From IMG/VR virus record IMGVR_UViG_3300046171_000096, positions 1-36,590 of that record: a stretch of DNA of 36,590 nt. One strand, written 5' to 3'. Each line of letters opens with the position of its first letter. Within the stretch, counting starts at the first letter, position 1. Made by a program: the position numbers and the translations under genes. The stretch comes from a virus. This document shows, piece after piece, positions 1-36,590 of the stretch. The notes under the pieces were generated by a model that did not search any database, had not been told where the DNA came from, and saw nothing but the letters and a program-made list of their open reading frames with translations.

Positions 1-549
1 ATCATTTGGATATTGTGTCATGTTTGGTGTTATAACTCCATCTGTTTCTGTATTTCCATAAAGAGTTACTAAAGCTGCTACGTCTGCACAAGCATCAATT
101 TCTGTCTCACGAGTATTACAAGCTGTTCTTATTCCGTCACGATATGTTGTTATAGCTGTTGGTATTGCTGTGCCTTTTTCTGCTTTTCTTGTTACTAACC
201 AATCGTAACGTGCAAGTCTTGATGCTGCTTCATCTTTTTCAGCATTTTTTAAAACAGTTTTTAATCCATAAGTAATGTGTTGAGACCCATCTGCGTTTTT
301 AACTAATTCGCCAGTATCTCCATTGACTGTATTTTTATCATCTAACTCTTTAGCTGTACCATCTGAAAAATAAAATTTAGCATCATAAACTGTAGGATCT
401 GCAACTTCTACTATTCCAGCAGCAGTTTTTTCATCTGCTGTGCTTAAATTAAGCCAGTTTGCTGGATAGTTTATTGCATCTTCTCCTGTGCCAATAGTAA
501 AAGCCGAGCCTACAGGTATTGGAGTTCCGTCTGATAATTGAAAAGCCAT
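1..549 (-). CDS. Tail-fibre assembly chaperone-like protein, 3' end outside window
   Basis: A minus-strand frame starts with ATG at 547-549 and stays open for 183 codons to the left edge, so the C-terminus is missing. The first ~90 residues are polar (start MAFQLSDGTPIPVGSAFTIG). Residues ~110-170 contain RLARYDWLVTRKAEKGTAIP followed by a YRDGIR stretch. This pattern of a D-W, then R-x-x-E-x-G, then Y-R-x-x-I-R resembles the tail fibre assembly chaperone families encoded next to phage fibre genes. That resemblance is by eye, not by search. It lies 9 bases downstream of the LamG/SPRY fibre gene and is probably co-transcribed with it, which fits a chaperone role. Confidence 0.6.
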   Translation of the reverse strand, partial: MAFQLSDGTPIPVGSAFTIGTGEDAINYPANWLNLSTADEKTAAGIVEVADPTVYDAKFYFSDGTAKELDDKNTVNGDTGELVKNADGSQHITYGLKTVLKNAEKDEAASRLARYDWLVTRKAEKGTAIPTAITTYRDGIRTACNTRETEIDACADVAALVTLYGNTETDGVITPNMTQYPND

Positions 550-558
550 AACTATATA

Positions 559-2943
559 TTACCTTGCCCTTGCATATTTGAAAGCATTTTCAGCAAATGC
601 CATATAAATATAACGACCTGAACCAGCATTAACAATATCATAAGGACTTCTTAATTTAAAACCATTAGCATAGAAATCAATATTTACTTGTGAATCTGTA
701 CTTTGGGCATTGTTTGTGTCAATTCGTAAATAATCATCCACTACGTTAAAAGTAGATAATTTTGAATCATAAATAACCCAATGATTTCCAGAATCACTTC
801 GTTTTACTACTACATAACGAGGTCTAAACCCAGTGAACACGAAAGCACCATCAGAATTACCAGAGCCAGTGTATATGCCAAATTTACTGTAACCCAAAAT
901 ATCTGTAAAAACGTAAGCTATATAAGTTCCAGAGTTTTGATTAACGTCATTATCATTTCCTAAAGTAAATGTTGTACTGCTAGGAGTTGTATTATTCCAC
1001 CATGCTGAGTTTGTATTCTCTGCACCAGATTGTTGCCATTGAATGTATTTTGTGTTTCCTATTTTATGGTGATAAACATTCCAGCCACGATTACCTTGAT
1101 CTCTTCTTTTTACAACAAACATTGTAGGAACTACTCCTAAACCATGCCCAACTGTAGCTCCACTAGATCCATTTCCGGTGTAAGAAACTATAGAAAACCC
1201 TGCCGTTGTTAAGGCTCTTGTTTGACAAGAGATAGAGCCATTATTGTTAGTAACTGTTGAACTGCCTGCGTCCCAACACCAAGCAACCATATGTCCGTTA
1301 CTAGGATTTATCCCGTCATCTCCTCCTGAAGTTCCAATACTAAATCCATTACTATCAAATGAAGATAAACGATTTCCATTAGTATGATCTGAGTCTGTAT
1401 TATCAGCGTGTAAAGTTTGTTGAGCACCTCTAACGATGTCAAATACTTGATGAGATCTGTCTGATCCGCCAGCATATTTTTTTACCCAAACCCAATCAGG
1501 GCTAAATTCTAAACCTGTAATACTTCTATTACTCCCATTACCTGCCCACTCAAGTATATCCATATATTTACTTCCATCTGGTGCTGTGGGTTCTGGTAAA
1601 TTTTGTGAGTTTGGTGCTTTAAAACCTGTTGGCGGTGTATATGTAAAACCTTGCTGTCCAAAATTCCACTCAACTTTACTACTACTAGCTCCTGTAGTTT
1701 GAGCAAAAGTCATTGGAGAGTAATTAGCAACAGTAAAAGAAACTGAACTTCCTTTTGTACTTCCGTTGTTGTAAAGCTGAAATGTGCCATTATCCATATC
1801 AACAGCAAAAGCTAAAATATCCCCATTCTGCATACCACCTAGACTTGTTTGATTATTTGAACCTTCTTTTCTAATTCTTTTATTCAAGCAATCAGCAGCA
1901 ATAGCATAGTCAGATCCACTTCCTAAGTATTCATTGTTATTGTAATTAGTTTCAGCATTTATTATTCCTAGCATTAAATTAGAACCACTATGAGTTATTT
2001 TTGCTTCTACATACCATTTCCCACTTGATAAGCCACAAGTTGCACCGCATTTACCTATTCCACTGCCGGGTCCTTGAACAGATAAATTTCCATTTGTATA
2101 GGTAGGTGAATTACCTCCAGTTCTAATATTAGGACTCATAGTACACCAGTTGTTTGTTGGAGTATCAGTTACCGAATCATTACCAACACCAGAACTGACA
2201 GAGAAACCATTTACAGAAGTAAAATTATTACCATTACCACTAAAGTCAGTACCTAAATTTGAAGTTGATGAATTATTTGAAAAATTAAGATAATATCCTC
2301 TAGTTCCATATGATCCAGAATACTCAATTGGATTATATTGTCCTGTAACTGTATCAGTTTCCGCAAAATCACTTGGTGTTAGTTGCTGTCCATCAATATA
2401 ATTAAACTCTGCCATATAACCATTAAAAAAGGCTTCGTTTCCAGCAGAGTCATGTTGACAACCTATTCTATTTTCATTAGTCGATCCAACAAACATCTCG
2501 GCATTTTGGCCGGGAAAACTACCGCTGACAGTTTGCTGCTCACCATTGATATACATTTTTACTCTGTTTGATGATGAACTTTGTGTAGTATCTACCGCAT
2601 AAATAAAATGATACCAAGCACTAAAATCTCTTAATTCCATACTGCTATCAGTATTTAAACTACATTGTGTACTACCACCAACTCTGCTAAATAATCTTAA
2701 ATATCCAAAATAAAGCTGAAAAATAGTTCTGTTTGAATCATTTGTATAAAAATCCCACCAACTATGCTCACCTCTACTAGCTCTTTTTATCCATACAGAA
2801 ACAGTAAAAGTTCTTCTATTTCCTTCACTACCTCCCTCTCTGTGCATATTTGTACTGTCACTACTATTAAACCTTAAACTTCTTTCTATTTCATAGTCTC
2901 CTGCTGCAGAAGATCCTAGTCTTATTGGATCAAATAAAGGCAT
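559..2943 (-). CDS. Tail fibre/receptor-binding protein with LamG-like and SPRY-like domains
   Basis: This 794-residue virion surface protein has three modules. Residues ~20-225 look like a LamG/concanavalin-type jellyroll, with TFTVSVWIKR early, YINGEQ in the middle and AEFNYIDGQQLTPSDF at the end. Residues ~305-442 resemble a SPRY domain (GKWYVEAKI, then GDILAFAVDMDNGTFQLYNN). Residues ~455-794 form a Trp/Gly-rich region with repeated VVKR motifs (FVVKRRD, VVVKRSD), seen at the end of many marine phage fibres. Both named folds commonly bind glycans or proteins, so a host-recognition role is likely. It starts 4 bases after the stop of the preceding fibre gene, in one minus-strand operon. The modules are assigned by motif recognition only. 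Confidence 0.8.
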   Translation of the reverse strand: MPLFDPIRLGSSAAGDYEIERSLRFNSSDSTNMHREGGSEGNRRTFTVSVWIKRASRGEHSWWDFYTNDSNRTIFQLYFGYLRLFSRVGGSTQCSLNTDSSMELRDFSAWYHFIYAVDTTQSSSSNRVKMYINGEQQTVSGSFPGQNAEMFVGSTNENRIGCQHDSAGNEAFFNGYMAEFNYIDGQQLTPSDFAETDTVTGQYNPIEYSGSYGTRGYYLNFSNNSSTSNLGTDFSGNGNNFTSVNGFSVSSGVGNDSVTDTPTNNWCTMSPNIRTGGNSPTYTNGNLSVQGPGSGIGKCGATCGLSSGKWYVEAKITHSGSNLMLGIINAETNYNNNEYLGSGSDYAIAADCLNKRIRKEGSNNQTSLGGMQNGDILAFAVDMDNGTFQLYNNGSTKGSSVSFTVANYSPMTFAQTTGASSSKVEWNFGQQGFTYTPPTGFKAPNSQNLPEPTAPDGSKYMDILEWAGNGSNRSITGLEFSPDWVWVKKYAGGSDRSHQVFDIVRGAQQTLHADNTDSDHTNGNRLSSFDSNGFSIGTSGGDDGINPSNGHMVAWCWDAGSSTVTNNNGSISCQTRALTTAGFSIVSYTGNGSSGATVGHGLGVVPTMFVVKRRDQGNRGWNVYHHKIGNTKYIQWQQSGAENTNSAWWNNTTPSSTTFTLGNDNDVNQNSGTYIAYVFTDILGYSKFGIYTGSGNSDGAFVFTGFRPRYVVVKRSDSGNHWVIYDSKLSTFNVVDDYLRIDTNNAQSTDSQVNIDFYANGFKLRSPYDIVNAGSGRYIYMAFAENAFKYARAR

Positions 2944-2947
2944 TTTA

Positions 2948-4624
2948 TTAAGATTTCACATCTAAAGAAACGACAGCATGAACATCAGCGTCACCTCTTA
3001 CTATATAATCCAGTCTATCAATAGCATTTGCTGCTGTCGAGAGTGTTGGTGCAGTACCACCAGGGAATCTATAAGCTGAATTATAAGCCAAGGTTCTTGA
3101 ACCAGTACCATCTTGCACAATAAATATAGATCCTGATTGACCTATACAATTAATAGCGTTTGTCTGATCTAAAGTTCTGTTACCACCTAATGTAACTGTA
3201 TGAATTACACCCGAAGCATAATCGACTGTAATGGTAGATCCATCTGAGAGTGTATTAATATCAGCTTTACACCTAGCATTGTTACCTAAGACAATACCAG
3301 CTGAAAAGGTTACTATTCCACTAGCACTGTCGTTTGCATCTGATCTTAAGAATTGACTTGAATCAATGCTATCTAAGGTTGCTGCGTTTCCTCCATCAGC
3401 AGAGGTTATATAACCAGCTCCATTAGTTATCGCATTATTATTAAGAGATATATTTGCTGTTCCATTAAATGAAACACCAGCTATGGTTCTAGCATTTGCT
3501 AACTGTGTGGCAGTAGCAGCATTACCAGAACAAGAACTTGATGATCCACTTACATTTCCCGTTACATTACCTGTTACTTGTCCAACAAAAGTTGTTGCAG
3601 ATAAAGACCCATTAGATGAATTAAATACTAAATTAGATCCTGTTTTAGGAGCTAGGTTACCTGATGCAGCTGTTGCAAATACAGGGAAACACTCAGTATC
3701 ACTTGATTCATCACCAACTGTTATGGTTGTTGCTATCGCTGCTGTTCCAGAAGTATTCTGGTTTCCACTGGTATTAACACCTGGAAGATTTATGTTAGCT
3801 GATCCATCAAAACTGACACCACCAATATTTCTTGCAGTTGTTAATGTCGCAGCAGATCCAGTTGTGTTCTGATTAAGAGTTGCTACTCTTGCAGCTGCTA
3901 CAGTTCCTGAAGATATATTTGATCCATTTAAAGTAGTTAAAGATGCTCCTGATCCACTGAATGTTGTGGCTGTGAGTAATCCAGATGAAGAATTAAATGT
4001 TAGATTAGATCCACTTTTAGGACCTAAATCACCTGTTGCTGCTGTAGCAAACAGAGGAAAACAAGTAGTATCAGAAGACTCATCAGCTACTGTAATTGAT
4101 GCAGCTGTTGTACCTGTTGGATTTGCAAATGATAATACTCCAGCACCATCTGTAACAAGAGATTGTCCTGAACTACCCTGAGCTGTTGGGAAGGTAGCAA
4201 CTTTAGTTCCATTAGAACTAACAGAAACTAATCCATTACCACTTCTGAAGATTCCTGTATCGGTGTCTGTAGTAAATGTGATGGAAGGAACTGCAGTTGA
4301 TCCATCTGGAAATGTTCCACCAGCATTAACATAATCTGCACCTGCAAAGATCACACCAAAGAATGCATGTCCATTTGTAGGAGCAGAACTGAATACTATA
4401 TTCGTTCCAGATAAACTGAATCCAGCAGAGCCTGAAGGATCAGGTTCCTGAATAACACCATTTACAGATATTAATAATTGTTGTTCAAACTTCGGAAAAG
4501 GAACAGGTGCTGACCCTCCGACTTGCAAAGCAAACGAAGTAGCACTACCATTGAAACCACTAGATATATCATCTATGATCTTGTAATCTTCGTTAGCTCT
4601 TATGTCATTTCCAATATATGGCAT
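2948..4624 (-). CDS. Tail fibre protein, repeat-rich
   Basis: A 558-residue protein dominated by Ser/Thr/Gly/Ala/Asn, typical of beta-helical phage fibres. The N-terminus MPYIGNDIRANEDYKIIDD resembles the virion-attachment end of many cyanophage fibres. A long motif occurs twice: SSDTTCFPLFATAATGDLGP near residue 185 and SSDTECFPVFATAASGNLAP near residue 305. Each copy is followed by K-S/T-GSNL-x-FNSS. Shorter G-N-V-T-G-N-V and ATQLANAR/TTARNIGGVSF elements are the usual fibre shaft repeats. The C-terminal ~100 residues (GGNRTLDQTNAINCIGQSG onward) are non-repetitive and may form the trimeric tip. Function is inferred from composition and neighbours. Confidence 0.75.
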   Translation of the reverse strand: MPYIGNDIRANEDYKIIDDISSGFNGSATSFALQVGGSAPVPFPKFEQQLLISVNGVIQEPDPSGSAGFSLSGTNIVFSSAPTNGHAFFGVIFAGADYVNAGGTFPDGSTAVPSITFTTDTDTGIFRSGNGLVSVSSNGTKVATFPTAQGSSGQSLVTDGAGVLSFANPTGTTAASITVADESSDTTCFPLFATAATGDLGPKSGSNLTFNSSSGLLTATTFSGSGASLTTLNGSNISSGTVAAARVATLNQNTTGSAATLTTARNIGGVSFDGSANINLPGVNTSGNQNTSGTAAIATTITVGDESSDTECFPVFATAASGNLAPKTGSNLVFNSSNGSLSATTFVGQVTGNVTGNVSGSSSSCSGNAATATQLANARTIAGVSFNGTANISLNNNAITNGAGYITSADGGNAATLDSIDSSQFLRSDANDSASGIVTFSAGIVLGNNARCKADINTLSDGSTITVDYASGVIHTVTLGGNRTLDQTNAINCIGQSGSIFIVQDGTGSRTLAYNSAYRFPGGTAPTLSTAANAIDRLDYIVRGDADVHAVVSLDVKS

Positions 4625-4687
4625 AGATAATCAACTACGATATTCTTTTTTCTCTCCCTATTTTAAGGTCAGTAATCTTTGGAATTA

Positions 4688-5011
4688 CTAAGTATTAGGT
4701 CCAGCAGTGGATGGTTGTGTCGGCCAAACAACATCATCAGAAGTTTTATCTTTATAAGTTTGAGGAAGATCTCTAAGTATTTGTCTGTACGCAGACCATT
4801 GAGCTTGATCTACAGTTGAATCTGAAGTAGTAGTCCAGTCAGTAGATTTTAATAAATAATCTCTTTTCTTTCTAACATTCTCCCAACTATCATCTTCTAA
4901 TTCCAATACTTTATATTCATTTATTCTTTCATCTAAAGAAGCAACTTCAGCTTTAAGAGTTTCAAACTTAGTAAGTAAGTTAGAAAGATCACTATTCTGT
5001 GTTAAAGCCAT
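4688..5011 (-). CDS. Tail assembly chaperone-like protein
   Basis: A 107-residue soluble protein. Residues ~12-50 are charged and helical, probably a coiled coil. The rest carries RKKRDYLLKSTDWT, then AYRQILRDLPQTY and a Pro/Trp end (VVWPTQPS). The R-x-x-R-D-x-L-L-x-x-T-D-W ... Y-R-x-x-L-R-D-L-P signature is that of the phage tail assembly chaperone family (the kind grouped as PF16778), recognised by eye. It sits between two fibre genes, 1 base from the stop of the gene before it. The expected role is helping fibre trimers fold. The partial gene at the left edge has a weaker version of the same signature. Confidence 0.7.
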   Translation of the reverse strand: MALTQNSDLSNLLTKFETLKAEVASLDERINEYKVLELEDDSWENVRKKRDYLLKSTDWTTTSDSTVDQAQWSAYRQILRDLPQTYKDKTSDDVVWPTQPSTAGPNT

Positions 5012-5012
5012 A

Positions 5013-5354
5013 TTACGTCTGTTCTAAATAACTTACTGCAGCATCCAGGGCAGTGGCCGTCCCTGCATTTATTCGTAAGACATCACTTGATTCCATAATT
5101 ATTTTTGATCCACTAATTATTTCTAATGATGATCCTGCAGGGACTGGAGCATTCTTAATTAGAAATACATCATCTCCTGTATTAGTAACTAGAAAAACAT
5201 CTACTTGAGCACTTGATGCTGTCTTATTTGAAACTAAGCAACTTAAAAGAACTAAGGTTGCTGAACCTCCAGCAGTAACAACATTAGTGTCAGTGCTGCC
5301 TGTTCCAGAATTACTTACTGAAGATTTAGTATCAATCTTAAAGGTGTTTGCCAT
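5013..5354 (-). CDS. Small virion structural protein, tail-associated
   Basis: A 113-residue, probably all-beta protein without Met/Cys-rich or membrane segments. It has a Ser/Thr/Gly-rich start, a strand pattern around ATLVLLSCLVSNKTASSAQV, a PVPAGSSLEIISGSKIIM turn and an end in DAAVSYLEQT. Cyanophages and other marine phages commonly encode a protein of this size and layout among tail genes (a 'V-S-N' strand, then P-x-P-x-G-x-x-L, then S-Y-L-E). I recognise the general family but know no biochemical role for it. Its stop abuts the next start (1-base gap) and its own ATG abuts the upstream stop, so it belongs to the fibre operon. Confidence 0.6.
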   Translation of the reverse strand: MANTFKIDTKSSVSNSGTGSTDTNVVTAGGSATLVLLSCLVSNKTASSAQVDVFLVTNTGDDVFLIKNAPVPAGSSLEIISGSKIIMESSDVLRINAGTATALDAAVSYLEQT

Positions 5355-5762
5355 TTATCCTAAAGCTAATATGAGAGCGAGTTGGTTTGAACTATCCAAG
5401 TTTCCAGTGACAGTTAAGTTTCCTGTAACCGTAAGGTTTCCACTGGGAATTGATACGTTACCGTTTGAATCTATTGTAAGCCTTGCAAATCCACCAGTTA
5501 CTAGTTGTATCTGATCTGGTCCAGTACTCATTATTCCTGTATCTATATCTCCTACAAATTTAAGAGCACAGCTAGACAAACTTCCTAGAGATAAACTACT
5601 ATTACTTCCATCTTCTTTTAATAAAGGAAAACCACCTGCTGTAGTTGCATCATGAACACAGAGAATTTTTTTCTCAGTATCTACAGTTACTTCACCAACT
5701 GCTCCTGTAAAGCCAGAGTGCTGACCTGTTGTTCCTCTTCTAAATTGTACTTGAGTTGCCAT
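5355..5762 (-). CDS. Short tail fibre protein with Mtd-like N-terminal domain
   Basis: 135 residues. The N-terminus VQFRRGTTGQHSGFTGAVGE, followed by VTVDTEKKILCVHDATTAGG, matches the pattern 'R-R-G-T ... F-x-G-A-x-G-E-x-x-V-D-x-x-K ... V-H-D-x-x-x-x-G-G'. This attachment domain is found at the start of many phage fibres, including major tropism determinants. A middle section (FVGDIDTGIMSTGPDQIQLV) resembles the 'DTGI' element in the 558-residue fibre gene (DTDTGIFRSGNG), and the end has a TVTGNLTVTGNL repeat. The C-terminus ALILALG is similar to the AIAVALG end of the neighbouring 683-residue fibre. It ends exactly at the next gene's start. Confidence 0.65.
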   Translation of the reverse strand: MATQVQFRRGTTGQHSGFTGAVGEVTVDTEKKILCVHDATTAGGFPLLKEDGSNSSLSLGSLSSCALKFVGDIDTGIMSTGPDQIQLVTGGFARLTIDSNGNVSIPSGNLTVTGNLTVTGNLDSSNQLALILALG

Positions 5763-5766
5763 AATA

Positions 5767-7818
5767 CTATCCTAAAGCCACTGCTATTGCGGTAGCAAAA
5801 CTTTCTGTTGCAAATGCAGTTGGCATATTAATTGTGACCTTGTTGCCTGTTGCAGCAGTGGTGATATTTGTACCACCTTCAATATTTAAAGCTTCTGAAT
5901 CTAAATCAATTGCAATTGATCCTGAATCACCTGTAACATCTAAATCTTCAGCAGTAATCTGGGCATCTACATAAGCTTTAATACTTTGCTGAGATGCGAC
6001 TTTTGTTGCTGAGTTACTAGCAAAATTGTCTTCATCTAAGAAAGCAGTACCACTTAATCCTGTATCTAAAACTGGACTGGTCAGTGTCTTATTAGTTAAA
6101 GTCTGTGATCCAGTAAGAGTTGTGACTGTTGAATCAATAGCTATATCATTAGCATTTGCAGTTATACCTGTTCCCCCTATCACATTTAGAGTTACATCTC
6201 CAGAGGCTCCTCCTCCTGTCAGACCAGTTCCTGCTGTGACCTCAGTTATATCTCCAACGGGAACAGTAGCTATCTGAGTAGCTACATAAGCTTTGATTGA
6301 TTGCTGTGATGCAACCTTAGTAGCAGAGTCACTACTGAAATTATCTTCATCTAAAAATGCATCTCCAGATAAACTTCCAGTTAAAGCAGGACTAGTTAAA
6401 GATTTGTTAGTTAAAGTCTGTGACCCTGTAAGAGTTGTAACTGTTGAATCTATTGCAAAGGTAGCTGTAGTACCTGTTCCACTTGAATCAATTCCAGTTC
6501 CACCAGCAAGTATTAAAGCTTCTGAGTTTAAATCAACATCAAAGTTACCTGAGTCTGTCTGTACATCTAAATCTTCAGCACTGATCTGAGAATTTACATA
6601 AGCCTGAGTTGCAATTGTTCCACTTGCATCTGGGGCAGTTAATGTTCTTGTAGTGGCATTAGATATTCCTGAGCACTCAAAAGCTAATTGTTTTGTATTA
6701 TCTGAATTGTCTCTAATTCTGAAACCGTTGTCATTGGTTACAACAGCACTAGAAGTTACTGAACTTAAGCCAGCAAGTGTCGTGCTACTATTACCCAGGG
6801 CAATAGCAGTGCTACCAACAGTAACAGAACTGTTTGCAAGCTGGGAGTTAGGGATAGCATTAGTTGAAAATTCTCCTGTACCTGAATTGTAAGTTAACCC
6901 TGATCCGGAAGCAATGCTAAGTGAGCTTAATAATGCAACCGTTCCTGTTGCATTTGGTAAAGTTATAGTCTTATCTGATCCAGATGCATCGGCTGCTGTA
7001 AGTATTATCTCATTGGCATCTGCTGTAGAACCTTCAAATGTAATATTTCCACTCGCAAGTGTTATGGAATTAGCACCATCGACTGTACCAGAAACTAATG
7101 TAGTAGAAGCTAGGGATGTAAGTCCTGCGAAAGTTCCTTGAGTAGCTCCTAAAGAAACACTTGTACTTCCAATTGTTACAGCTGAGTTAGCTAGATTACT
7201 GTTAGCAATTGAAGATGCAGTTGATAATATAGTTCCTGTTTCATTTGGTAATGTAAGAGTCTTATCTGATCCTGTAGCATTTGCAGCTGTCAGTATAGTT
7301 TCATTACCATCAGCACTTGATCCTTCAAAAGTAATATTTCCACTCGCTATCGCTATTGAGTTTGCTGCATCAGCAACTCCAGATATTAATGTAGTAGATG
7401 CTAAAGAAGTTAATCCAGCAACAGTTGAAGCTGTAGCTCCAAGTGCAACTGCAGTACTTCCAATAGTTATATCATCATTTGCTAATTGAGAATTAGGTAT
7501 TGCACTGGTTCCAAACTCTCCTGTACCAGAGTTATAAGTTAATCCATTTCCAGAAGCTACACTTAATGTTCCTCTTACATCTGAGTTAGATGTACCTACA
7601 TAAGTTATTACTCCAGTTGAATTATTATATGCAAGACTACCAAATCCTCCGGAATCAGTTACTGAGACAGCTGCTCTTGATCTTGCATCTGTATAATATA
7701 AATTTGTATTCTCTCCAAGGTCGGCTGTAGTATTACCAGCGAAGTCTAATTTATCTGTAGGAGTATTAACCTCTTGAAATAAACCACTTACCAGCGTAAT
7801 AGCCTTACGTGTTGCCAT
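5767..7818 (-). CDS. Long tail fibre protein built of internal repeats
   Basis: 683 residues, almost free of Cys and Trp, rich in Ser/Thr/Ala/Gly/Asn. The N-terminal part has the common marine-phage fibre element LGENTNLYYTDARSRAAVSV (residues ~34-53). Two ~91-residue repeats (about 110-200 and 208-298) share a VAGLTSLAST / FAGLTSLAST element and GNITFEGS; a third degenerate copy spans ~326-410. Two ~56-residue repeats (about 457-512 and 561-616) share STVTTLTGSQTLTNK and ATKVASQQSIKAYV. This is the architecture of an extended beta-rich shaft. No enzymatic domain is visible. It is preceded by a 73-base gap and heads the run of fibre genes on its left. Confidence 0.75.
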   Translation of the reverse strand: MATRKAITLVSGLFQEVNTPTDKLDFAGNTTADLGENTNLYYTDARSRAAVSVTDSGGFGSLAYNNSTGVITYVGTSNSDVRGTLSVASGNGLTYNSGTGEFGTSAIPNSQLANDDITIGSTAVALGATASTVAGLTSLASTTLISGVADAANSIAIASGNITFEGSSADGNETILTAANATGSDKTLTLPNETGTILSTASSIANSNLANSAVTIGSTSVSLGATQGTFAGLTSLASTTLVSGTVDGANSITLASGNITFEGSTADANEIILTAADASGSDKTITLPNATGTVALLSSLSIASGSGLTYNSGTGEFSTNAIPNSQLANSSVTVGSTAIALGNSSTTLAGLSSVTSSAVVTNDNGFRIRDNSDNTKQLAFECSGISNATTRTLTAPDASGTIATQAYVNSQISAEDLDVQTDSGNFDVDLNSEALILAGGTGIDSSGTGTTATFAIDSTVTTLTGSQTLTNKSLTSPALTGSLSGDAFLDEDNFSSDSATKVASQQSIKAYVATQIATVPVGDITEVTAGTGLTGGGASGDVTLNVIGGTGITANANDIAIDSTVTTLTGSQTLTNKTLTSPVLDTGLSGTAFLDEDNFASNSATKVASQQSIKAYVDAQITAEDLDVTGDSGSIAIDLDSEALNIEGGTNITTAATGNKVTINMPTAFATESFATAIAVALG
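5971..6450 (-). repeat. Two ~168-bp coding repeats in the long fibre gene
   Basis: Copies at 6283-6450 and 5971-6138 encode residues ~457-512 and ~561-616. They share IDSTVTTLTGSQTLTNK, FLDEDNF and KVASQQSIKAYV. A non-repeated 48-residue insert separates them. Confidence 0.7.
6925..7491 (-). repeat. Two tandem ~273-bp coding repeats in the long fibre gene
   Basis: Copy 1 (7219-7491) and copy 2 (6925-7197) encode residues ~110-200 and 208-298 of the 683-residue fibre. Both contain NITFEGS, an ILTAA-A/D-A-x-GSDKT element and a LPN-x-TGT end. They are diverged at DNA level, so the repeat is old and not an assembly artefact. Confidence 0.7.
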
Positions 7819-7891
7819 CTTTTAATTACTACTTTTAGTTTCTTATGTAATAAAAAACTTTTACTATCCTTCTATTTTATCTTTAACAATT

Positions 7892-8359
7892 TTAGCGAAG
7901 CTGAATAGGACGCTTTATTTTTAGAACTATTTGATTACTTGTGCCTGCTTCTCCCACCAAAGTTAGATATTGCCCAGCAGATGAAGGAGGTGTTTTAGTA
8001 AGACCACCTGCTGATGATGCAGATAAAAAGTACATATCACCTGGATCTAATGATGTCGATACAGCAACTTGTCCAGTTACTATTACACGTACTTCATTCC
8101 CTGCAGTGACTGTAGTTTCTGCAATACCAGCTACTACTGCTTTATCTAAAGTGTCATTAGCAATAGCTTTTCCTACCTGACCATCAGAAGTTCTTGAATA
8201 AAGAGCATCTCCCTGAGTAACATTTTCAAATGCGTTTACTTTATAACCAACTACTTTAAAGACAATTGAACTAGGCATTGTAGCTCTAAGGTCTTCAAGA
8301 ACACCTGTTAATCCTTCAGTATTACTTGAATATGGTTGTAGATCTTTTACATCAGACAT
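7892..8359 (-). CDS. Small beta-rich virion protein, paralogue of the upstream gene
   Basis: 155 residues. From residue ~38 on it aligns with the upstream 175-residue protein: GDALYSRTSDGQVGKAIAND here against GDALYMRTSDGQVGKASAAD there. The two also share VRVIVTG/VKVIVTG, D/A-G-D-x-x-F-L-S and a final P-x-x-LR. The GDALY ... DGQVGKA ... VIVTG ... FLS pattern recalls small beta-barrel virion proteins such as the DUF2190 type, but this is only a resemblance. Its first base is the last base of the upstream gene's stop codon, so the pair is translationally coupled. The pair arose by tandem duplication. Position between head/connector and fibre genes suggests a tail or decoration component. Confidence 0.6.
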   Translation of the reverse strand: MSDVKDLQPYSSNTEGLTGVLEDLRATMPSSIVFKVVGYKVNAFENVTQGDALYSRTSDGQVGKAIANDTLDKAVVAGIAETTVTAGNEVRVIVTGQVAVSTSLDPGDMYFLSASSAGGLTKTPPSSAGQYLTLVGEAGTSNQIVLKIKRPIQLR

Positions 8360-8886
8360 TATCTTAAGAGCACTGGGGGTTCAATATGAATAGCAAGATC
8401 AGTTGCAGTTGATGCTTCTCCTACACGAGTAATTGCTTTTCCTGCACCTGAAGGAACTGAGGTACTGATAGCTCCTGCAGTAGAGTCTGACAAAAAGAAC
8501 AGATCACCTGCATTTAAAGAACTTAATGTTTTAAGTCCTGTGACTATTACTTTTACAGTGCTATTGGCACTGACAGTTGAATTAGCAAAACCTACAACAG
8601 TAGCATTCTCTATAGTTCCATCAGCTGCACTTGCTTTTCCCACCTGACCATCAGAGGTACGCATATATAAAGCATCACCATCAGTTACATCTTGAAATGC
8701 AGTTGCATTAAAACCTACCTGTAATGGTGCAAAGGTTGGAAAGCCTTCTTTCATATCTATTAATGCATCTACCAATCCACGAAAATTATTCTCATAAGGT
8801 GAACGAGTCATTGTAAAACTATTGGCAGTCAATAGATCTACAAGGATTTTTATTGCACCTTCTATATTTGGTTCTCCTTGTGCCAT
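8359..8886 (-). CDS. Small beta-rich virion protein, first of a duplicated pair
   Basis: 175 residues. The N-terminal ~55 residues (NIEGAIKILVDLLTANSFTM) are helical and have a weaker counterpart in the downstream paralogue. The C-terminal ~115 residues form a predicted beta domain with GDALYMRTSDGQVGK, VKVIVTG, GDLFFLSDSTAG and a terminal PPVLLR. It heads a minus-strand transcription unit: on its other side is a 76-base divergent region with a 9-bp inverted repeat. Unknown function; a virion role is inferred from composition and from neighbours that are all tail genes. Confidence 0.6.
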   Translation of the reverse strand: MAQGEPNIEGAIKILVDLLTANSFTMTRSPYENNFRGLVDALIDMKEGFPTFAPLQVGFNATAFQDVTDGDALYMRTSDGQVGKASAADGTIENATVVGFANSTVSANSTVKVIVTGLKTLSSLNAGDLFFLSDSTAGAISTSVPSGAGKAITRVGEASTATDLAIHIEPPVLLR

Positions 8887-8909
8887 CTAATTAAAGTTTT
8901 ATATAGGAC

Positions 8910-8938
8910 TATTCTAAGTTGTTAAATCCCTTAGAATA
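8910..8938. promoter_or_regulatory. 9-bp inverted repeat in divergent promoter region
   Basis: TATTCTAAG (8910-8918) and CTTAGAATA (8930-8938) are perfectly complementary, with an 11-base spacer. They lie in the 76-base gap between divergent genes starting at 8886 (minus) and 8963 (plus). There is no T-run typical of a terminator. It could be an operator or a transcript hairpin for either direction. AT-rich -10-like sequences occur on both sides, but none has a matching -35. Confidence 0.4.
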
Positions 8939-8962
8939 TAGATATAAGGATTTATATTATCA

Positions 8963-9214
8963 ATGGACCCCGAATTAATTGCTGTTGCTGTAACCAGTGG
9001 AGTTGCTGCTTTCGCAGGTGTTATAAAGTCATTGAATGGATTTAATGAAAAAATCCAGAGAAGATTTAATAAACTACAGGATGAAATAGATCGTGTAGAA
9101 GATGACATGATTCGTGGCTATGTTCTAAAACAAGACTTCATTCGTGAAATGGATACAGTACATCAAAAACTAGATAGAATACTAGAATTAATGATTAAAC
9201 AAAATTCTAAATAG
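8963..9214 (+). CDS. Small membrane-anchored coiled-coil protein, holin-like in layout
   Basis: 83 residues on the plus strand. Residues ~4-24 (ELIAVAVTSGVAAFAGVIKS) form one hydrophobic segment. Residues ~27-80 are highly charged with heptad-like spacing (KLQDEIDRVEDDM, FIREMDTVHQKLDRILELMI). A protein of this layout, including an 'R-E-x-x-x-x-H-x-x-x-D-x-x-L' end, occurs in other cyanophages as a conserved hypothetical. One N-terminal membrane helix plus a coiled coil also fits XhlA-type lysis accessory proteins or small holins; there is no direct evidence. It is followed after one base by the oxygenase-like gene, so the two form a plus-strand operon inside a minus-strand region. Confidence 0.6.
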   Translation: MDPELIAVAVTSGVAAFAGVIKSLNGFNEKIQRRFNKLQDEIDRVEDDMIRGYVLKQDFIREMDTVHQKLDRILELMIKQNSK

Positions 9215-9215
9215 A

Positions 9216-9743
9216 ATGTATTTTAAAAAGTTGGAGCTTGAAATAGATGTTCCTTCTTATAAGGTTGGCAAAAAAGAAATAGAGTATGGGATAGATGTAG
9301 ATAATAAGTTCACTGGTTTATGGTATAGCGATTTAAAACTGACAGATAAGATAGATTTTATTCCAAAAGAATATGAATCAAACTTTTATTTATTATTTTT
9401 AGAAGCTAACTCATACATTCTTCCTCATTCTGATAGTGGTCCTACTGCAGTTATAAACTTTTATATTGAGACAGATAATTGTGCAACTCAATTTTATGAA
9501 GTGAAAGATGATGCTGAACCTTATCAGATAGATAACCAGACTGATGGATCTGTTTATGATTTAAATGATTTAATTGAAACCGATTCTTTTATTGCACAAC
9601 CTGGAGACATCTACATCTTGAATGTAAACAAGATTCATAGTGTAATTCCTTTAGATAATAGAGAGATAAATCGAAAAGCTATTTGTTTTTCTACCAATTC
9701 ATTAAATTTTAATGAGGTAGAAAGGATGTTTGACCAGCCTTAG
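9216..9743 (+). CDS. Fe(II)/2-oxoglutarate-dependent oxygenase-like protein
   Basis: 175 residues. The core shows the metal facial triad of the double-stranded beta-helix oxygenases: H71-x-D73 in YILPHSDSG, and a distal H141 in PGDIYILNVNKIHSV, with R153 placed to bind the 2-oxoglutarate carboxylate (NRKAICFS). The strand INFYI after the HxD motif also fits. Marine phages carry many such small 2OG-Fe(II) oxygenases, generally of unknown substrate; hydroxylation of protein or nucleic acid is the usual suggestion. It starts one base after the coiled-coil gene's stop and ends convergently over a small minus-strand frame. The family is inferred from catalytic-residue spacing, with no search. Confidence 0.7.
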   Translation: MYFKKLELEIDVPSYKVGKKEIEYGIDVDNKFTGLWYSDLKLTDKIDFIPKEYESNFYLLFLEANSYILPHSDSGPTAVINFYIETDNCATQFYEVKDDAEPYQIDNQTDGSVYDLNDLIETDSFIAQPGDIYILNVNKIHSVIPLDNREINRKAICFSTNSLNFNEVERMFDQP

Positions 9744-9834
9744 CTAATATTTTTATAGCTTTCTCATGTGTCTCACAATTCTCTGCTTTAACTTGAAGCT
9801 TAATTAATTTTTTGTGTAGTTTTGTTTTTTTCAT
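9709..9834 (-). CDS. Possible 41-residue protein
   Basis: An ATG at 9832-9834 opens a frame of 41 codons that is very lysine-rich (MKKTKLHKKLIKLQVKAE) and ends inside the 3' end of the convergent oxygenase-like gene. A GGA lies about ten bases before the ATG. It overlaps the preceding 43-codon frame by 35 bases, as expected in this compact minus-strand series. I do not recognise it. It may be a real small gene or chance. Confidence 0.35.
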   Translation of the reverse strand: MKKTKLHKKLIKLQVKAENCETHEKAIKILAKAGQTSFLPH

Positions 9835-9931
9835 TTAGTTGTTTCCAAAGGATACCTGCCTGCTCAATTTGTTCTCTTATATTTCTACAATGATCACAAT
9901 TACATTCTTCTTTTAATTTATGGCAGTCCAT
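9800..9931 (-). CDS. Possible 43-residue cysteine-rich protein
   Basis: The frame starts with ATG at 9929-9931, overlapping the end of the preceding virion gene by 19 bases, and runs 43 codons. Cysteines and histidines cluster near the start (MDCHKLKEECNCDHC), followed by a helical tail (IREQIEQAGILWKQL). The C/H spacing could bind a metal ion. No clear ribosome site precedes it. It fills an otherwise empty gap in the minus-strand series, which supports it modestly. Confidence 0.4.
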   Translation of the reverse strand: MDCHKLKEECNCDHCRNIREQIEQAGILWKQLNEKNKTTQKIN

Positions 9932-10344
9932 CCAGCTATACTTGATCGATAGATATGTAAAGTGGTAGTTGATTCTATGTAATGCAATTGACCATTAACT
10001 GGGTTAGAAGGAAAGCCTGTATTAGTTGTAGAAGCTACTGCTTTTGAATATTGCCAGTCAGTTCCATCATGTATTCTAAATAGATGTGTACTTGCTGTAT
10101 CAAGCCAGGATTCACCTTTAGAAAAACTATTAAATCCAGTTGGTGAATTATTAGGTTGAGTAGAACCTACATGAATAGGTCCAACTTTAATTAACCCTGT
10201 ACTTGGTGAAGCAATATTATCAGCAAAGAATAAACCAGGATCTCCAGAATTTATATTTACACAAAGCTCACCAGCTCCTATTCTAGTTGGTACTGGTCTG
10301 TCATTTAATAAACTTGATCTTCTACTTTGAATCTGTATAGTCAT
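9913..10344 (-). CDS. Small tail/fibre-type virion protein
   Basis: 143 residues. The N-terminal pattern RRSSLLNDRPVPTRIGAGEL, then CVNINSGDPGLFFAD, then KVGPIHVGSTQPN matches the 'R-x-x-x-x-N-x-R-P ... G-E/Q-x-x-V-N ... P-G-L-F-F ... K-V-G-P-x-H-V-G' opening of short cyanophage fibre proteins. The middle KGESWLDTASTHLFRIHDGTDW is the common 'G-E-x-W-x-D-T ... L-x-I-x-D-G-x-x-W' element, repeated in weaker form near the end (NGQLHYIESTTTLHIYRSSI). A tail-attached fibre or baseplate role is likely. It starts 2 bases from the end of the upstream gene. Confidence 0.65.
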   Translation of the reverse strand: MTIQIQSRRSSLLNDRPVPTRIGAGELCVNINSGDPGLFFADNIASPSTGLIKVGPIHVGSTQPNNSPTGFNSFSKGESWLDTASTHLFRIHDGTDWQYSKAVASTTNTGFPSNPVNGQLHYIESTTTLHIYRSSIAGWTAIN

Positions 10345-10346
10345 AA

Positions 10347-10763
10347 CTAATTTATATAGAGTCCTGCATCTACATTTATGGACTGTTCTACACCTGGATT
10401 ATAAGTTGAGCAATCCATAGAACTTACTCCTGCTCCTGTTATCAGTTCTCCATTTAAATATGTTCCTCCCTCTACTTCTCCAAACTGAAAGTCAGGAGTA
10501 AAATCTGTAAGAGGTTGATTAACTAATCCAATACGAACATCTTCTATTAATTTAAAATCTAAATTAAGAACCTTCTGCATAGACATTAATGTAGTAGCTG
10601 CATTATTTAATATCTTTCCATCACGACTTAACTCACCATTATCCCGTCTGATAGTATCTGTAAGTTTCATAGTTACAAGAGTAGGATCAAACTGAGCTAC
10701 CTCTTCAGGTGAGTTTGCCTTGTCCAAATTCAATATCTTTATTACCTGTCCAGGGTAATCCAT
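10347..10763 (-). CDS. Unrecognised virion-region protein
   Basis: 138 residues, mixed alpha/beta, with no membrane segment or known motif. It includes TLVTMKLTDTIRRDNGELSR and a C-terminal SSMDCSTYNPGVEQSINVD. The start at 10763 overlaps the 3' end of the 649-residue gene by 59 bases; a later Met (in TLVTMKLT) would avoid the overlap but would lose residues that read as ordinary coding sequence. It is co-oriented with tail genes and is probably a small tail or connector component. I do not recognise it. Confidence 0.55.
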   Translation of the reverse strand: MDYPGQVIKILNLDKANSPEEVAQFDPTLVTMKLTDTIRRDNGELSRDGKILNNAATTLMSMQKVLNLDFKLIEDVRIGLVNQPLTDFTPDFQFGEVEGGTYLNGELITGAGVSSMDCSTYNPGVEQSINVDAGLYIN

Positions 10764-12654
10764 AACCTAAAAGTGCCATTCTCTCTGCAGCTTTTTTGGT
10801 ACGATCCTGTTCTTTCTCAAAGTTTTTATAGAACTTTTCTAAAGCATTACCAGCTGGCTGATCATTAGGTTCAAGTAACCAGACATTCACATACTCATGT
10901 ACTTTTAAATTACTGACAGTACAGTCTCCCTGTGTGGTACCAGAGAAAGGATATACAATTGTAATTGTATTTTCATCTGGAACAGCACTTACTGTATATT
11001 GACCATCTAATAAATCACCACTGGTAAAATCAATAGCTACTTTTTTATTAACAAGTAAACCATGATTAACTATAGTTATATTTACATTTGGTCCATCCTG
11101 TTGATATCTTCCTTCAAAACTAAACCTATCATTACCTTCATCATGCTTCATAGAAAATAAAGCTGCATAAATATGTTTACACCAGCGAGTCTGATAATAT
11201 AAAAGACCACCAAAAGAACCTTCTGGATCATCATTATATTCAGGCACTTGATAGAAGTTACCTGTAGGTGAATATCCAAAATCATTAAAGACTCCAGGAT
11301 TATCTCTAGAATCAATTACATTACCTTCTCTATCCTGTCTTGTTCCAGGGATTACACTCTCAATACCAGTGGTTGGAAATCTATCATCAGTAGTATCTTT
11401 ATATAAATTATATTTTCTACGACGCATAAAGTCTGAACAACTACATTGATATCTAACCTCTGTAGTAAGAAATCTATCTTGTGCTGCAAGAAAACCTCTT
11501 GGTGCTGGAGTTACTGTCTTAGGTTTATTATTAACAACTTCTACTCCATAACTCTCATCACGTTTAAATAATATTTCATCAGTTGTCAGATCAACTCCAG
11601 TAACTGTATTACCTACATAATTATTAAAATCAAATCCTTTTATTCTTCTTTGAACTTTTACATTACCACTGGCTGTTGCACTGATAATAGATTCAGCTGT
11701 AAACTCAGTTGTACTTGTAACTATTATTTTATATAAACCAGTTTTTGTATTACCAGATGTCACTTTTAAAAAGACTTGATTACCTGTAGATAATCCATGA
11801 GCAGAACTACAGGTTACTGTTACTGTATTACCTGATTGAGAGTAAGTAGAGTTAAGTCCTGAATCACGTTCTACTACACGATCAACAAGTCTTTCACCAG
11901 CTAATAAAGTAATTGGTGTTGGCATACTTCTTATCTTTACTCTCTGCTCTGTCCATCTGGTATCAGCAAATCCTTCTGTAGTATCTGCAAACTCCTGTCT
12001 TATATTTACAGTTCCAGCTGTTGTTACTGAAGCTGCACTTGTACATGTAAAGGTGTCATCAGTCACAGAAGTTATAGTCAATGTTTCATCGACTGCAGTT
12101 CCAGATGTGTAATCAAGAAAAGCACTTTCTCCTACACGTAAACCATGATTGACTGAAGTGACAACAACAGTGGTATTAGTTTTGTTATAAGTTCCTGCAG
12201 TTGCTGCGGTGACATATCTAACAGAATCAATGGGTAAACCAAGATCGTAAAGATTAAGACTATTGGCATCACGAATACCAACTGTATGTTCTCCTTCTTC
12301 ATTACCAGCACTAGGAAAAGTAAATATTCTTACAGGTACAAAAAGACCTGGAAAGAATTGGAATGTAAAGAACATTCTAAAGTCTCCCCTGGTGTTTCTG
12401 CCTGTAGCAGATGATGCTAAATATTGTTGAGTTATACAGTAAAGCTCATATCCACGTCTCCATCTGGACCATGTACTATCAAAATCATAAAATCTTACTT
12501 CACTATAATCATCCTGTCTCCCTGGAGGAACAAACTGATATGGTGTATCAACATAATCACCTTGATTTGATTTCTCCTTTTTTAATACAGCATCTGAGAA
12601 ACCTTTAAAAGAATTATCAAAAGAAGTACCGAAACTAGATCGTCTTCTTGGCAT
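10705..12654 (-). CDS. Large tail/connector protein with SWIM-like Cys/His motif and three FCCH-like repeats
   Basis: 649 residues. The N-terminal 150 are aromatic- and Arg-rich (FYDFDSTWSRWRRGYELYC). Three ~65-residue beta repeats lie at about 155-220, 271-336 and 518-583, each with a 'V-N-H-G-L-x-V / A-H-G-L-S-T' turn, an F-x-D/K-x-T-S-G element and a strand of the T-V/I-T-x-x-x type. Such repeats are often labelled ubiquitin-activating enzyme E1 FCCH-like in phage proteins. Between repeats two and three, C404-x-C406 (YQCSCSDFMRRR) and C492-x-H494 (RWCKHIYAALF) form a CxC...CxH SWIM-type zinc signature. A basic C-terminus (KEQDRTKKAAERMALLGYG) follows. It is probably a structural protein of the tail or its connector; exact role unknown. 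Confidence 0.65.
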   Translation of the reverse strand: MPRRRSSFGTSFDNSFKGFSDAVLKKEKSNQGDYVDTPYQFVPPGRQDDYSEVRFYDFDSTWSRWRRGYELYCITQQYLASSATGRNTRGDFRMFFTFQFFPGLFVPVRIFTFPSAGNEEGEHTVGIRDANSLNLYDLGLPIDSVRYVTAATAGTYNKTNTTVVVTSVNHGLRVGESAFLDYTSGTAVDETLTITSVTDDTFTCTSAASVTTAGTVNIRQEFADTTEGFADTRWTEQRVKIRSMPTPITLLAGERLVDRVVERDSGLNSTYSQSGNTVTVTCSSAHGLSTGNQVFLKVTSGNTKTGLYKIIVTSTTEFTAESIISATASGNVKVQRRIKGFDFNNYVGNTVTGVDLTTDEILFKRDESYGVEVVNNKPKTVTPAPRGFLAAQDRFLTTEVRYQCSCSDFMRRRKYNLYKDTTDDRFPTTGIESVIPGTRQDREGNVIDSRDNPGVFNDFGYSPTGNFYQVPEYNDDPEGSFGGLLYYQTRWCKHIYAALFSMKHDEGNDRFSFEGRYQQDGPNVNITIVNHGLLVNKKVAIDFTSGDLLDGQYTVSAVPDENTITIVYPFSGTTQGDCTVSNLKVHEYVNVWLLEPNDQPAGNALEKFYKNFEKEQDRTKKAAERMALLGYGLPWTGNKDIEFGQGKLT

Positions 12655-12659
12655 TGACC

Positions 12660-12935
12660 TTAGTAATATCCACCCTGAACATTTACATAGAATCCATTTG
12701 TCAATGAACCTATGCCACTTACACCTACGTACATACCTGACCCACGAGGTAACATTAGTCCTCTCATCTTAGGAGCAAGAGTACTTGTAGCACTGGTGAA
12801 GTTACCTCCTGCATGAGGAACAGGTGAATTTATAAGTGGAAGTATTAATTTCTCAGTTAAACTAAATGATTGATCAGCTGGAACAGATTCAACATTAGCA
12901 GTAAACAAAGGTAAAAATTGAGTAGTTCCTGTCAC
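12660..12935 (-). CDS. 3' part of a frameshifted virion gene
   Basis: As an independent gene this would need a GTG start at 12933-12935 and gives 91 residues (MTGTTQFLPLFTANVES onward, ending in NVQGGYY). The same frame is open upstream to at least 13025 and encodes FVAASASLSTSGNVTVQF, the natural continuation of the beta repeat broken off in the upstream gene. The upstream and downstream parts therefore form one protein of ~262 residues if one base is skipped at the TTTT run 13026-13029. The GTG is probably not the real start. The product is probably a small tail/connector structural protein ending with a Gly-rich segment (GLMLPRGSGMYVGVSGIGSL). Confidence 0.55.
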   Translation of the reverse strand: MTGTTQFLPLFTANVESVPADQSFSLTEKLILPLINSPVPHAGGNFTSATSTLAPKMRGLMLPRGSGMYVGVSGIGSLTNGFYVNVQGGYY

Positions 12936-13002
12936 TGTACTTACAGAAACTAGATAGAAAACAAAATCAGTAGGAAACTGTACTGTTACATTACCACTTG
13001 TG

Positions 13003-13449
13003 CTAAGTGATGCGGATGCAGCAACAAAAGGTTCCAGATGTAGGGACTGAAGTTACTTCATACTCACCATCTACACCCGTTCCTGATGTAAAATCTAAAA
13101 ATACTTTTTGTCCTACTTTTGCATTATGATTAGCACTAGTGACAGTTAATATAGTTCCTGCACCACCTGATCCATTATTTATAGTATAAGTAGCTGCTGA
13201 ACCTGTTACAGCATCTATGAGTCTATTTACATCTTTTGTATATCTAATAAATATTTCATCTATATATGCACCACTGATCTGAGTATCTGTCAGAGCTTGG
13301 TCAACATCAAATATCTTAGTTACGTTACCAATTGATGTGGGTAATAAACTAGTAGCGAATGTTTGTCCTGTTTGTGTTCTAACAAGAGTACTGGTAGATG
13401 CTGGTCTATCCAGCATCATTGGTTGTTTATTTGTTGAGGTAGATGCCAA
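13003..13449 (-). CDS. 5' part of a frameshifted virion gene, TTG start
   Basis: The start codon is TTG (13447-13449), supported by an AAGGA Shine-Dalgarno (13457-13461) seven bases upstream. Residues 1-80 (KQPMMLDRPASTSTLVRTQT and following) are unrecognised. Residues ~84-141 form one copy of the FCCH-like beta repeat found three times in the downstream 649-residue protein (VTSANHNAKVGQKVFLDFTS). The frame then ends abruptly in FCCCIRIT, unlike any repeat copy, while the +1 frame continues the repeat. This is either a programmed +1 shift at TTT-T or a one-base indel. A tail/connector role is inferred from shared repeats and position. Confidence 0.65.
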   Translation of the reverse strand: MASTSTNKQPMMLDRPASTSTLVRTQTGQTFATSLLPTSIGNVTKIFDVDQALTDTQISGAYIDEIFIRYTKDVNRLIDAVTGSAATYTINNGSGGAGTILTVTSANHNAKVGQKVFLDFTSGTGVDGEYEVTSVPTSGTFCCCIRIT

Positions 13450-13484
13450 TTTACTGTCCTTCTTTTAAGTTTATTTTAGCGTAA

Positions 13485-13637
13485 CTATTTATCTTCTTTT
13501 TTGTCTTTAGCCTTAGTAGCTTTTTCTAAAGCTTCTTTACGCTTATCCTTATCGGACTTTTCTTCACCTTTACTGTCCTTCTCATTTTTATTTTTAAAAT
13601 ATTCGAGAAGCTGTGGGGGCATTTTTCCTTTAGCCAT
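13485..13637 (-). CDS. Small basic head-region protein, 50 residues
   Basis: The frame starts with ATG at 13635-13637 and has 50 codons. The start MAKGKMPPQLLEYFKNKNEK is followed by an almost entirely Lys/Glu/Asp tail (KRKEALEKATKAKDKKEDK). Small proteins with a 'M-P-P-x-L-L-E-Y/H-F-K' opening are familiar near head genes of cyanophages; function unknown. It fills the gap between the frameshifted gene and the 159-residue gene, and its start lies 8 bases downstream of that gene's stop. The charged, probably disordered tail suggests binding to another protein or to DNA. Confidence 0.6.
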   Translation of the reverse strand: MAKGKMPPQLLEYFKNKNEKDSKGEEKSDKDKRKEALEKATKAKDKKEDK

Positions 13638-13645
13638 AATTAATA

Positions 13646-14125
13646 CTATCTAAGTTCTGTAGCAAACATAAGTCTGGTTCCAACTGCAACATCAGCTGGT
13701 CCAGGGAGTGCCTGTATAAATTCAGCACCCTCACGATTAAATCGATATCTAGCTTGCTCAGGATTACGATAATTAGGTACGTAAAGATGTTGAGCTAATC
13801 GATCCGTCTCATATAAGTATATACCAGTCCATGTCTTGAGAGTGTCTTTATAATCAGTTGTACTGATTGTTCTATCCACGTCACCAGCTATGTTTTCTCT
13901 TCTTCCAGCAGGTGTAATATTATTATTTAGAATTCCTGTCATATCTGTTCTCTTCTCTGCTTCATCACATCTTCCTACCTGTTCAACAATTTTACTGAAC
14001 CAAAAAGAATCCTGAACATTATTAAGAGCTTCTTCTAATCTGGCTAAGTCACCAGCTGGTATAGATGTTTGATTATATCCTAAATGCCATTTACATTTTG
14101 ATTTAGTAAATTCATCAAGTTGCAT
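13646..14125 (-). CDS. Possible head-tail connector/adaptor protein
   Basis: 159 residues, helical at the N-terminus (TSIPAGDLARLEEALNNVQD) and mixed afterwards, ending PADVAVGTRLMFATELR. No metal or nucleotide motif. Its first base coincides with the last base of the HhH gene's stop, so the two are translationally coupled. The size, the acidic helical start and the position just downstream of the capsid operon fit a connector or head-completion protein, but I do not recognise a family. The role is inference from context only. Confidence 0.45.
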   Translation of the reverse strand: MQLDEFTKSKCKWHLGYNQTSIPAGDLARLEEALNNVQDSFWFSKIVEQVGRCDEAEKRTDMTGILNNNITPAGRRENIAGDVDRTISTTDYKDTLKTWTGIYLYETDRLAQHLYVPNYRNPEQARYRFNREGAEFIQALPGPADVAVGTRLMFATELR

Positions 14126-14565
14126 TATTCAACACGAATAAGATTATCTTTTATTAGTTCATCCCAGTCAACACGCTTAATAGATTTAAGCTGATCTAAC
14201 TTGATAAACTTATCGCCTAACATAGAAGATTGTAAATCTTTTACTTCCCTGGCTGTCTTTAATCCTACACCAGGCAACGCATCAGCAAGTTGTCTAGCAC
14301 TGGCAGTGTTGATATTAATTCTGGTATCTACAGGAAAGATTTCTTTCTTTGTAGGTTTTGAAGGTTTAACACCTTCTGATGCTAATTGAGCAGTCAGACG
14401 TTCTTCAGTTTTGATTTTTTCTGTAGTTTCCTGCAACTGAGGAATCAGATCTGACTCATTTACATAATGAACCTCATCTTGAGAATCAGTACACATAACA
14501 ATTCCTTCACCATGAATTGAAACTTTTTCAAGTAATGCACCTGTTGGCTTGTATCTGTATAGCAT
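14125..14565 (-). CDS. Helix-hairpin-helix (ComEA-like) protein
   Basis: 146 residues from ATG at 14563-14565; a GTG at 14581-14583 would add six residues. The N-terminal half (YRYKPTGALLEKVSIHGEGI) looks like a small beta domain. Residues ~85-146 carry ININTASARQLADALPGVGL followed by KTAREV. This is the classic 'I-N-x-A-x-x-x-x-L-x-x-L-P-G-I/V-G-x-x-x-A' double HhH of ComEA-type non-specific DNA-binding proteins. A related 'A' helix recurs at IKRVDWDELIKDNLIRV. In a head/connector operon it may contact the packaged DNA end or the portal channel. The HhH assignment is strong by motif; its role is inferred. Confidence 0.65.
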   Translation of the reverse strand: MLYRYKPTGALLEKVSIHGEGIVMCTDSQDEVHYVNESDLIPQLQETTEKIKTEERLTAQLASEGVKPSKPTKKEIFPVDTRININTASARQLADALPGVGLKTAREVKDLQSSMLGDKFIKLDQLKSIKRVDWDELIKDNLIRVE

Positions 14566-14621
14566 AATTTTGCTGTTAGTCACTCTGTTCTAATAGAGTA
14601 ATCTGTACAAACTTTCGCAAT

Positions 14622-14647
14622 AAAAAAGCCGAGCAATAAGCCCGGCT
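14622..14647 (-). terminator. Rho-independent terminator closing the capsid operon
   Basis: On the minus strand AGCCGGGC (14647-14640) pairs with GCTCGGCT (14634-14627) through eight pairs including one G-U, with a five-base loop. Six consecutive Ts follow, sharing their first positions with the stem base (14627-14622). It lies 25 bases past the stop of the 277-residue gene. It would make the capsid and its partner a separate abundant transcript. Confidence 0.85.
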
Positions 14648-14671
14648 CTATTTAAATTCATATCCTATGAA

Positions 14672-15505
14672 TTAAGAATCAGTACCACCTATTTGAGATG
14701 CAAAGTCAATTAGACCTTGAATATCATTCCAGCCTACTGGCTCAGATGGACGAATGTAATTTACTCTACAAAGAATGTATGCAGCTTTACTTTCATCAGA
14801 AGCAGTATCAGAGATGAATACTCCGTCTCCGTTAACTGATGTTCCAGTAACACCATCGACGTTGTAAACCTTGAAGGTTGTGTCGGCAGTTACTTTATAC
14901 ATCATGGAATTTTCTGCGTTAGCTGCAGTAATACCACCTGTAGTTACAGAAGTCCAGAATGGAATTAATCCATCAATTGTTCCGTCTGTTGAAGTCATTC
15001 CTGTTCCTTGAGCAATACCGGAAGCACCAATATCTAGTAAGGAAGATGCAGCAGACAAACCAGTTGGCTGGTTAGCAGGTACACCAAGAGGTGATCCACT
15101 ATTATCAGGACCTAGAAGAAGAAATTCTCCGTTAGTACCCTGAAGATCAGTTGTTACTGGTGATGCTGGGAATGTTGGTAATCCACCTGCAGGAAGATCC
15201 TGAGCGATTGCCAAAGATGCTTGATACACATAAGCAGGTTTTGTTGAACTTGCTGGTACCACTAAAGATGTACGATCATCTCTAACACGATCATCAGGAC
15301 GACGATCTGGAGAAGGAATTGTGATATCGAAACTCTTGAAGTTGGCTTTTGTTCCTGATTTATTAGAAACTTTAATAAAACCGATTTGCTCGTAGAATTC
15401 GAGACCAGGCCATCCATGTACACCCTCTTTGTTATAAGAAGATAATTTGTTTATCTGATTACCGGGCTGTAATATTGCTCCGGCATTTGATTTATATGTT
15501 GCCAT
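14672..15505 (-). CDS. Capsid-associated (decoration or head) protein
   Basis: 277 residues. It is the only gene co-transcribed with the major capsid gene, 15 bases downstream, and has the best ribosome site seen here (AAGGAGG at 15515-15521, nine bases before the ATG). A strong terminator follows. The sequence is Ser/Thr/Gly-rich with no enzymatic motif. The N-terminal third (GAILQPGNQINKLSSYNKEG, ITIPSPDRRPDDRVRDDRTS) is more charged, and a region rich in small residues (LLDIGASGIAQGTGMTSTDG) precedes beta-like strands. The high-expression setting suggests a decoration or second head protein. I do not recognise a named family. Confidence 0.6.
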   Translation of the reverse strand: MATYKSNAGAILQPGNQINKLSSYNKEGVHGWPGLEFYEQIGFIKVSNKSGTKANFKSFDITIPSPDRRPDDRVRDDRTSLVVPASSTKPAYVYQASLAIAQDLPAGGLPTFPASPVTTDLQGTNGEFLLLGPDNSGSPLGVPANQPTGLSAASSLLDIGASGIAQGTGMTSTDGTIDGLIPFWTSVTTGGITAANAENSMMYKVTADTTFKVYNVDGVTGTSVNGDGVFISDTASDESKAAYILCRVNYIRPSEPVGWNDIQGLIDFASQIGGTDS

Positions 15506-15520
15506 GTTTAGTTATCCTCC

Positions 15521-16669
15521 TTATACGTCTGAAACTGTGAATGCTACTGTGATGAAATCCTTATTCAAGTTTGCAAAACCAGCATATAGCTGCCAAATAA
15601 GAATGATAAATCTTGAGAAGTCATCATTGTTATTAATTAAAACTTGAGCATTTGGACCACCAACACCAACACCAATAGCTTGAGGACCGAAGAATGCAGC
15701 TGGTGGTGTGTCGTGTGAAACGGCACCATTACCATCACCTGTATTAACGGTTATTGACTTGGAAGGCATGTTAGTTGTTTCGAAGAACCTTACACCCTCA
15801 AATACGAAACCTGATGGCATAACTGGTTCACCAGCTACAAATTGTGCTTGACCAAACTGACCACCTTGATAGATGGAAGCATTAGGAGCACCCATTCCCA
15901 TTAGAGGGTTAGGCTGACCCATGCCAGGATATCTAGCAACTTCTCTGAAGCCTGCATCAGCTCTTAGATCTTTCATGAATGAAGGATCAGCTACGCAACG
16001 GTAGTAGCCATCTGCAAAAACAGGAACATTACGCTTACGTAAGCCCTTAACTACTTCGAGAAGGTCAGTTTTAACATTGAACTTATAACGCTCAGAAGCG
16101 AATTCTGCAGCGGTATATGTAGTTAGAGTTGTGGAGTTTGTTTTTACCTTGTCGTTAGGGTAATAGTATCCACCTTGTGTGTCGCTTGACTGACCACGAG
16201 ACTCAGACTTGAATAATTCATCGATAAATACTCTGTCTCTCCATCTTCTATAGTCATCTAACAATGTTAGAGAACCAATTGATTGATGGAACATGTTGAG
16301 GTTACCTGTGTCTAACAGCAAACGCTGTGCAGTCATCAGGGTCTCACGAGCAATCTTGAATGTACTTGGAAGATTAGTATTCGCTGGATCTGCTGGTCCT
16401 GTATACTCACGGAGTGAGACAAGTACCTTGTCCTTTACGATTGATCTGCTGTTAGCAGTACCAATTGTTTGATCCTGTGTACGCTCCCTGCTTGTTTTTG
16501 TGCCTGGTGCTCCAAAGAATCTATAGCGATCTAACTGTACAGTCTGACCGGGTTGTTTTGTAAAATCGTGGACTACGACTGGCTCTGTTGCCATTTCCAC
16601 GATATAGGCTGGATGGGGACGATATAGCTCGGCACCAAGCAGCTTTGGAAAATCGTTATCTATAAACAT
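15521..16669 (-). CDS. Major capsid protein (HK97-fold, N4-gp56-like)
   Basis: 382 residues. The N-terminal segment contains EPVVVHDFTKQPGQTVQLDR and a basic, extended-arm-like region (FGAPGTKTSRERTQDQT). A long helical part (FKIARETLMTAQRLLLDTGN) precedes the characteristic LRKRNVPVFADGYYRCVADP followed by SFMKDLRADAGF. That 'V-P-x-F-x-D-G-Y-Y-R-C-x-x-x-P-x-x-x-x-D-L-R' stretch is the conserved core of N4-gp56-type capsid proteins. The C-terminus (FSRFIILIWQLYAGFANLNK) is hydrophobic, as in the final strands of the fold. It is the first gene of a two-gene operon ended by a strong terminator, divergent from psbA. The exact subfamily is my judgement. Confidence 0.8.
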   Translation of the reverse strand: MFIDNDFPKLLGAELYRPHPAYIVEMATEPVVVHDFTKQPGQTVQLDRYRFFGAPGTKTSRERTQDQTIGTANSRSIVKDKVLVSLREYTGPADPANTNLPSTFKIARETLMTAQRLLLDTGNLNMFHQSIGSLTLLDDYRRWRDRVFIDELFKSESRGQSSDTQGGYYYPNDKVKTNSTTLTTYTAAEFASERYKFNVKTDLLEVVKGLRKRNVPVFADGYYRCVADPSFMKDLRADAGFREVARYPGMGQPNPLMGMGAPNASIYQGGQFGQAQFVAGEPVMPSGFVFEGVRFFETTNMPSKSITVNTGDGNGAVSHDTPPAAFFGPQAIGVGVGGPNAQVLINNNDDFSRFIILIWQLYAGFANLNKDFITVAFTVSDV

Positions 16670-16899
16670 ATTTAATTTTCAGTTATTTGATCTGCTATTT
16701 GTAAACAAATAAACAGACAAAGCTGTGTTCACTCCTGGAACCAGAGTTCCATTAAGATTAATTATATCAGTACCTTATTTATGCACGTTATTAATATTTT
16801 AGGTTTTATAGTTTGTACTGCTAAACTAATAGCTGAATGTTTTAGTTATTTATACTTAGCATTCTCTCCCCAAACCGAGACCTATAGGGAGAATAAATT
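16670..16899. promoter_or_regulatory. Divergent control region between capsid operon and psbA
   Basis: 230 bases without a convincing gene separate the capsid start (minus) from the psbA leader ORF (plus). It must hold promoters for both strongly expressed units. A plus-strand TATACT (16851-16856) is a possible -10, without a good -35. On the minus strand, TATAAATA and CATAAATA occur at about 16847-16854 and 16776-16783; these match the T4-like late motif, but such words are common in AT-rich DNA. Exact promoters cannot be assigned by eye. Confidence 0.45.
16861..16894 (+). promoter_or_regulatory. Hairpin that could hide the psbA-leader ribosome site
   Basis: TCTCCC (16865-16870) pairs with GGGAGA (16887-16892) over a 16-base loop. 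With a two-base bulge, ATTCTC (16861-16866) can pair with GAGAAT (16889-16894). The right arm is the Shine-Dalgarno (AGGGAGA, 16886-16892) of the 25-codon ORF at 16900. Pairing would therefore block initiation there. A regulatory role is inference. Confidence 0.45.
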
Positions 16900-16977
16900 A
16901 TGTCTCTCATATCCATCAGTGAAGGGATTGATGGAAATATTAATATCGCTCTACCCTTGAGCCCTATTAAATTTTAA
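16900..16977 (+). CDS. Possible 25-residue leader peptide upstream of psbA
   Basis: ATG at 16900 is preceded, at an ideal seven-base distance, by AGGGAGA. The 25-codon frame begins [14 protein letters not shown], ends in TAA at 16975-16977 and stops seven bases before the psbA ATG, in a different frame. psbA itself has no recognisable Shine-Dalgarno (TAACGGTCTA precedes it), so translation of the leader could be needed to start psbA. The peptide resembles no family I know. It may be a regulatory uORF or a chance frame. Confidence 0.4.
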
Positions 16978-16984
16978 CGGTCTA

Positions 16985-18070
16985 ATGACAACTCTTTCAA
17001 GAAAAGAACAATTAGGTATCCTTACTGGATGGCCTGAGTTCTGCAAGTGGGTTACAAACACAAACAACCGCATCTATGTAGGTTGGTTTGGTGTTCTAAT
17101 GATTCCTTGCTTATTAGCAGCAGCTGCATGCTTCGTAATTGCATTCATCGCTGCACCACCTGTCGATATTGACGGTATTCGTGAACCAGTAGCTGGTTCC
17201 TTTTTATATGGAAACAACATCATCTCAGGAGCAGTCGTTCCTAGCTCAAACGCAATCGGACTACACTTCTACCCAATTTGGGAAGCAGCTACTTTGGATG
17301 AATGGTTGTACAACGGAGGACCATATCAACTCGTTATATTCCACTTTCTCATCGGTATCTCAGCTTACATGGGACGACAATGGGAACTTAGTTATAGATT
17401 AGGTATGAGACCTTGGATCTGTGTAGCTTATTCAGCTCCAGTGTCAGCAGCATTCGCAGTATTCCTTGTATACCCATTCGGTCAAGGTTCATTCTCTGAC
17501 GGAATGCCTTTAGGTATCTCTGGAACATTCAACTTCATGTTTGTTTTCCAGGCAGAGCACAACATTCTTATGCACCCATTCCACATGGCTGGTGTTGCAG
17601 GTATGTTCGGAGGATCTTTATTCTCAGCAATGCATGGTTCACTTGTTACTTCATCTCTAATCAGAGAAACAACTGAAGATGAATCTCAGAACTATGGTTA
17701 CAAATTCGGACAAGAAGAAGAAACTTATAACATCGTTGCAGCTCATGGCTACTTCGGTAGATTAATTTTCCAATATGCTTCTTTCAACAACAGCAGAAGT
17801 CTTCACTTCTTCCTAGCTGTATTCCCAGTTGTTTGTGTATGGTTAACATCTATGGGTATTTGCACAATGGCATTTAACCTAAATGGATTTAACTTCAACC
17901 AATCAGTTGTTGATGCAAACGGTAAAATCGTTCCTACATGGGGTGACGTTCTAAACAGAGCTAACTTAGGTATGGAAGTAATGCACGAGCGTAACGCTCA
18001 TAATTTCCCACTCGATCTAGCATGTGCTGAGTCTACAACAGTAGCTCTTACAGCTCCTGCAGTCGGTTAA
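16985..18070 (+). CDS. psbA: Photosystem II reaction centre protein D1
   Basis: The 361-residue product is a complete D1 with five transmembrane helices. It replaces damaged host D1 in thylakoid photosystem II during infection and so keeps electron flow and energy supply going. All key residues are present, shifted by +2 from standard numbering: redox Tyr Y163 and D172; E191 and H192 of the Mn/Yz site; H200 (P680 ligand); H217 and H274 (non-haem iron); S266 (QB site); H334, E335, H339, D344 and A346 (Mn cluster and C-terminal processing site). The 15-residue extension after A346 begins CAESTT. Residue 132 (standard 130) is Gln, the D1:1-type state. It is on the opposite strand to nearly all virion genes, followed by hli and a terminator. 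It has no clear SD of its own. Confidence 0.99.
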
Positions 18071-18093
18071 TTTACATTTACTTAATTAAAACA

Positions 18094-18201
18094 ATGACAC
18101 CTGAAGCAGAAAGATTTAATGGTTGGGCAGCTATGCTCGGCTTCGTAGCAGCCGTTGGTGCTTACGCTACAACAGGACAAGTTATTCCTGGAATCTGGTA
18201 A
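18094..18201 (+). CDS. hli: High-light-inducible protein
   Basis: 35 residues from ATG at 18094, starting MTPEAERFNGWAAMLGF and ending IPGIW. It is a single membrane helix of the chlorophyll a/b-binding superfamily, with the core E-R-F-N-G-W-x-A-M-x-G-F (Trp in place of the usual Arg, common in cyanophage versions). Hli proteins bind chlorophyll/carotenoid and protect photosystem assembly intermediates from excess light. The gene lies 23 bases after psbA and 21 bases before a plus-strand terminator, so psbA-hli is a two-gene cassette, a well-known cyanophage arrangement. Confidence 0.93.
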   Translation: MTPEAERFNGWAAMLGFVAAVGAYATTGQVIPGIW

Positions 18202-18222
18202 AAACTATTACCTTTTATATAT

Positions 18223-18249
18223 GCCTCTCCTTAAAGAGAGGCTTTTTTT
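18223..18249 (+). terminator. Rho-independent terminator after psbA-hli
   Basis: GCCTCTC (18223-18229) pairs perfectly with GAGAGGC (18236-18242) across a six-base loop, followed by seven Ts (18243-18249). It stops the plus-strand psbA-hli transcript before the 71-residue gene at 18288, which must have its own promoter or rely on read-through. Confidence 0.92.
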
Positions 18250-18287
18250 ATGCTTACTATCTTTATAATTAGAAAAAAGTTATCTTA

Positions 18288-18503
18288 ATGTCTCAACAAG
18301 AAATTCAAAAACTTATTGATCAATCTGTATCGATAGCTATCAACAGACATAATCGTAATGCCTCTATGGTTAGTGCTGCATTAGGTTTTGTTTTTATGGG
18401 AGCTTTTGCAGATGGTCTTTTTAGAGTACTAGGTTTTATTCCACCATTCATGGGTATTGATGTAAATATAATTCCTGAAATTGCCAAGCAGTGGCAAGTT
18501 TAA
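18288..18503 (+). CDS. Small membrane protein
   Basis: 71 residues. The N-terminal ~23 residues are polar and probably helical (IQKLIDQSVSIAINRHNRN). One long hydrophobic stretch follows (ASMVSAALGFVFMGAFADGL, then FRVLGFIPPFMGI), enough for one or two membrane crossings. The end is short and polar (EIAKQWQV). I do not recognise it. It lies 38 bases after the psbA-hli terminator and ends exactly where a convergent minus-strand gene ends, with no intergenic base. Confidence 0.55.
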   Translation: MSQQEIQKLIDQSVSIAINRHNRNASMVSAALGFVFMGAFADGLFRVLGFIPPFMGIDVNIIPEIAKQWQV

Positions 18504-18698
18504 TTAATCTTCTTCTTTAACTTTAAACACTAATAATTCATCACCAGATTTAAAATCTTTCATTTCTGGATGTATTTTTTGTGGTGGCTTGTCTAATTCT
18601 TTAAACATCAAATCCATAGACTTCCACATAAAAGCAAAAGAAGCTCCAAGAATTATTGCAAATAAAAAGAAGTAGATAAAAACAAATGTATCATTCAT
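18504..18698 (-). CDS. Small single-pass membrane protein
   Basis: 64 residues with an N-terminal transmembrane helix (FVFIYFFLFAIILGASFAFM) and a charged cytoplasmic-type tail (MKDFKSGDELLVFKVKEED). The ATG overlaps the stop of the upstream 49-codon gene as ATGA, so it is translationally coupled, and it is the last gene of the minus-strand string 21039-18504. No family recognised. Confidence 0.55.
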   Translation of the reverse strand: MNDTFVFIYFFLFAIILGASFAFMWKSMDLMFKELDKPPQKIHPEMKDFKSGDELLVFKVKEED

Positions 18699-18844
18699 AA
18701 TAAACCTTTTTTGTATTTAGTTGCTTTATTTACAGCTTTAGATCTTTTATCTTCTGCTGTTAATATTCCTTTTGAAATATCAACAAAGCGTGGTTGACCT
18801 TGCATTACATCTTCTGTAACTAATTCTGTATTTGGTCTAAGCAT
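18695..18844 (-). CDS. Small protein of 49 residues
   Basis: The frame starts with ATG at 18842-18844, overlapping the upstream gene's end by 8 bases, and its TGA overlaps the next ATG as ATGA. Such chaining at both ends is the main evidence that it is real. The sequence starts MLRPNTELVTEDVMQGQPRF and ends in a basic KRSKAVNKATKYKKG tail. Soluble, probably partly disordered, not recognised. Confidence 0.55.
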   Translation of the reverse strand: MLRPNTELVTEDVMQGQPRFVDISKGILTAEDKRSKAVNKATKYKKGLL

Positions 18845-19133
18845 TTTTCTGTTTAGTTTTTTCCTTTTGTTGTTCTATAAACTTTCTATAAACAGATGCA
18901 GCTGCATCTTTACCTGCAACTTCTGCTCTTTGCTCCATAGCTATAGCAGCTTGTGTTTTGTGATTATGAGATCTATTGCTTCTTTTAATTTTAGCAACAC
19001 TTAAGGCAGCAGCTCTCTTATTTTTAAACTGTAAACCTTGAATAGTTCCTTTTGGATCTTCATCTGTATAAAGATCACTATGCTTATCACTCTTGGCAGG
19101 CTGACCTTCTTTTCTAGGAATACGTTTATTCAT
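18837..19133 (-). CDS. Conserved small basic protein of environmental viruses
   Basis: 98 residues, strongly basic. The core SDLYTDEDPKGTIQGLQFKN, then SVAKIKRSNRSHNHKTQAA and AMEQRAEVAGKDAAASVYRK is one I recognise as recurring in marine phages and some large eukaryotic viruses ('S-D-L-Y-T-D-E-x-P-K-G-T-I-x-G-L-x-F-K-x'). Its biochemical function is unknown; a virion or DNA-associated role would fit the charge. It overlaps the preceding gene's end by 8 bases and the next gene's start by 8 bases. Family recognition is from memory, not a search. Confidence 0.65.
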   Translation of the reverse strand: MNKRIPRKEGQPAKSDKHSDLYTDEDPKGTIQGLQFKNKRAAALSVAKIKRSNRSHNHKTQAAIAMEQRAEVAGKDAAASVYRKFIEQQKEKTKQKNA

Positions 19134-19335
19134 TCATATCTCCTATAGATATTGACCAATCTTTATCACCAAACTTTCCTACTTCTTTTATCTTAGGTTT
19201 TTCAGGTTCATCAAAACTGGCATGATATTTTTTAATCTCTGAATTTAAATTGTAGTGAGTTTTTATTTGCCTATACCAGCTAACAATTAAATCAATATAA
19301 TATTGAATTAATTTCTTTATAAATTGTTTAATCAC
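19126..19335 (-). CDS. Unrecognised small protein
   Basis: 69 residues. The N-terminal 30 are aromatic and basic (IKKLIQYYIDLIVSWYRQIK), probably an amphipathic helix able to lie on a membrane. The C-terminal half is acidic and probably disordered (DEPEKPKIKEVGKFGDKDW). It overlaps both neighbours (4 bases upstream, 8 bases downstream), supporting a real gene in the compact string. Confidence 0.5.
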   Translation of the reverse strand: MIKQFIKKLIQYYIDLIVSWYRQIKTHYNLNSEIKKYHASFDEPEKPKIKEVGKFGDKDWSISIGDMNE

Positions 19336-19547
19336 TTTTTAAAATACTTATTTATTATATCTATCTGATCCTGATACTTCGCAATCATATTTAACTCCTG
19401 TTCAATTGCTTCTACGATATTAGAGTGTTCTCCAATACCTACAGGATTACTTAGGTAGACTTCTACATTAGCAACATGTTTTTGAATGTCTCCATGTGCA
19501 TGAGCTATAAGTGCTTTGATTAATTGTTCTCTCATTGATCTAATCAT
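19332..19547 (-). CDS. Conserved cyanophage hypothetical protein
   Basis: 71 residues, all helical: REQLIKALIAHAHGDIQKHV, then YLSNPVGIGEHSNIVEAIEQ and IAKYQDQIDIINKYFKK. This sequence type ('K-A-L-I-A-H-A-x-G ... N-V-x-V-Y-L-x-N-P-V-G-I/V-G-E-H ... I-x-K-Y-x-D-Q-I-x-x-x-N-K-Y') is one I know from marine cyanophages as a conserved hypothetical of unknown function. The second Met (MREQ, start 19535) may be the true start, because homologues I recall begin there and it would remove the 8-base overlap with the upstream gene. Confidence 0.65.
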   Translation of the reverse strand: MIRSMREQLIKALIAHAHGDIQKHVANVEVYLSNPVGIGEHSNIVEAIEQELNMIAKYQDQIDIINKYFKK

Positions 19548-19758
19548 TTTTCATACTTTTTTTTGCTCTTTCACTTGCCATTCTACGTGCTCTCTTTGCT
19601 TTGTCAGTATTTTCTACAAACTGTTTTCCTTTTCTACTTTCTCTTTTCTTCTTGTCATCAGTCTTCTTTCTTTCAGCTTTAGACATAGCTTTCCAAGCAG
19701 CTTCAGGTAAATACCTTTCAGTACTTTTCTTACCAGGTTCTATAGCTTTATCAGCCAT
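19540..19758 (-). CDS. Small basic conserved viral protein
   Basis: 72 residues, extremely basic and charged. The core RYLPEAAWKAMSKAERKKTD, then KKRESRKGKQFVENTDKAK has the 'Y-L-P-x-x-A-W-x-x-M-S-x-x-E-R-x-x-T-D-x-x-K-R-x-x-S-R-x-G-K-Q-F-V-x-N-T' pattern I associate with short proteins or domains in marine phages and algal giant viruses. Function unknown; nucleic-acid binding is plausible from charge. It overlaps the upstream 44-codon gene by 8 bases and the downstream gene by 8. Confidence 0.6.
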   Translation of the reverse strand: MADKAIEPGKKSTERYLPEAAWKAMSKAERKKTDDKKKRESRKGKQFVENTDKAKRARRMASERAKKSMKND

Positions 19759-19885
19759 TTTTATTAGCTCCTTTCAGAACAGAAAGTATGGTAGCTAATC
19801 TTTCTGATTGACCTTTATGTGTTCTGGAAGCTTTCTCAAGTTCACCAATAATTTTAGTAATTTTACTTTCTGTTCCTTTTTCCAT
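19751..19885 (-). CDS. Small helical protein of 44 residues
   Basis: ATG at 19883-19885 overlaps the stop of the Cys-rich gene (TAATG) and the TGA overlaps the next gene by 8 bases. The sequence (MEKGTESKITKIIGELEKAS onward) reads as one or two amphipathic helices ending LATILSVLKGANKNG. Not recognised; its reality rests on the tight chaining. Confidence 0.55.
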   Translation of the reverse strand: MEKGTESKITKIIGELEKASRTHKGQSERLATILSVLKGANKNG

Positions 19886-20304
19886 TAGTCTCTGATAGGT
19901 CCTCCATATAACCATGCATCACATGTTCTACATGCTGCACATTTAAATTTAAACAACTGACAATAACCTAAGTTAGCCCTTTCTAAAACATCATATGGAT
20001 CTGCAGCTTTAGTTTCATTAATACCTTTAACCATGCAATCCATAATCTTATCTGTCTGATCAAATGCTGCACAGTTACCACATCTAGCTGTCTGTACAGT
20101 TTCTATATCACTGTTCCAAAGATCAGCCTTCTTTTCCCAGAAGCCAGGGTCTGGTGCATCAGGATTTAAAGGACCATAACCAAAATTATCTATAGTCCAG
20201 TTTCTGTTCTTGGAATTTTCTTCTATATCAACAGTTGCAGTAGGACAAGAATCACTTACATCTGAAACTGTTTTATTTAATAGAATAGTTACTTTAGGTT
20301 TCAT
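19885..20304 (-). CDS. Cysteine-rich conserved phage protein, possible metal or Fe-S site
   Basis: 139 residues. The N-terminal half includes NFGYGPLNPDAPDPGFWEKK. The C-terminal ~65 residues carry a conserved-looking cysteine set: C-x-x-C in RCGNCAAFDQTD, C in MDCMVKG, C in LGYCQLFKF, then K-C-x-x-C-x-x-C in KCAACRTCDAWLYGGPI. The order 'C-x-x-C-x-x-F ... C ... G-Y-C-x-x-F-x-F-K-C-A-x-x-R-T-C-D-A-W-x-x-G-G-P-I' is one I have seen in phage hypotheticals. Seven clustered Cys suggest Fe-S or zinc binding (a HiPIP-like description has been used for such proteins). It overlaps both neighbours by 1-4 bases. Confidence 0.6.
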   Translation of the reverse strand: MKPKVTILLNKTVSDVSDSCPTATVDIEENSKNRNWTIDNFGYGPLNPDAPDPGFWEKKADLWNSDIETVQTARCGNCAAFDQTDKIMDCMVKGINETKAADPYDVLERANLGYCQLFKFKCAACRTCDAWLYGGPIRD

Positions 20305-20513
20305 TCTTTTATTTTAACTGCACTTCCCTTCTCAGCAGCATATAAAGCAAAAGATTTTGCAGCAATACTATTTAAAATTAAAGTTATATTATTAGAATCA
20401 TTTTCATCACAACTATCTGTATCAAAACATTTGATTACAGTACCACCAACAATAAGCAATTCAAAAATTACTACAGCAAAAACTAATTTAAGTGCTAAAG
20501 ATACTGAGTTCAT
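20301..20513 (-). CDS. Small single-pass membrane protein
   Basis: 70 residues. An N-terminal hydrophobic helix (LALKLVFAVVIFELLIVGG) could be a signal anchor. It is followed by an acidic, Cys-containing segment (CFDTDSCDENDSNNITLI) and a short helix. The two Cys might form a disulfide if exported. No family recognised. It has four-base overlaps with both neighbours. Confidence 0.5.
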   Translation of the reverse strand: MNSVSLALKLVFAVVIFELLIVGGTVIKCFDTDSCDENDSNNITLILNSIAAKSFALYAAEKGSAVKIKE

Positions 20514-20758
20514 TTCTTCTTACTTTCATATTCCTTCTTAGTCATCCACTTCTCTTTACCCCAGCGTTTTAAATCTTTTTGCTTCTTACCCTTTCCTCCC
20601 TTGTAACCTCCACCTTGTGCTTTATATTTTTGTGCAACTAATTGAGCTTTACGTGCAGACCACTGACCAGCCTTACCACCTGATGTTCCTGCTTTCACCT
20701 GATTAAAAATTCTTTTTCTAAGAGCAGGTTTAGTATATTTTGAATCGTCTTGTGCCAT
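20510..20758 (-). CDS. DUF5872-like small basic protein
   Basis: 82 residues, lysine-rich. The core AGQWSARKAQLVAQKYKAQG followed by GGYKGGKGKKQKDLKRWGKE and KW matches the pattern 'G-x-P-G-Q-W-S-A-R-K-x-Q-x-L-x-x-x-Y-K-x-x-G-G-G-Y'. I know this from proteins of algal giant viruses and marine phages (the DUF5872 type). Function unknown. It overlaps the Cys-rich/membrane gene string on one side (ATGA) and abuts the 93-residue gene on the other. The assignment is by motif memory. Confidence 0.65.
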   Translation of the reverse strand: MAQDDSKYTKPALRKRIFNQVKAGTSGGKAGQWSARKAQLVAQKYKAQGGGYKGGKGKKQKDLKRWGKEKWMTKKEYESKKK

Positions 20759-21039
20759 TAAAATCTATTTTGTATTGGCTCTTTATTAAGAATAACAGGA
20801 GGAATACTATCAGAATAAGATCTTGAAACCTCTCTCATGTAATGAGGATTATTCATTTCAAATTTAGGTTCATTTCTACCTATATATGAAACTACAAAGT
20901 TACACTTATCTGATTCCTCTTTCTTCTGTGGTAAAAAAGGATCTGCCAGTCCAGCTGTTGTCATCGAATAGTCATTATACATATTCGAATATCTAACAGG
21001 AAAACTAGGATAGTAACCAGGTACAGAAGCGAATCTCAT
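20758..21039 (-). CDS. Unrecognised protein, first gene of the small-gene string
   Basis: 93 residues, aromatic- and Pro/Asn-rich (MRFASVPGYYPSFPVRYSNM at the start, PPVILNKEPIQNRF at the end), without membrane segment or motif. Its stop shares a base with the next start. It is the most upstream gene of the minus-strand string running to 18504, facing the plus-strand gene at 21086 across 46 bases. Unknown function. Confidence 0.5.
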   Translation of the reverse strand: MRFASVPGYYPSFPVRYSNMYNDYSMTTAGLADPFLPQKKEESDKCNFVVSYIGRNEPKFEMNNPHYMREVSRSYSDSIPPVILNKEPIQNRF

Positions 21040-21057
21040 ACTTTCCAGTATAAGAGA

Positions 21058-21063
21058 TATAAT
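21058..21063 (+). promoter_or_regulatory. Possible -10 box for the 81-residue plus-strand gene
   Basis: A perfect TATAAT lies 22 bases before the ATG at 21086 in a 46-base divergent gap. No matching -35 is present at 16-18 bases. It may be real, since this lone plus-strand gene needs its own promoter, but such words are frequent in AT-rich DNA. Confidence 0.3.
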
Positions 21064-21085
21064 TAAATCAAAATACTATTTTAAA

Positions 21086-21331
21086 ATGCGTAAAGTACTT
21101 GATGCGATAGCAATTATCTCATTTCTATTATCTGGAACAGTTGTTGGACTAATTGGATATGCTTATCTAACTCTAACTAATGAGAAAAAACAGGAAGAAA
21201 TAAAAGAATATATTATGGATCAAGCCAAAGATCTAATTCAAGATCAGATTGGTGGTTTTATGCCTGACGTTCCTAGTGTAACTGGTGGTGTAGAAGTTCC
21301 TTTAGACGTTCCTTCTTTACCTAAATTCTAA
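21086..21331 (+). CDS. Small membrane-anchored protein, conserved in cyanophages
   Basis: 81 residues. An N-terminal transmembrane helix (AIAIISFLLSGTVVGLIGYA) is followed by a helical, acidic segment (EEIKEYIMDQAKDLIQDQIG) and a Pro/Val-rich end (VEVPLDVPSLPKF). A short protein of this type, 'M-R/K-K-x-L-D-A-x-A-I-x-S-F' then a helix then Pro-rich end, is common in marine cyanophages as a conserved hypothetical. It is isolated on the plus strand between minus-strand genes, and its stop overlaps the convergent gene's stop. Confidence 0.6.
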   Translation: MRKVLDAIAIISFLLSGTVVGLIGYAYLTLTNEKKQEEIKEYIMDQAKDLIQDQIGGFMPDVPSVTGGVEVPLDVPSLPKF

Positions 21332-21603
21332 CCAGCTGCAGGGTCCATCATAGGATTCCAGTTCGCAGCAAGCTTAGAGCTGCCTGAAATGCCTGGGTAC
21401 ATGTTACCTGGGTTGAATACGTTTGCATTGATTACAGGTCCATCTGGCTTAGGATTAGGGTTAATCCCTGGCTGCATATCAATGTTTGCTGCAGTTACCT
21501 CTGGAATTGTAGGTTGAAGCTGTTTCATCATCTCTGCCTCTACAGCCATCTTCTGTTTTGCTTTAGTTGCTTTGTTTAAAGCTTCTGTACGATTGTCTTC
21601 CAT
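21328..21603 (-). CDS. Small Pro/Asn/Met-rich head-region protein
   Basis: 91 residues. A charged helix at the start (EALNKATKAKQKMAVEAEMM) is followed by a low-complexity Pro/Asn/Gly tail (MQPGINPNPKPDGPVINANV). No known domain. It lies 2 bases past the 160-residue gene and is last in a short run of similar proteins downstream of the portal. A minor virion or assembly protein is the best guess. Confidence 0.5.
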   Translation of the reverse strand: MEDNRTEALNKATKAKQKMAVEAEMMKQLQPTIPEVTAANIDMQPGINPNPKPDGPVINANVFNPGNMYPGISGSSKLAANWNPMMDPAAG

Positions 21604-21605
21604 AA

Positions 21606-22088
21606 TTAAGCGATTGCTCCAAAGGGAATTCTGGACATACCCATTGGATTACGATTACCAATGATTGCTTTATGATATGCCATAAAGTTTTGATCCTGCA
21701 TCATGTTTGCCAGACCTGTTCTACCTGGTGTACCTAAACCATGTATAGGTAAGGGTGAACCAAATCTATTCATGTGCATATAACCAGCTTGTAGATCCTG
21801 TGGCATCTTCACACTATCAGCAGCCATAGGATTTGCCATTGGATTACCTATCGTCATCTCTTCTGTTGGTGCTCTACGACCTGCACTATCTCCTGTTATT
21901 GCTCCTCCACCAAATGCTGTGCGTAAAGCTTCACCAGCCATCCTTACTCCTTTACCTATCATCTGTCCTTGTTTTCTAGCTTCATCCAAAGTATCTCTTG
22001 GTGGCATCAATACATTAGGATTTGTTGGTCCTGACGTACCAAATGGTGGAAAAGGTCTTTTTTCTGGTGCAAACATCCCTGGCATCAT
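21606..22088 (-). CDS. Met/Pro/Gly-rich head-region protein
   Basis: 160 residues, low complexity, with many Met, Pro and Gly (MMPGMFAPEKRPFPPFGTSG at the start; MSRIPFGAIA at the end). A short helical segment RKQGQMIGKGVRMAGEALRT resembles the amphipathic Gly-containing helices of phage internal virion proteins. No family recognised. It follows the glycine-zipper gene by 56 bases. Confidence 0.5.
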   Translation of the reverse strand: MMPGMFAPEKRPFPPFGTSGPTNPNVLMPPRDTLDEARKQGQMIGKGVRMAGEALRTAFGGGAITGDSAGRRAPTEEMTIGNPMANPMAADSVKMPQDLQAGYMHMNRFGSPLPIHGLGTPGRTGLANMMQDQNFMAYHKAIIGNRNPMGMSRIPFGAIA

Positions 22089-22144
22089 TTTATCTACTCA
22101 ATAAAAAGTATTTACTTCTCCATTTATTTTAAACTCACTTAGCT

Positions 22145-22429
22145 TTAGTAAGAATGAGTTTGTTGCATACCACTCATGAATGCATCTGTATTTGGATTAG
22201 GTGCTGACATATTCATACTCATCATAAGTAATCTAGGATCTATCTGACCAGCCATACGTTTCTTACCACCTGGCATCTTACCTCCTATTGCTCCTCCTAT
22301 TGCACTTCCTATATTTGAACCTACGATATCCAAAATAGGTGATGGTCCATCAAGCATTCCTATTAGTCCTCCACCAACAAGACCACCTGCTATATTACCT
22401 GCAACTTCACCAGCTCTATTATCTGCCAT
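22145..22429 (-). CDS. Glycine-zipper protein
   Basis: 94 residues. Residues ~7-51 form two glycine-zipper segments (AGNIAGGLVGGGLIGMLDG and IVGSNIGSAIGGAIGGKMPG) able to insert in membranes. The C-terminal half is Met/Asn-rich (PRLLMMSMNMSAPNPN). Glycine-zipper proteins in phage virions are candidate membrane-penetrating factors. The T-run of a minus-strand terminator directly abuts the ATG, so the start codon lies 0-1 bases from the hairpin tail and no Shine-Dalgarno is possible. Either it is leaderless after read-through or an internal start is used. Confidence 0.55.
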   Translation of the reverse strand: MADNRAGEVAGNIAGGLVGGGLIGMLDGPSPILDIVGSNIGSAIGGAIGGKMPGGKKRMAGQIDPRLLMMSMNMSAPNPNTDAFMSGMQQTHSY

Positions 22430-22457
22430 AAAAAAAGGGTAGCTATTAACTACCCTT
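22430..22457 (-). terminator. Terminator-like hairpin abutting the next ATG
   Basis: On the minus strand AAGGGTAG (22457-22450) pairs perfectly with CTACCCTT (22442-22435) over a seven-base loop, followed by Ts to 22431. It lies 28 bases after the scaffold-like gene's stop. Structure and T-run fit a Rho-independent terminator closing the packaging operon. Confidence 0.8.
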
Positions 22458-22484
22458 AAGTTTAGTTTGTCTAAATCTAAAAGA

Positions 22485-23519
22485 TTATTCCATTACTAAC
22501 ATCTTGTTTCTGAAGATATCAGGTGACTGTTGTGCCTGATTTAAATATCTCCATGCTTGAGCTGGATCTTTGTCAGTTACTGCTCCAAAGTTATTCCAAA
22601 AATCACCAGTGTTTTCTGGTGCTTGTGGCTGTGGAGGAACTGGCATCTGAGGACGTGCAAATCTTGGATCTGCCTGTGCTGCTGCAGCTTGCTGCTGTTG
22701 TAATGCAGCTGCTTGCTGCTGTTGTGTTATTCCTGGATTTCCTACATATTGTCCTGCTGACTCTTCTTCTACTGGATATGGACCATTAGGACCATAGAAT
22801 TCACAAGTGTAATCAGCTAATGTATCAGGATTAGTTAAAATCTGCTCATAAGCTTTATGCTCTTCAGATAATTCCTTTAATAAACCAACAGCTTCTTGTA
22901 GCTGATTGTTTGTTGTTATTAAAGCATCTTCGACTTTTACTGCATAGTCATTTAAGACTGCTGGAGCATCTGCACCGAAGTGATTAATTACTTCAAGACT
23001 TTCTGGACTTACCCCGTTTTCTAGGAGTTGCTGGTCGCTGATTGCCTGCGAAGTTTGGGAAGAGTTGTTCGAGTATGCCTGGTTGCTCCCGTTCAAAGGC
23101 TGCGATATCTGCTGACCCTGATTGTTGTATGAAGGAGCTTGTGGGGAACTGTAATTCGCCTGGCCGTACTCTTGTGTCGCTGGAGACTGTTGACCCAGGA
23201 AGGGGATTTGCACTGGTGAACTCAGGAGCCCTACCACCCGGTTGAATGCGTCCTTGTATGGATTCTCCGCTTGAGGAGCCGATGGGCTGCTCTGGGGGCT
23301 TGACGGTATAGGGGCGTATGGGACTTGTGTTGTACCCATCTGGGCTTGCACTTGTGGTGCTGGTGCCACTGCTGCCTGCTGAGGTGCTACCCACTGAGGC
23401 GTTGTCGCCACTGCTGGAGCCTGGGCTGCTGTTTGTGAAACTGGAGCCCCGTAGGTTGGCTGTGGGGTCGCTGATTGTTGGGGTACCGATTGGGTCGGCA
23501 TTGCGGTATCGGCCTGCAT
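22485..23519 (-). CDS. P/Q-rich scaffold-like protein overlapping the portal gene
   Basis: 344 residues. Residues 1-176 are Pro/Gln/Ala/Ser-rich and disordered, and are encoded in the +1 frame inside the last 527 bases of the portal gene. Residues ~165-235 form a coiled coil (DALITTNNQLQEAVGLLKEL). A Q/A-rich segment follows and the end is helical (AQAWRYLNQAQQSPDIFRNK). The start is well supported: AAGGAAG lies at 23526-23532, six bases from the ATG. Position after portal and a helical, acidic, partly disordered make-up fit a scaffolding protein, but no sequence signature proves it. A terminator follows 28 bases after the stop. Confidence 0.65.
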   Translation of the reverse strand: MQADTAMPTQSVPQQSATPQPTYGAPVSQTAAQAPAVATTPQWVAPQQAAVAPAPQVQAQMGTTQVPYAPIPSSPQSSPSAPQAENPYKDAFNRVVGLLSSPVQIPFLGQQSPATQEYGQANYSSPQAPSYNNQGQQISQPLNGSNQAYSNNSSQTSQAISDQQLLENGVSPESLEVINHFGADAPAVLNDYAVKVEDALITTNNQLQEAVGLLKELSEEHKAYEQILTNPDTLADYTCEFYGPNGPYPVEEESAGQYVGNPGITQQQQAAALQQQQAAAAQADPRFARPQMPVPPQPQAPENTGDFWNNFGAVTDKDPAQAWRYLNQAQQSPDIFRNKMLVME

Positions 23520-25251
23520 AAGTTACTTCCTTCTGGAGTGATTCTAGTGTTCTATATAAGAAAGGGGTGAGATCTAATCTCGGATCTGCAGCCATCGGAA
23601 TATCCGGTTGCTGCGGATGTGGTGTTCTCATTTCTTGATTGATTAAGTCAAGGAATTGAGAATAAGCCCTTTGTACTTGTCCTACCATTCTGAATGGAAA
23701 TCCCGATAACATACCGGCAACTTCATCATCAGTTTTTGATGGGAATAAGTACTTCAGTGCTTCTATGCTATCAACACCTAATTCTTGTAGGTTTCTACAG
23801 AATATAGATTGCTGTACTTTATCCTGTGCTGTATCTTCATAAACAGGTCCCATCCATCTCCAGGCAACAGTTCTATCACCATCCGGAACTAATCCAAGAA
23901 CACCATTTGGTATCTCTTTTGTTTCTCTGGCAAGGTCAATTGCTCTCTGTAATTTCTTTTCGTATGTAATCTTCTGCTTCTCAAACTTTGCTAAAGACTC
24001 AGGAGTATCATCTACAGGTTCTTCAGGATATTTAATACCAGAAGCCTGTGCTAATGTCTTACGGAATATCTGTTCCTCCTGAAAGATCATCAACTCAAAA
24101 CATTTACAAATACCATATTCATATATCTGTAAACATTTCTTTTTAGCTGTAGCACTTACTCTTCCATACTGAGATTTAATTTCAGTTGCAGTTACATTGC
24201 TGATTGATATATCATCAATACCACCTAAAGCTAAACGTATTTCATTTCTTAACTGTGATACATATCTAGATTGATCTGTACTTACTGCATTAGGAGTAAT
24301 AAAACCAACACGATCTGAAGGTTCCAAGTTAGCAATAACTCTGGGAACTCTCATTCCTTGACCTGGACTGCCATTATATCCGACTGGATTTCTACTTGTA
24401 GGATCTTGTTTATATGTAGATTGAAGTGTACTTAAATCAGAAGTAAATCCAGATTGACTTGAAATACTTGGTCTTTGTGGTGGAGCATCCTTACTACTTT
24501 CAACAATGTCCTGTTTAGGACGTGAAGATAATAAAGTTGGATTACCAAAGAATGAAAGGTTAGCTCTAATGTTTTTAACCATCTCATCATGAGCAACAAT
24601 CTGATTAGATATCCAATCAAACTCGCCACTACCGTCAGTACCAAAAGCATCAGGATTATTGAATACTTCTACACAAGGAATGAATTGAAGTGTGTTTGTA
24701 AGTTCTTTCTTATTTATTGCTGTAAAATCTTGTGGTCCATCAAAACTTAATTCCTGTTCACTATGTGTTTCTTCGATAGTCTCTGCTGTAATACGAAGAC
24801 GCATATATCTTTTATCTGTACTTAATCCAATCTGTGATCCACCAAAGCCTTTATTAGATTTAACTTTATAAGGATAGATAACTATTACTTCTTCTAACTC
24901 TCCCTCTGGAGAATAGAAAGTTCTATATGAATCTCTATCAAACCAATAAAGTCTATATGTTTTTTCTGTAGGACGAATATAAAATAAACCTTTTCCTAAA
25001 GCTAAAAAGTGATCCCATATGGAATCTAATCTTGCATCAAGCTGATTGAACTTAATTACCTGTTTTATAAAGTCATATCTCTGTGATCCGAAGTTATCTT
25101 GTTCAGGATAGAATTCAACACCCTGTCTGATACCAAACATCTTCATCTGTGATAGATGAGCGTTGATAAGCATCGTGTCAGCATTACCCGTTGATTCACG
25201 GCTTATTGCTGCTTTCAGCATTGATTCAAAAGTAGAATTAGTTTGATTCAT
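22993..25251 (-). CDS. Portal protein
   Basis: 752 residues. The N-terminal two thirds have the expected portal features: long helices (YDFIKQVIKFNQLDARLDSI), a YWFDRDSYRTFYSPEGE beta region and a helical stem-like part (KSQYGRVSATAKKKCLQIYE, FEKQKITYEKKLQRAIDLAR). It lies directly downstream of the large terminase, separated only by a 62-residue gene. The last ~175 residues (578-752) are Ser/Gly/Pro-rich and end in a basic PRKRGKSRKS tail; this part is encoded in the overlap with the scaffold-like gene. Total length is long for a portal, mainly because of that tail. Assignment rests on order and general character. Confidence 0.75.
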   Translation of the reverse strand: MNQTNSTFESMLKAAISRESTGNADTMLINAHLSQMKMFGIRQGVEFYPEQDNFGSQRYDFIKQVIKFNQLDARLDSIWDHFLALGKGLFYIRPTEKTYRLYWFDRDSYRTFYSPEGELEEVIVIYPYKVKSNKGFGGSQIGLSTDKRYMRLRITAETIEETHSEQELSFDGPQDFTAINKKELTNTLQFIPCVEVFNNPDAFGTDGSGEFDWISNQIVAHDEMVKNIRANLSFFGNPTLLSSRPKQDIVESSKDAPPQRPSISSQSGFTSDLSTLQSTYKQDPTSRNPVGYNGSPGQGMRVPRVIANLEPSDRVGFITPNAVSTDQSRYVSQLRNEIRLALGGIDDISISNVTATEIKSQYGRVSATAKKKCLQIYEYGICKCFELMIFQEEQIFRKTLAQASGIKYPEEPVDDTPESLAKFEKQKITYEKKLQRAIDLARETKEIPNGVLGLVPDGDRTVAWRWMGPVYEDTAQDKVQQSIFCRNLQELGVDSIEALKYLFPSKTDDEVAGMLSGFPFRMVGQVQRAYSQFLDLINQEMRTPHPQQPDIPMAADPRLDLTPFLYRTLESLQKEVTYAGRYRNADPIGTPTISDPTANLRGSSFTNSSPGSSSGDNASVGSTSAGSSGTSTTSASPDGYNTSPIRPYTVKPPEQPIGSSSGESIQGRIQPGGRAPEFTSANPLPGSTVSSDTRVRPGELQFPTSSFIQQSGSADIAAFEREQPGILEQLFPNFAGNQRPATPRKRGKSRKS

Positions 25252-25265
25252 CTTTTATTATTTTA

Positions 25266-25454
25266 TTAGGCATCAATCTCATAGCCGGATGCTATGCGTT
25301 TAAACACCAGGTTTTCATCATCAGCTTCAATGTCAAAGCGTTCCCCAGGTTGAAGACCTAGATCATGACATACTTCATCAGGAAGGTTGAATACAGCAGA
25401 ACCATAAGCATCCTGCTCAAGTTCAATACCTTTATAGAAAAAATTGGCTACCAT
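25266..25454 (-). CDS. AbrB/MazE-type swapped-hairpin DNA-binding protein
   Basis: 62 residues. The sequence AVFNLPDEVCHDLGLQPGER followed by FDIEADDENLVFKR is the SpoVT/AbrB swapped-hairpin beta-barrel pattern ('x-L-P-x-E-V-x-x-x-L-G-L-x-P-G-E-x-x-x-I-x-x-x-x-x-x-L-V-x-K'). Such dimers act as transition-state regulators or as antitoxins (MazE, VapB type). No toxin gene is next to it. It lies between the terminase and portal genes, 14 bases from the portal start, so it would be made late with packaging proteins. A role as regulator of late genes, or in DNA handling at the head, is inference. Confidence 0.65.
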   Translation of the reverse strand: MVANFFYKGIELEQDAYGSAVFNLPDEVCHDLGLQPGERFDIEADDENLVFKRIASGYEIDA

Positions 25455-25480
25455 GTTAATACTTTTAATAGTCTAATTCG

Positions 25481-27004
25481 TCAATACTCTAACTCTAGTT
25501 TTCCTCTGGACATTAATCCATTACATAACCAGACCAGTGCATCGACACAATCATCATGAGAACTGACTCCGAAATTAACAATCTCATCTGTCAGTGCTTG
25601 AAATTTACGATATTTATTAAATAATATCTTATGTTGCTCAAATAAGCCCATGATTCCTCTGAATCTGGCAACTTTATCTCCTCTGAATCCTTTTACCGGA
25701 TGCCAGAGAAGATTATAAAGTCCTTGTTCTTCTAAACATATACGTTTAAAGTCTGCTTCTAATGATGCCTGATAAGCCACAGCTTCAGACCAGACATCTA
25801 CAGTACTACCAGTAGGGAAGTATTTATCTTTATCTTTATGAACTATTCCCCATTCATACATCATTTCCATTATTGCTTCTAACTTTTCTACATTACCCAT
25901 TATTCTTAACCTCTTACAGTCAATAATATAAATTTTGTCTCCCACTCTTCCTCCCATAACAAAGACTGTATAGTCATTTCTTTCTCTGATACCTGCAGAT
26001 AAATCAACTCCAACACCTATACAATCAAATTCAGTTGGTATCTGACCTTTAATAATTAGATCAGGTGAAAGAGACATATCAGTAGTTCTTACTATCTGAT
26101 TCTGATACTGGAAACTAAAACTTATCGGTGATTGTCTTTTACGATCTTTTAAATATTCAAGTGACCACATATCCGGCCAGTAAGATTTTTCATCACCTTC
26201 TTCATTAACAGTTACTGCTGATTGAATTATCTGTATCCAATCATTATCAGGAGTAAATGTAGTCTGATGTATATCATCATGTCTGAATCTTGTACCAAGA
26301 CATATAGCCCTACCACCTTCAAACATGGTTGGAACAATAACTGAGTTCCAGTTATCCTCCATAGCTACACGAATATCTTTATTCTTAATATCATCAGCTG
26401 ATTTTATAGCATCATCAATGATGCATAAATGAGAACGCTTAGATGTAACAGCACCTTTCAGTCCTGCACAACATAAACTAAATTCTTCTTCACCAGTTGA
26501 TCTTATACCTGCAAACTTCCAATCAATACTCCAATATTCATTAGAGTTTATACCTTTGGCAATTTTTACCGTAGGAAATATTTCTCTATAAAGTTTACTA
26601 TCTTCAATGATTCTTTTTATTGCAGCACTCTTTGGTCTGGCAACATCAACTGTATATGAGATATATAAAATCTTTAATGGTTTCTTATTAAGAGCATGAA
26701 TACCAATAGCCCATGCTGTAAACAAACCTAAAACTGTGGACTTTGCTGATCCTCTTGGTGCAAGTATATCTACATTTGGTCCGGCAATATCAATTAGACA
26801 TTCACTATCTTGATGTGTATATAGATGTTCATGCCATAACTTCATATGTTCTGCAGGAGGTTTATCTCCTACAACATCACAGAAGTATGCAAAATCTTTT
26901 CTAGCTCTATCAACATCAATAGAAGATGTTTTTCTTACAACCTGTTGTTTAGCAGCTGCACGAGCAGTTCTGCGATAAACCGAATAAATACTGGTTCCAG
27001 CCAT
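25481..27004 (-). CDS. terL: Terminase large subunit
   Basis: 507 residues, the DNA-packaging motor and nuclease that docks on the portal. The ATPase has a Walker A variant APRGSAKST (residues 82-90), a Walker B LCIIDDA (193-199) and a following CLGTRFRHDD coupling region. The C-terminal RNase H-like nuclease shows GVGVDLSAG (first acidic residue, near 333), TVDVWSEA in the middle and a final SSHDDCVDALVWL with the third acidic cluster. All are in the usual order, so the enzyme should be active. It follows the candidate small subunit by 24 bases and precedes the AbrB-like and portal genes. Confidence 0.93.
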   Translation of the reverse strand: MAGTSIYSVYRRTARAAAKQQVVRKTSSIDVDRARKDFAYFCDVVGDKPPAEHMKLWHEHLYTHQDSECLIDIAGPNVDILAPRGSAKSTVLGLFTAWAIGIHALNKKPLKILYISYTVDVARPKSAAIKRIIEDSKLYREIFPTVKIAKGINSNEYWSIDWKFAGIRSTGEEEFSLCCAGLKGAVTSKRSHLCIIDDAIKSADDIKNKDIRVAMEDNWNSVIVPTMFEGGRAICLGTRFRHDDIHQTTFTPDNDWIQIIQSAVTVNEEGDEKSYWPDMWSLEYLKDRKRQSPISFSFQYQNQIVRTTDMSLSPDLIIKGQIPTEFDCIGVGVDLSAGIRERNDYTVFVMGGRVGDKIYIIDCKRLRIMGNVEKLEAIMEMMYEWGIVHKDKDKYFPTGSTVDVWSEAVAYQASLEADFKRICLEEQGLYNLLWHPVKGFRGDKVARFRGIMGLFEQHKILFNKYRKFQALTDEIVNFGVSSHDDCVDALVWLCNGLMSRGKLELEY

Positions 27005-27028
27005 GTCTTAAGACTAACTCATTAAGGC

Positions 27029-27430
27029 TTATGATTCTTCCTGCAAAATTTTAGTCCAGACTCCCATTGATGCTTCTTGTAATGGTCCTTCTATAGGATC
27101 ATCTCTAAAGATTAAAAGTATTTCTCTTAATGCTCTATCAGCACCAGCTAGAATCAATCCTTGTCTATCTGTTAAATGTTTCTCATCTGAGAGTTGTTTT
27201 ATATTTGCTCTTAATTCTTTTTGTAACATTGCAATACGAGCAGCACCCATATCTTGTTTGACTACTCCAAGATCAATACTGTCTCTAAGTTTAGATATAT
27301 CAATTTGCATTGCATCTATCTCCACTTCAAGTATCACATTAAAGTTTCTTTTTTTAAATTCTTCTTTAGCCCAAAGATGGCAATCAGTTATAGAACCTTC
27401 ATACCCTAAGAAACGGGCATAAAGATACAT
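27029..27430 (-). CDS. Candidate terminase small subunit
   Basis: 133 residues from the ATG at 27428-27430, nearly all helical. HTH-like residues lie at the N-terminus (RFLGYEGSITDCHLWAKEEF) and a coiled-coil oligomerisation region in the middle (DMGAARIAMLQKELRANIKQ). It directly precedes terL. The frame is open upstream to about 27517 with natural-looking sequence (ITDWLDTLSDKEKETYLAFC), but contains no ATG/GTG/TTG. The Met start would cut the probable DNA-binding domain, and no Shine-Dalgarno precedes it. An ATA/ATC start near 27512-27517, overlapping the upstream stop, is possible. Small-subunit identity comes from position and architecture. Confidence 0.55.
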   Translation of the reverse strand: MYLYARFLGYEGSITDCHLWAKEEFKKRNFNVILEVEIDAMQIDISKLRDSIDLGVVKQDMGAARIAMLQKELRANIKQLSDEKHLTDRQGLILAGADRALREILLIFRDDPIEGPLQEASMGVWTKILQEES

Positions 27431-27510
27431 CTGTATTGGTGAACTGGTTTGTTTGCAAAAAGCTAGATATGTTTCTTTCTCTTTATCAGATAAAGTATCT
27501 AACCAGTCGG

Positions 27511-28221
27511 TTATGATTTGTAAGCGTCTCGTGACTGTTGGAAATCTCTATTCTCTTTATAGCGTCTAAATGCCTCTTGTTGCAAGGCAGTTCTTCTAGC
27601 TTCTTCTCCAGACTTACCAATAGCAGCCCTTTGTTCTACACCTCTAGTTTGTGTAGTAAGTCTTTCCTGTGTTCCTTCTGTTTCTCTAGTCTGTCTTGTT
27701 TGAGCACCTTCAGTTTCCCTGGTACGTCTAGTTTCTGCACCAGTTGTACCGATAGCTAAACGCTGTTGAAGACCTTCAACCATTCTAGTTCCTCTAGTTT
27801 GTTTACCTTCTTCTGCTCTAGTTAATCTAGTTTCTGCACCTGTAGTACCGATAGTTGCTCTCTCTTCTTTTCCTGCAGTTTCTCTAGTTCTTCTTGTCTG
27901 GAAACCTTCTTCAGCACGAGTCAATCGTGTTTCACTACCTGTAGTACCGATAGTTGCTCTTTCCTGTTCTCCTCTTGTTTCAGAAAGCAAGCGTTCCTCA
28001 GCACCTCTGGCTCTGTATCTTCTCAGATCCTGACCAGTATAGAACTCTTCGTTGATACGATCTAAATCGGCACCAGTTTCCATATTCAACCTGGTCTGTT
28101 CACCAGTTAACTTTGCTAACTCAGTTTGAGTTTGTAAAGACTGCGTTGGTGTAGACACCGTAACAGGTGGTGGTGGAGCAGGTATATATTCAACTCTTGG
28201 TGCTGGTGGTCTTCCTCCCAT
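27511..28221 (-). CDS. Hendecad-repeat coiled-coil protein, probable internal virion protein
   Basis: 236 residues. After a Pro-rich start (PRVEYIPAPPPPVTV), nearly the whole protein consists of 11-residue units such as ERATIGTTGSE, TRLTRAEEGFQ and TRRTRETAGKE. Three of these make a 33-residue super-repeat present three times (residues 87-119, 120-152, 153-185). Hendecads give long, slightly right-handed or straight coiled coils. The repeat is very rich in Arg, Thr and Glu and contains no Cys or Trp. Similar ATIGTTG/ETR repeats occur in internal virion proteins of other marine podoviruses as I recall. It ends next to the candidate small terminase. A rod or channel in the virion is inferred. 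Confidence 0.6.
   Translation of the reverse strand: MGGRPPAPRVEYIPAPPPPVTVSTPTQSLQTQTELAKLTGEQTRLNMETGADLDRINEEFYTGQDLRRYRARGAEERLLSETRGEQERATIGTTGSETRLTRAEEGFQTRRTRETAGKEERATIGTTGAETRLTRAEEGKQTRGTRMVEGLQQRLAIGTTGAETRRTRETEGAQTRQTRETEGTQERLTTQTRGVEQRAAIGKSGEEARRTALQQEAFRRYKENRDFQQSRDAYKS
27667..27963 (-). repeat. Three 99-bp tandem coding repeats (33 residues each)
   Basis: The three copies (27865-27963, 27766-27864, 27667-27765) encode residues 87-185. Each is itself three 11-residue units. Identical words such as IGTTGAETR recur, while the DNA has diverged at third positions, indicating maintained protein structure. Confidence 0.75.
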
Positions 28222-28264
28222 AACAAAAATCTAATCTATTAATTTAATTTTAGTGCAAAAACTC

Positions 28265-28927
28265 TTATCTACCACCAGCTCTACCTCTCGGTGCAAGTCC
28301 AGCTGTAGAAATATTGACTGCTGTGTTTCCTTGATTAGCAATGGCATTCATTAAAGCTGCCTCTCCCTGTCTGGCTCTTAGTATCTGTTGAGAGATTTTA
28401 GTAGGTGAAGATCTATCTTCCATTAATCTTCTCTGTGCAGCAGTTTCTGCAGCTATATCAATCAATGGCATAGTCTGTTTAAATAAACTTAACTGTCTTT
28501 TAGCTTCTCTACCAGATTCATAGTCTCTCATTAAAGAATCAGTTACCTGCATTCCTCTAAGATTTCCAAAGAATTTATCTTCATTAAATGCTTGGTTTGG
28601 TAATTGAGTTTGATTTGGATCAGCCTCTGGTGGTCTTAATGCATCAGCTACTTTTGATCCAGCTCCTGAAATAGCTTCAGTCATTCCAAAATCAGGTAAG
28701 TTGAATGGTCCTATATTTAACTTTCCTTTTCTTTCTCCTTCTTTACCATATATAAAATTACTTAAAAAGTTCTGTCCTGGTTGATTATTAGTTGTTACCT
28801 TTGCATCTGATTTAGTCTTAGCACTAGAACGTCCTCCTGTATTGGAGTAATTCTTATTCATCAAGAATCCAAATTGATCCTCAACTCTATCTGAAGTATT
28901 TCTAGGTCTGTTCTGTCTTCTAGACAT
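28265..28927 (-). CDS. Probable internal virion protein
   Basis: 220 residues. A disordered basic start (MSRRQNRPRNTSDRVEDQFG) is followed by a short Phe/Pro/Gly region (LNIGPFNLPDFGMTEAISGA), long helices from ~120 on (RDYESGREAKRQLSLFKQTM, QQILRARQGEAALMNAIANQ) and an Arg/Gly end (LAPRGRAGGR). No known motif. Spacing of 5 bases to the upstream gene and 43 to the hendecad gene places it in the internal virion block. Function inferred only from context and helical, Gln/Ala-rich make-up. Confidence 0.5.
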   Translation of the reverse strand: MSRRQNRPRNTSDRVEDQFGFLMNKNYSNTGGRSSAKTKSDAKVTTNNQPGQNFLSNFIYGKEGERKGKLNIGPFNLPDFGMTEAISGAGSKVADALRPPEADPNQTQLPNQAFNEDKFFGNLRGMQVTDSLMRDYESGREAKRQLSLFKQTMPLIDIAAETAAQRRLMEDRSSPTKISQQILRARQGEAALMNAIANQGNTAVNISTAGLAPRGRAGGR

Positions 28928-28932
28928 GAGGT

Positions 28933-29397
28933 TTATTGATACTGATAGTTAGAAGTTAATGCGTTTCCTGCTGCTCCCATTCCTTGTTGTGCTAATGCTT
29001 GAGCACCTCTTTGTCCCTGTAATGTTAAACCTTGTTGTGTGCCAAGTTGAGTACGGAATCTAGCAGCTGCCATGTTACGCTCGAAGTCTCTTGACTTTGC
29101 TCTATCTGTTATTGGCTCTATTGCTAACAAGTTTTTGATCATATTCTCTCTTTGCTGTTTACCCATCTGAGTCTGGTATCCAAGTTGAGCTTGATAACCA
29201 CTAGTAGGTCCAAACATTCCAGGTCCAAAGCCTGTTCCGTATCCAAAGTTATTTGTAGGATCTCCTAAAATTTGACTTTGATTTATTAAGTTTTCTATTT
29301 CTTTTCTTTGTCCAGCTTTTTTAATCTCATTTAGACCAAATCCTGCTCCTAGAAGACCTGCTCCTACTTTTACTCCTAATGGTATTGCTGCAAACAT
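28933..29397 (-). CDS. Probable internal/tail virion protein with N-terminal hydrophobic segment
   Basis: 154 residues. Residues ~3-24 (AAIPLGVKVGAGLLGAGFGL) form an amphipathic/hydrophobic Gly-rich helix. The middle is Gly/Gln/Tyr-rich (FGYGTGFGPGMFGPTSGYQA), and the C-terminal half is helical and Gln/Ala-rich (AAARFRTQLGTQQGLTLQGQ). This resembles small internal core proteins that insert into the host envelope on injection. No family signature. Confidence 0.5.
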   Translation of the reverse strand: MFAAIPLGVKVGAGLLGAGFGLNEIKKAGQRKEIENLINQSQILGDPTNNFGYGTGFGPGMFGPTSGYQAQLGYQTQMGKQQRENMIKNLLAIEPITDRAKSRDFERNMAAARFRTQLGTQQGLTLQGQRGAQALAQQGMGAAGNALTSNYQYQ

Positions 29398-29441
29398 TTT
29401 TTTAATTAACTCCTTTGATTATTATTTTAAGGTCAGCAAAC

Positions 29442-29846
29442 TTAGAAGTAGCTTCCTACTCTGCCACCAAGTTGAGCACCTGTCATAGCTCCGACACCTA
29501 ATGGTCCACCTAATGCAGCTCCAGCTACAGTTCCGATCAATCCACCGAATGATCTACCTTGTTGTCCTTGAAGAGTAAATCCAGGATCTGTTACACCTTC
29601 TACTACAGTTGCATCATCAGATATCTTTGTACTGCCTCTTTTGTATGACTCTGCTAACTCTTTAGCTGTCTTTCTTTGTTCGTTAGCTTGAAAACTTATT
29701 TGATCTTTCGCTTTTAAGTTTTCATTTATAGCATTAAAGATACCGGCACCTCTACTTGGTTTAGTGCTTCTTCTATAGTTATCAGCTTCTTTAAAAGCTC
29801 TTTGCTCTGTTTCTTTATAGTTAGCTGGATAATTTGCAGTAGTCAT
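29442..29846 (-). CDS. Small virion protein with C-terminal glycine zipper
   Basis: 134 residues. The N-terminal ~75 residues are charged and helical (FKEADNYRRSTKPSRGAGIF, SFQANEQRKTAKELAESYKR). The C-terminus is a glycine-zipper membrane segment (GGLIGTVAGAALGGPLGVGA). A TLQGQQGRSFGG linker echoes the TLQGQRGAQALAQ of the neighbouring 154-residue protein. Probable membrane-interacting injection factor; no family recognised. Confidence 0.5.
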   Translation of the reverse strand: MTTANYPANYKETEQRAFKEADNYRRSTKPSRGAGIFNAINENLKAKDQISFQANEQRKTAKELAESYKRGSTKISDDATVVEGVTDPGFTLQGQQGRSFGGLIGTVAGAALGGPLGVGAMTGAQLGGRVGSYF

Positions 29847-29849
29847 TTG

Positions 29850-31535
29850 CTATTGAGTATAGTCACCACGTTTGTACTTCTTATATTGTAAGGGGTCTTC
29901 TTTCTTGATTCTTTCTTGTTCAGCTTTCTGGAATAATTTTTTAGCTACAGCAGCAGTACCAAGAGCAGCTAATGTGCCACCAAGAATTATAGCTGGTTCT
30001 TTTAATCCGGGATTCCTTGCAAATGCATCTTGGAACTTTGCTCCTGCTTTACCAAGGTTTCTTGTGGCATATTGTTTCGTTGCATCAACTGTTGAATCTA
30101 TTTCTCTTTGTACTCTAACTTTCTCATCACCTGCAAATTGTCCAGGACTTCTACTATCACCAAGACCAGACAATCCAGGGATATTTAATTGATCTCCTTT
30201 TTTATCAATATCCTTTATAGCTATATCAATACCAGCTCTTTCCTGTCTCAGATCTTTTAATTTTTCTTGTAACTTAGTTGCAGGCATTCTGACTTTAGTA
30301 TCTTCTCCTGGTCTAGGAGCAAAAAATCTAGGTGATCCATCATCATTGATAGCACCTTTAGTTCCAACTTTAGGAATATATCCAGATACTCTTTCTGCCC
30401 CTTGTTCTCTTCTATTCTCAGGAATATTCTGTAATGGACCTTGTGGCATCTTTTGACCAGCTCTTCTAAATCTTTCTGATACTTCTGCATGAGTTTGCAT
30501 CCCTGTTCCCTGACTTGTATCAGGTGTTATATCAGAAGCCATGACAGGTTGCATGTTACTAAGTCCAAGACCTTTAGGATCTAAGAATTTTTTAGCAGCT
30601 GCTATAGTCCCTACACCAGCACCAATTCCAAGTACTGAACTAGCTGTTATAGGAGCCCCCTTAACTCTGATTTCTGGATCATTTAATCCACGGGCTGTTC
30701 CTTTTACAAGTCCACCAAATGCAGTGAATGTCTGTTTATCTCGATCTATATCTATACGATTACCAGCTTCTGGTTTACGATTTACATAACGTCTATAGTC
30801 TGCAATAGTTGATGGCATAACATCAGGACGTTCTTTTATAAATTCTTTAAAGGGTAACATCTGACTTCTCTGGAATGTATATGTTCTAAGTGCCCCTTCT
30901 TCTATTATGTTTCTTGGTGTTCTACCTGTAGGGTCTTCATCTTTAGAAACAGGTGCTACTGCTTTATAACCTTTTGGTCTAAATCCATCTAAGGGTGATC
31001 CTAATTGTCCTGACAATGTTGCGTAAAGTAAAGGTACACCAGCTGCCACAGCAGCTTTAGCTACTGGACTTTCTAAGCCTGTGTACTTACTGGCAGATAC
31101 TCCTGCATCACTTGCCATGCGATGTGGATTTGTATATTTATTAAAATTTAATTGAGCCTGTTTAGTGAGTAAAGTATTACCTGCAACATCTGCTATAACT
31201 TTATCTGCTGGAAAAGTTTCTTTTATTGCTTTCCCTGCTTGTTTTATTGGTTCATCAGAAAAACGTATATCATCAATTTTCTGCTGTCTCATTTCTGCAG
31301 CGAATTTTCTTTGATCTGGAGATGTTTTTGCTCCATACATCTGAGTATTAAATCTACTTTGCCACAAATTATTACCTAAACGCTCACCTGTTCTATTAGC
31401 AACTTCTGTTGCAGTCTTTAGACCTTCAGCAACTTTACCAGGGATATTACTTTCTTCAACTACTTTTTGAATAGGGTCTGTAAATTGTTTTAAAAACTCT
31501 AAACTATTCGAAAAAGGGTTACGAATTTCTGCCAT
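29850..31535 (-). CDS. Large internal virion protein with hydrophobic segments
   Basis: 561 residues. Charged helices (EMRQQKIDDIRFSDEPIKQA) are interspersed with three Gly/Ala-rich hydrophobic segments: AAVAAGVPLLYATLSGQLGS near residue 165, SSVLGIGAGVGTIAAAKKF near 300 and ILGGTLAALGTAAVAKKLFQ near 525. A central coiled coil (TKLQEKLKDLRQERAGIDIA) is present. The end is basic (KKYKRGDYTQ). The mix of helices and membrane-active segments is typical of ejected podoviral core proteins. It lies 3 bases from the zipper gene and 4 from the 310-residue gene. No enzymatic motif seen. Confidence 0.55.
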   Translation of the reverse strand: MAEIRNPFSNSLEFLKQFTDPIQKVVEESNIPGKVAEGLKTATEVANRTGERLGNNLWQSRFNTQMYGAKTSPDQRKFAAEMRQQKIDDIRFSDEPIKQAGKAIKETFPADKVIADVAGNTLLTKQAQLNFNKYTNPHRMASDAGVSASKYTGLESPVAKAAVAAGVPLLYATLSGQLGSPLDGFRPKGYKAVAPVSKDEDPTGRTPRNIIEEGALRTYTFQRSQMLPFKEFIKERPDVMPSTIADYRRYVNRKPEAGNRIDIDRDKQTFTAFGGLVKGTARGLNDPEIRVKGAPITASSVLGIGAGVGTIAAAKKFLDPKGLGLSNMQPVMASDITPDTSQGTGMQTHAEVSERFRRAGQKMPQGPLQNIPENRREQGAERVSGYIPKVGTKGAINDDGSPRFFAPRPGEDTKVRMPATKLQEKLKDLRQERAGIDIAIKDIDKKGDQLNIPGLSGLGDSRSPGQFAGDEKVRVQREIDSTVDATKQYATRNLGKAGAKFQDAFARNPGLKEPAIILGGTLAALGTAAVAKKLFQKAEQERIKKEDPLQYKKYKRGDYTQ

Positions 31536-31539
31536 TCAT

Positions 31540-32472
31540 CTAGTAACTAGTTGATCTCATCATGCTTTGAGCAAGACTGGCTAAAGTTTGATTATTTGAA
31601 TCGGGGCTCATATGCATCACTGTACTGGGCATTTTTTCTATCTGAGCCATCTTCAATCTATATTCATACTTCTCTCTTTCTGATAATGCTTCTCTTGCTT
31701 GTACTCCAGATAGATCTGTAGTTGATGGTCTTACTACTTGAGCTGATTCAGGTTCTGCAGTGAACTTAGTTGCACCAGTAGGAGTAGTTGGTCCCTCACC
31801 AAATTCTACAGGATAATCCTGTTTACCAGGGAGGAATGCATCTGTTGCTTTTGCTCCAGCTATCTGACCTGCTACTTGTCCACCAAATGTAGCGATTGAT
31901 GGATTAACTCCTCCAGCCATTAAACCAGCAGATACTGGCATACCAATACCCTGACTTACTCCCTGACGTAAAAAGCTTTCTCCTAAACCTGATCTTGGTT
32001 GTTGTCCCATTATACGAGGAACTAGTTGTTCAGCTGCAACACCAATTCCTGTTTGCACTGCATAAGGACTAGATGCCATTCTACCTAGATTTCTTACTCC
32101 CTCAGCACCAGCTTCTCCTCCTACTTTTGCTCCCACACCAACTGCAGCTTCTCCTACTTTTCCTGCTGCTTTACTAGTTGCATCTCCTACGAATCTTGCT
32201 CCGGCTTTTATAGTTTCAGGTCCTTTCATTACTCCTTTTCCTACAGCTGTTAAGTCATCACCTAATGCTGAAGCTAATTCACCTCTTCGTTGATAAAGTT
32301 CTTTTCCTGTAGATTTAGCATACTGACCAACTTGTTTTCCTATATTGCCAGCTTGTTGAGTAACTCTTTTCACTCCTTCTTTAGCAAAGAAGTCACTGAG
32401 TTTCTGACCAGCCATTGTGATTCCTTTCTTGGCTGCTTCTACTCCTGCTTTTCCAATGAAACTACTTGTCAT
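31540..32472 (-). CDS. Ala/Gly-rich internal virion protein
   Basis: 310 residues. The first ~140 form amphipathic, Lys/Gly/Ala-rich helices (VGQYAKSTGKELYQRRGELA, AGKVGEAAVGVGAKVGGEAG). A hydrophobic middle follows (GMPVSAGLMAGGVNPSIATF, GQVAGQIAGAKATD). The C-terminal 80 residues are polar with a helical YEYRLKMAQIEKMPSTVMHM. No domain recognised. Its ATG overlaps the 138-residue gene's stop (ATGA). Probable ejected protein, by composition and neighbours. Confidence 0.5.
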   Translation of the reverse strand: MTSSFIGKAGVEAAKKGITMAGQKLSDFFAKEGVKRVTQQAGNIGKQVGQYAKSTGKELYQRRGELASALGDDLTAVGKGVMKGPETIKAGARFVGDATSKAAGKVGEAAVGVGAKVGGEAGAEGVRNLGRMASSPYAVQTGIGVAAEQLVPRIMGQQPRSGLGESFLRQGVSQGIGMPVSAGLMAGGVNPSIATFGGQVAGQIAGAKATDAFLPGKQDYPVEFGEGPTTPTGATKFTAEPESAQVVRPSTTDLSGVQAREALSEREKYEYRLKMAQIEKMPSTVMHMSPDSNNQTLASLAQSMMRSTSY

Positions 32473-32885
32473 GTTATTTTTAATCCATCTGTTGGGAATT
32501 GACCATTAACTGGTGCATCTTTCGGGTTACCTGTCATATATTCTAAGATACCCTCTCTGCTAGGCTTCTCATCTTCATTAACTAATATTGAATTTCTAAA
32601 CTTAGTTAAGAAAGCATCTGACTTAACTTGTTGACTGGGATCATTGAATTGCCCCATGTTATCTGCTTGTGTGATTAGATTTTTTCTAACAACTTCTGCT
32701 CTTTGATCATCAAACTGTCCAGGTGATTCTTTGGTATAAAGTTTGTTTGTATCTCTCATCTTTGCTACAAACTTATTTGTAAAGTCTGTATTAGTTCTGC
32801 CAGAAAAATCTATATTATTATCTATGGCTTCACCCTTCCTAACCAGTTGATCTCTACGACTTAGTTTGTAATCGAATACTGACAT
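32469..32885 (-). CDS. Unrecognised virion-block protein
   Basis: 138 residues, charged and soluble: DYKLSRRDQLVRKGEAIDNN, then NTDFTNKFVAKMRDTNKLYT and an end in DAPVNGQFPTDGLKIT. No membrane segment, coiled coil or motif. Translational coupling with the Ala/Gly-rich gene (ATGA) and 2-base spacing to the upstream gene suggest the same assembly pathway. Unknown function. Confidence 0.5.
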   Translation of the reverse strand: MSVFDYKLSRRDQLVRKGEAIDNNIDFSGRTNTDFTNKFVAKMRDTNKLYTKESPGQFDDQRAEVVRKNLITQADNMGQFNDPSQQVKSDAFLTKFRNSILVNEDEKPSREGILEYMTGNPKDAPVNGQFPTDGLKIT

Positions 32886-32887
32886 AG

Positions 32888-33082
32888 TTATTTCTTTTTA
32901 CGTTTACGTAGTTTACTTAAAGTTTTAGCTAGGTTAGCCTGACGGACTGTACGAGTATCATACTCATCTGGATTAGATGTTACCTTTGATGCAAACTCTT
33001 TTACATCCATCCCCCTTTTCTCTGCTTTCTTAGTAAAAGCACCAGGGCGTTTGATAGCATCTTTAATCCATTTATCAGCCAT
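32888..33082 (-). CDS. Small basic conserved viral protein
   Basis: 64 residues, lysine/arginine-rich. The sequence DKWIKDAIKRPGAFTKKAEK, then GMDVKEFASKVTSNPDEYDT and TVRQANLAKTLSKLRKRKKK follows the 'K-W-I-x-x-A-I-K-R/K-P-G-A-x-T-K-K-A ... M-x-V-x-E-F-A-x-K-V ... T-V-R-Q-A-x-L-A-x-T-L' pattern that I recognise from many marine phages and some giant viruses. Function unknown; the pattern is strongly conserved and nucleic-acid binding would fit its charge. It lies 26 bases from the upstream gene. Confidence 0.65.
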   Translation of the reverse strand: MADKWIKDAIKRPGAFTKKAEKRGMDVKEFASKVTSNPDEYDTRTVRQANLAKTLSKLRKRKKK

Positions 33083-33108
33083 TGGATAAATCTATTTTAA
33101 CAGTAGCC

Positions 33109-33294
33109 TTATTCAAATAAAGCTTTTTCTAGTTGTGCAACTAGTAGGTCATCTACTTTGTTACCACTCTTAGCAGCAGCTTTTTTTAGTAATGCTATTA
33201 CAAATTTCTTTAGAAGATCATCTAAGTCTTCTGGGATTTTATCAACAGCTTTGTTTATAACGTTGATTGCGATTGGTAATAAAAATTTAGTCAT
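33109..33294 (-). CDS. Small amphipathic helical protein
   Basis: 61 residues, entirely helical, with an N-terminal hydrophobic stretch (TKFLLPIAINVINKAVDKIP) and two amphipathic helices (DLDDLLKKFVIALLKKAAAK, VDDLLVAQLEKALFE). Similar short 'L-P-x-A-x-x-V-I-N-K-A-x-D-K-I-P' proteins occur in other phages as hypotheticals. It could be membrane-associated. Function unknown. Confidence 0.5.
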   Translation of the reverse strand: MTKFLLPIAINVINKAVDKIPEDLDDLLKKFVIALLKKAAAKSGNKVDDLLVAQLEKALFE

Positions 33295-33318
33295 AATTTT
33301 ATGTTCTTGAATTTAATT

Positions 33319-36288
33319 CTAACCTCCCTGTTGTCTTCTTTTCTCTGACATTCTTTTTGCTATTAATGCATTTACATCTAATGCTCTTCCTATACCTTCT
33401 TCACTTGTTATACCTGAACTACTTGTTGATTCTGGTGCATTTGATTTTTGTATGGGAATACCACCAATTACTCTTTTGCCTTTATTTCTCATAGTTTTAA
33501 TCATATCTTTAGTTCCAGCTCCTCCAGGGAAAGCAATTAAGACATCTCCTTCTGCAGCCATATCTGCATTACGTATTGGACCAGCTGCTTTTCCATATTC
33601 ATTCCAATCTGCTTTAAATCTTTGTATACCTAATTTATTTTCACTAGCATAGCGTTCTCCTAAATTATCAGCTCCTTTGGCTCCTCCAGAAATAATATTT
33701 ATTTCTGTGCCAGGTTTTAAAGTTGATCTAAAATTATCTAACTTAGTTTTTACAGCTTCATAATCAGAATAATCTCTACCTCCAGCTACTATGACATTTA
33801 GTGGTCTGCTTTCAGATTTTTCTTTAGCAGCCTGTCTAAGTTCTCCTGTAGGATCTTTTTGATTTAAATAATTTTGAACACGTTGTTTAACTGTAGTTGG
33901 ATCTCCTGTTTTGTAAATCTCTTGAATCTCACCAGCTATGCCAGTAGGTTTAGATCCTGCTGTCATATCTCCAACAGTAACTTCTCTAAGATCTCCATCT
34001 CTATCTTTTATAAGCTTAGTGCCAGGTTGTTGTAAAGAGAATCCCCCTTGTTTACCTGTTTCTACTTCTTCTGGAAAATCGAGCCCACCAGTATCTATTA
34101 CTCGTTTAGTATCTTGTTTTCTTTCAATATCTGGAATAACTTTAACTTCAAGTTGAGGATCTAATTTATTAAATCCACCTGTTGTTAAATCATCTCTTTG
34201 TTGTACATCTACTTTGTAACCTGTACCTCTTTCTTTTCCAAAGTTTTGTAAGGTTCTAGGAACTGATAAGTTACGTATATTCTCATCTGTTTTTCTTGTG
34301 ATGCCAGGGATTCTAGATTTTTGTTTAGCATAACTACCACGTAATTTATTTAACTCAGTTTCAACACGTTCTACCCCTGCTATGTTACCATCTTCTCTTA
34401 AACTATTTTGTAAATCTTTTAGTGCTTGTCCTCTTCGATTAATTGCCATCATATTATTTTTAGCTTCCATTTTTATCTTTCCTCTATAGTCTTTTTCTTG
34501 TTGTATTCTTTCATCTAATCTTTTTGCAGTAGGACCAAATGCAGCTGGTCTTTCAATGTCTGCTCTATCAATATTTTCACCACCTATTCTTACTGTTGTC
34601 TTACTTGGATCTTGCATGATTTCATCAAAGTCAGCACCCAATTGTATGTTCTGTTTTAGTTTAGTAAATTCAGGTCCAAAGTCAGCTGCTCTATCTCCTA
34701 TCATTACTGCTGTCATTTGATCAGCATGACTACGAGCTAATCTAGGACTATTTTTATATATTAATCCAGATTTTAATCTGTCACCAAGAATTTCAGCTTG
34801 TTTTGGACTTACATTACCAGATATTAAATTTTCCATATTTTCTAAACGTAAATTATTTATTCTTGATTCCATATCATCTTGTTGTGGAATTCCTGTGCTA
34901 AATTTTCCAGGCATTACTGTTCCACTAGATACTGGACCTTCAGAGAATTGATCTTCTATAAACTCTCTTGTGTTCTGTCCTTGTTGTAACATTTGTCCTT
35001 TAACTTCTTCACCAGTTCCAACATCACTGGCAGCAGCAAATATATCTTCTTTAGGTTCTATTCTTGGTAATTTTGTAACTGCTAAAGATGGATTTCTTTC
35101 TTGTAACTTTCCAACTGGTGTTGTAGGAGCTGTTTCTATACCTGCTCCAGTTCTTCGTTGACCTGTAGTTGTAACTCCTGTTATTTGTACTGGACCACTT
35201 ACATTCCCTACTTCTGGTCTTCCTGGTAATAGTTTTTGTTCATCAGTTTTCTGAAGTATATTTCTTGCATCGTCTAAAACATTATCAACTTCCATCTTTG
35301 TAAGATGTTGATCTGTCAATGTAGATCCGCCAACTTCCCCTGCACTGGTAGGAATTACATTTGTGGTATTTCCAGTACCAAGTTGTACTAAAGCACTCCC
35401 TTGTTGTACACTTTCGGGGAGTATTATTTTTGGTCCAGGTTTTACAAGATTTATAAGCTCATCTACTTGTGCTGGTATCTGTGAAGCTATCTTTAATTCA
35501 CCAAGAGCTTTTCTATATGGAGTTTGTGGTCCTACAGCAGGATCTAAATCATATCCAGCAAACTTACGACCTGTTATTGTTGCATCTTCATCAGTTCTTC
35601 CTCTTACATTAGAATTTACATAGCCAAGATCAAAGTCTCTAGCTTTTCCTGCTTCTCTTATGAGTGATTGTTTTGTTCTTGCAGCATCTTCTGGATTTAA
35701 ATTACTAAGATATTTTCCATATGTACGATCAACTCTTTGTTCTAGATTACTAATATCTCCATAAGGATCTTCTTTACTAATAGAACCTTCTGTAAAAGAA
35801 GTTTTACCTTGAACTATAGGTGTAAAACTATCTTTCTCAGGAGTTACTTCTACTGTGACTTGAGTTTTCTGAGCTGGAGCTGTATTTGACTGTTGTACTG
35901 AAGGATCTGGAGTTACATCACCATATGCATCGACAATATCTACATCAACATCTTTTGGACGGGCAAAATTACTTAAAAAGTCATCTGCTTTAGTTCTTGT
36001 AGCAGCAGCAGCCTTTTTTACTGTGTTTTGAACACGTTCATCTCTACCAGCAGCTACCGCAGCAGCAATTCCACCAGCAATTAATGCTCCTTTAGCTATT
36101 TTTTTACCTAAATCTCCTTCTTTTTTTGGTTCTTCAGCTTCTTTTCCCTCTAGCATCCCTTCTTTACCCAAATTCTGGATAAAATTATGTACTTCAGGAC
36201 CCTTTTGGGCTCTTTCTTTAGGAGTGGAAGGATACTTATTACCTGTTAACCTTGCCCAGAGTGAAAAATCGTTCGGAGATATGACCAT
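33319..36288 (-). CDS. Large putative internal virion protein with C-terminal SLOG domain
   Basis: 989 residues, the largest gene here and first of the internal virion block. A hydrophobic segment (KGALIAGGIAAAVAAGRDER) lies near residue 70. A long, mostly disordered or helical region with two near-copies of a helix (e.g. KRLDERIQQEKDYRGKIKME) occupies ~90-820. Residues 828-941 form a clear SLOG (DUF2493/YspA-like) domain: NVIVAGGRDYSDYE, ISGGAKGADNLGERYA, GPIRNADM and FPGGAGTKDM, i.e. a Rossmann-type nucleotide-binding site with its G-G, G-G-A-x-G-A-D and P-G-G-x-G-T loops. A 48-residue basic tail follows. SLOG proteins bind nucleotides or ADP-ribose-like ligands. The virion role comes from neighbours and composition. 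Confidence 0.65.
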   Translation of the reverse strand: MVISPNDFSLWARLTGNKYPSTPKERAQKGPEVHNFIQNLGKEGMLEGKEAEEPKKEGDLGKKIAKGALIAGGIAAAVAAGRDERVQNTVKKAAAATRTKADDFLSNFARPKDVDVDIVDAYGDVTPDPSVQQSNTAPAQKTQVTVEVTPEKDSFTPIVQGKTSFTEGSISKEDPYGDISNLEQRVDRTYGKYLSNLNPEDAARTKQSLIREAGKARDFDLGYVNSNVRGRTDEDATITGRKFAGYDLDPAVGPQTPYRKALGELKIASQIPAQVDELINLVKPGPKIILPESVQQGSALVQLGTGNTTNVIPTSAGEVGGSTLTDQHLTKMEVDNVLDDARNILQKTDEQKLLPGRPEVGNVSGPVQITGVTTTGQRRTGAGIETAPTTPVGKLQERNPSLAVTKLPRIEPKEDIFAAASDVGTGEEVKGQMLQQGQNTREFIEDQFSEGPVSSGTVMPGKFSTGIPQQDDMESRINNLRLENMENLISGNVSPKQAEILGDRLKSGLIYKNSPRLARSHADQMTAVMIGDRAADFGPEFTKLKQNIQLGADFDEIMQDPSKTTVRIGGENIDRADIERPAAFGPTAKRLDERIQQEKDYRGKIKMEAKNNMMAINRRGQALKDLQNSLREDGNIAGVERVETELNKLRGSYAKQKSRIPGITRKTDENIRNLSVPRTLQNFGKERGTGYKVDVQQRDDLTTGGFNKLDPQLEVKVIPDIERKQDTKRVIDTGGLDFPEEVETGKQGGFSLQQPGTKLIKDRDGDLREVTVGDMTAGSKPTGIAGEIQEIYKTGDPTTVKQRVQNYLNQKDPTGELRQAAKEKSESRPLNVIVAGGRDYSDYEAVKTKLDNFRSTLKPGTEINIISGGAKGADNLGERYASENKLGIQRFKADWNEYGKAAGPIRNADMAAEGDVLIAFPGGAGTKDMIKTMRNKGKRVIGGIPIQKSNAPESTSSSGITSEEGIGRALDVNALIAKRMSEKRRQQGG

Positions 36289-36590
36289 TTATCGGTAAAT
36301 GTCTTTGATATAAAGATTTTAAGTGGACTCAACCTATGATTCACCCCCAAAAAGACCGTTGAGGGACCCTAATTGGGGTAAAAAATAGTGGAGACATCTG
36401 GTGTAATACCTACGCAGCGACGTCTGCGAGGAAAAAAAAAGAATTAATACCTTACCTGCTTCGTTTAGGAGTGTACAGACTAGGGATTAATTCCAAGTGA
36501 AATTAGTATATATTTCGCCTTAAATCAGTGTATTTACCCCTGATTTCCCTCCAAATTACTTATAGAAGAGGGTCTGCCGCCCGATCTCGC
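36289..36590. other. Gene-free region upstream of the 989-residue gene
   Basis: 302 bases with no convincing frame on either strand. It holds a terminator-like inverted repeat with A9/T9 (described separately), a small CGCAG/CTGCG hairpin near 36414-36429, and a possible weak minus-strand promoter (TTGAGT, 16 bases, TATCAA, around 36307-36334) for the internal virion block. The last 20 bases are GC-rich. The assignment of control signals is tentative. Confidence 0.5.
36432..36493 (-). terminator. Terminator-like long inverted repeat with T9
   Basis: On the minus strand GAATTAATCCC (36493-36483) pairs with GGTATTAATTC (36451-36441) through ten of eleven positions. The second arm is followed immediately by nine Ts (36440-36432). 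The loop is 31 bases and the stem AT-rich, so it is weaker than the other terminators. It would end transcription entering from beyond the right edge before the 989-residue gene. Confidence 0.45.

Follow-up and report, generated by a model that had tools for sequence, protein, structure and literature searches.

The stretch of DNA analysed here (hereafter, the window) is the 36,590-base virus record IMGVR_UViG_3300046171_000096, which has a photosystem II gene, psbA, aboard. A portal matching that of the window was found in one phage record out of 50,697, that of Synechococcus phage S-EIV1. This single match and the presence of psbA make a cyanophage the most likely source. The structural genes lie on the minus strand in the order terminase, portal, second gene, small genes and capsid, and the portal gene and the gene following it share more than 500 bases. 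The features referred to below are as follows.

27004-25481, minus strand: large terminase gene, just upstream of the portal gene
22993..25251, minus strand (ORF 25251..22993): portal gene, 752 amino acids, identified from the ORF, PHROG 20475 and the predicted structure
22485..23519, minus strand: second gene, 344 amino acids, pI 4.2, proposed scaffolding protein (ORF, kept in relatives, AlphaFold model, charge and pI); residues 1-176 lie in the overlap and the helical C-terminal half outside it
22993..23519, minus strand: +1 overlap of 527 nt, 56% GC, conserved, with substitution patterns that indicate dual coding under selection
23520..23534, minus strand: start signal of the second gene inside the portal gene (AAGGAAG, TAACTT, ATG)
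23225..23263, minus strand: short conserved helix of the second protein (residues 87-99), within the overlap
23050..23085, minus strand: conserved portal tail motif QPGILEQLFPNF (residues 723-734), a predicted short helix
22996..23070, minus strand: basic end of the portal tail, the last 25 residues, with a group mean net charge of +5 to +7
22435-22457, minus strand: terminator-like hairpin with a T run, directly 3′ of the second gene (pattern scan only)
16985-18070, plus strand: psbA, on the opposite strand, between the second gene and the capsid gene
16669-15521, minus strand: capsid gene, separated from the second gene by several small genes

The hairpin at 22435-22457 suggests that a transcription unit ends there. 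The phage psbA is closely preceded by a PhotoRC-II RNA motif at 16853-16948, like psbA on the plus strand and thus opposite in strand to the structural genes. Elsewhere in the window, 33319-36288 (minus strand) encodes a 989-residue protein that carries, towards its C-terminus, a YspA-related SLOG domain.

The product of the first of the two overlapping genes matched PHROG 20475, a virion structural protein. Its predicted structure returned 43 PDB matches (E<=0.001) with portal or portal-tail entries on top, the best being those of 80alpha, SaPI1, T7, cyanophage P-SCSP1u and Pan3. On the modelled portal fold and on a gene position beside the large terminase and upstream of the capsid gene, this protein is the portal. 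The core was modelled with moderate confidence as a folded region of approximately residues 1-577, and its last helix stops at residue 578, at the start of the overlap. The tail encoded by the overlap (residues 578-752) was modelled with low confidence and is predicted to be disordered, except for the short conserved helix region, whose motif reads QPGxLxQLFPN in the window's group. Averaged within each group, the last 25 residues are basic. In portal proteins the C-terminus points into the capsid. For the second protein, the AlphaFold model, also of low confidence, is disordered up to about residue 160 save for one short helix, and helical thereafter (185-241 and 306-342). The low-confidence models of the portal tail and of the N-terminal half of the second protein thus agree with a sequence-only reading of this DNA, which had described both overlapping segments as disordered.

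That reading had also correctly located the second ORF, which begins inside the portal gene and is shifted by +1 relative to it, and had recognized the Shine–Dalgarno sequence AAGGAAG at a 6-base spacing; the sequence upstream of the second gene is CAGAAGGAAGTAACTTATG. Its remark that the overlap is unusually long is borne out by published surveys. Most overlaps in DNA viruses are short, with a median of 15.6 nt, and +1 overlaps in viruses have a median of 14 nt (PMC8903798), as against 527 nt here; 84% of virus overlaps are shorter than 50 nt (PMC7017920).

The overlap is not peculiar to the window. It was kept in all of 375 related loci, representing 275 distinct overlap sequences, some contigs being present more than once among these loci; each scan for relatives took the best 80 matches, so that the edge of the lineage lies beyond the matches listed. 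Every first-scan relative with a complete portal had the same +1 overlap, and it was present in 157/157 loci after the second scan, in 82/82 of a more distant set with many GTG starts (portal identity 42–50% to the window or S-EIV1) and in 136/136 of a further set. Its length ranged from 425 to 641 nt with a median of 527, the minimum being that of locus L381, which is cut by the contig end. Even in a metagenome-assembled genome (MAG) locus in which the portal frame is broken upstream (L170), the overlap is kept. Both frames were open throughout, and a homologue with only one open frame was found in none of the 375 loci. Likewise, no relative without the overlap appeared among the listed matches when viral contigs and a genome collection were searched with portals, portal alignments or the second protein as queries. 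The viruses bearing the overlap are a large aquatic lineage related to cyanophage S-EIV1.

The overlap might owe its second open frame merely to high G+C content and low complexity, with one of the two frames alone being functional. Indeed, raised G+C lowers the frequency of stop codons, and both products are of low complexity. The G+C counts given earlier for this region were exact (73/120 at 23281-23400 and 18/60 at 22861-22920), and the overlap stands at 56–57% G+C, compared with 36% in the portal body, 40% where the second gene is single-coded and 37% in the whole window. However, the remaining four frames of the 527-base overlap contain 3–8 stops, and shuffling of synonymous codons with one protein kept introduced a mean of 2.2–9.3 stops into the other frame, as against none in 122 natural sequences, so that the openness exceeds chance. 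It persists, together with the start signal and the motifs, in four divergent groups. The composition itself appears to be shaped by dual coding, as had been proposed: back-translation with the codon usage of the portal body predicts 43% G+C for the portal tail and 46% for the second protein, whereas 57% is observed. At the third position of portal codons, C accounts for 42% in the overlap versus 9% in the body, an excess that is expected if the same bases stand second in codons of the other gene for Pro, Ala, Ser and Thr.

Substitution patterns bear on the same question, and related phages had been suggested as material for measuring synonymous constraint frame by frame. In independent pairs of the divergence bin 0.08–0.15, portal fourfold sites differed at 0.314 outside the overlap and at 0.040 inside it, an 8-fold drop in portal-synonymous change, while fourfold sites of the second gene differed at 0.246 outside and at 0.113 inside. 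When the four groups were taken apart, portal fourfold change fell from 0.38–0.46 to 0.07–0.11 in the overlap, and that of the second gene from 0.32–0.39 to 0.16–0.20. The low synonymous change is not a regional mutation effect, because amino acids are replaced more rapidly within the overlap than in the body of the portal. An internal control was provided by synonymous sites of the second gene at which the rest of the portal codon was unchanged, using C/T exchange at Leu codons. Exchanges silent in both frames occurred at 0.178, close to the 0.197 of single-coded sequence, whereas those altering the portal occurred at 0.026, implying that the sequence of the portal tail is itself maintained by selection. 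In relative terms, the second gene was the more constrained, changing at approximately 0.17–0.24 of the free rate as against approximately 0.5 in the portal tail. Both frames are constrained, and by these comparative measures the overlap is a case of true dual coding in which purifying selection holds both proteins. That one frame alone should be functional is accordingly very improbable.

A different way of reading the second frame would be programmed ribosomal frameshifting from the portal gene, yielding a portal–scaffold fusion. There is indeed a +1 offset between the frames, and phages are known to make some structural proteins by frameshifting. Against this, the second gene has its own Shine–Dalgarno sequence followed by ATG or GTG, a signal kept in the relatives (for example AGGAGATGAGTTATG, AAGAGGTAACCTATG and AGGAGTTAAGTTACAGTG). 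Moreover, in most of the sequences inspected an in-frame stop codon (in the window, a TAA two codons ahead of the ATG) closely precedes the start and blocks entry from upstream. A fusion would also give no reason for conservation of the portal tail frame, and yet the tail is conserved. Frameshifting is therefore highly unlikely, and the conserved signal and the upstream stop point to separate initiation inside the portal gene. It had been supposed that the coupling of the two genes would fix the portal to scaffold ratio; this finds no support, the second gene having its own initiation signal. In tailed phages generally, the demand for scaffold subunits greatly exceeds that for portal subunits.

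The assignment of the second protein is less straightforward. It matched no PHROG or Pfam family and no sequence relative in the PDB; homology to gp9 of P-SSP7 was considered and ruled out, there being no profile match to that scaffold. The earlier label ‘scaffold-like’ consequently stands as regards position, acidity and helices, but it gains nothing from similarity to a known scaffold, which was found neither by sequence nor by profile. This lack of homology, and the other small genes between portal and capsid, would also suit a second protein that is some other head or internal virion protein within a genuinely dual-coded pair. We regard this as a serious, if somewhat doubtful, alternative. 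The gene adjoins that of the portal, and its acidic product (pI near 4.2 in the window; 4.05–4.34 in four second proteins computed), with a helical C-terminal half and a disordered N-terminus, has features that fit scaffolds, while inspection of the small genes revealed no better scaffold candidate. The second gene thus probably encodes a scaffolding protein, judging from position, acidity and predicted helices and disorder.

The overlap can be compared with several known systems. Closest is S-EIV1 (KJ410740), which has the same portal and, in the same place and with a similar start signal, an overlap of 554 nt between a 767-residue portal and a 325-residue second ORF, although it is a freshwater phage and its portal is 53% identical to that of the window. 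In GenBank, a 133-residue fragment of the S-EIV1 second gene is given and no overlap is annotated. At 3293-4444 and 3758-4519 of the S-EIV1 record (L081), the capsid gene is a GTG-start ORF of 383 residues, 70% identical to the capsid protein of the window; the GenBank entry has a short fragment there, with the remainder covered by an antisense CDS. The T7-like phages resemble the window in their portal fold and in the order portal (gp8), scaffold (gp9) and capsid, and in P-SSP7 psbA likewise lies between scaffold and capsid; however, gp8 and gp9 of P-SSP7 share a single base, and its gp8 has 522 residues, a shortfall roughly equal to the tail. In lambda, the Nu3 scaffold is encoded within head gene C but in the frame of C, so that there is no dual coding. 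Gene B of phiX174 encodes an internal scaffolding protein and, like the second gene here, it is a same-strand, out-of-frame gene with its own start, inside gene A. In phiX174, each of B, K and E is read in another frame than its partner gene (PMC3608072). Nevertheless, phiX174 is a small ssDNA phage under strong size limits, with B fully nested in a replication gene, whereas the window holds a terminal overlap between a portal and a probable scaffold in a tailed dsDNA phage. Descriptions of this overlap were absent from the literature searched. Prodigal accepts same-strand overlaps of up to 60 bp (PMC2848648). Ordinary gene finders would therefore overlook the arrangement, and automatic annotation of this lineage will probably shorten either of the two head proteins, as happened in S-EIV1.

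The sequence-only reading had taken one of the two disordered segments for a recent overprinted novelty, that is, a young acquisition of this phage. Disorder is typical of overlapping proteins, and together with restricted family distribution it is usual for de novo overprinted ones (PMC8227390). Nevertheless, the overlap occurs in every relative found, including those whose portal bodies are just 47–57% identical, and it is present in all four groups instead of being confined to close relatives. A recent origin is thus contradicted and very improbable. Most likely the overlap had a single origin, in the common ancestor, and has been fixed ever since because a change of stop or start in either gene would harm the other. 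As to which reading frame came first, two points suggest that the portal tail is the later addition, laid over the second gene: selection is stronger on the second gene, and T7-type phages have shorter portals. Codon usage leans slightly against the tail as the later addition: both overlap frames correlate poorly, with a slight advantage for the portal frame in three groups. Same-strand overlaps of such length are uncommon in dsDNA viruses, and the usual explanations are limits on genome size or youth. With a nearest complete relative whose genome measures 79 kb, compression is unconvincing as the cause of a 527-nt overlap.

Taken as a whole, we consider it quite probable that this is a genuine, ancient overlap in which both proteins are under selection, the second gene is independently initiated and encodes a scaffold, and the portal ends in a disordered, basic tail. 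Ribosomes would initiate the second gene at its own Shine–Dalgarno sequence and start codon inside the portal gene, and the two disordered segments probably allow a single sequence to serve both proteins. Conjecturally, the disordered, basic-ended portal tail may contact the acidic scaffold or DNA inside the capsid. It is tempting to go further and to imagine portal and scaffold, throughout this lineage of tailed dsDNA phages, as a co-evolved, dual-coded assembly pair that bind each other and so place the portal at a single vertex, a scenario that we hold to be rather unlikely. If true, some 500 shared bases would encode both a basic portal tail and an acidic scaffold N-terminus, partners on the same DNA. 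The lineage in any case offers hundreds of natural sequences in which the sharing of a single stretch of DNA by two proteins can be measured.

Synonymous change is also low upstream of the overlap, at 23541-23811 (minus strand, portal codons 481–570), where it is about one-third of that in the portal body in close pairs and largely fades in distant ones. A second ORF as the cause was ruled out, no other frame being open. RNAalifold proposed a long-range 17-bp helix across these codons, which was rejected as unsupported: in 51 sequences most of its pairs are invariant and some break (A–C in 17/51). The region matched nothing in Rfam, and a pattern scan for a sigma-70 promoter inside the portal gene gave no more matches than expected by chance. 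Within it lies a near-invariant stretch, GAATTAGGTGTTGATAGCATWGAAGCACTGAAG, at 23752-23784 (minus strand, portal codons 490–500), approximately 265 nt before the start of the second gene; it was found in 141/162 loci and is kept in the S-EIV1-like groups, not in two more distant ones. In one distant group, a gene that by eye resembles a bacterial primary-type sigma factor follows soon after the second gene (L166, 6187-7128; L169, 5962-6900).

What the first reader, a model, noticed from the sequence alone, without database searches (positions are those of the whole stretch)
33466..33807. SLOG nucleotide-binding domain fused to a putative internal/ejected virion protein
Seen: residues 828-941 of the 989-residue protein have the full SLOG/DUF2493 loop set (AGGRDY, SGGAKGAD, RNAD, PGGAGT). 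Known: SLOG folds bind nucleotides or ADP-ribose derivatives, and SLOG domains act as sensors in bacterial anti-phage systems such as Thoeris ThsA. Inference: if the protein is in the capsid and is ejected with DNA, the domain could bind or sequester a host signalling nucleotide at the moment of entry. This would be a pre-formed counter-defence not needing phage gene expression. Alternatively it could have a structural role in the virion.
Basis: partly seen in the sequence, partly recalled or inferred. Interest (0 to 1): 0.7.

Follow-up and report, generated by a model that had tools for sequence, protein, structure and literature searches.

The report
Nucleotide-binding domain on virion ejection protein
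An ocean virus of photosynthetic bacteria carries a small nucleotide-binding domain on the end of a long protein that looks like those injected into the host with viral DNA, so it may act on the host before any viral gene is switched on.

Summary
Residues 828-941 of the 989-aa minus-strand protein (33319-36288) are a YAcAr/DUF2493 SLOG domain (Pfam E 9e-16; PHROG E 4e-29), predicted as a five-strand Rossmann-like fold (pLDDT 85) matching DprA, LOG and ThsA-SLOG structures. It is the only annotated domain found in this protein. The phage is an S-EIV1-like marine cyanophage.

The "internal/ejected protein" guess gains indirect support. The gene heads a run of ten genes (2,867 aa) without one cysteine, while 61 cysteines lie in the other 30 same-strand genes counted. 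The carrier family is cysteine-free in 74 of 74 relatives (51,989 aa). T7 gp15 and gp16, N4 vRNAP and P22 gp7, gp20 and gp16 also have none.

SLOG is an accessory module: 4 of 74 family members with the N-terminal signature, plus one truncated member, carry it. It sits after the family's C-terminal motif in two phages and before it in three. No free-standing copy was found in 45 related records.

Counter-defence is untested. ThsB/TIR hits are uncommon in the likely host family (14 and 22 of 251 genomes), and a DNA-binding role is a live rival.

The parts
33319..36288 (-). 989-aa carrier protein, first gene of the same-strand virion run; cysteine-free
36154..36288 (-). conserved N-terminal signature, residues 1-45 (M-x-[IV]-S-P-x-[DE]-[FY]..LW..TGN.YP..), predicted helical
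36043..36111 (-). Ala/Gly-rich hydrophobic segment, residues 60-82
   Evidence: (A68, L69, G72, A75 invariant in 13)
35494..35766 (-). moderately confident helical region, residues 175-265; the rest of the middle is low confidence or variable
33832..33948 (-). family C-terminal motif, residues 781-819, lying before the SLOG domain here and after it in L002, L003 and L089
33466..33807 (-). SLOG (YAcAr/DUF2493) domain, residues 828-941
33322..33465 (-). C-terminal tail, residues 942-989
33109..33294 (-). 61-aa conserved gene following the carrier (phrog_402)
32888..33082 (-). 64-aa conserved gene (phrog_20603), also next to the positional counterpart in S-EIV1
27511..32885 (-). seven further cysteine-free genes (138, 310, 561, 134, 154, 220 and 236 aa) of the same run, several with Ala/Gly-rich hydrophobic stretches
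25481..27004 (-). terminase large subunit (11 Cys; contrast gene)

Best explanation
The protein is an internal virion protein of an S-EIV1-like cyanophage, packed in the head and delivered with the DNA. Its SLOG domain is an accessory C-terminal cargo that binds a nucleotide-type ligand (an ADP-ribose derivative or another nucleotide) in the host cytoplasm at entry, before phage genes are expressed, most likely to blunt a host nucleotide signal. Shown: the domain, its predicted fold, its conserved loops, its modular gain or loss, purifying selection on it, and the cysteine-free run of genes. Inferred: presence in the particle, ejection, and the ligand and its purpose.
For: SLOG identity and fold. 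All four loops kept in 5 of 5 carriers despite about 33% identity between the two fused types. Between L003 and L089 the SLOG is the best-kept stretch (85% identity, pN/pS 0.41) against 52% and 0.84 in the middle. First gene of the run leading to terminase, portal and capsid. Ten consecutive genes with 0 Cys in 2,867 aa against 61 Cys in 7,191 aa in the other 30 genes counted. Carrier family 0 Cys in 51,989 aa from the conserved start. The 310-aa and 561-aa neighbours are Cys-free in 18 of 18 and 58 of 58, while terminase and portal are Cys-free in 0 of 89 and 0 of 49. S-EIV1 has the same: 0 Cys in its first nine genes, 2,434 aa. Controls: T7 gp15/gp16, N4 vRNAP, P22 gp7/gp20/gp16 have 0 Cys; T7 gp14 has 1. 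Print precedent: absence of Cys in N4-type vRNAP tied to passage through the tail (PMC3915230, passage); viral SLOG proposed to counter host cADPR-type signals (PMC9503650, passages).
Against: No proteomics. Some proteins not known to be ejected are also Cys-free (T7 and P22 scaffold, N4 capsid, P22 needle). Fused SLOGs being Cys-free means little: 22 of 74 distinct viral SLOG domains found in other contigs are too. The LOG catalytic glutamate is missing (motif recalled), so hydrolysis is doubtful. ThsB_TIR in 14 and TIR_2 in 22 of 251 genomes of the likely host family. Most family members do without SLOG. Between window and L001 the SLOG is no better kept than the middle (pN/pS 0.48 for both).
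Confidence: 0.45

Rival explanations
1. DprA-like reading: the carrier is ejected, but the SLOG binds the entering DNA (single strands or ends), to shield it or hand it to repair or replication proteins, rather than a small signal.
For: The best Foldseek match in the PDB is DprA (5.8e-5; Z 12.3 for 3uqz). The SLOG has net charge +5. A phage relative is fused to a PIF1-type helicase (ICP1). Several phage relatives are annotated DprA-like.
Against: Pfam's DprA model does not match P0001 up to E 1. Another relative is fused to DUF4326, which PMC7824862 (passage) links to NAD/ADP-ribose systems.
Confidence: 0.27
2. Structural or assembly role: the carrier is a scaffold- or core-like head protein and the SLOG only adds bulk, oligomerisation or a capsid contact, with ligand loops kept by ancestry.
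For: Scaffolds can also be Cys-free (T7 gp9, P22 gp8). Most of the carrier is predicted low-confidence or helical.
Against: The SLOG domain is under stronger constraint than the rest in L003/L089. SLOG is absent from most relatives with the same gene neighbours, including L016, which resembles the window protein up to the C-terminal motif and then ends.
Confidence: 0.15
3. Not a virion protein: a late-expressed cytoplasmic protein acting during assembly or lysis.
For: No particle data exist for this lineage in what I could read (the S-EIV1 paper is not held).
Against: The cysteine-free run of ten genes, repeated in relatives and in S-EIV1, is unlike terminase and other cytoplasmic genes.
Confidence: 0.13

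Closest known systems
Free-standing phage YAcAr/DUF2493 SLOG proteins (PF10686, phrog_289)
   Same: Same domain, same loops; up to about 47% identity to the window SLOG
   Different: There the domain is mostly a small separate gene (113-135 aa in 9 of 12 fetched); here it is the end of a long cysteine-free carrier
Podovirus ejection proteins (T7 gp15/gp16, P22 gp7/gp20/gp16) and N4 virion RNA polymerase
   Same: Long, cysteine-free, late-gene; N4 vRNAP carries an enzyme domain that acts at entry
   Different: No sequence similarity found; particle location unproven; a SLOG domain instead of polymerase or lysozyme
Polyvalent proteins of phages and conjugative elements (PMC5512222)
   Same: Effector domains in long virion-delivered proteins
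   Different: Those have 2 to 15 domains; here a single recognised domain; the main text of that paper does not mention SLOG
ThsA (Thoeris) SLOG sensor
   Same: Same fold; VIA Z 9.1, rmsd 3.4, 119 aligned to 7uxs bound to 3'cADPR
   Different: 13% identity, no SIR2 part, phage not host side

Membership tests
YAcAr/DUF2493 SLOG | Match to PF10686 above its curated cut-off | tested here: met
   57.9 bits against 28.2, residues 832-898
YAcAr/DUF2493 SLOG | Five-strand Rossmann-like fold with conserved G-R, SG-A-GxD, RN and GT loops | tested here: met
LOG phosphoribohydrolase | PGGxGTxxE with the catalytic glutamate (motif recalled) | tested here: not met
   The window has PGGAGTKDM and L003 has DGGTGTEDF
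ThsA (Thoeris effector) | SIR2 NADase domain beside the SLOG | tested here: not met
   No SIR2 match up to E 1 in P0001
ThsA-type cADPR sensor | Binding of cADPR isomers | not testable with these tools
   needs a binding assay
DprA | Match to the Pfam DprA model | tested here: inconclusive
   Not listed up to E 1 for P0001, but DprA is the top Foldseek match
Phage ejection protein | Late gene beside other virion genes, with hydrophobic segment | tested here: met
   a weak, non-specific feature
Phage ejection protein | Absence of cysteine, as in T7 gp15/gp16, P22 gp7/gp20/gp16 and N4 vRNAP | tested here: met
   some scaffolds share it, and T7 gp14 has one Cys
Phage ejection protein | Present in the particle and released with DNA | not testable with these tools
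   needs virion proteomics and ejection assay
Polyvalent protein | Two or more recognised effector domains in one chain | tested here: not met
   Only the SLOG domain is recognised

The most novel reading that the evidence does not exclude
S-EIV1-like phages use a cysteine-free injected carrier whose C-terminal end takes interchangeable cargo modules. In one group the cargo is a SLOG domain that captures a host nucleotide signal at the moment of entry, a counter-defence already present in the particle that needs no phage gene expression.
Probability: 0.25. Interest if true: 0.8.

Novelty: new variant of a known kind. Interest (0 to 1): 0.55.

Why it matters
Phage sponges that soak up host immune nucleotides are known as proteins made after entry (recalled; review listed, not read). 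PMC9503650 proposes that viral SLOG domains counter ADP-ribose signals but describes them as typically free-standing, and in the passages I read names Macro, NADAR and Nudix, not SLOG, among domains packaged in heads. A SLOG on an ejected protein would close that gap and give a testable case. Separately, the total absence of cysteine may be a cheap sequence marker for ejected proteins: here it flags a whole ten-gene set in a hardly studied cyanophage lineage and in its cultured member S-EIV1.

Tried and rejected
Direct homology to known ejection or structural proteins: none by PHROGs for the ten tested genes of the run (only short unknown families and the SLOG), and no tblastn match for residues 1-200 in the phage collection even at E 10; a related N-terminus gave only chance-level hits.

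Two independent SLOG gains: suggested by the two positions and the 33% identity between types, but not proven. The 17-row tree puts both fused types in one starred set with the SLOG of Synechococcus phage MinM2 (97/96), with long branches, and the AU test does not reject a single clade (p 0.298). The carrier tree needs two changes (gain or loss) of SLOG and places L089 beside SLOG-less L016, so N- and C-terminal parts have probably recombined.

Cysteine-free SLOG as a mark of adaptation to ejection: I first noted 10 of 10 SLOGs from named phages with Cys; the larger sample gave 22 of 74 without, so I dropped the point.

Other cargo domains: Pfam and PHROG scans of 39 (A1) and 42 (A4) family members, hand-picked from the 66 ORFs and the 74 with near-copies and non-homologues left out, gave SLOG in 5 of 39 (A1) and 1 of 42 (A4, in which only the window protein stood for the SLOG carriers) and otherwise only weak or single hits. 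A second, roughly 80-residue C-terminal module was found by comparing members: 18 of 74 at E 1e-3, of which 10 strongly and at the very end of the chain; the Pfam scan gave it no name.

Host link: YAcAr in 57, ThsB_TIR in 14, TIR_2 in 22 of 251 genomes. Genome names and completeness are not told, so this is only a rough prior. The 251 were drawn evenly from a larger group.

Not listed in the VIA or Foldseek tables is not taken as excluded.

Full report
What is there. The ORF 33319-36288 on the minus strand encodes 989 residues. Residues 828-941 lie exactly at 33466-33807. Pfam YAcAr (SLOG) matches 832-898 at E 9.1e-16 and phrog_289 matches 818-941 at E 4.2e-29. A tblastn search of the protein finds matches in 911 phage records; the 60 rows I saw all fall on the SLOG part.

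The phage. Terminase and capsid proteins are closest to Synechococcus phage S-EIV1 (64% and 69%), and psbA at 16985-18070 is 94-95% identical to Prochlorococcus proteins in the best full-length rows. The window is a 36,590-base virus record. A 2017 survey (PMC5332604, passage) counts the S-EIV1 group among the five most abundant marine cyanophage groups.

Fold. With an alignment of seven window and locus sequences (A5), AlphaFold2 gives pLDDT 85.4 and pTM 0.78, strands and helices alternating. PDB matches by Foldseek: DprA 3uqz 5.8e-5, ShosA 8zva, LOG proteins, ThsA 8btp and 7uxs. VIA-align Z values: 12.9 for a Moco-binding protein (rmsd 3.4, 118 aligned), 12.7 ShosA, 12.3 DprA, 9.1 for the ThsA SLOG bound to 3'cADPR (rmsd 3.4, 119 aligned). 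Viral library: DUF2493 protein of Vibrio phage Vp_R1, E 5.9e-12, 46% identity. So the fold is SLOG, but it does not decide between nucleotide and DNA. The full-length model is poor (mean pLDDT 48.5, 12 sequences): the N-terminal 42 residues, 175-265, part of 600-650 and the SLOG are the better parts.

The carrier family. The large gene upstream of the 64-aa gene was collected from IMG/VR, and more members by the N-terminus. An N-terminal profile finds 74 distinct ORFs. They share the first 45 or so residues and an Ala/Gly-rich segment, and in the marine group a C-terminal motif; the middle is highly variable. SLOG is present in 4 of the 74 (window, L001, L003, L089) and in L002, whose N-terminus is cut off by the contig end; Pfam gives 5 of 39 on a hand-picked subset. 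In 45 related records searched whole, PF10686 is found only in L001, L003 and L089, in the carrier, with no free-standing copy; many of these records are fragments.

Modularity. A profile of the C-terminal motif built from five SLOG-less members places it at 781-819 in the window protein, before the SLOG, but at 943-983 in L003, 738-778 in L002 and 893-927 in L089, after it. L016, 58% identical to the window protein in the A1 alignment, ends soon after the motif with no SLOG. The two fused SLOG types share about 33% identity, and the L003 type has no tblastn match among phage records. One or two origins cannot be told apart (AU p 0.298). Eighteen of 74 family members carry a different small module (E 1e-3), in 10 of them strongly and at the extreme C-terminus. 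The end of this protein therefore exchanges modules.

Constraint. Between L003 and L089 the SLOG is 85% identical with pN/pS 0.41, against 52% and 0.84 for the middle. Between window and L001 the SLOG (0.48) is like the middle (0.48). So purifying selection is seen, but of the two well-separated pairs only one shows the SLOG to be the best-kept part.

The cysteine-free run. Ten consecutive genes from 27511 to 36288 (2,867 aa) contain no cysteine, while the other 30 minus-strand genes counted hold 61 in 7,191 aa; the chance of all 61 missing the run is 1.2e-9, the run being chosen after seeing it. In relatives, from the conserved start, all 74 carriers have none in 51,989 aa; the ten cysteines first counted all lie in upstream extensions of the called ORFs. 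The 561-aa neighbour is cysteine-free in 58 of 58 relatives and the 310-aa one in 18 of 18; terminase in 0 of 89 and portal in 0 of 49. In S-EIV1 the first nine genes of the same run have 0 in 2,434 aa against 34 in 5,084 aa for the later genes taken, terminase included; its first gene matches the window carrier by position, not by the N-terminal signature.

Control for that signature. T7 gp15 and gp16, N4 vRNAP (3,500 aa) and P22 gp7, gp20 and gp16 have no cysteine; T7 gp14 and gp6.7 have one each. Against specificity: T7 gp7.3 and gp9, P22 gp8 and gp26, and N4 gp51, gp52, gp56 and gp57 also have none. PMC3915230 (passage) reports the same for N4-type polymerases and explains it by passage through the tail. 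I take this as indirect support for ejection, not proof. The review PMC8954989, in a word search of its main text, does not mention cysteine.

Mechanism. My preferred reading is delivery with DNA and capture of a nucleotide ligand at entry. PMC9503650 (passages) proposes that viral SLOG domains counter cADPR-type signals, and says they are typically free-standing. LOG-type catalysis is unlikely because the glutamate of the recalled PGGxGTxxE motif is missing. DNA binding is the main rival: DprA is the top Foldseek match and ICP1 fuses the same domain to a PIF1-type helicase. In 251 genomes of the likely host family, ThsB_TIR is found in 14, TIR_2 in 22 and YAcAr in 57, so Thoeris itself is a poor candidate target, though other signals are open.

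Novelty. My searches for SLOG with phage or virion terms and the passages read in PMC9503650, PMC7824862 and PMC5512222 showed no SLOG on an ejected or internal virion protein. The S-EIV1 paper itself is not held and may contain proteomics that settle the particle question. I file it as a new variant: a known domain on a carrier of known general kind, in a combination I did not find described.

Noticed in passing
window 27511-33294: Nine genes downstream of the carrier, all cysteine-free, have no named function in the PHROG scan; they are likely the rest of an internal or ejected protein set of S-EIV1-like phages.
   Followed up: partly
L097 372-447 aa, L196 412-491 aa, L182 426-505 aa and others: A different, roughly 80-residue C-terminal module in 18 of 74 carrier relatives, weakly like phrog_4357 in two.
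   Followed up: partly
window 27511-28221: The 236-aa protein is built of repeats (TRET/TIGTTGAETR-like) and its length differs in relatives: 137 aa in L001, 225 in L003, 148 in L002.
   Followed up: no
L254 2498-2857 (Cellulophaga phage phi17:2_18): A free-standing SLOG gene sits directly between two genes annotated as structural proteins, a second possible SLOG-virion link.
   Followed up: no
L255 1163-2848 (Vibrio phage ICP1): The same SLOG domain is fused to a PIF1-type helicase.
   Followed up: partly
window 16985-18070: psbA lies on the plus strand inside the mostly minus-strand virion region, between capsid and portal genes.
   Followed up: no
window 22485-23519 and 22993-25251: A 344-aa ORF overlaps the end of the portal gene by about 527 bases in another frame; not checked whether it is a gene.
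   Followed up: no
L339 1567-1923: A ThsB-like TIR ORF beside a GroEL-like gene in a 1.7 Mb genome of the likely host family.
   Followed up: no
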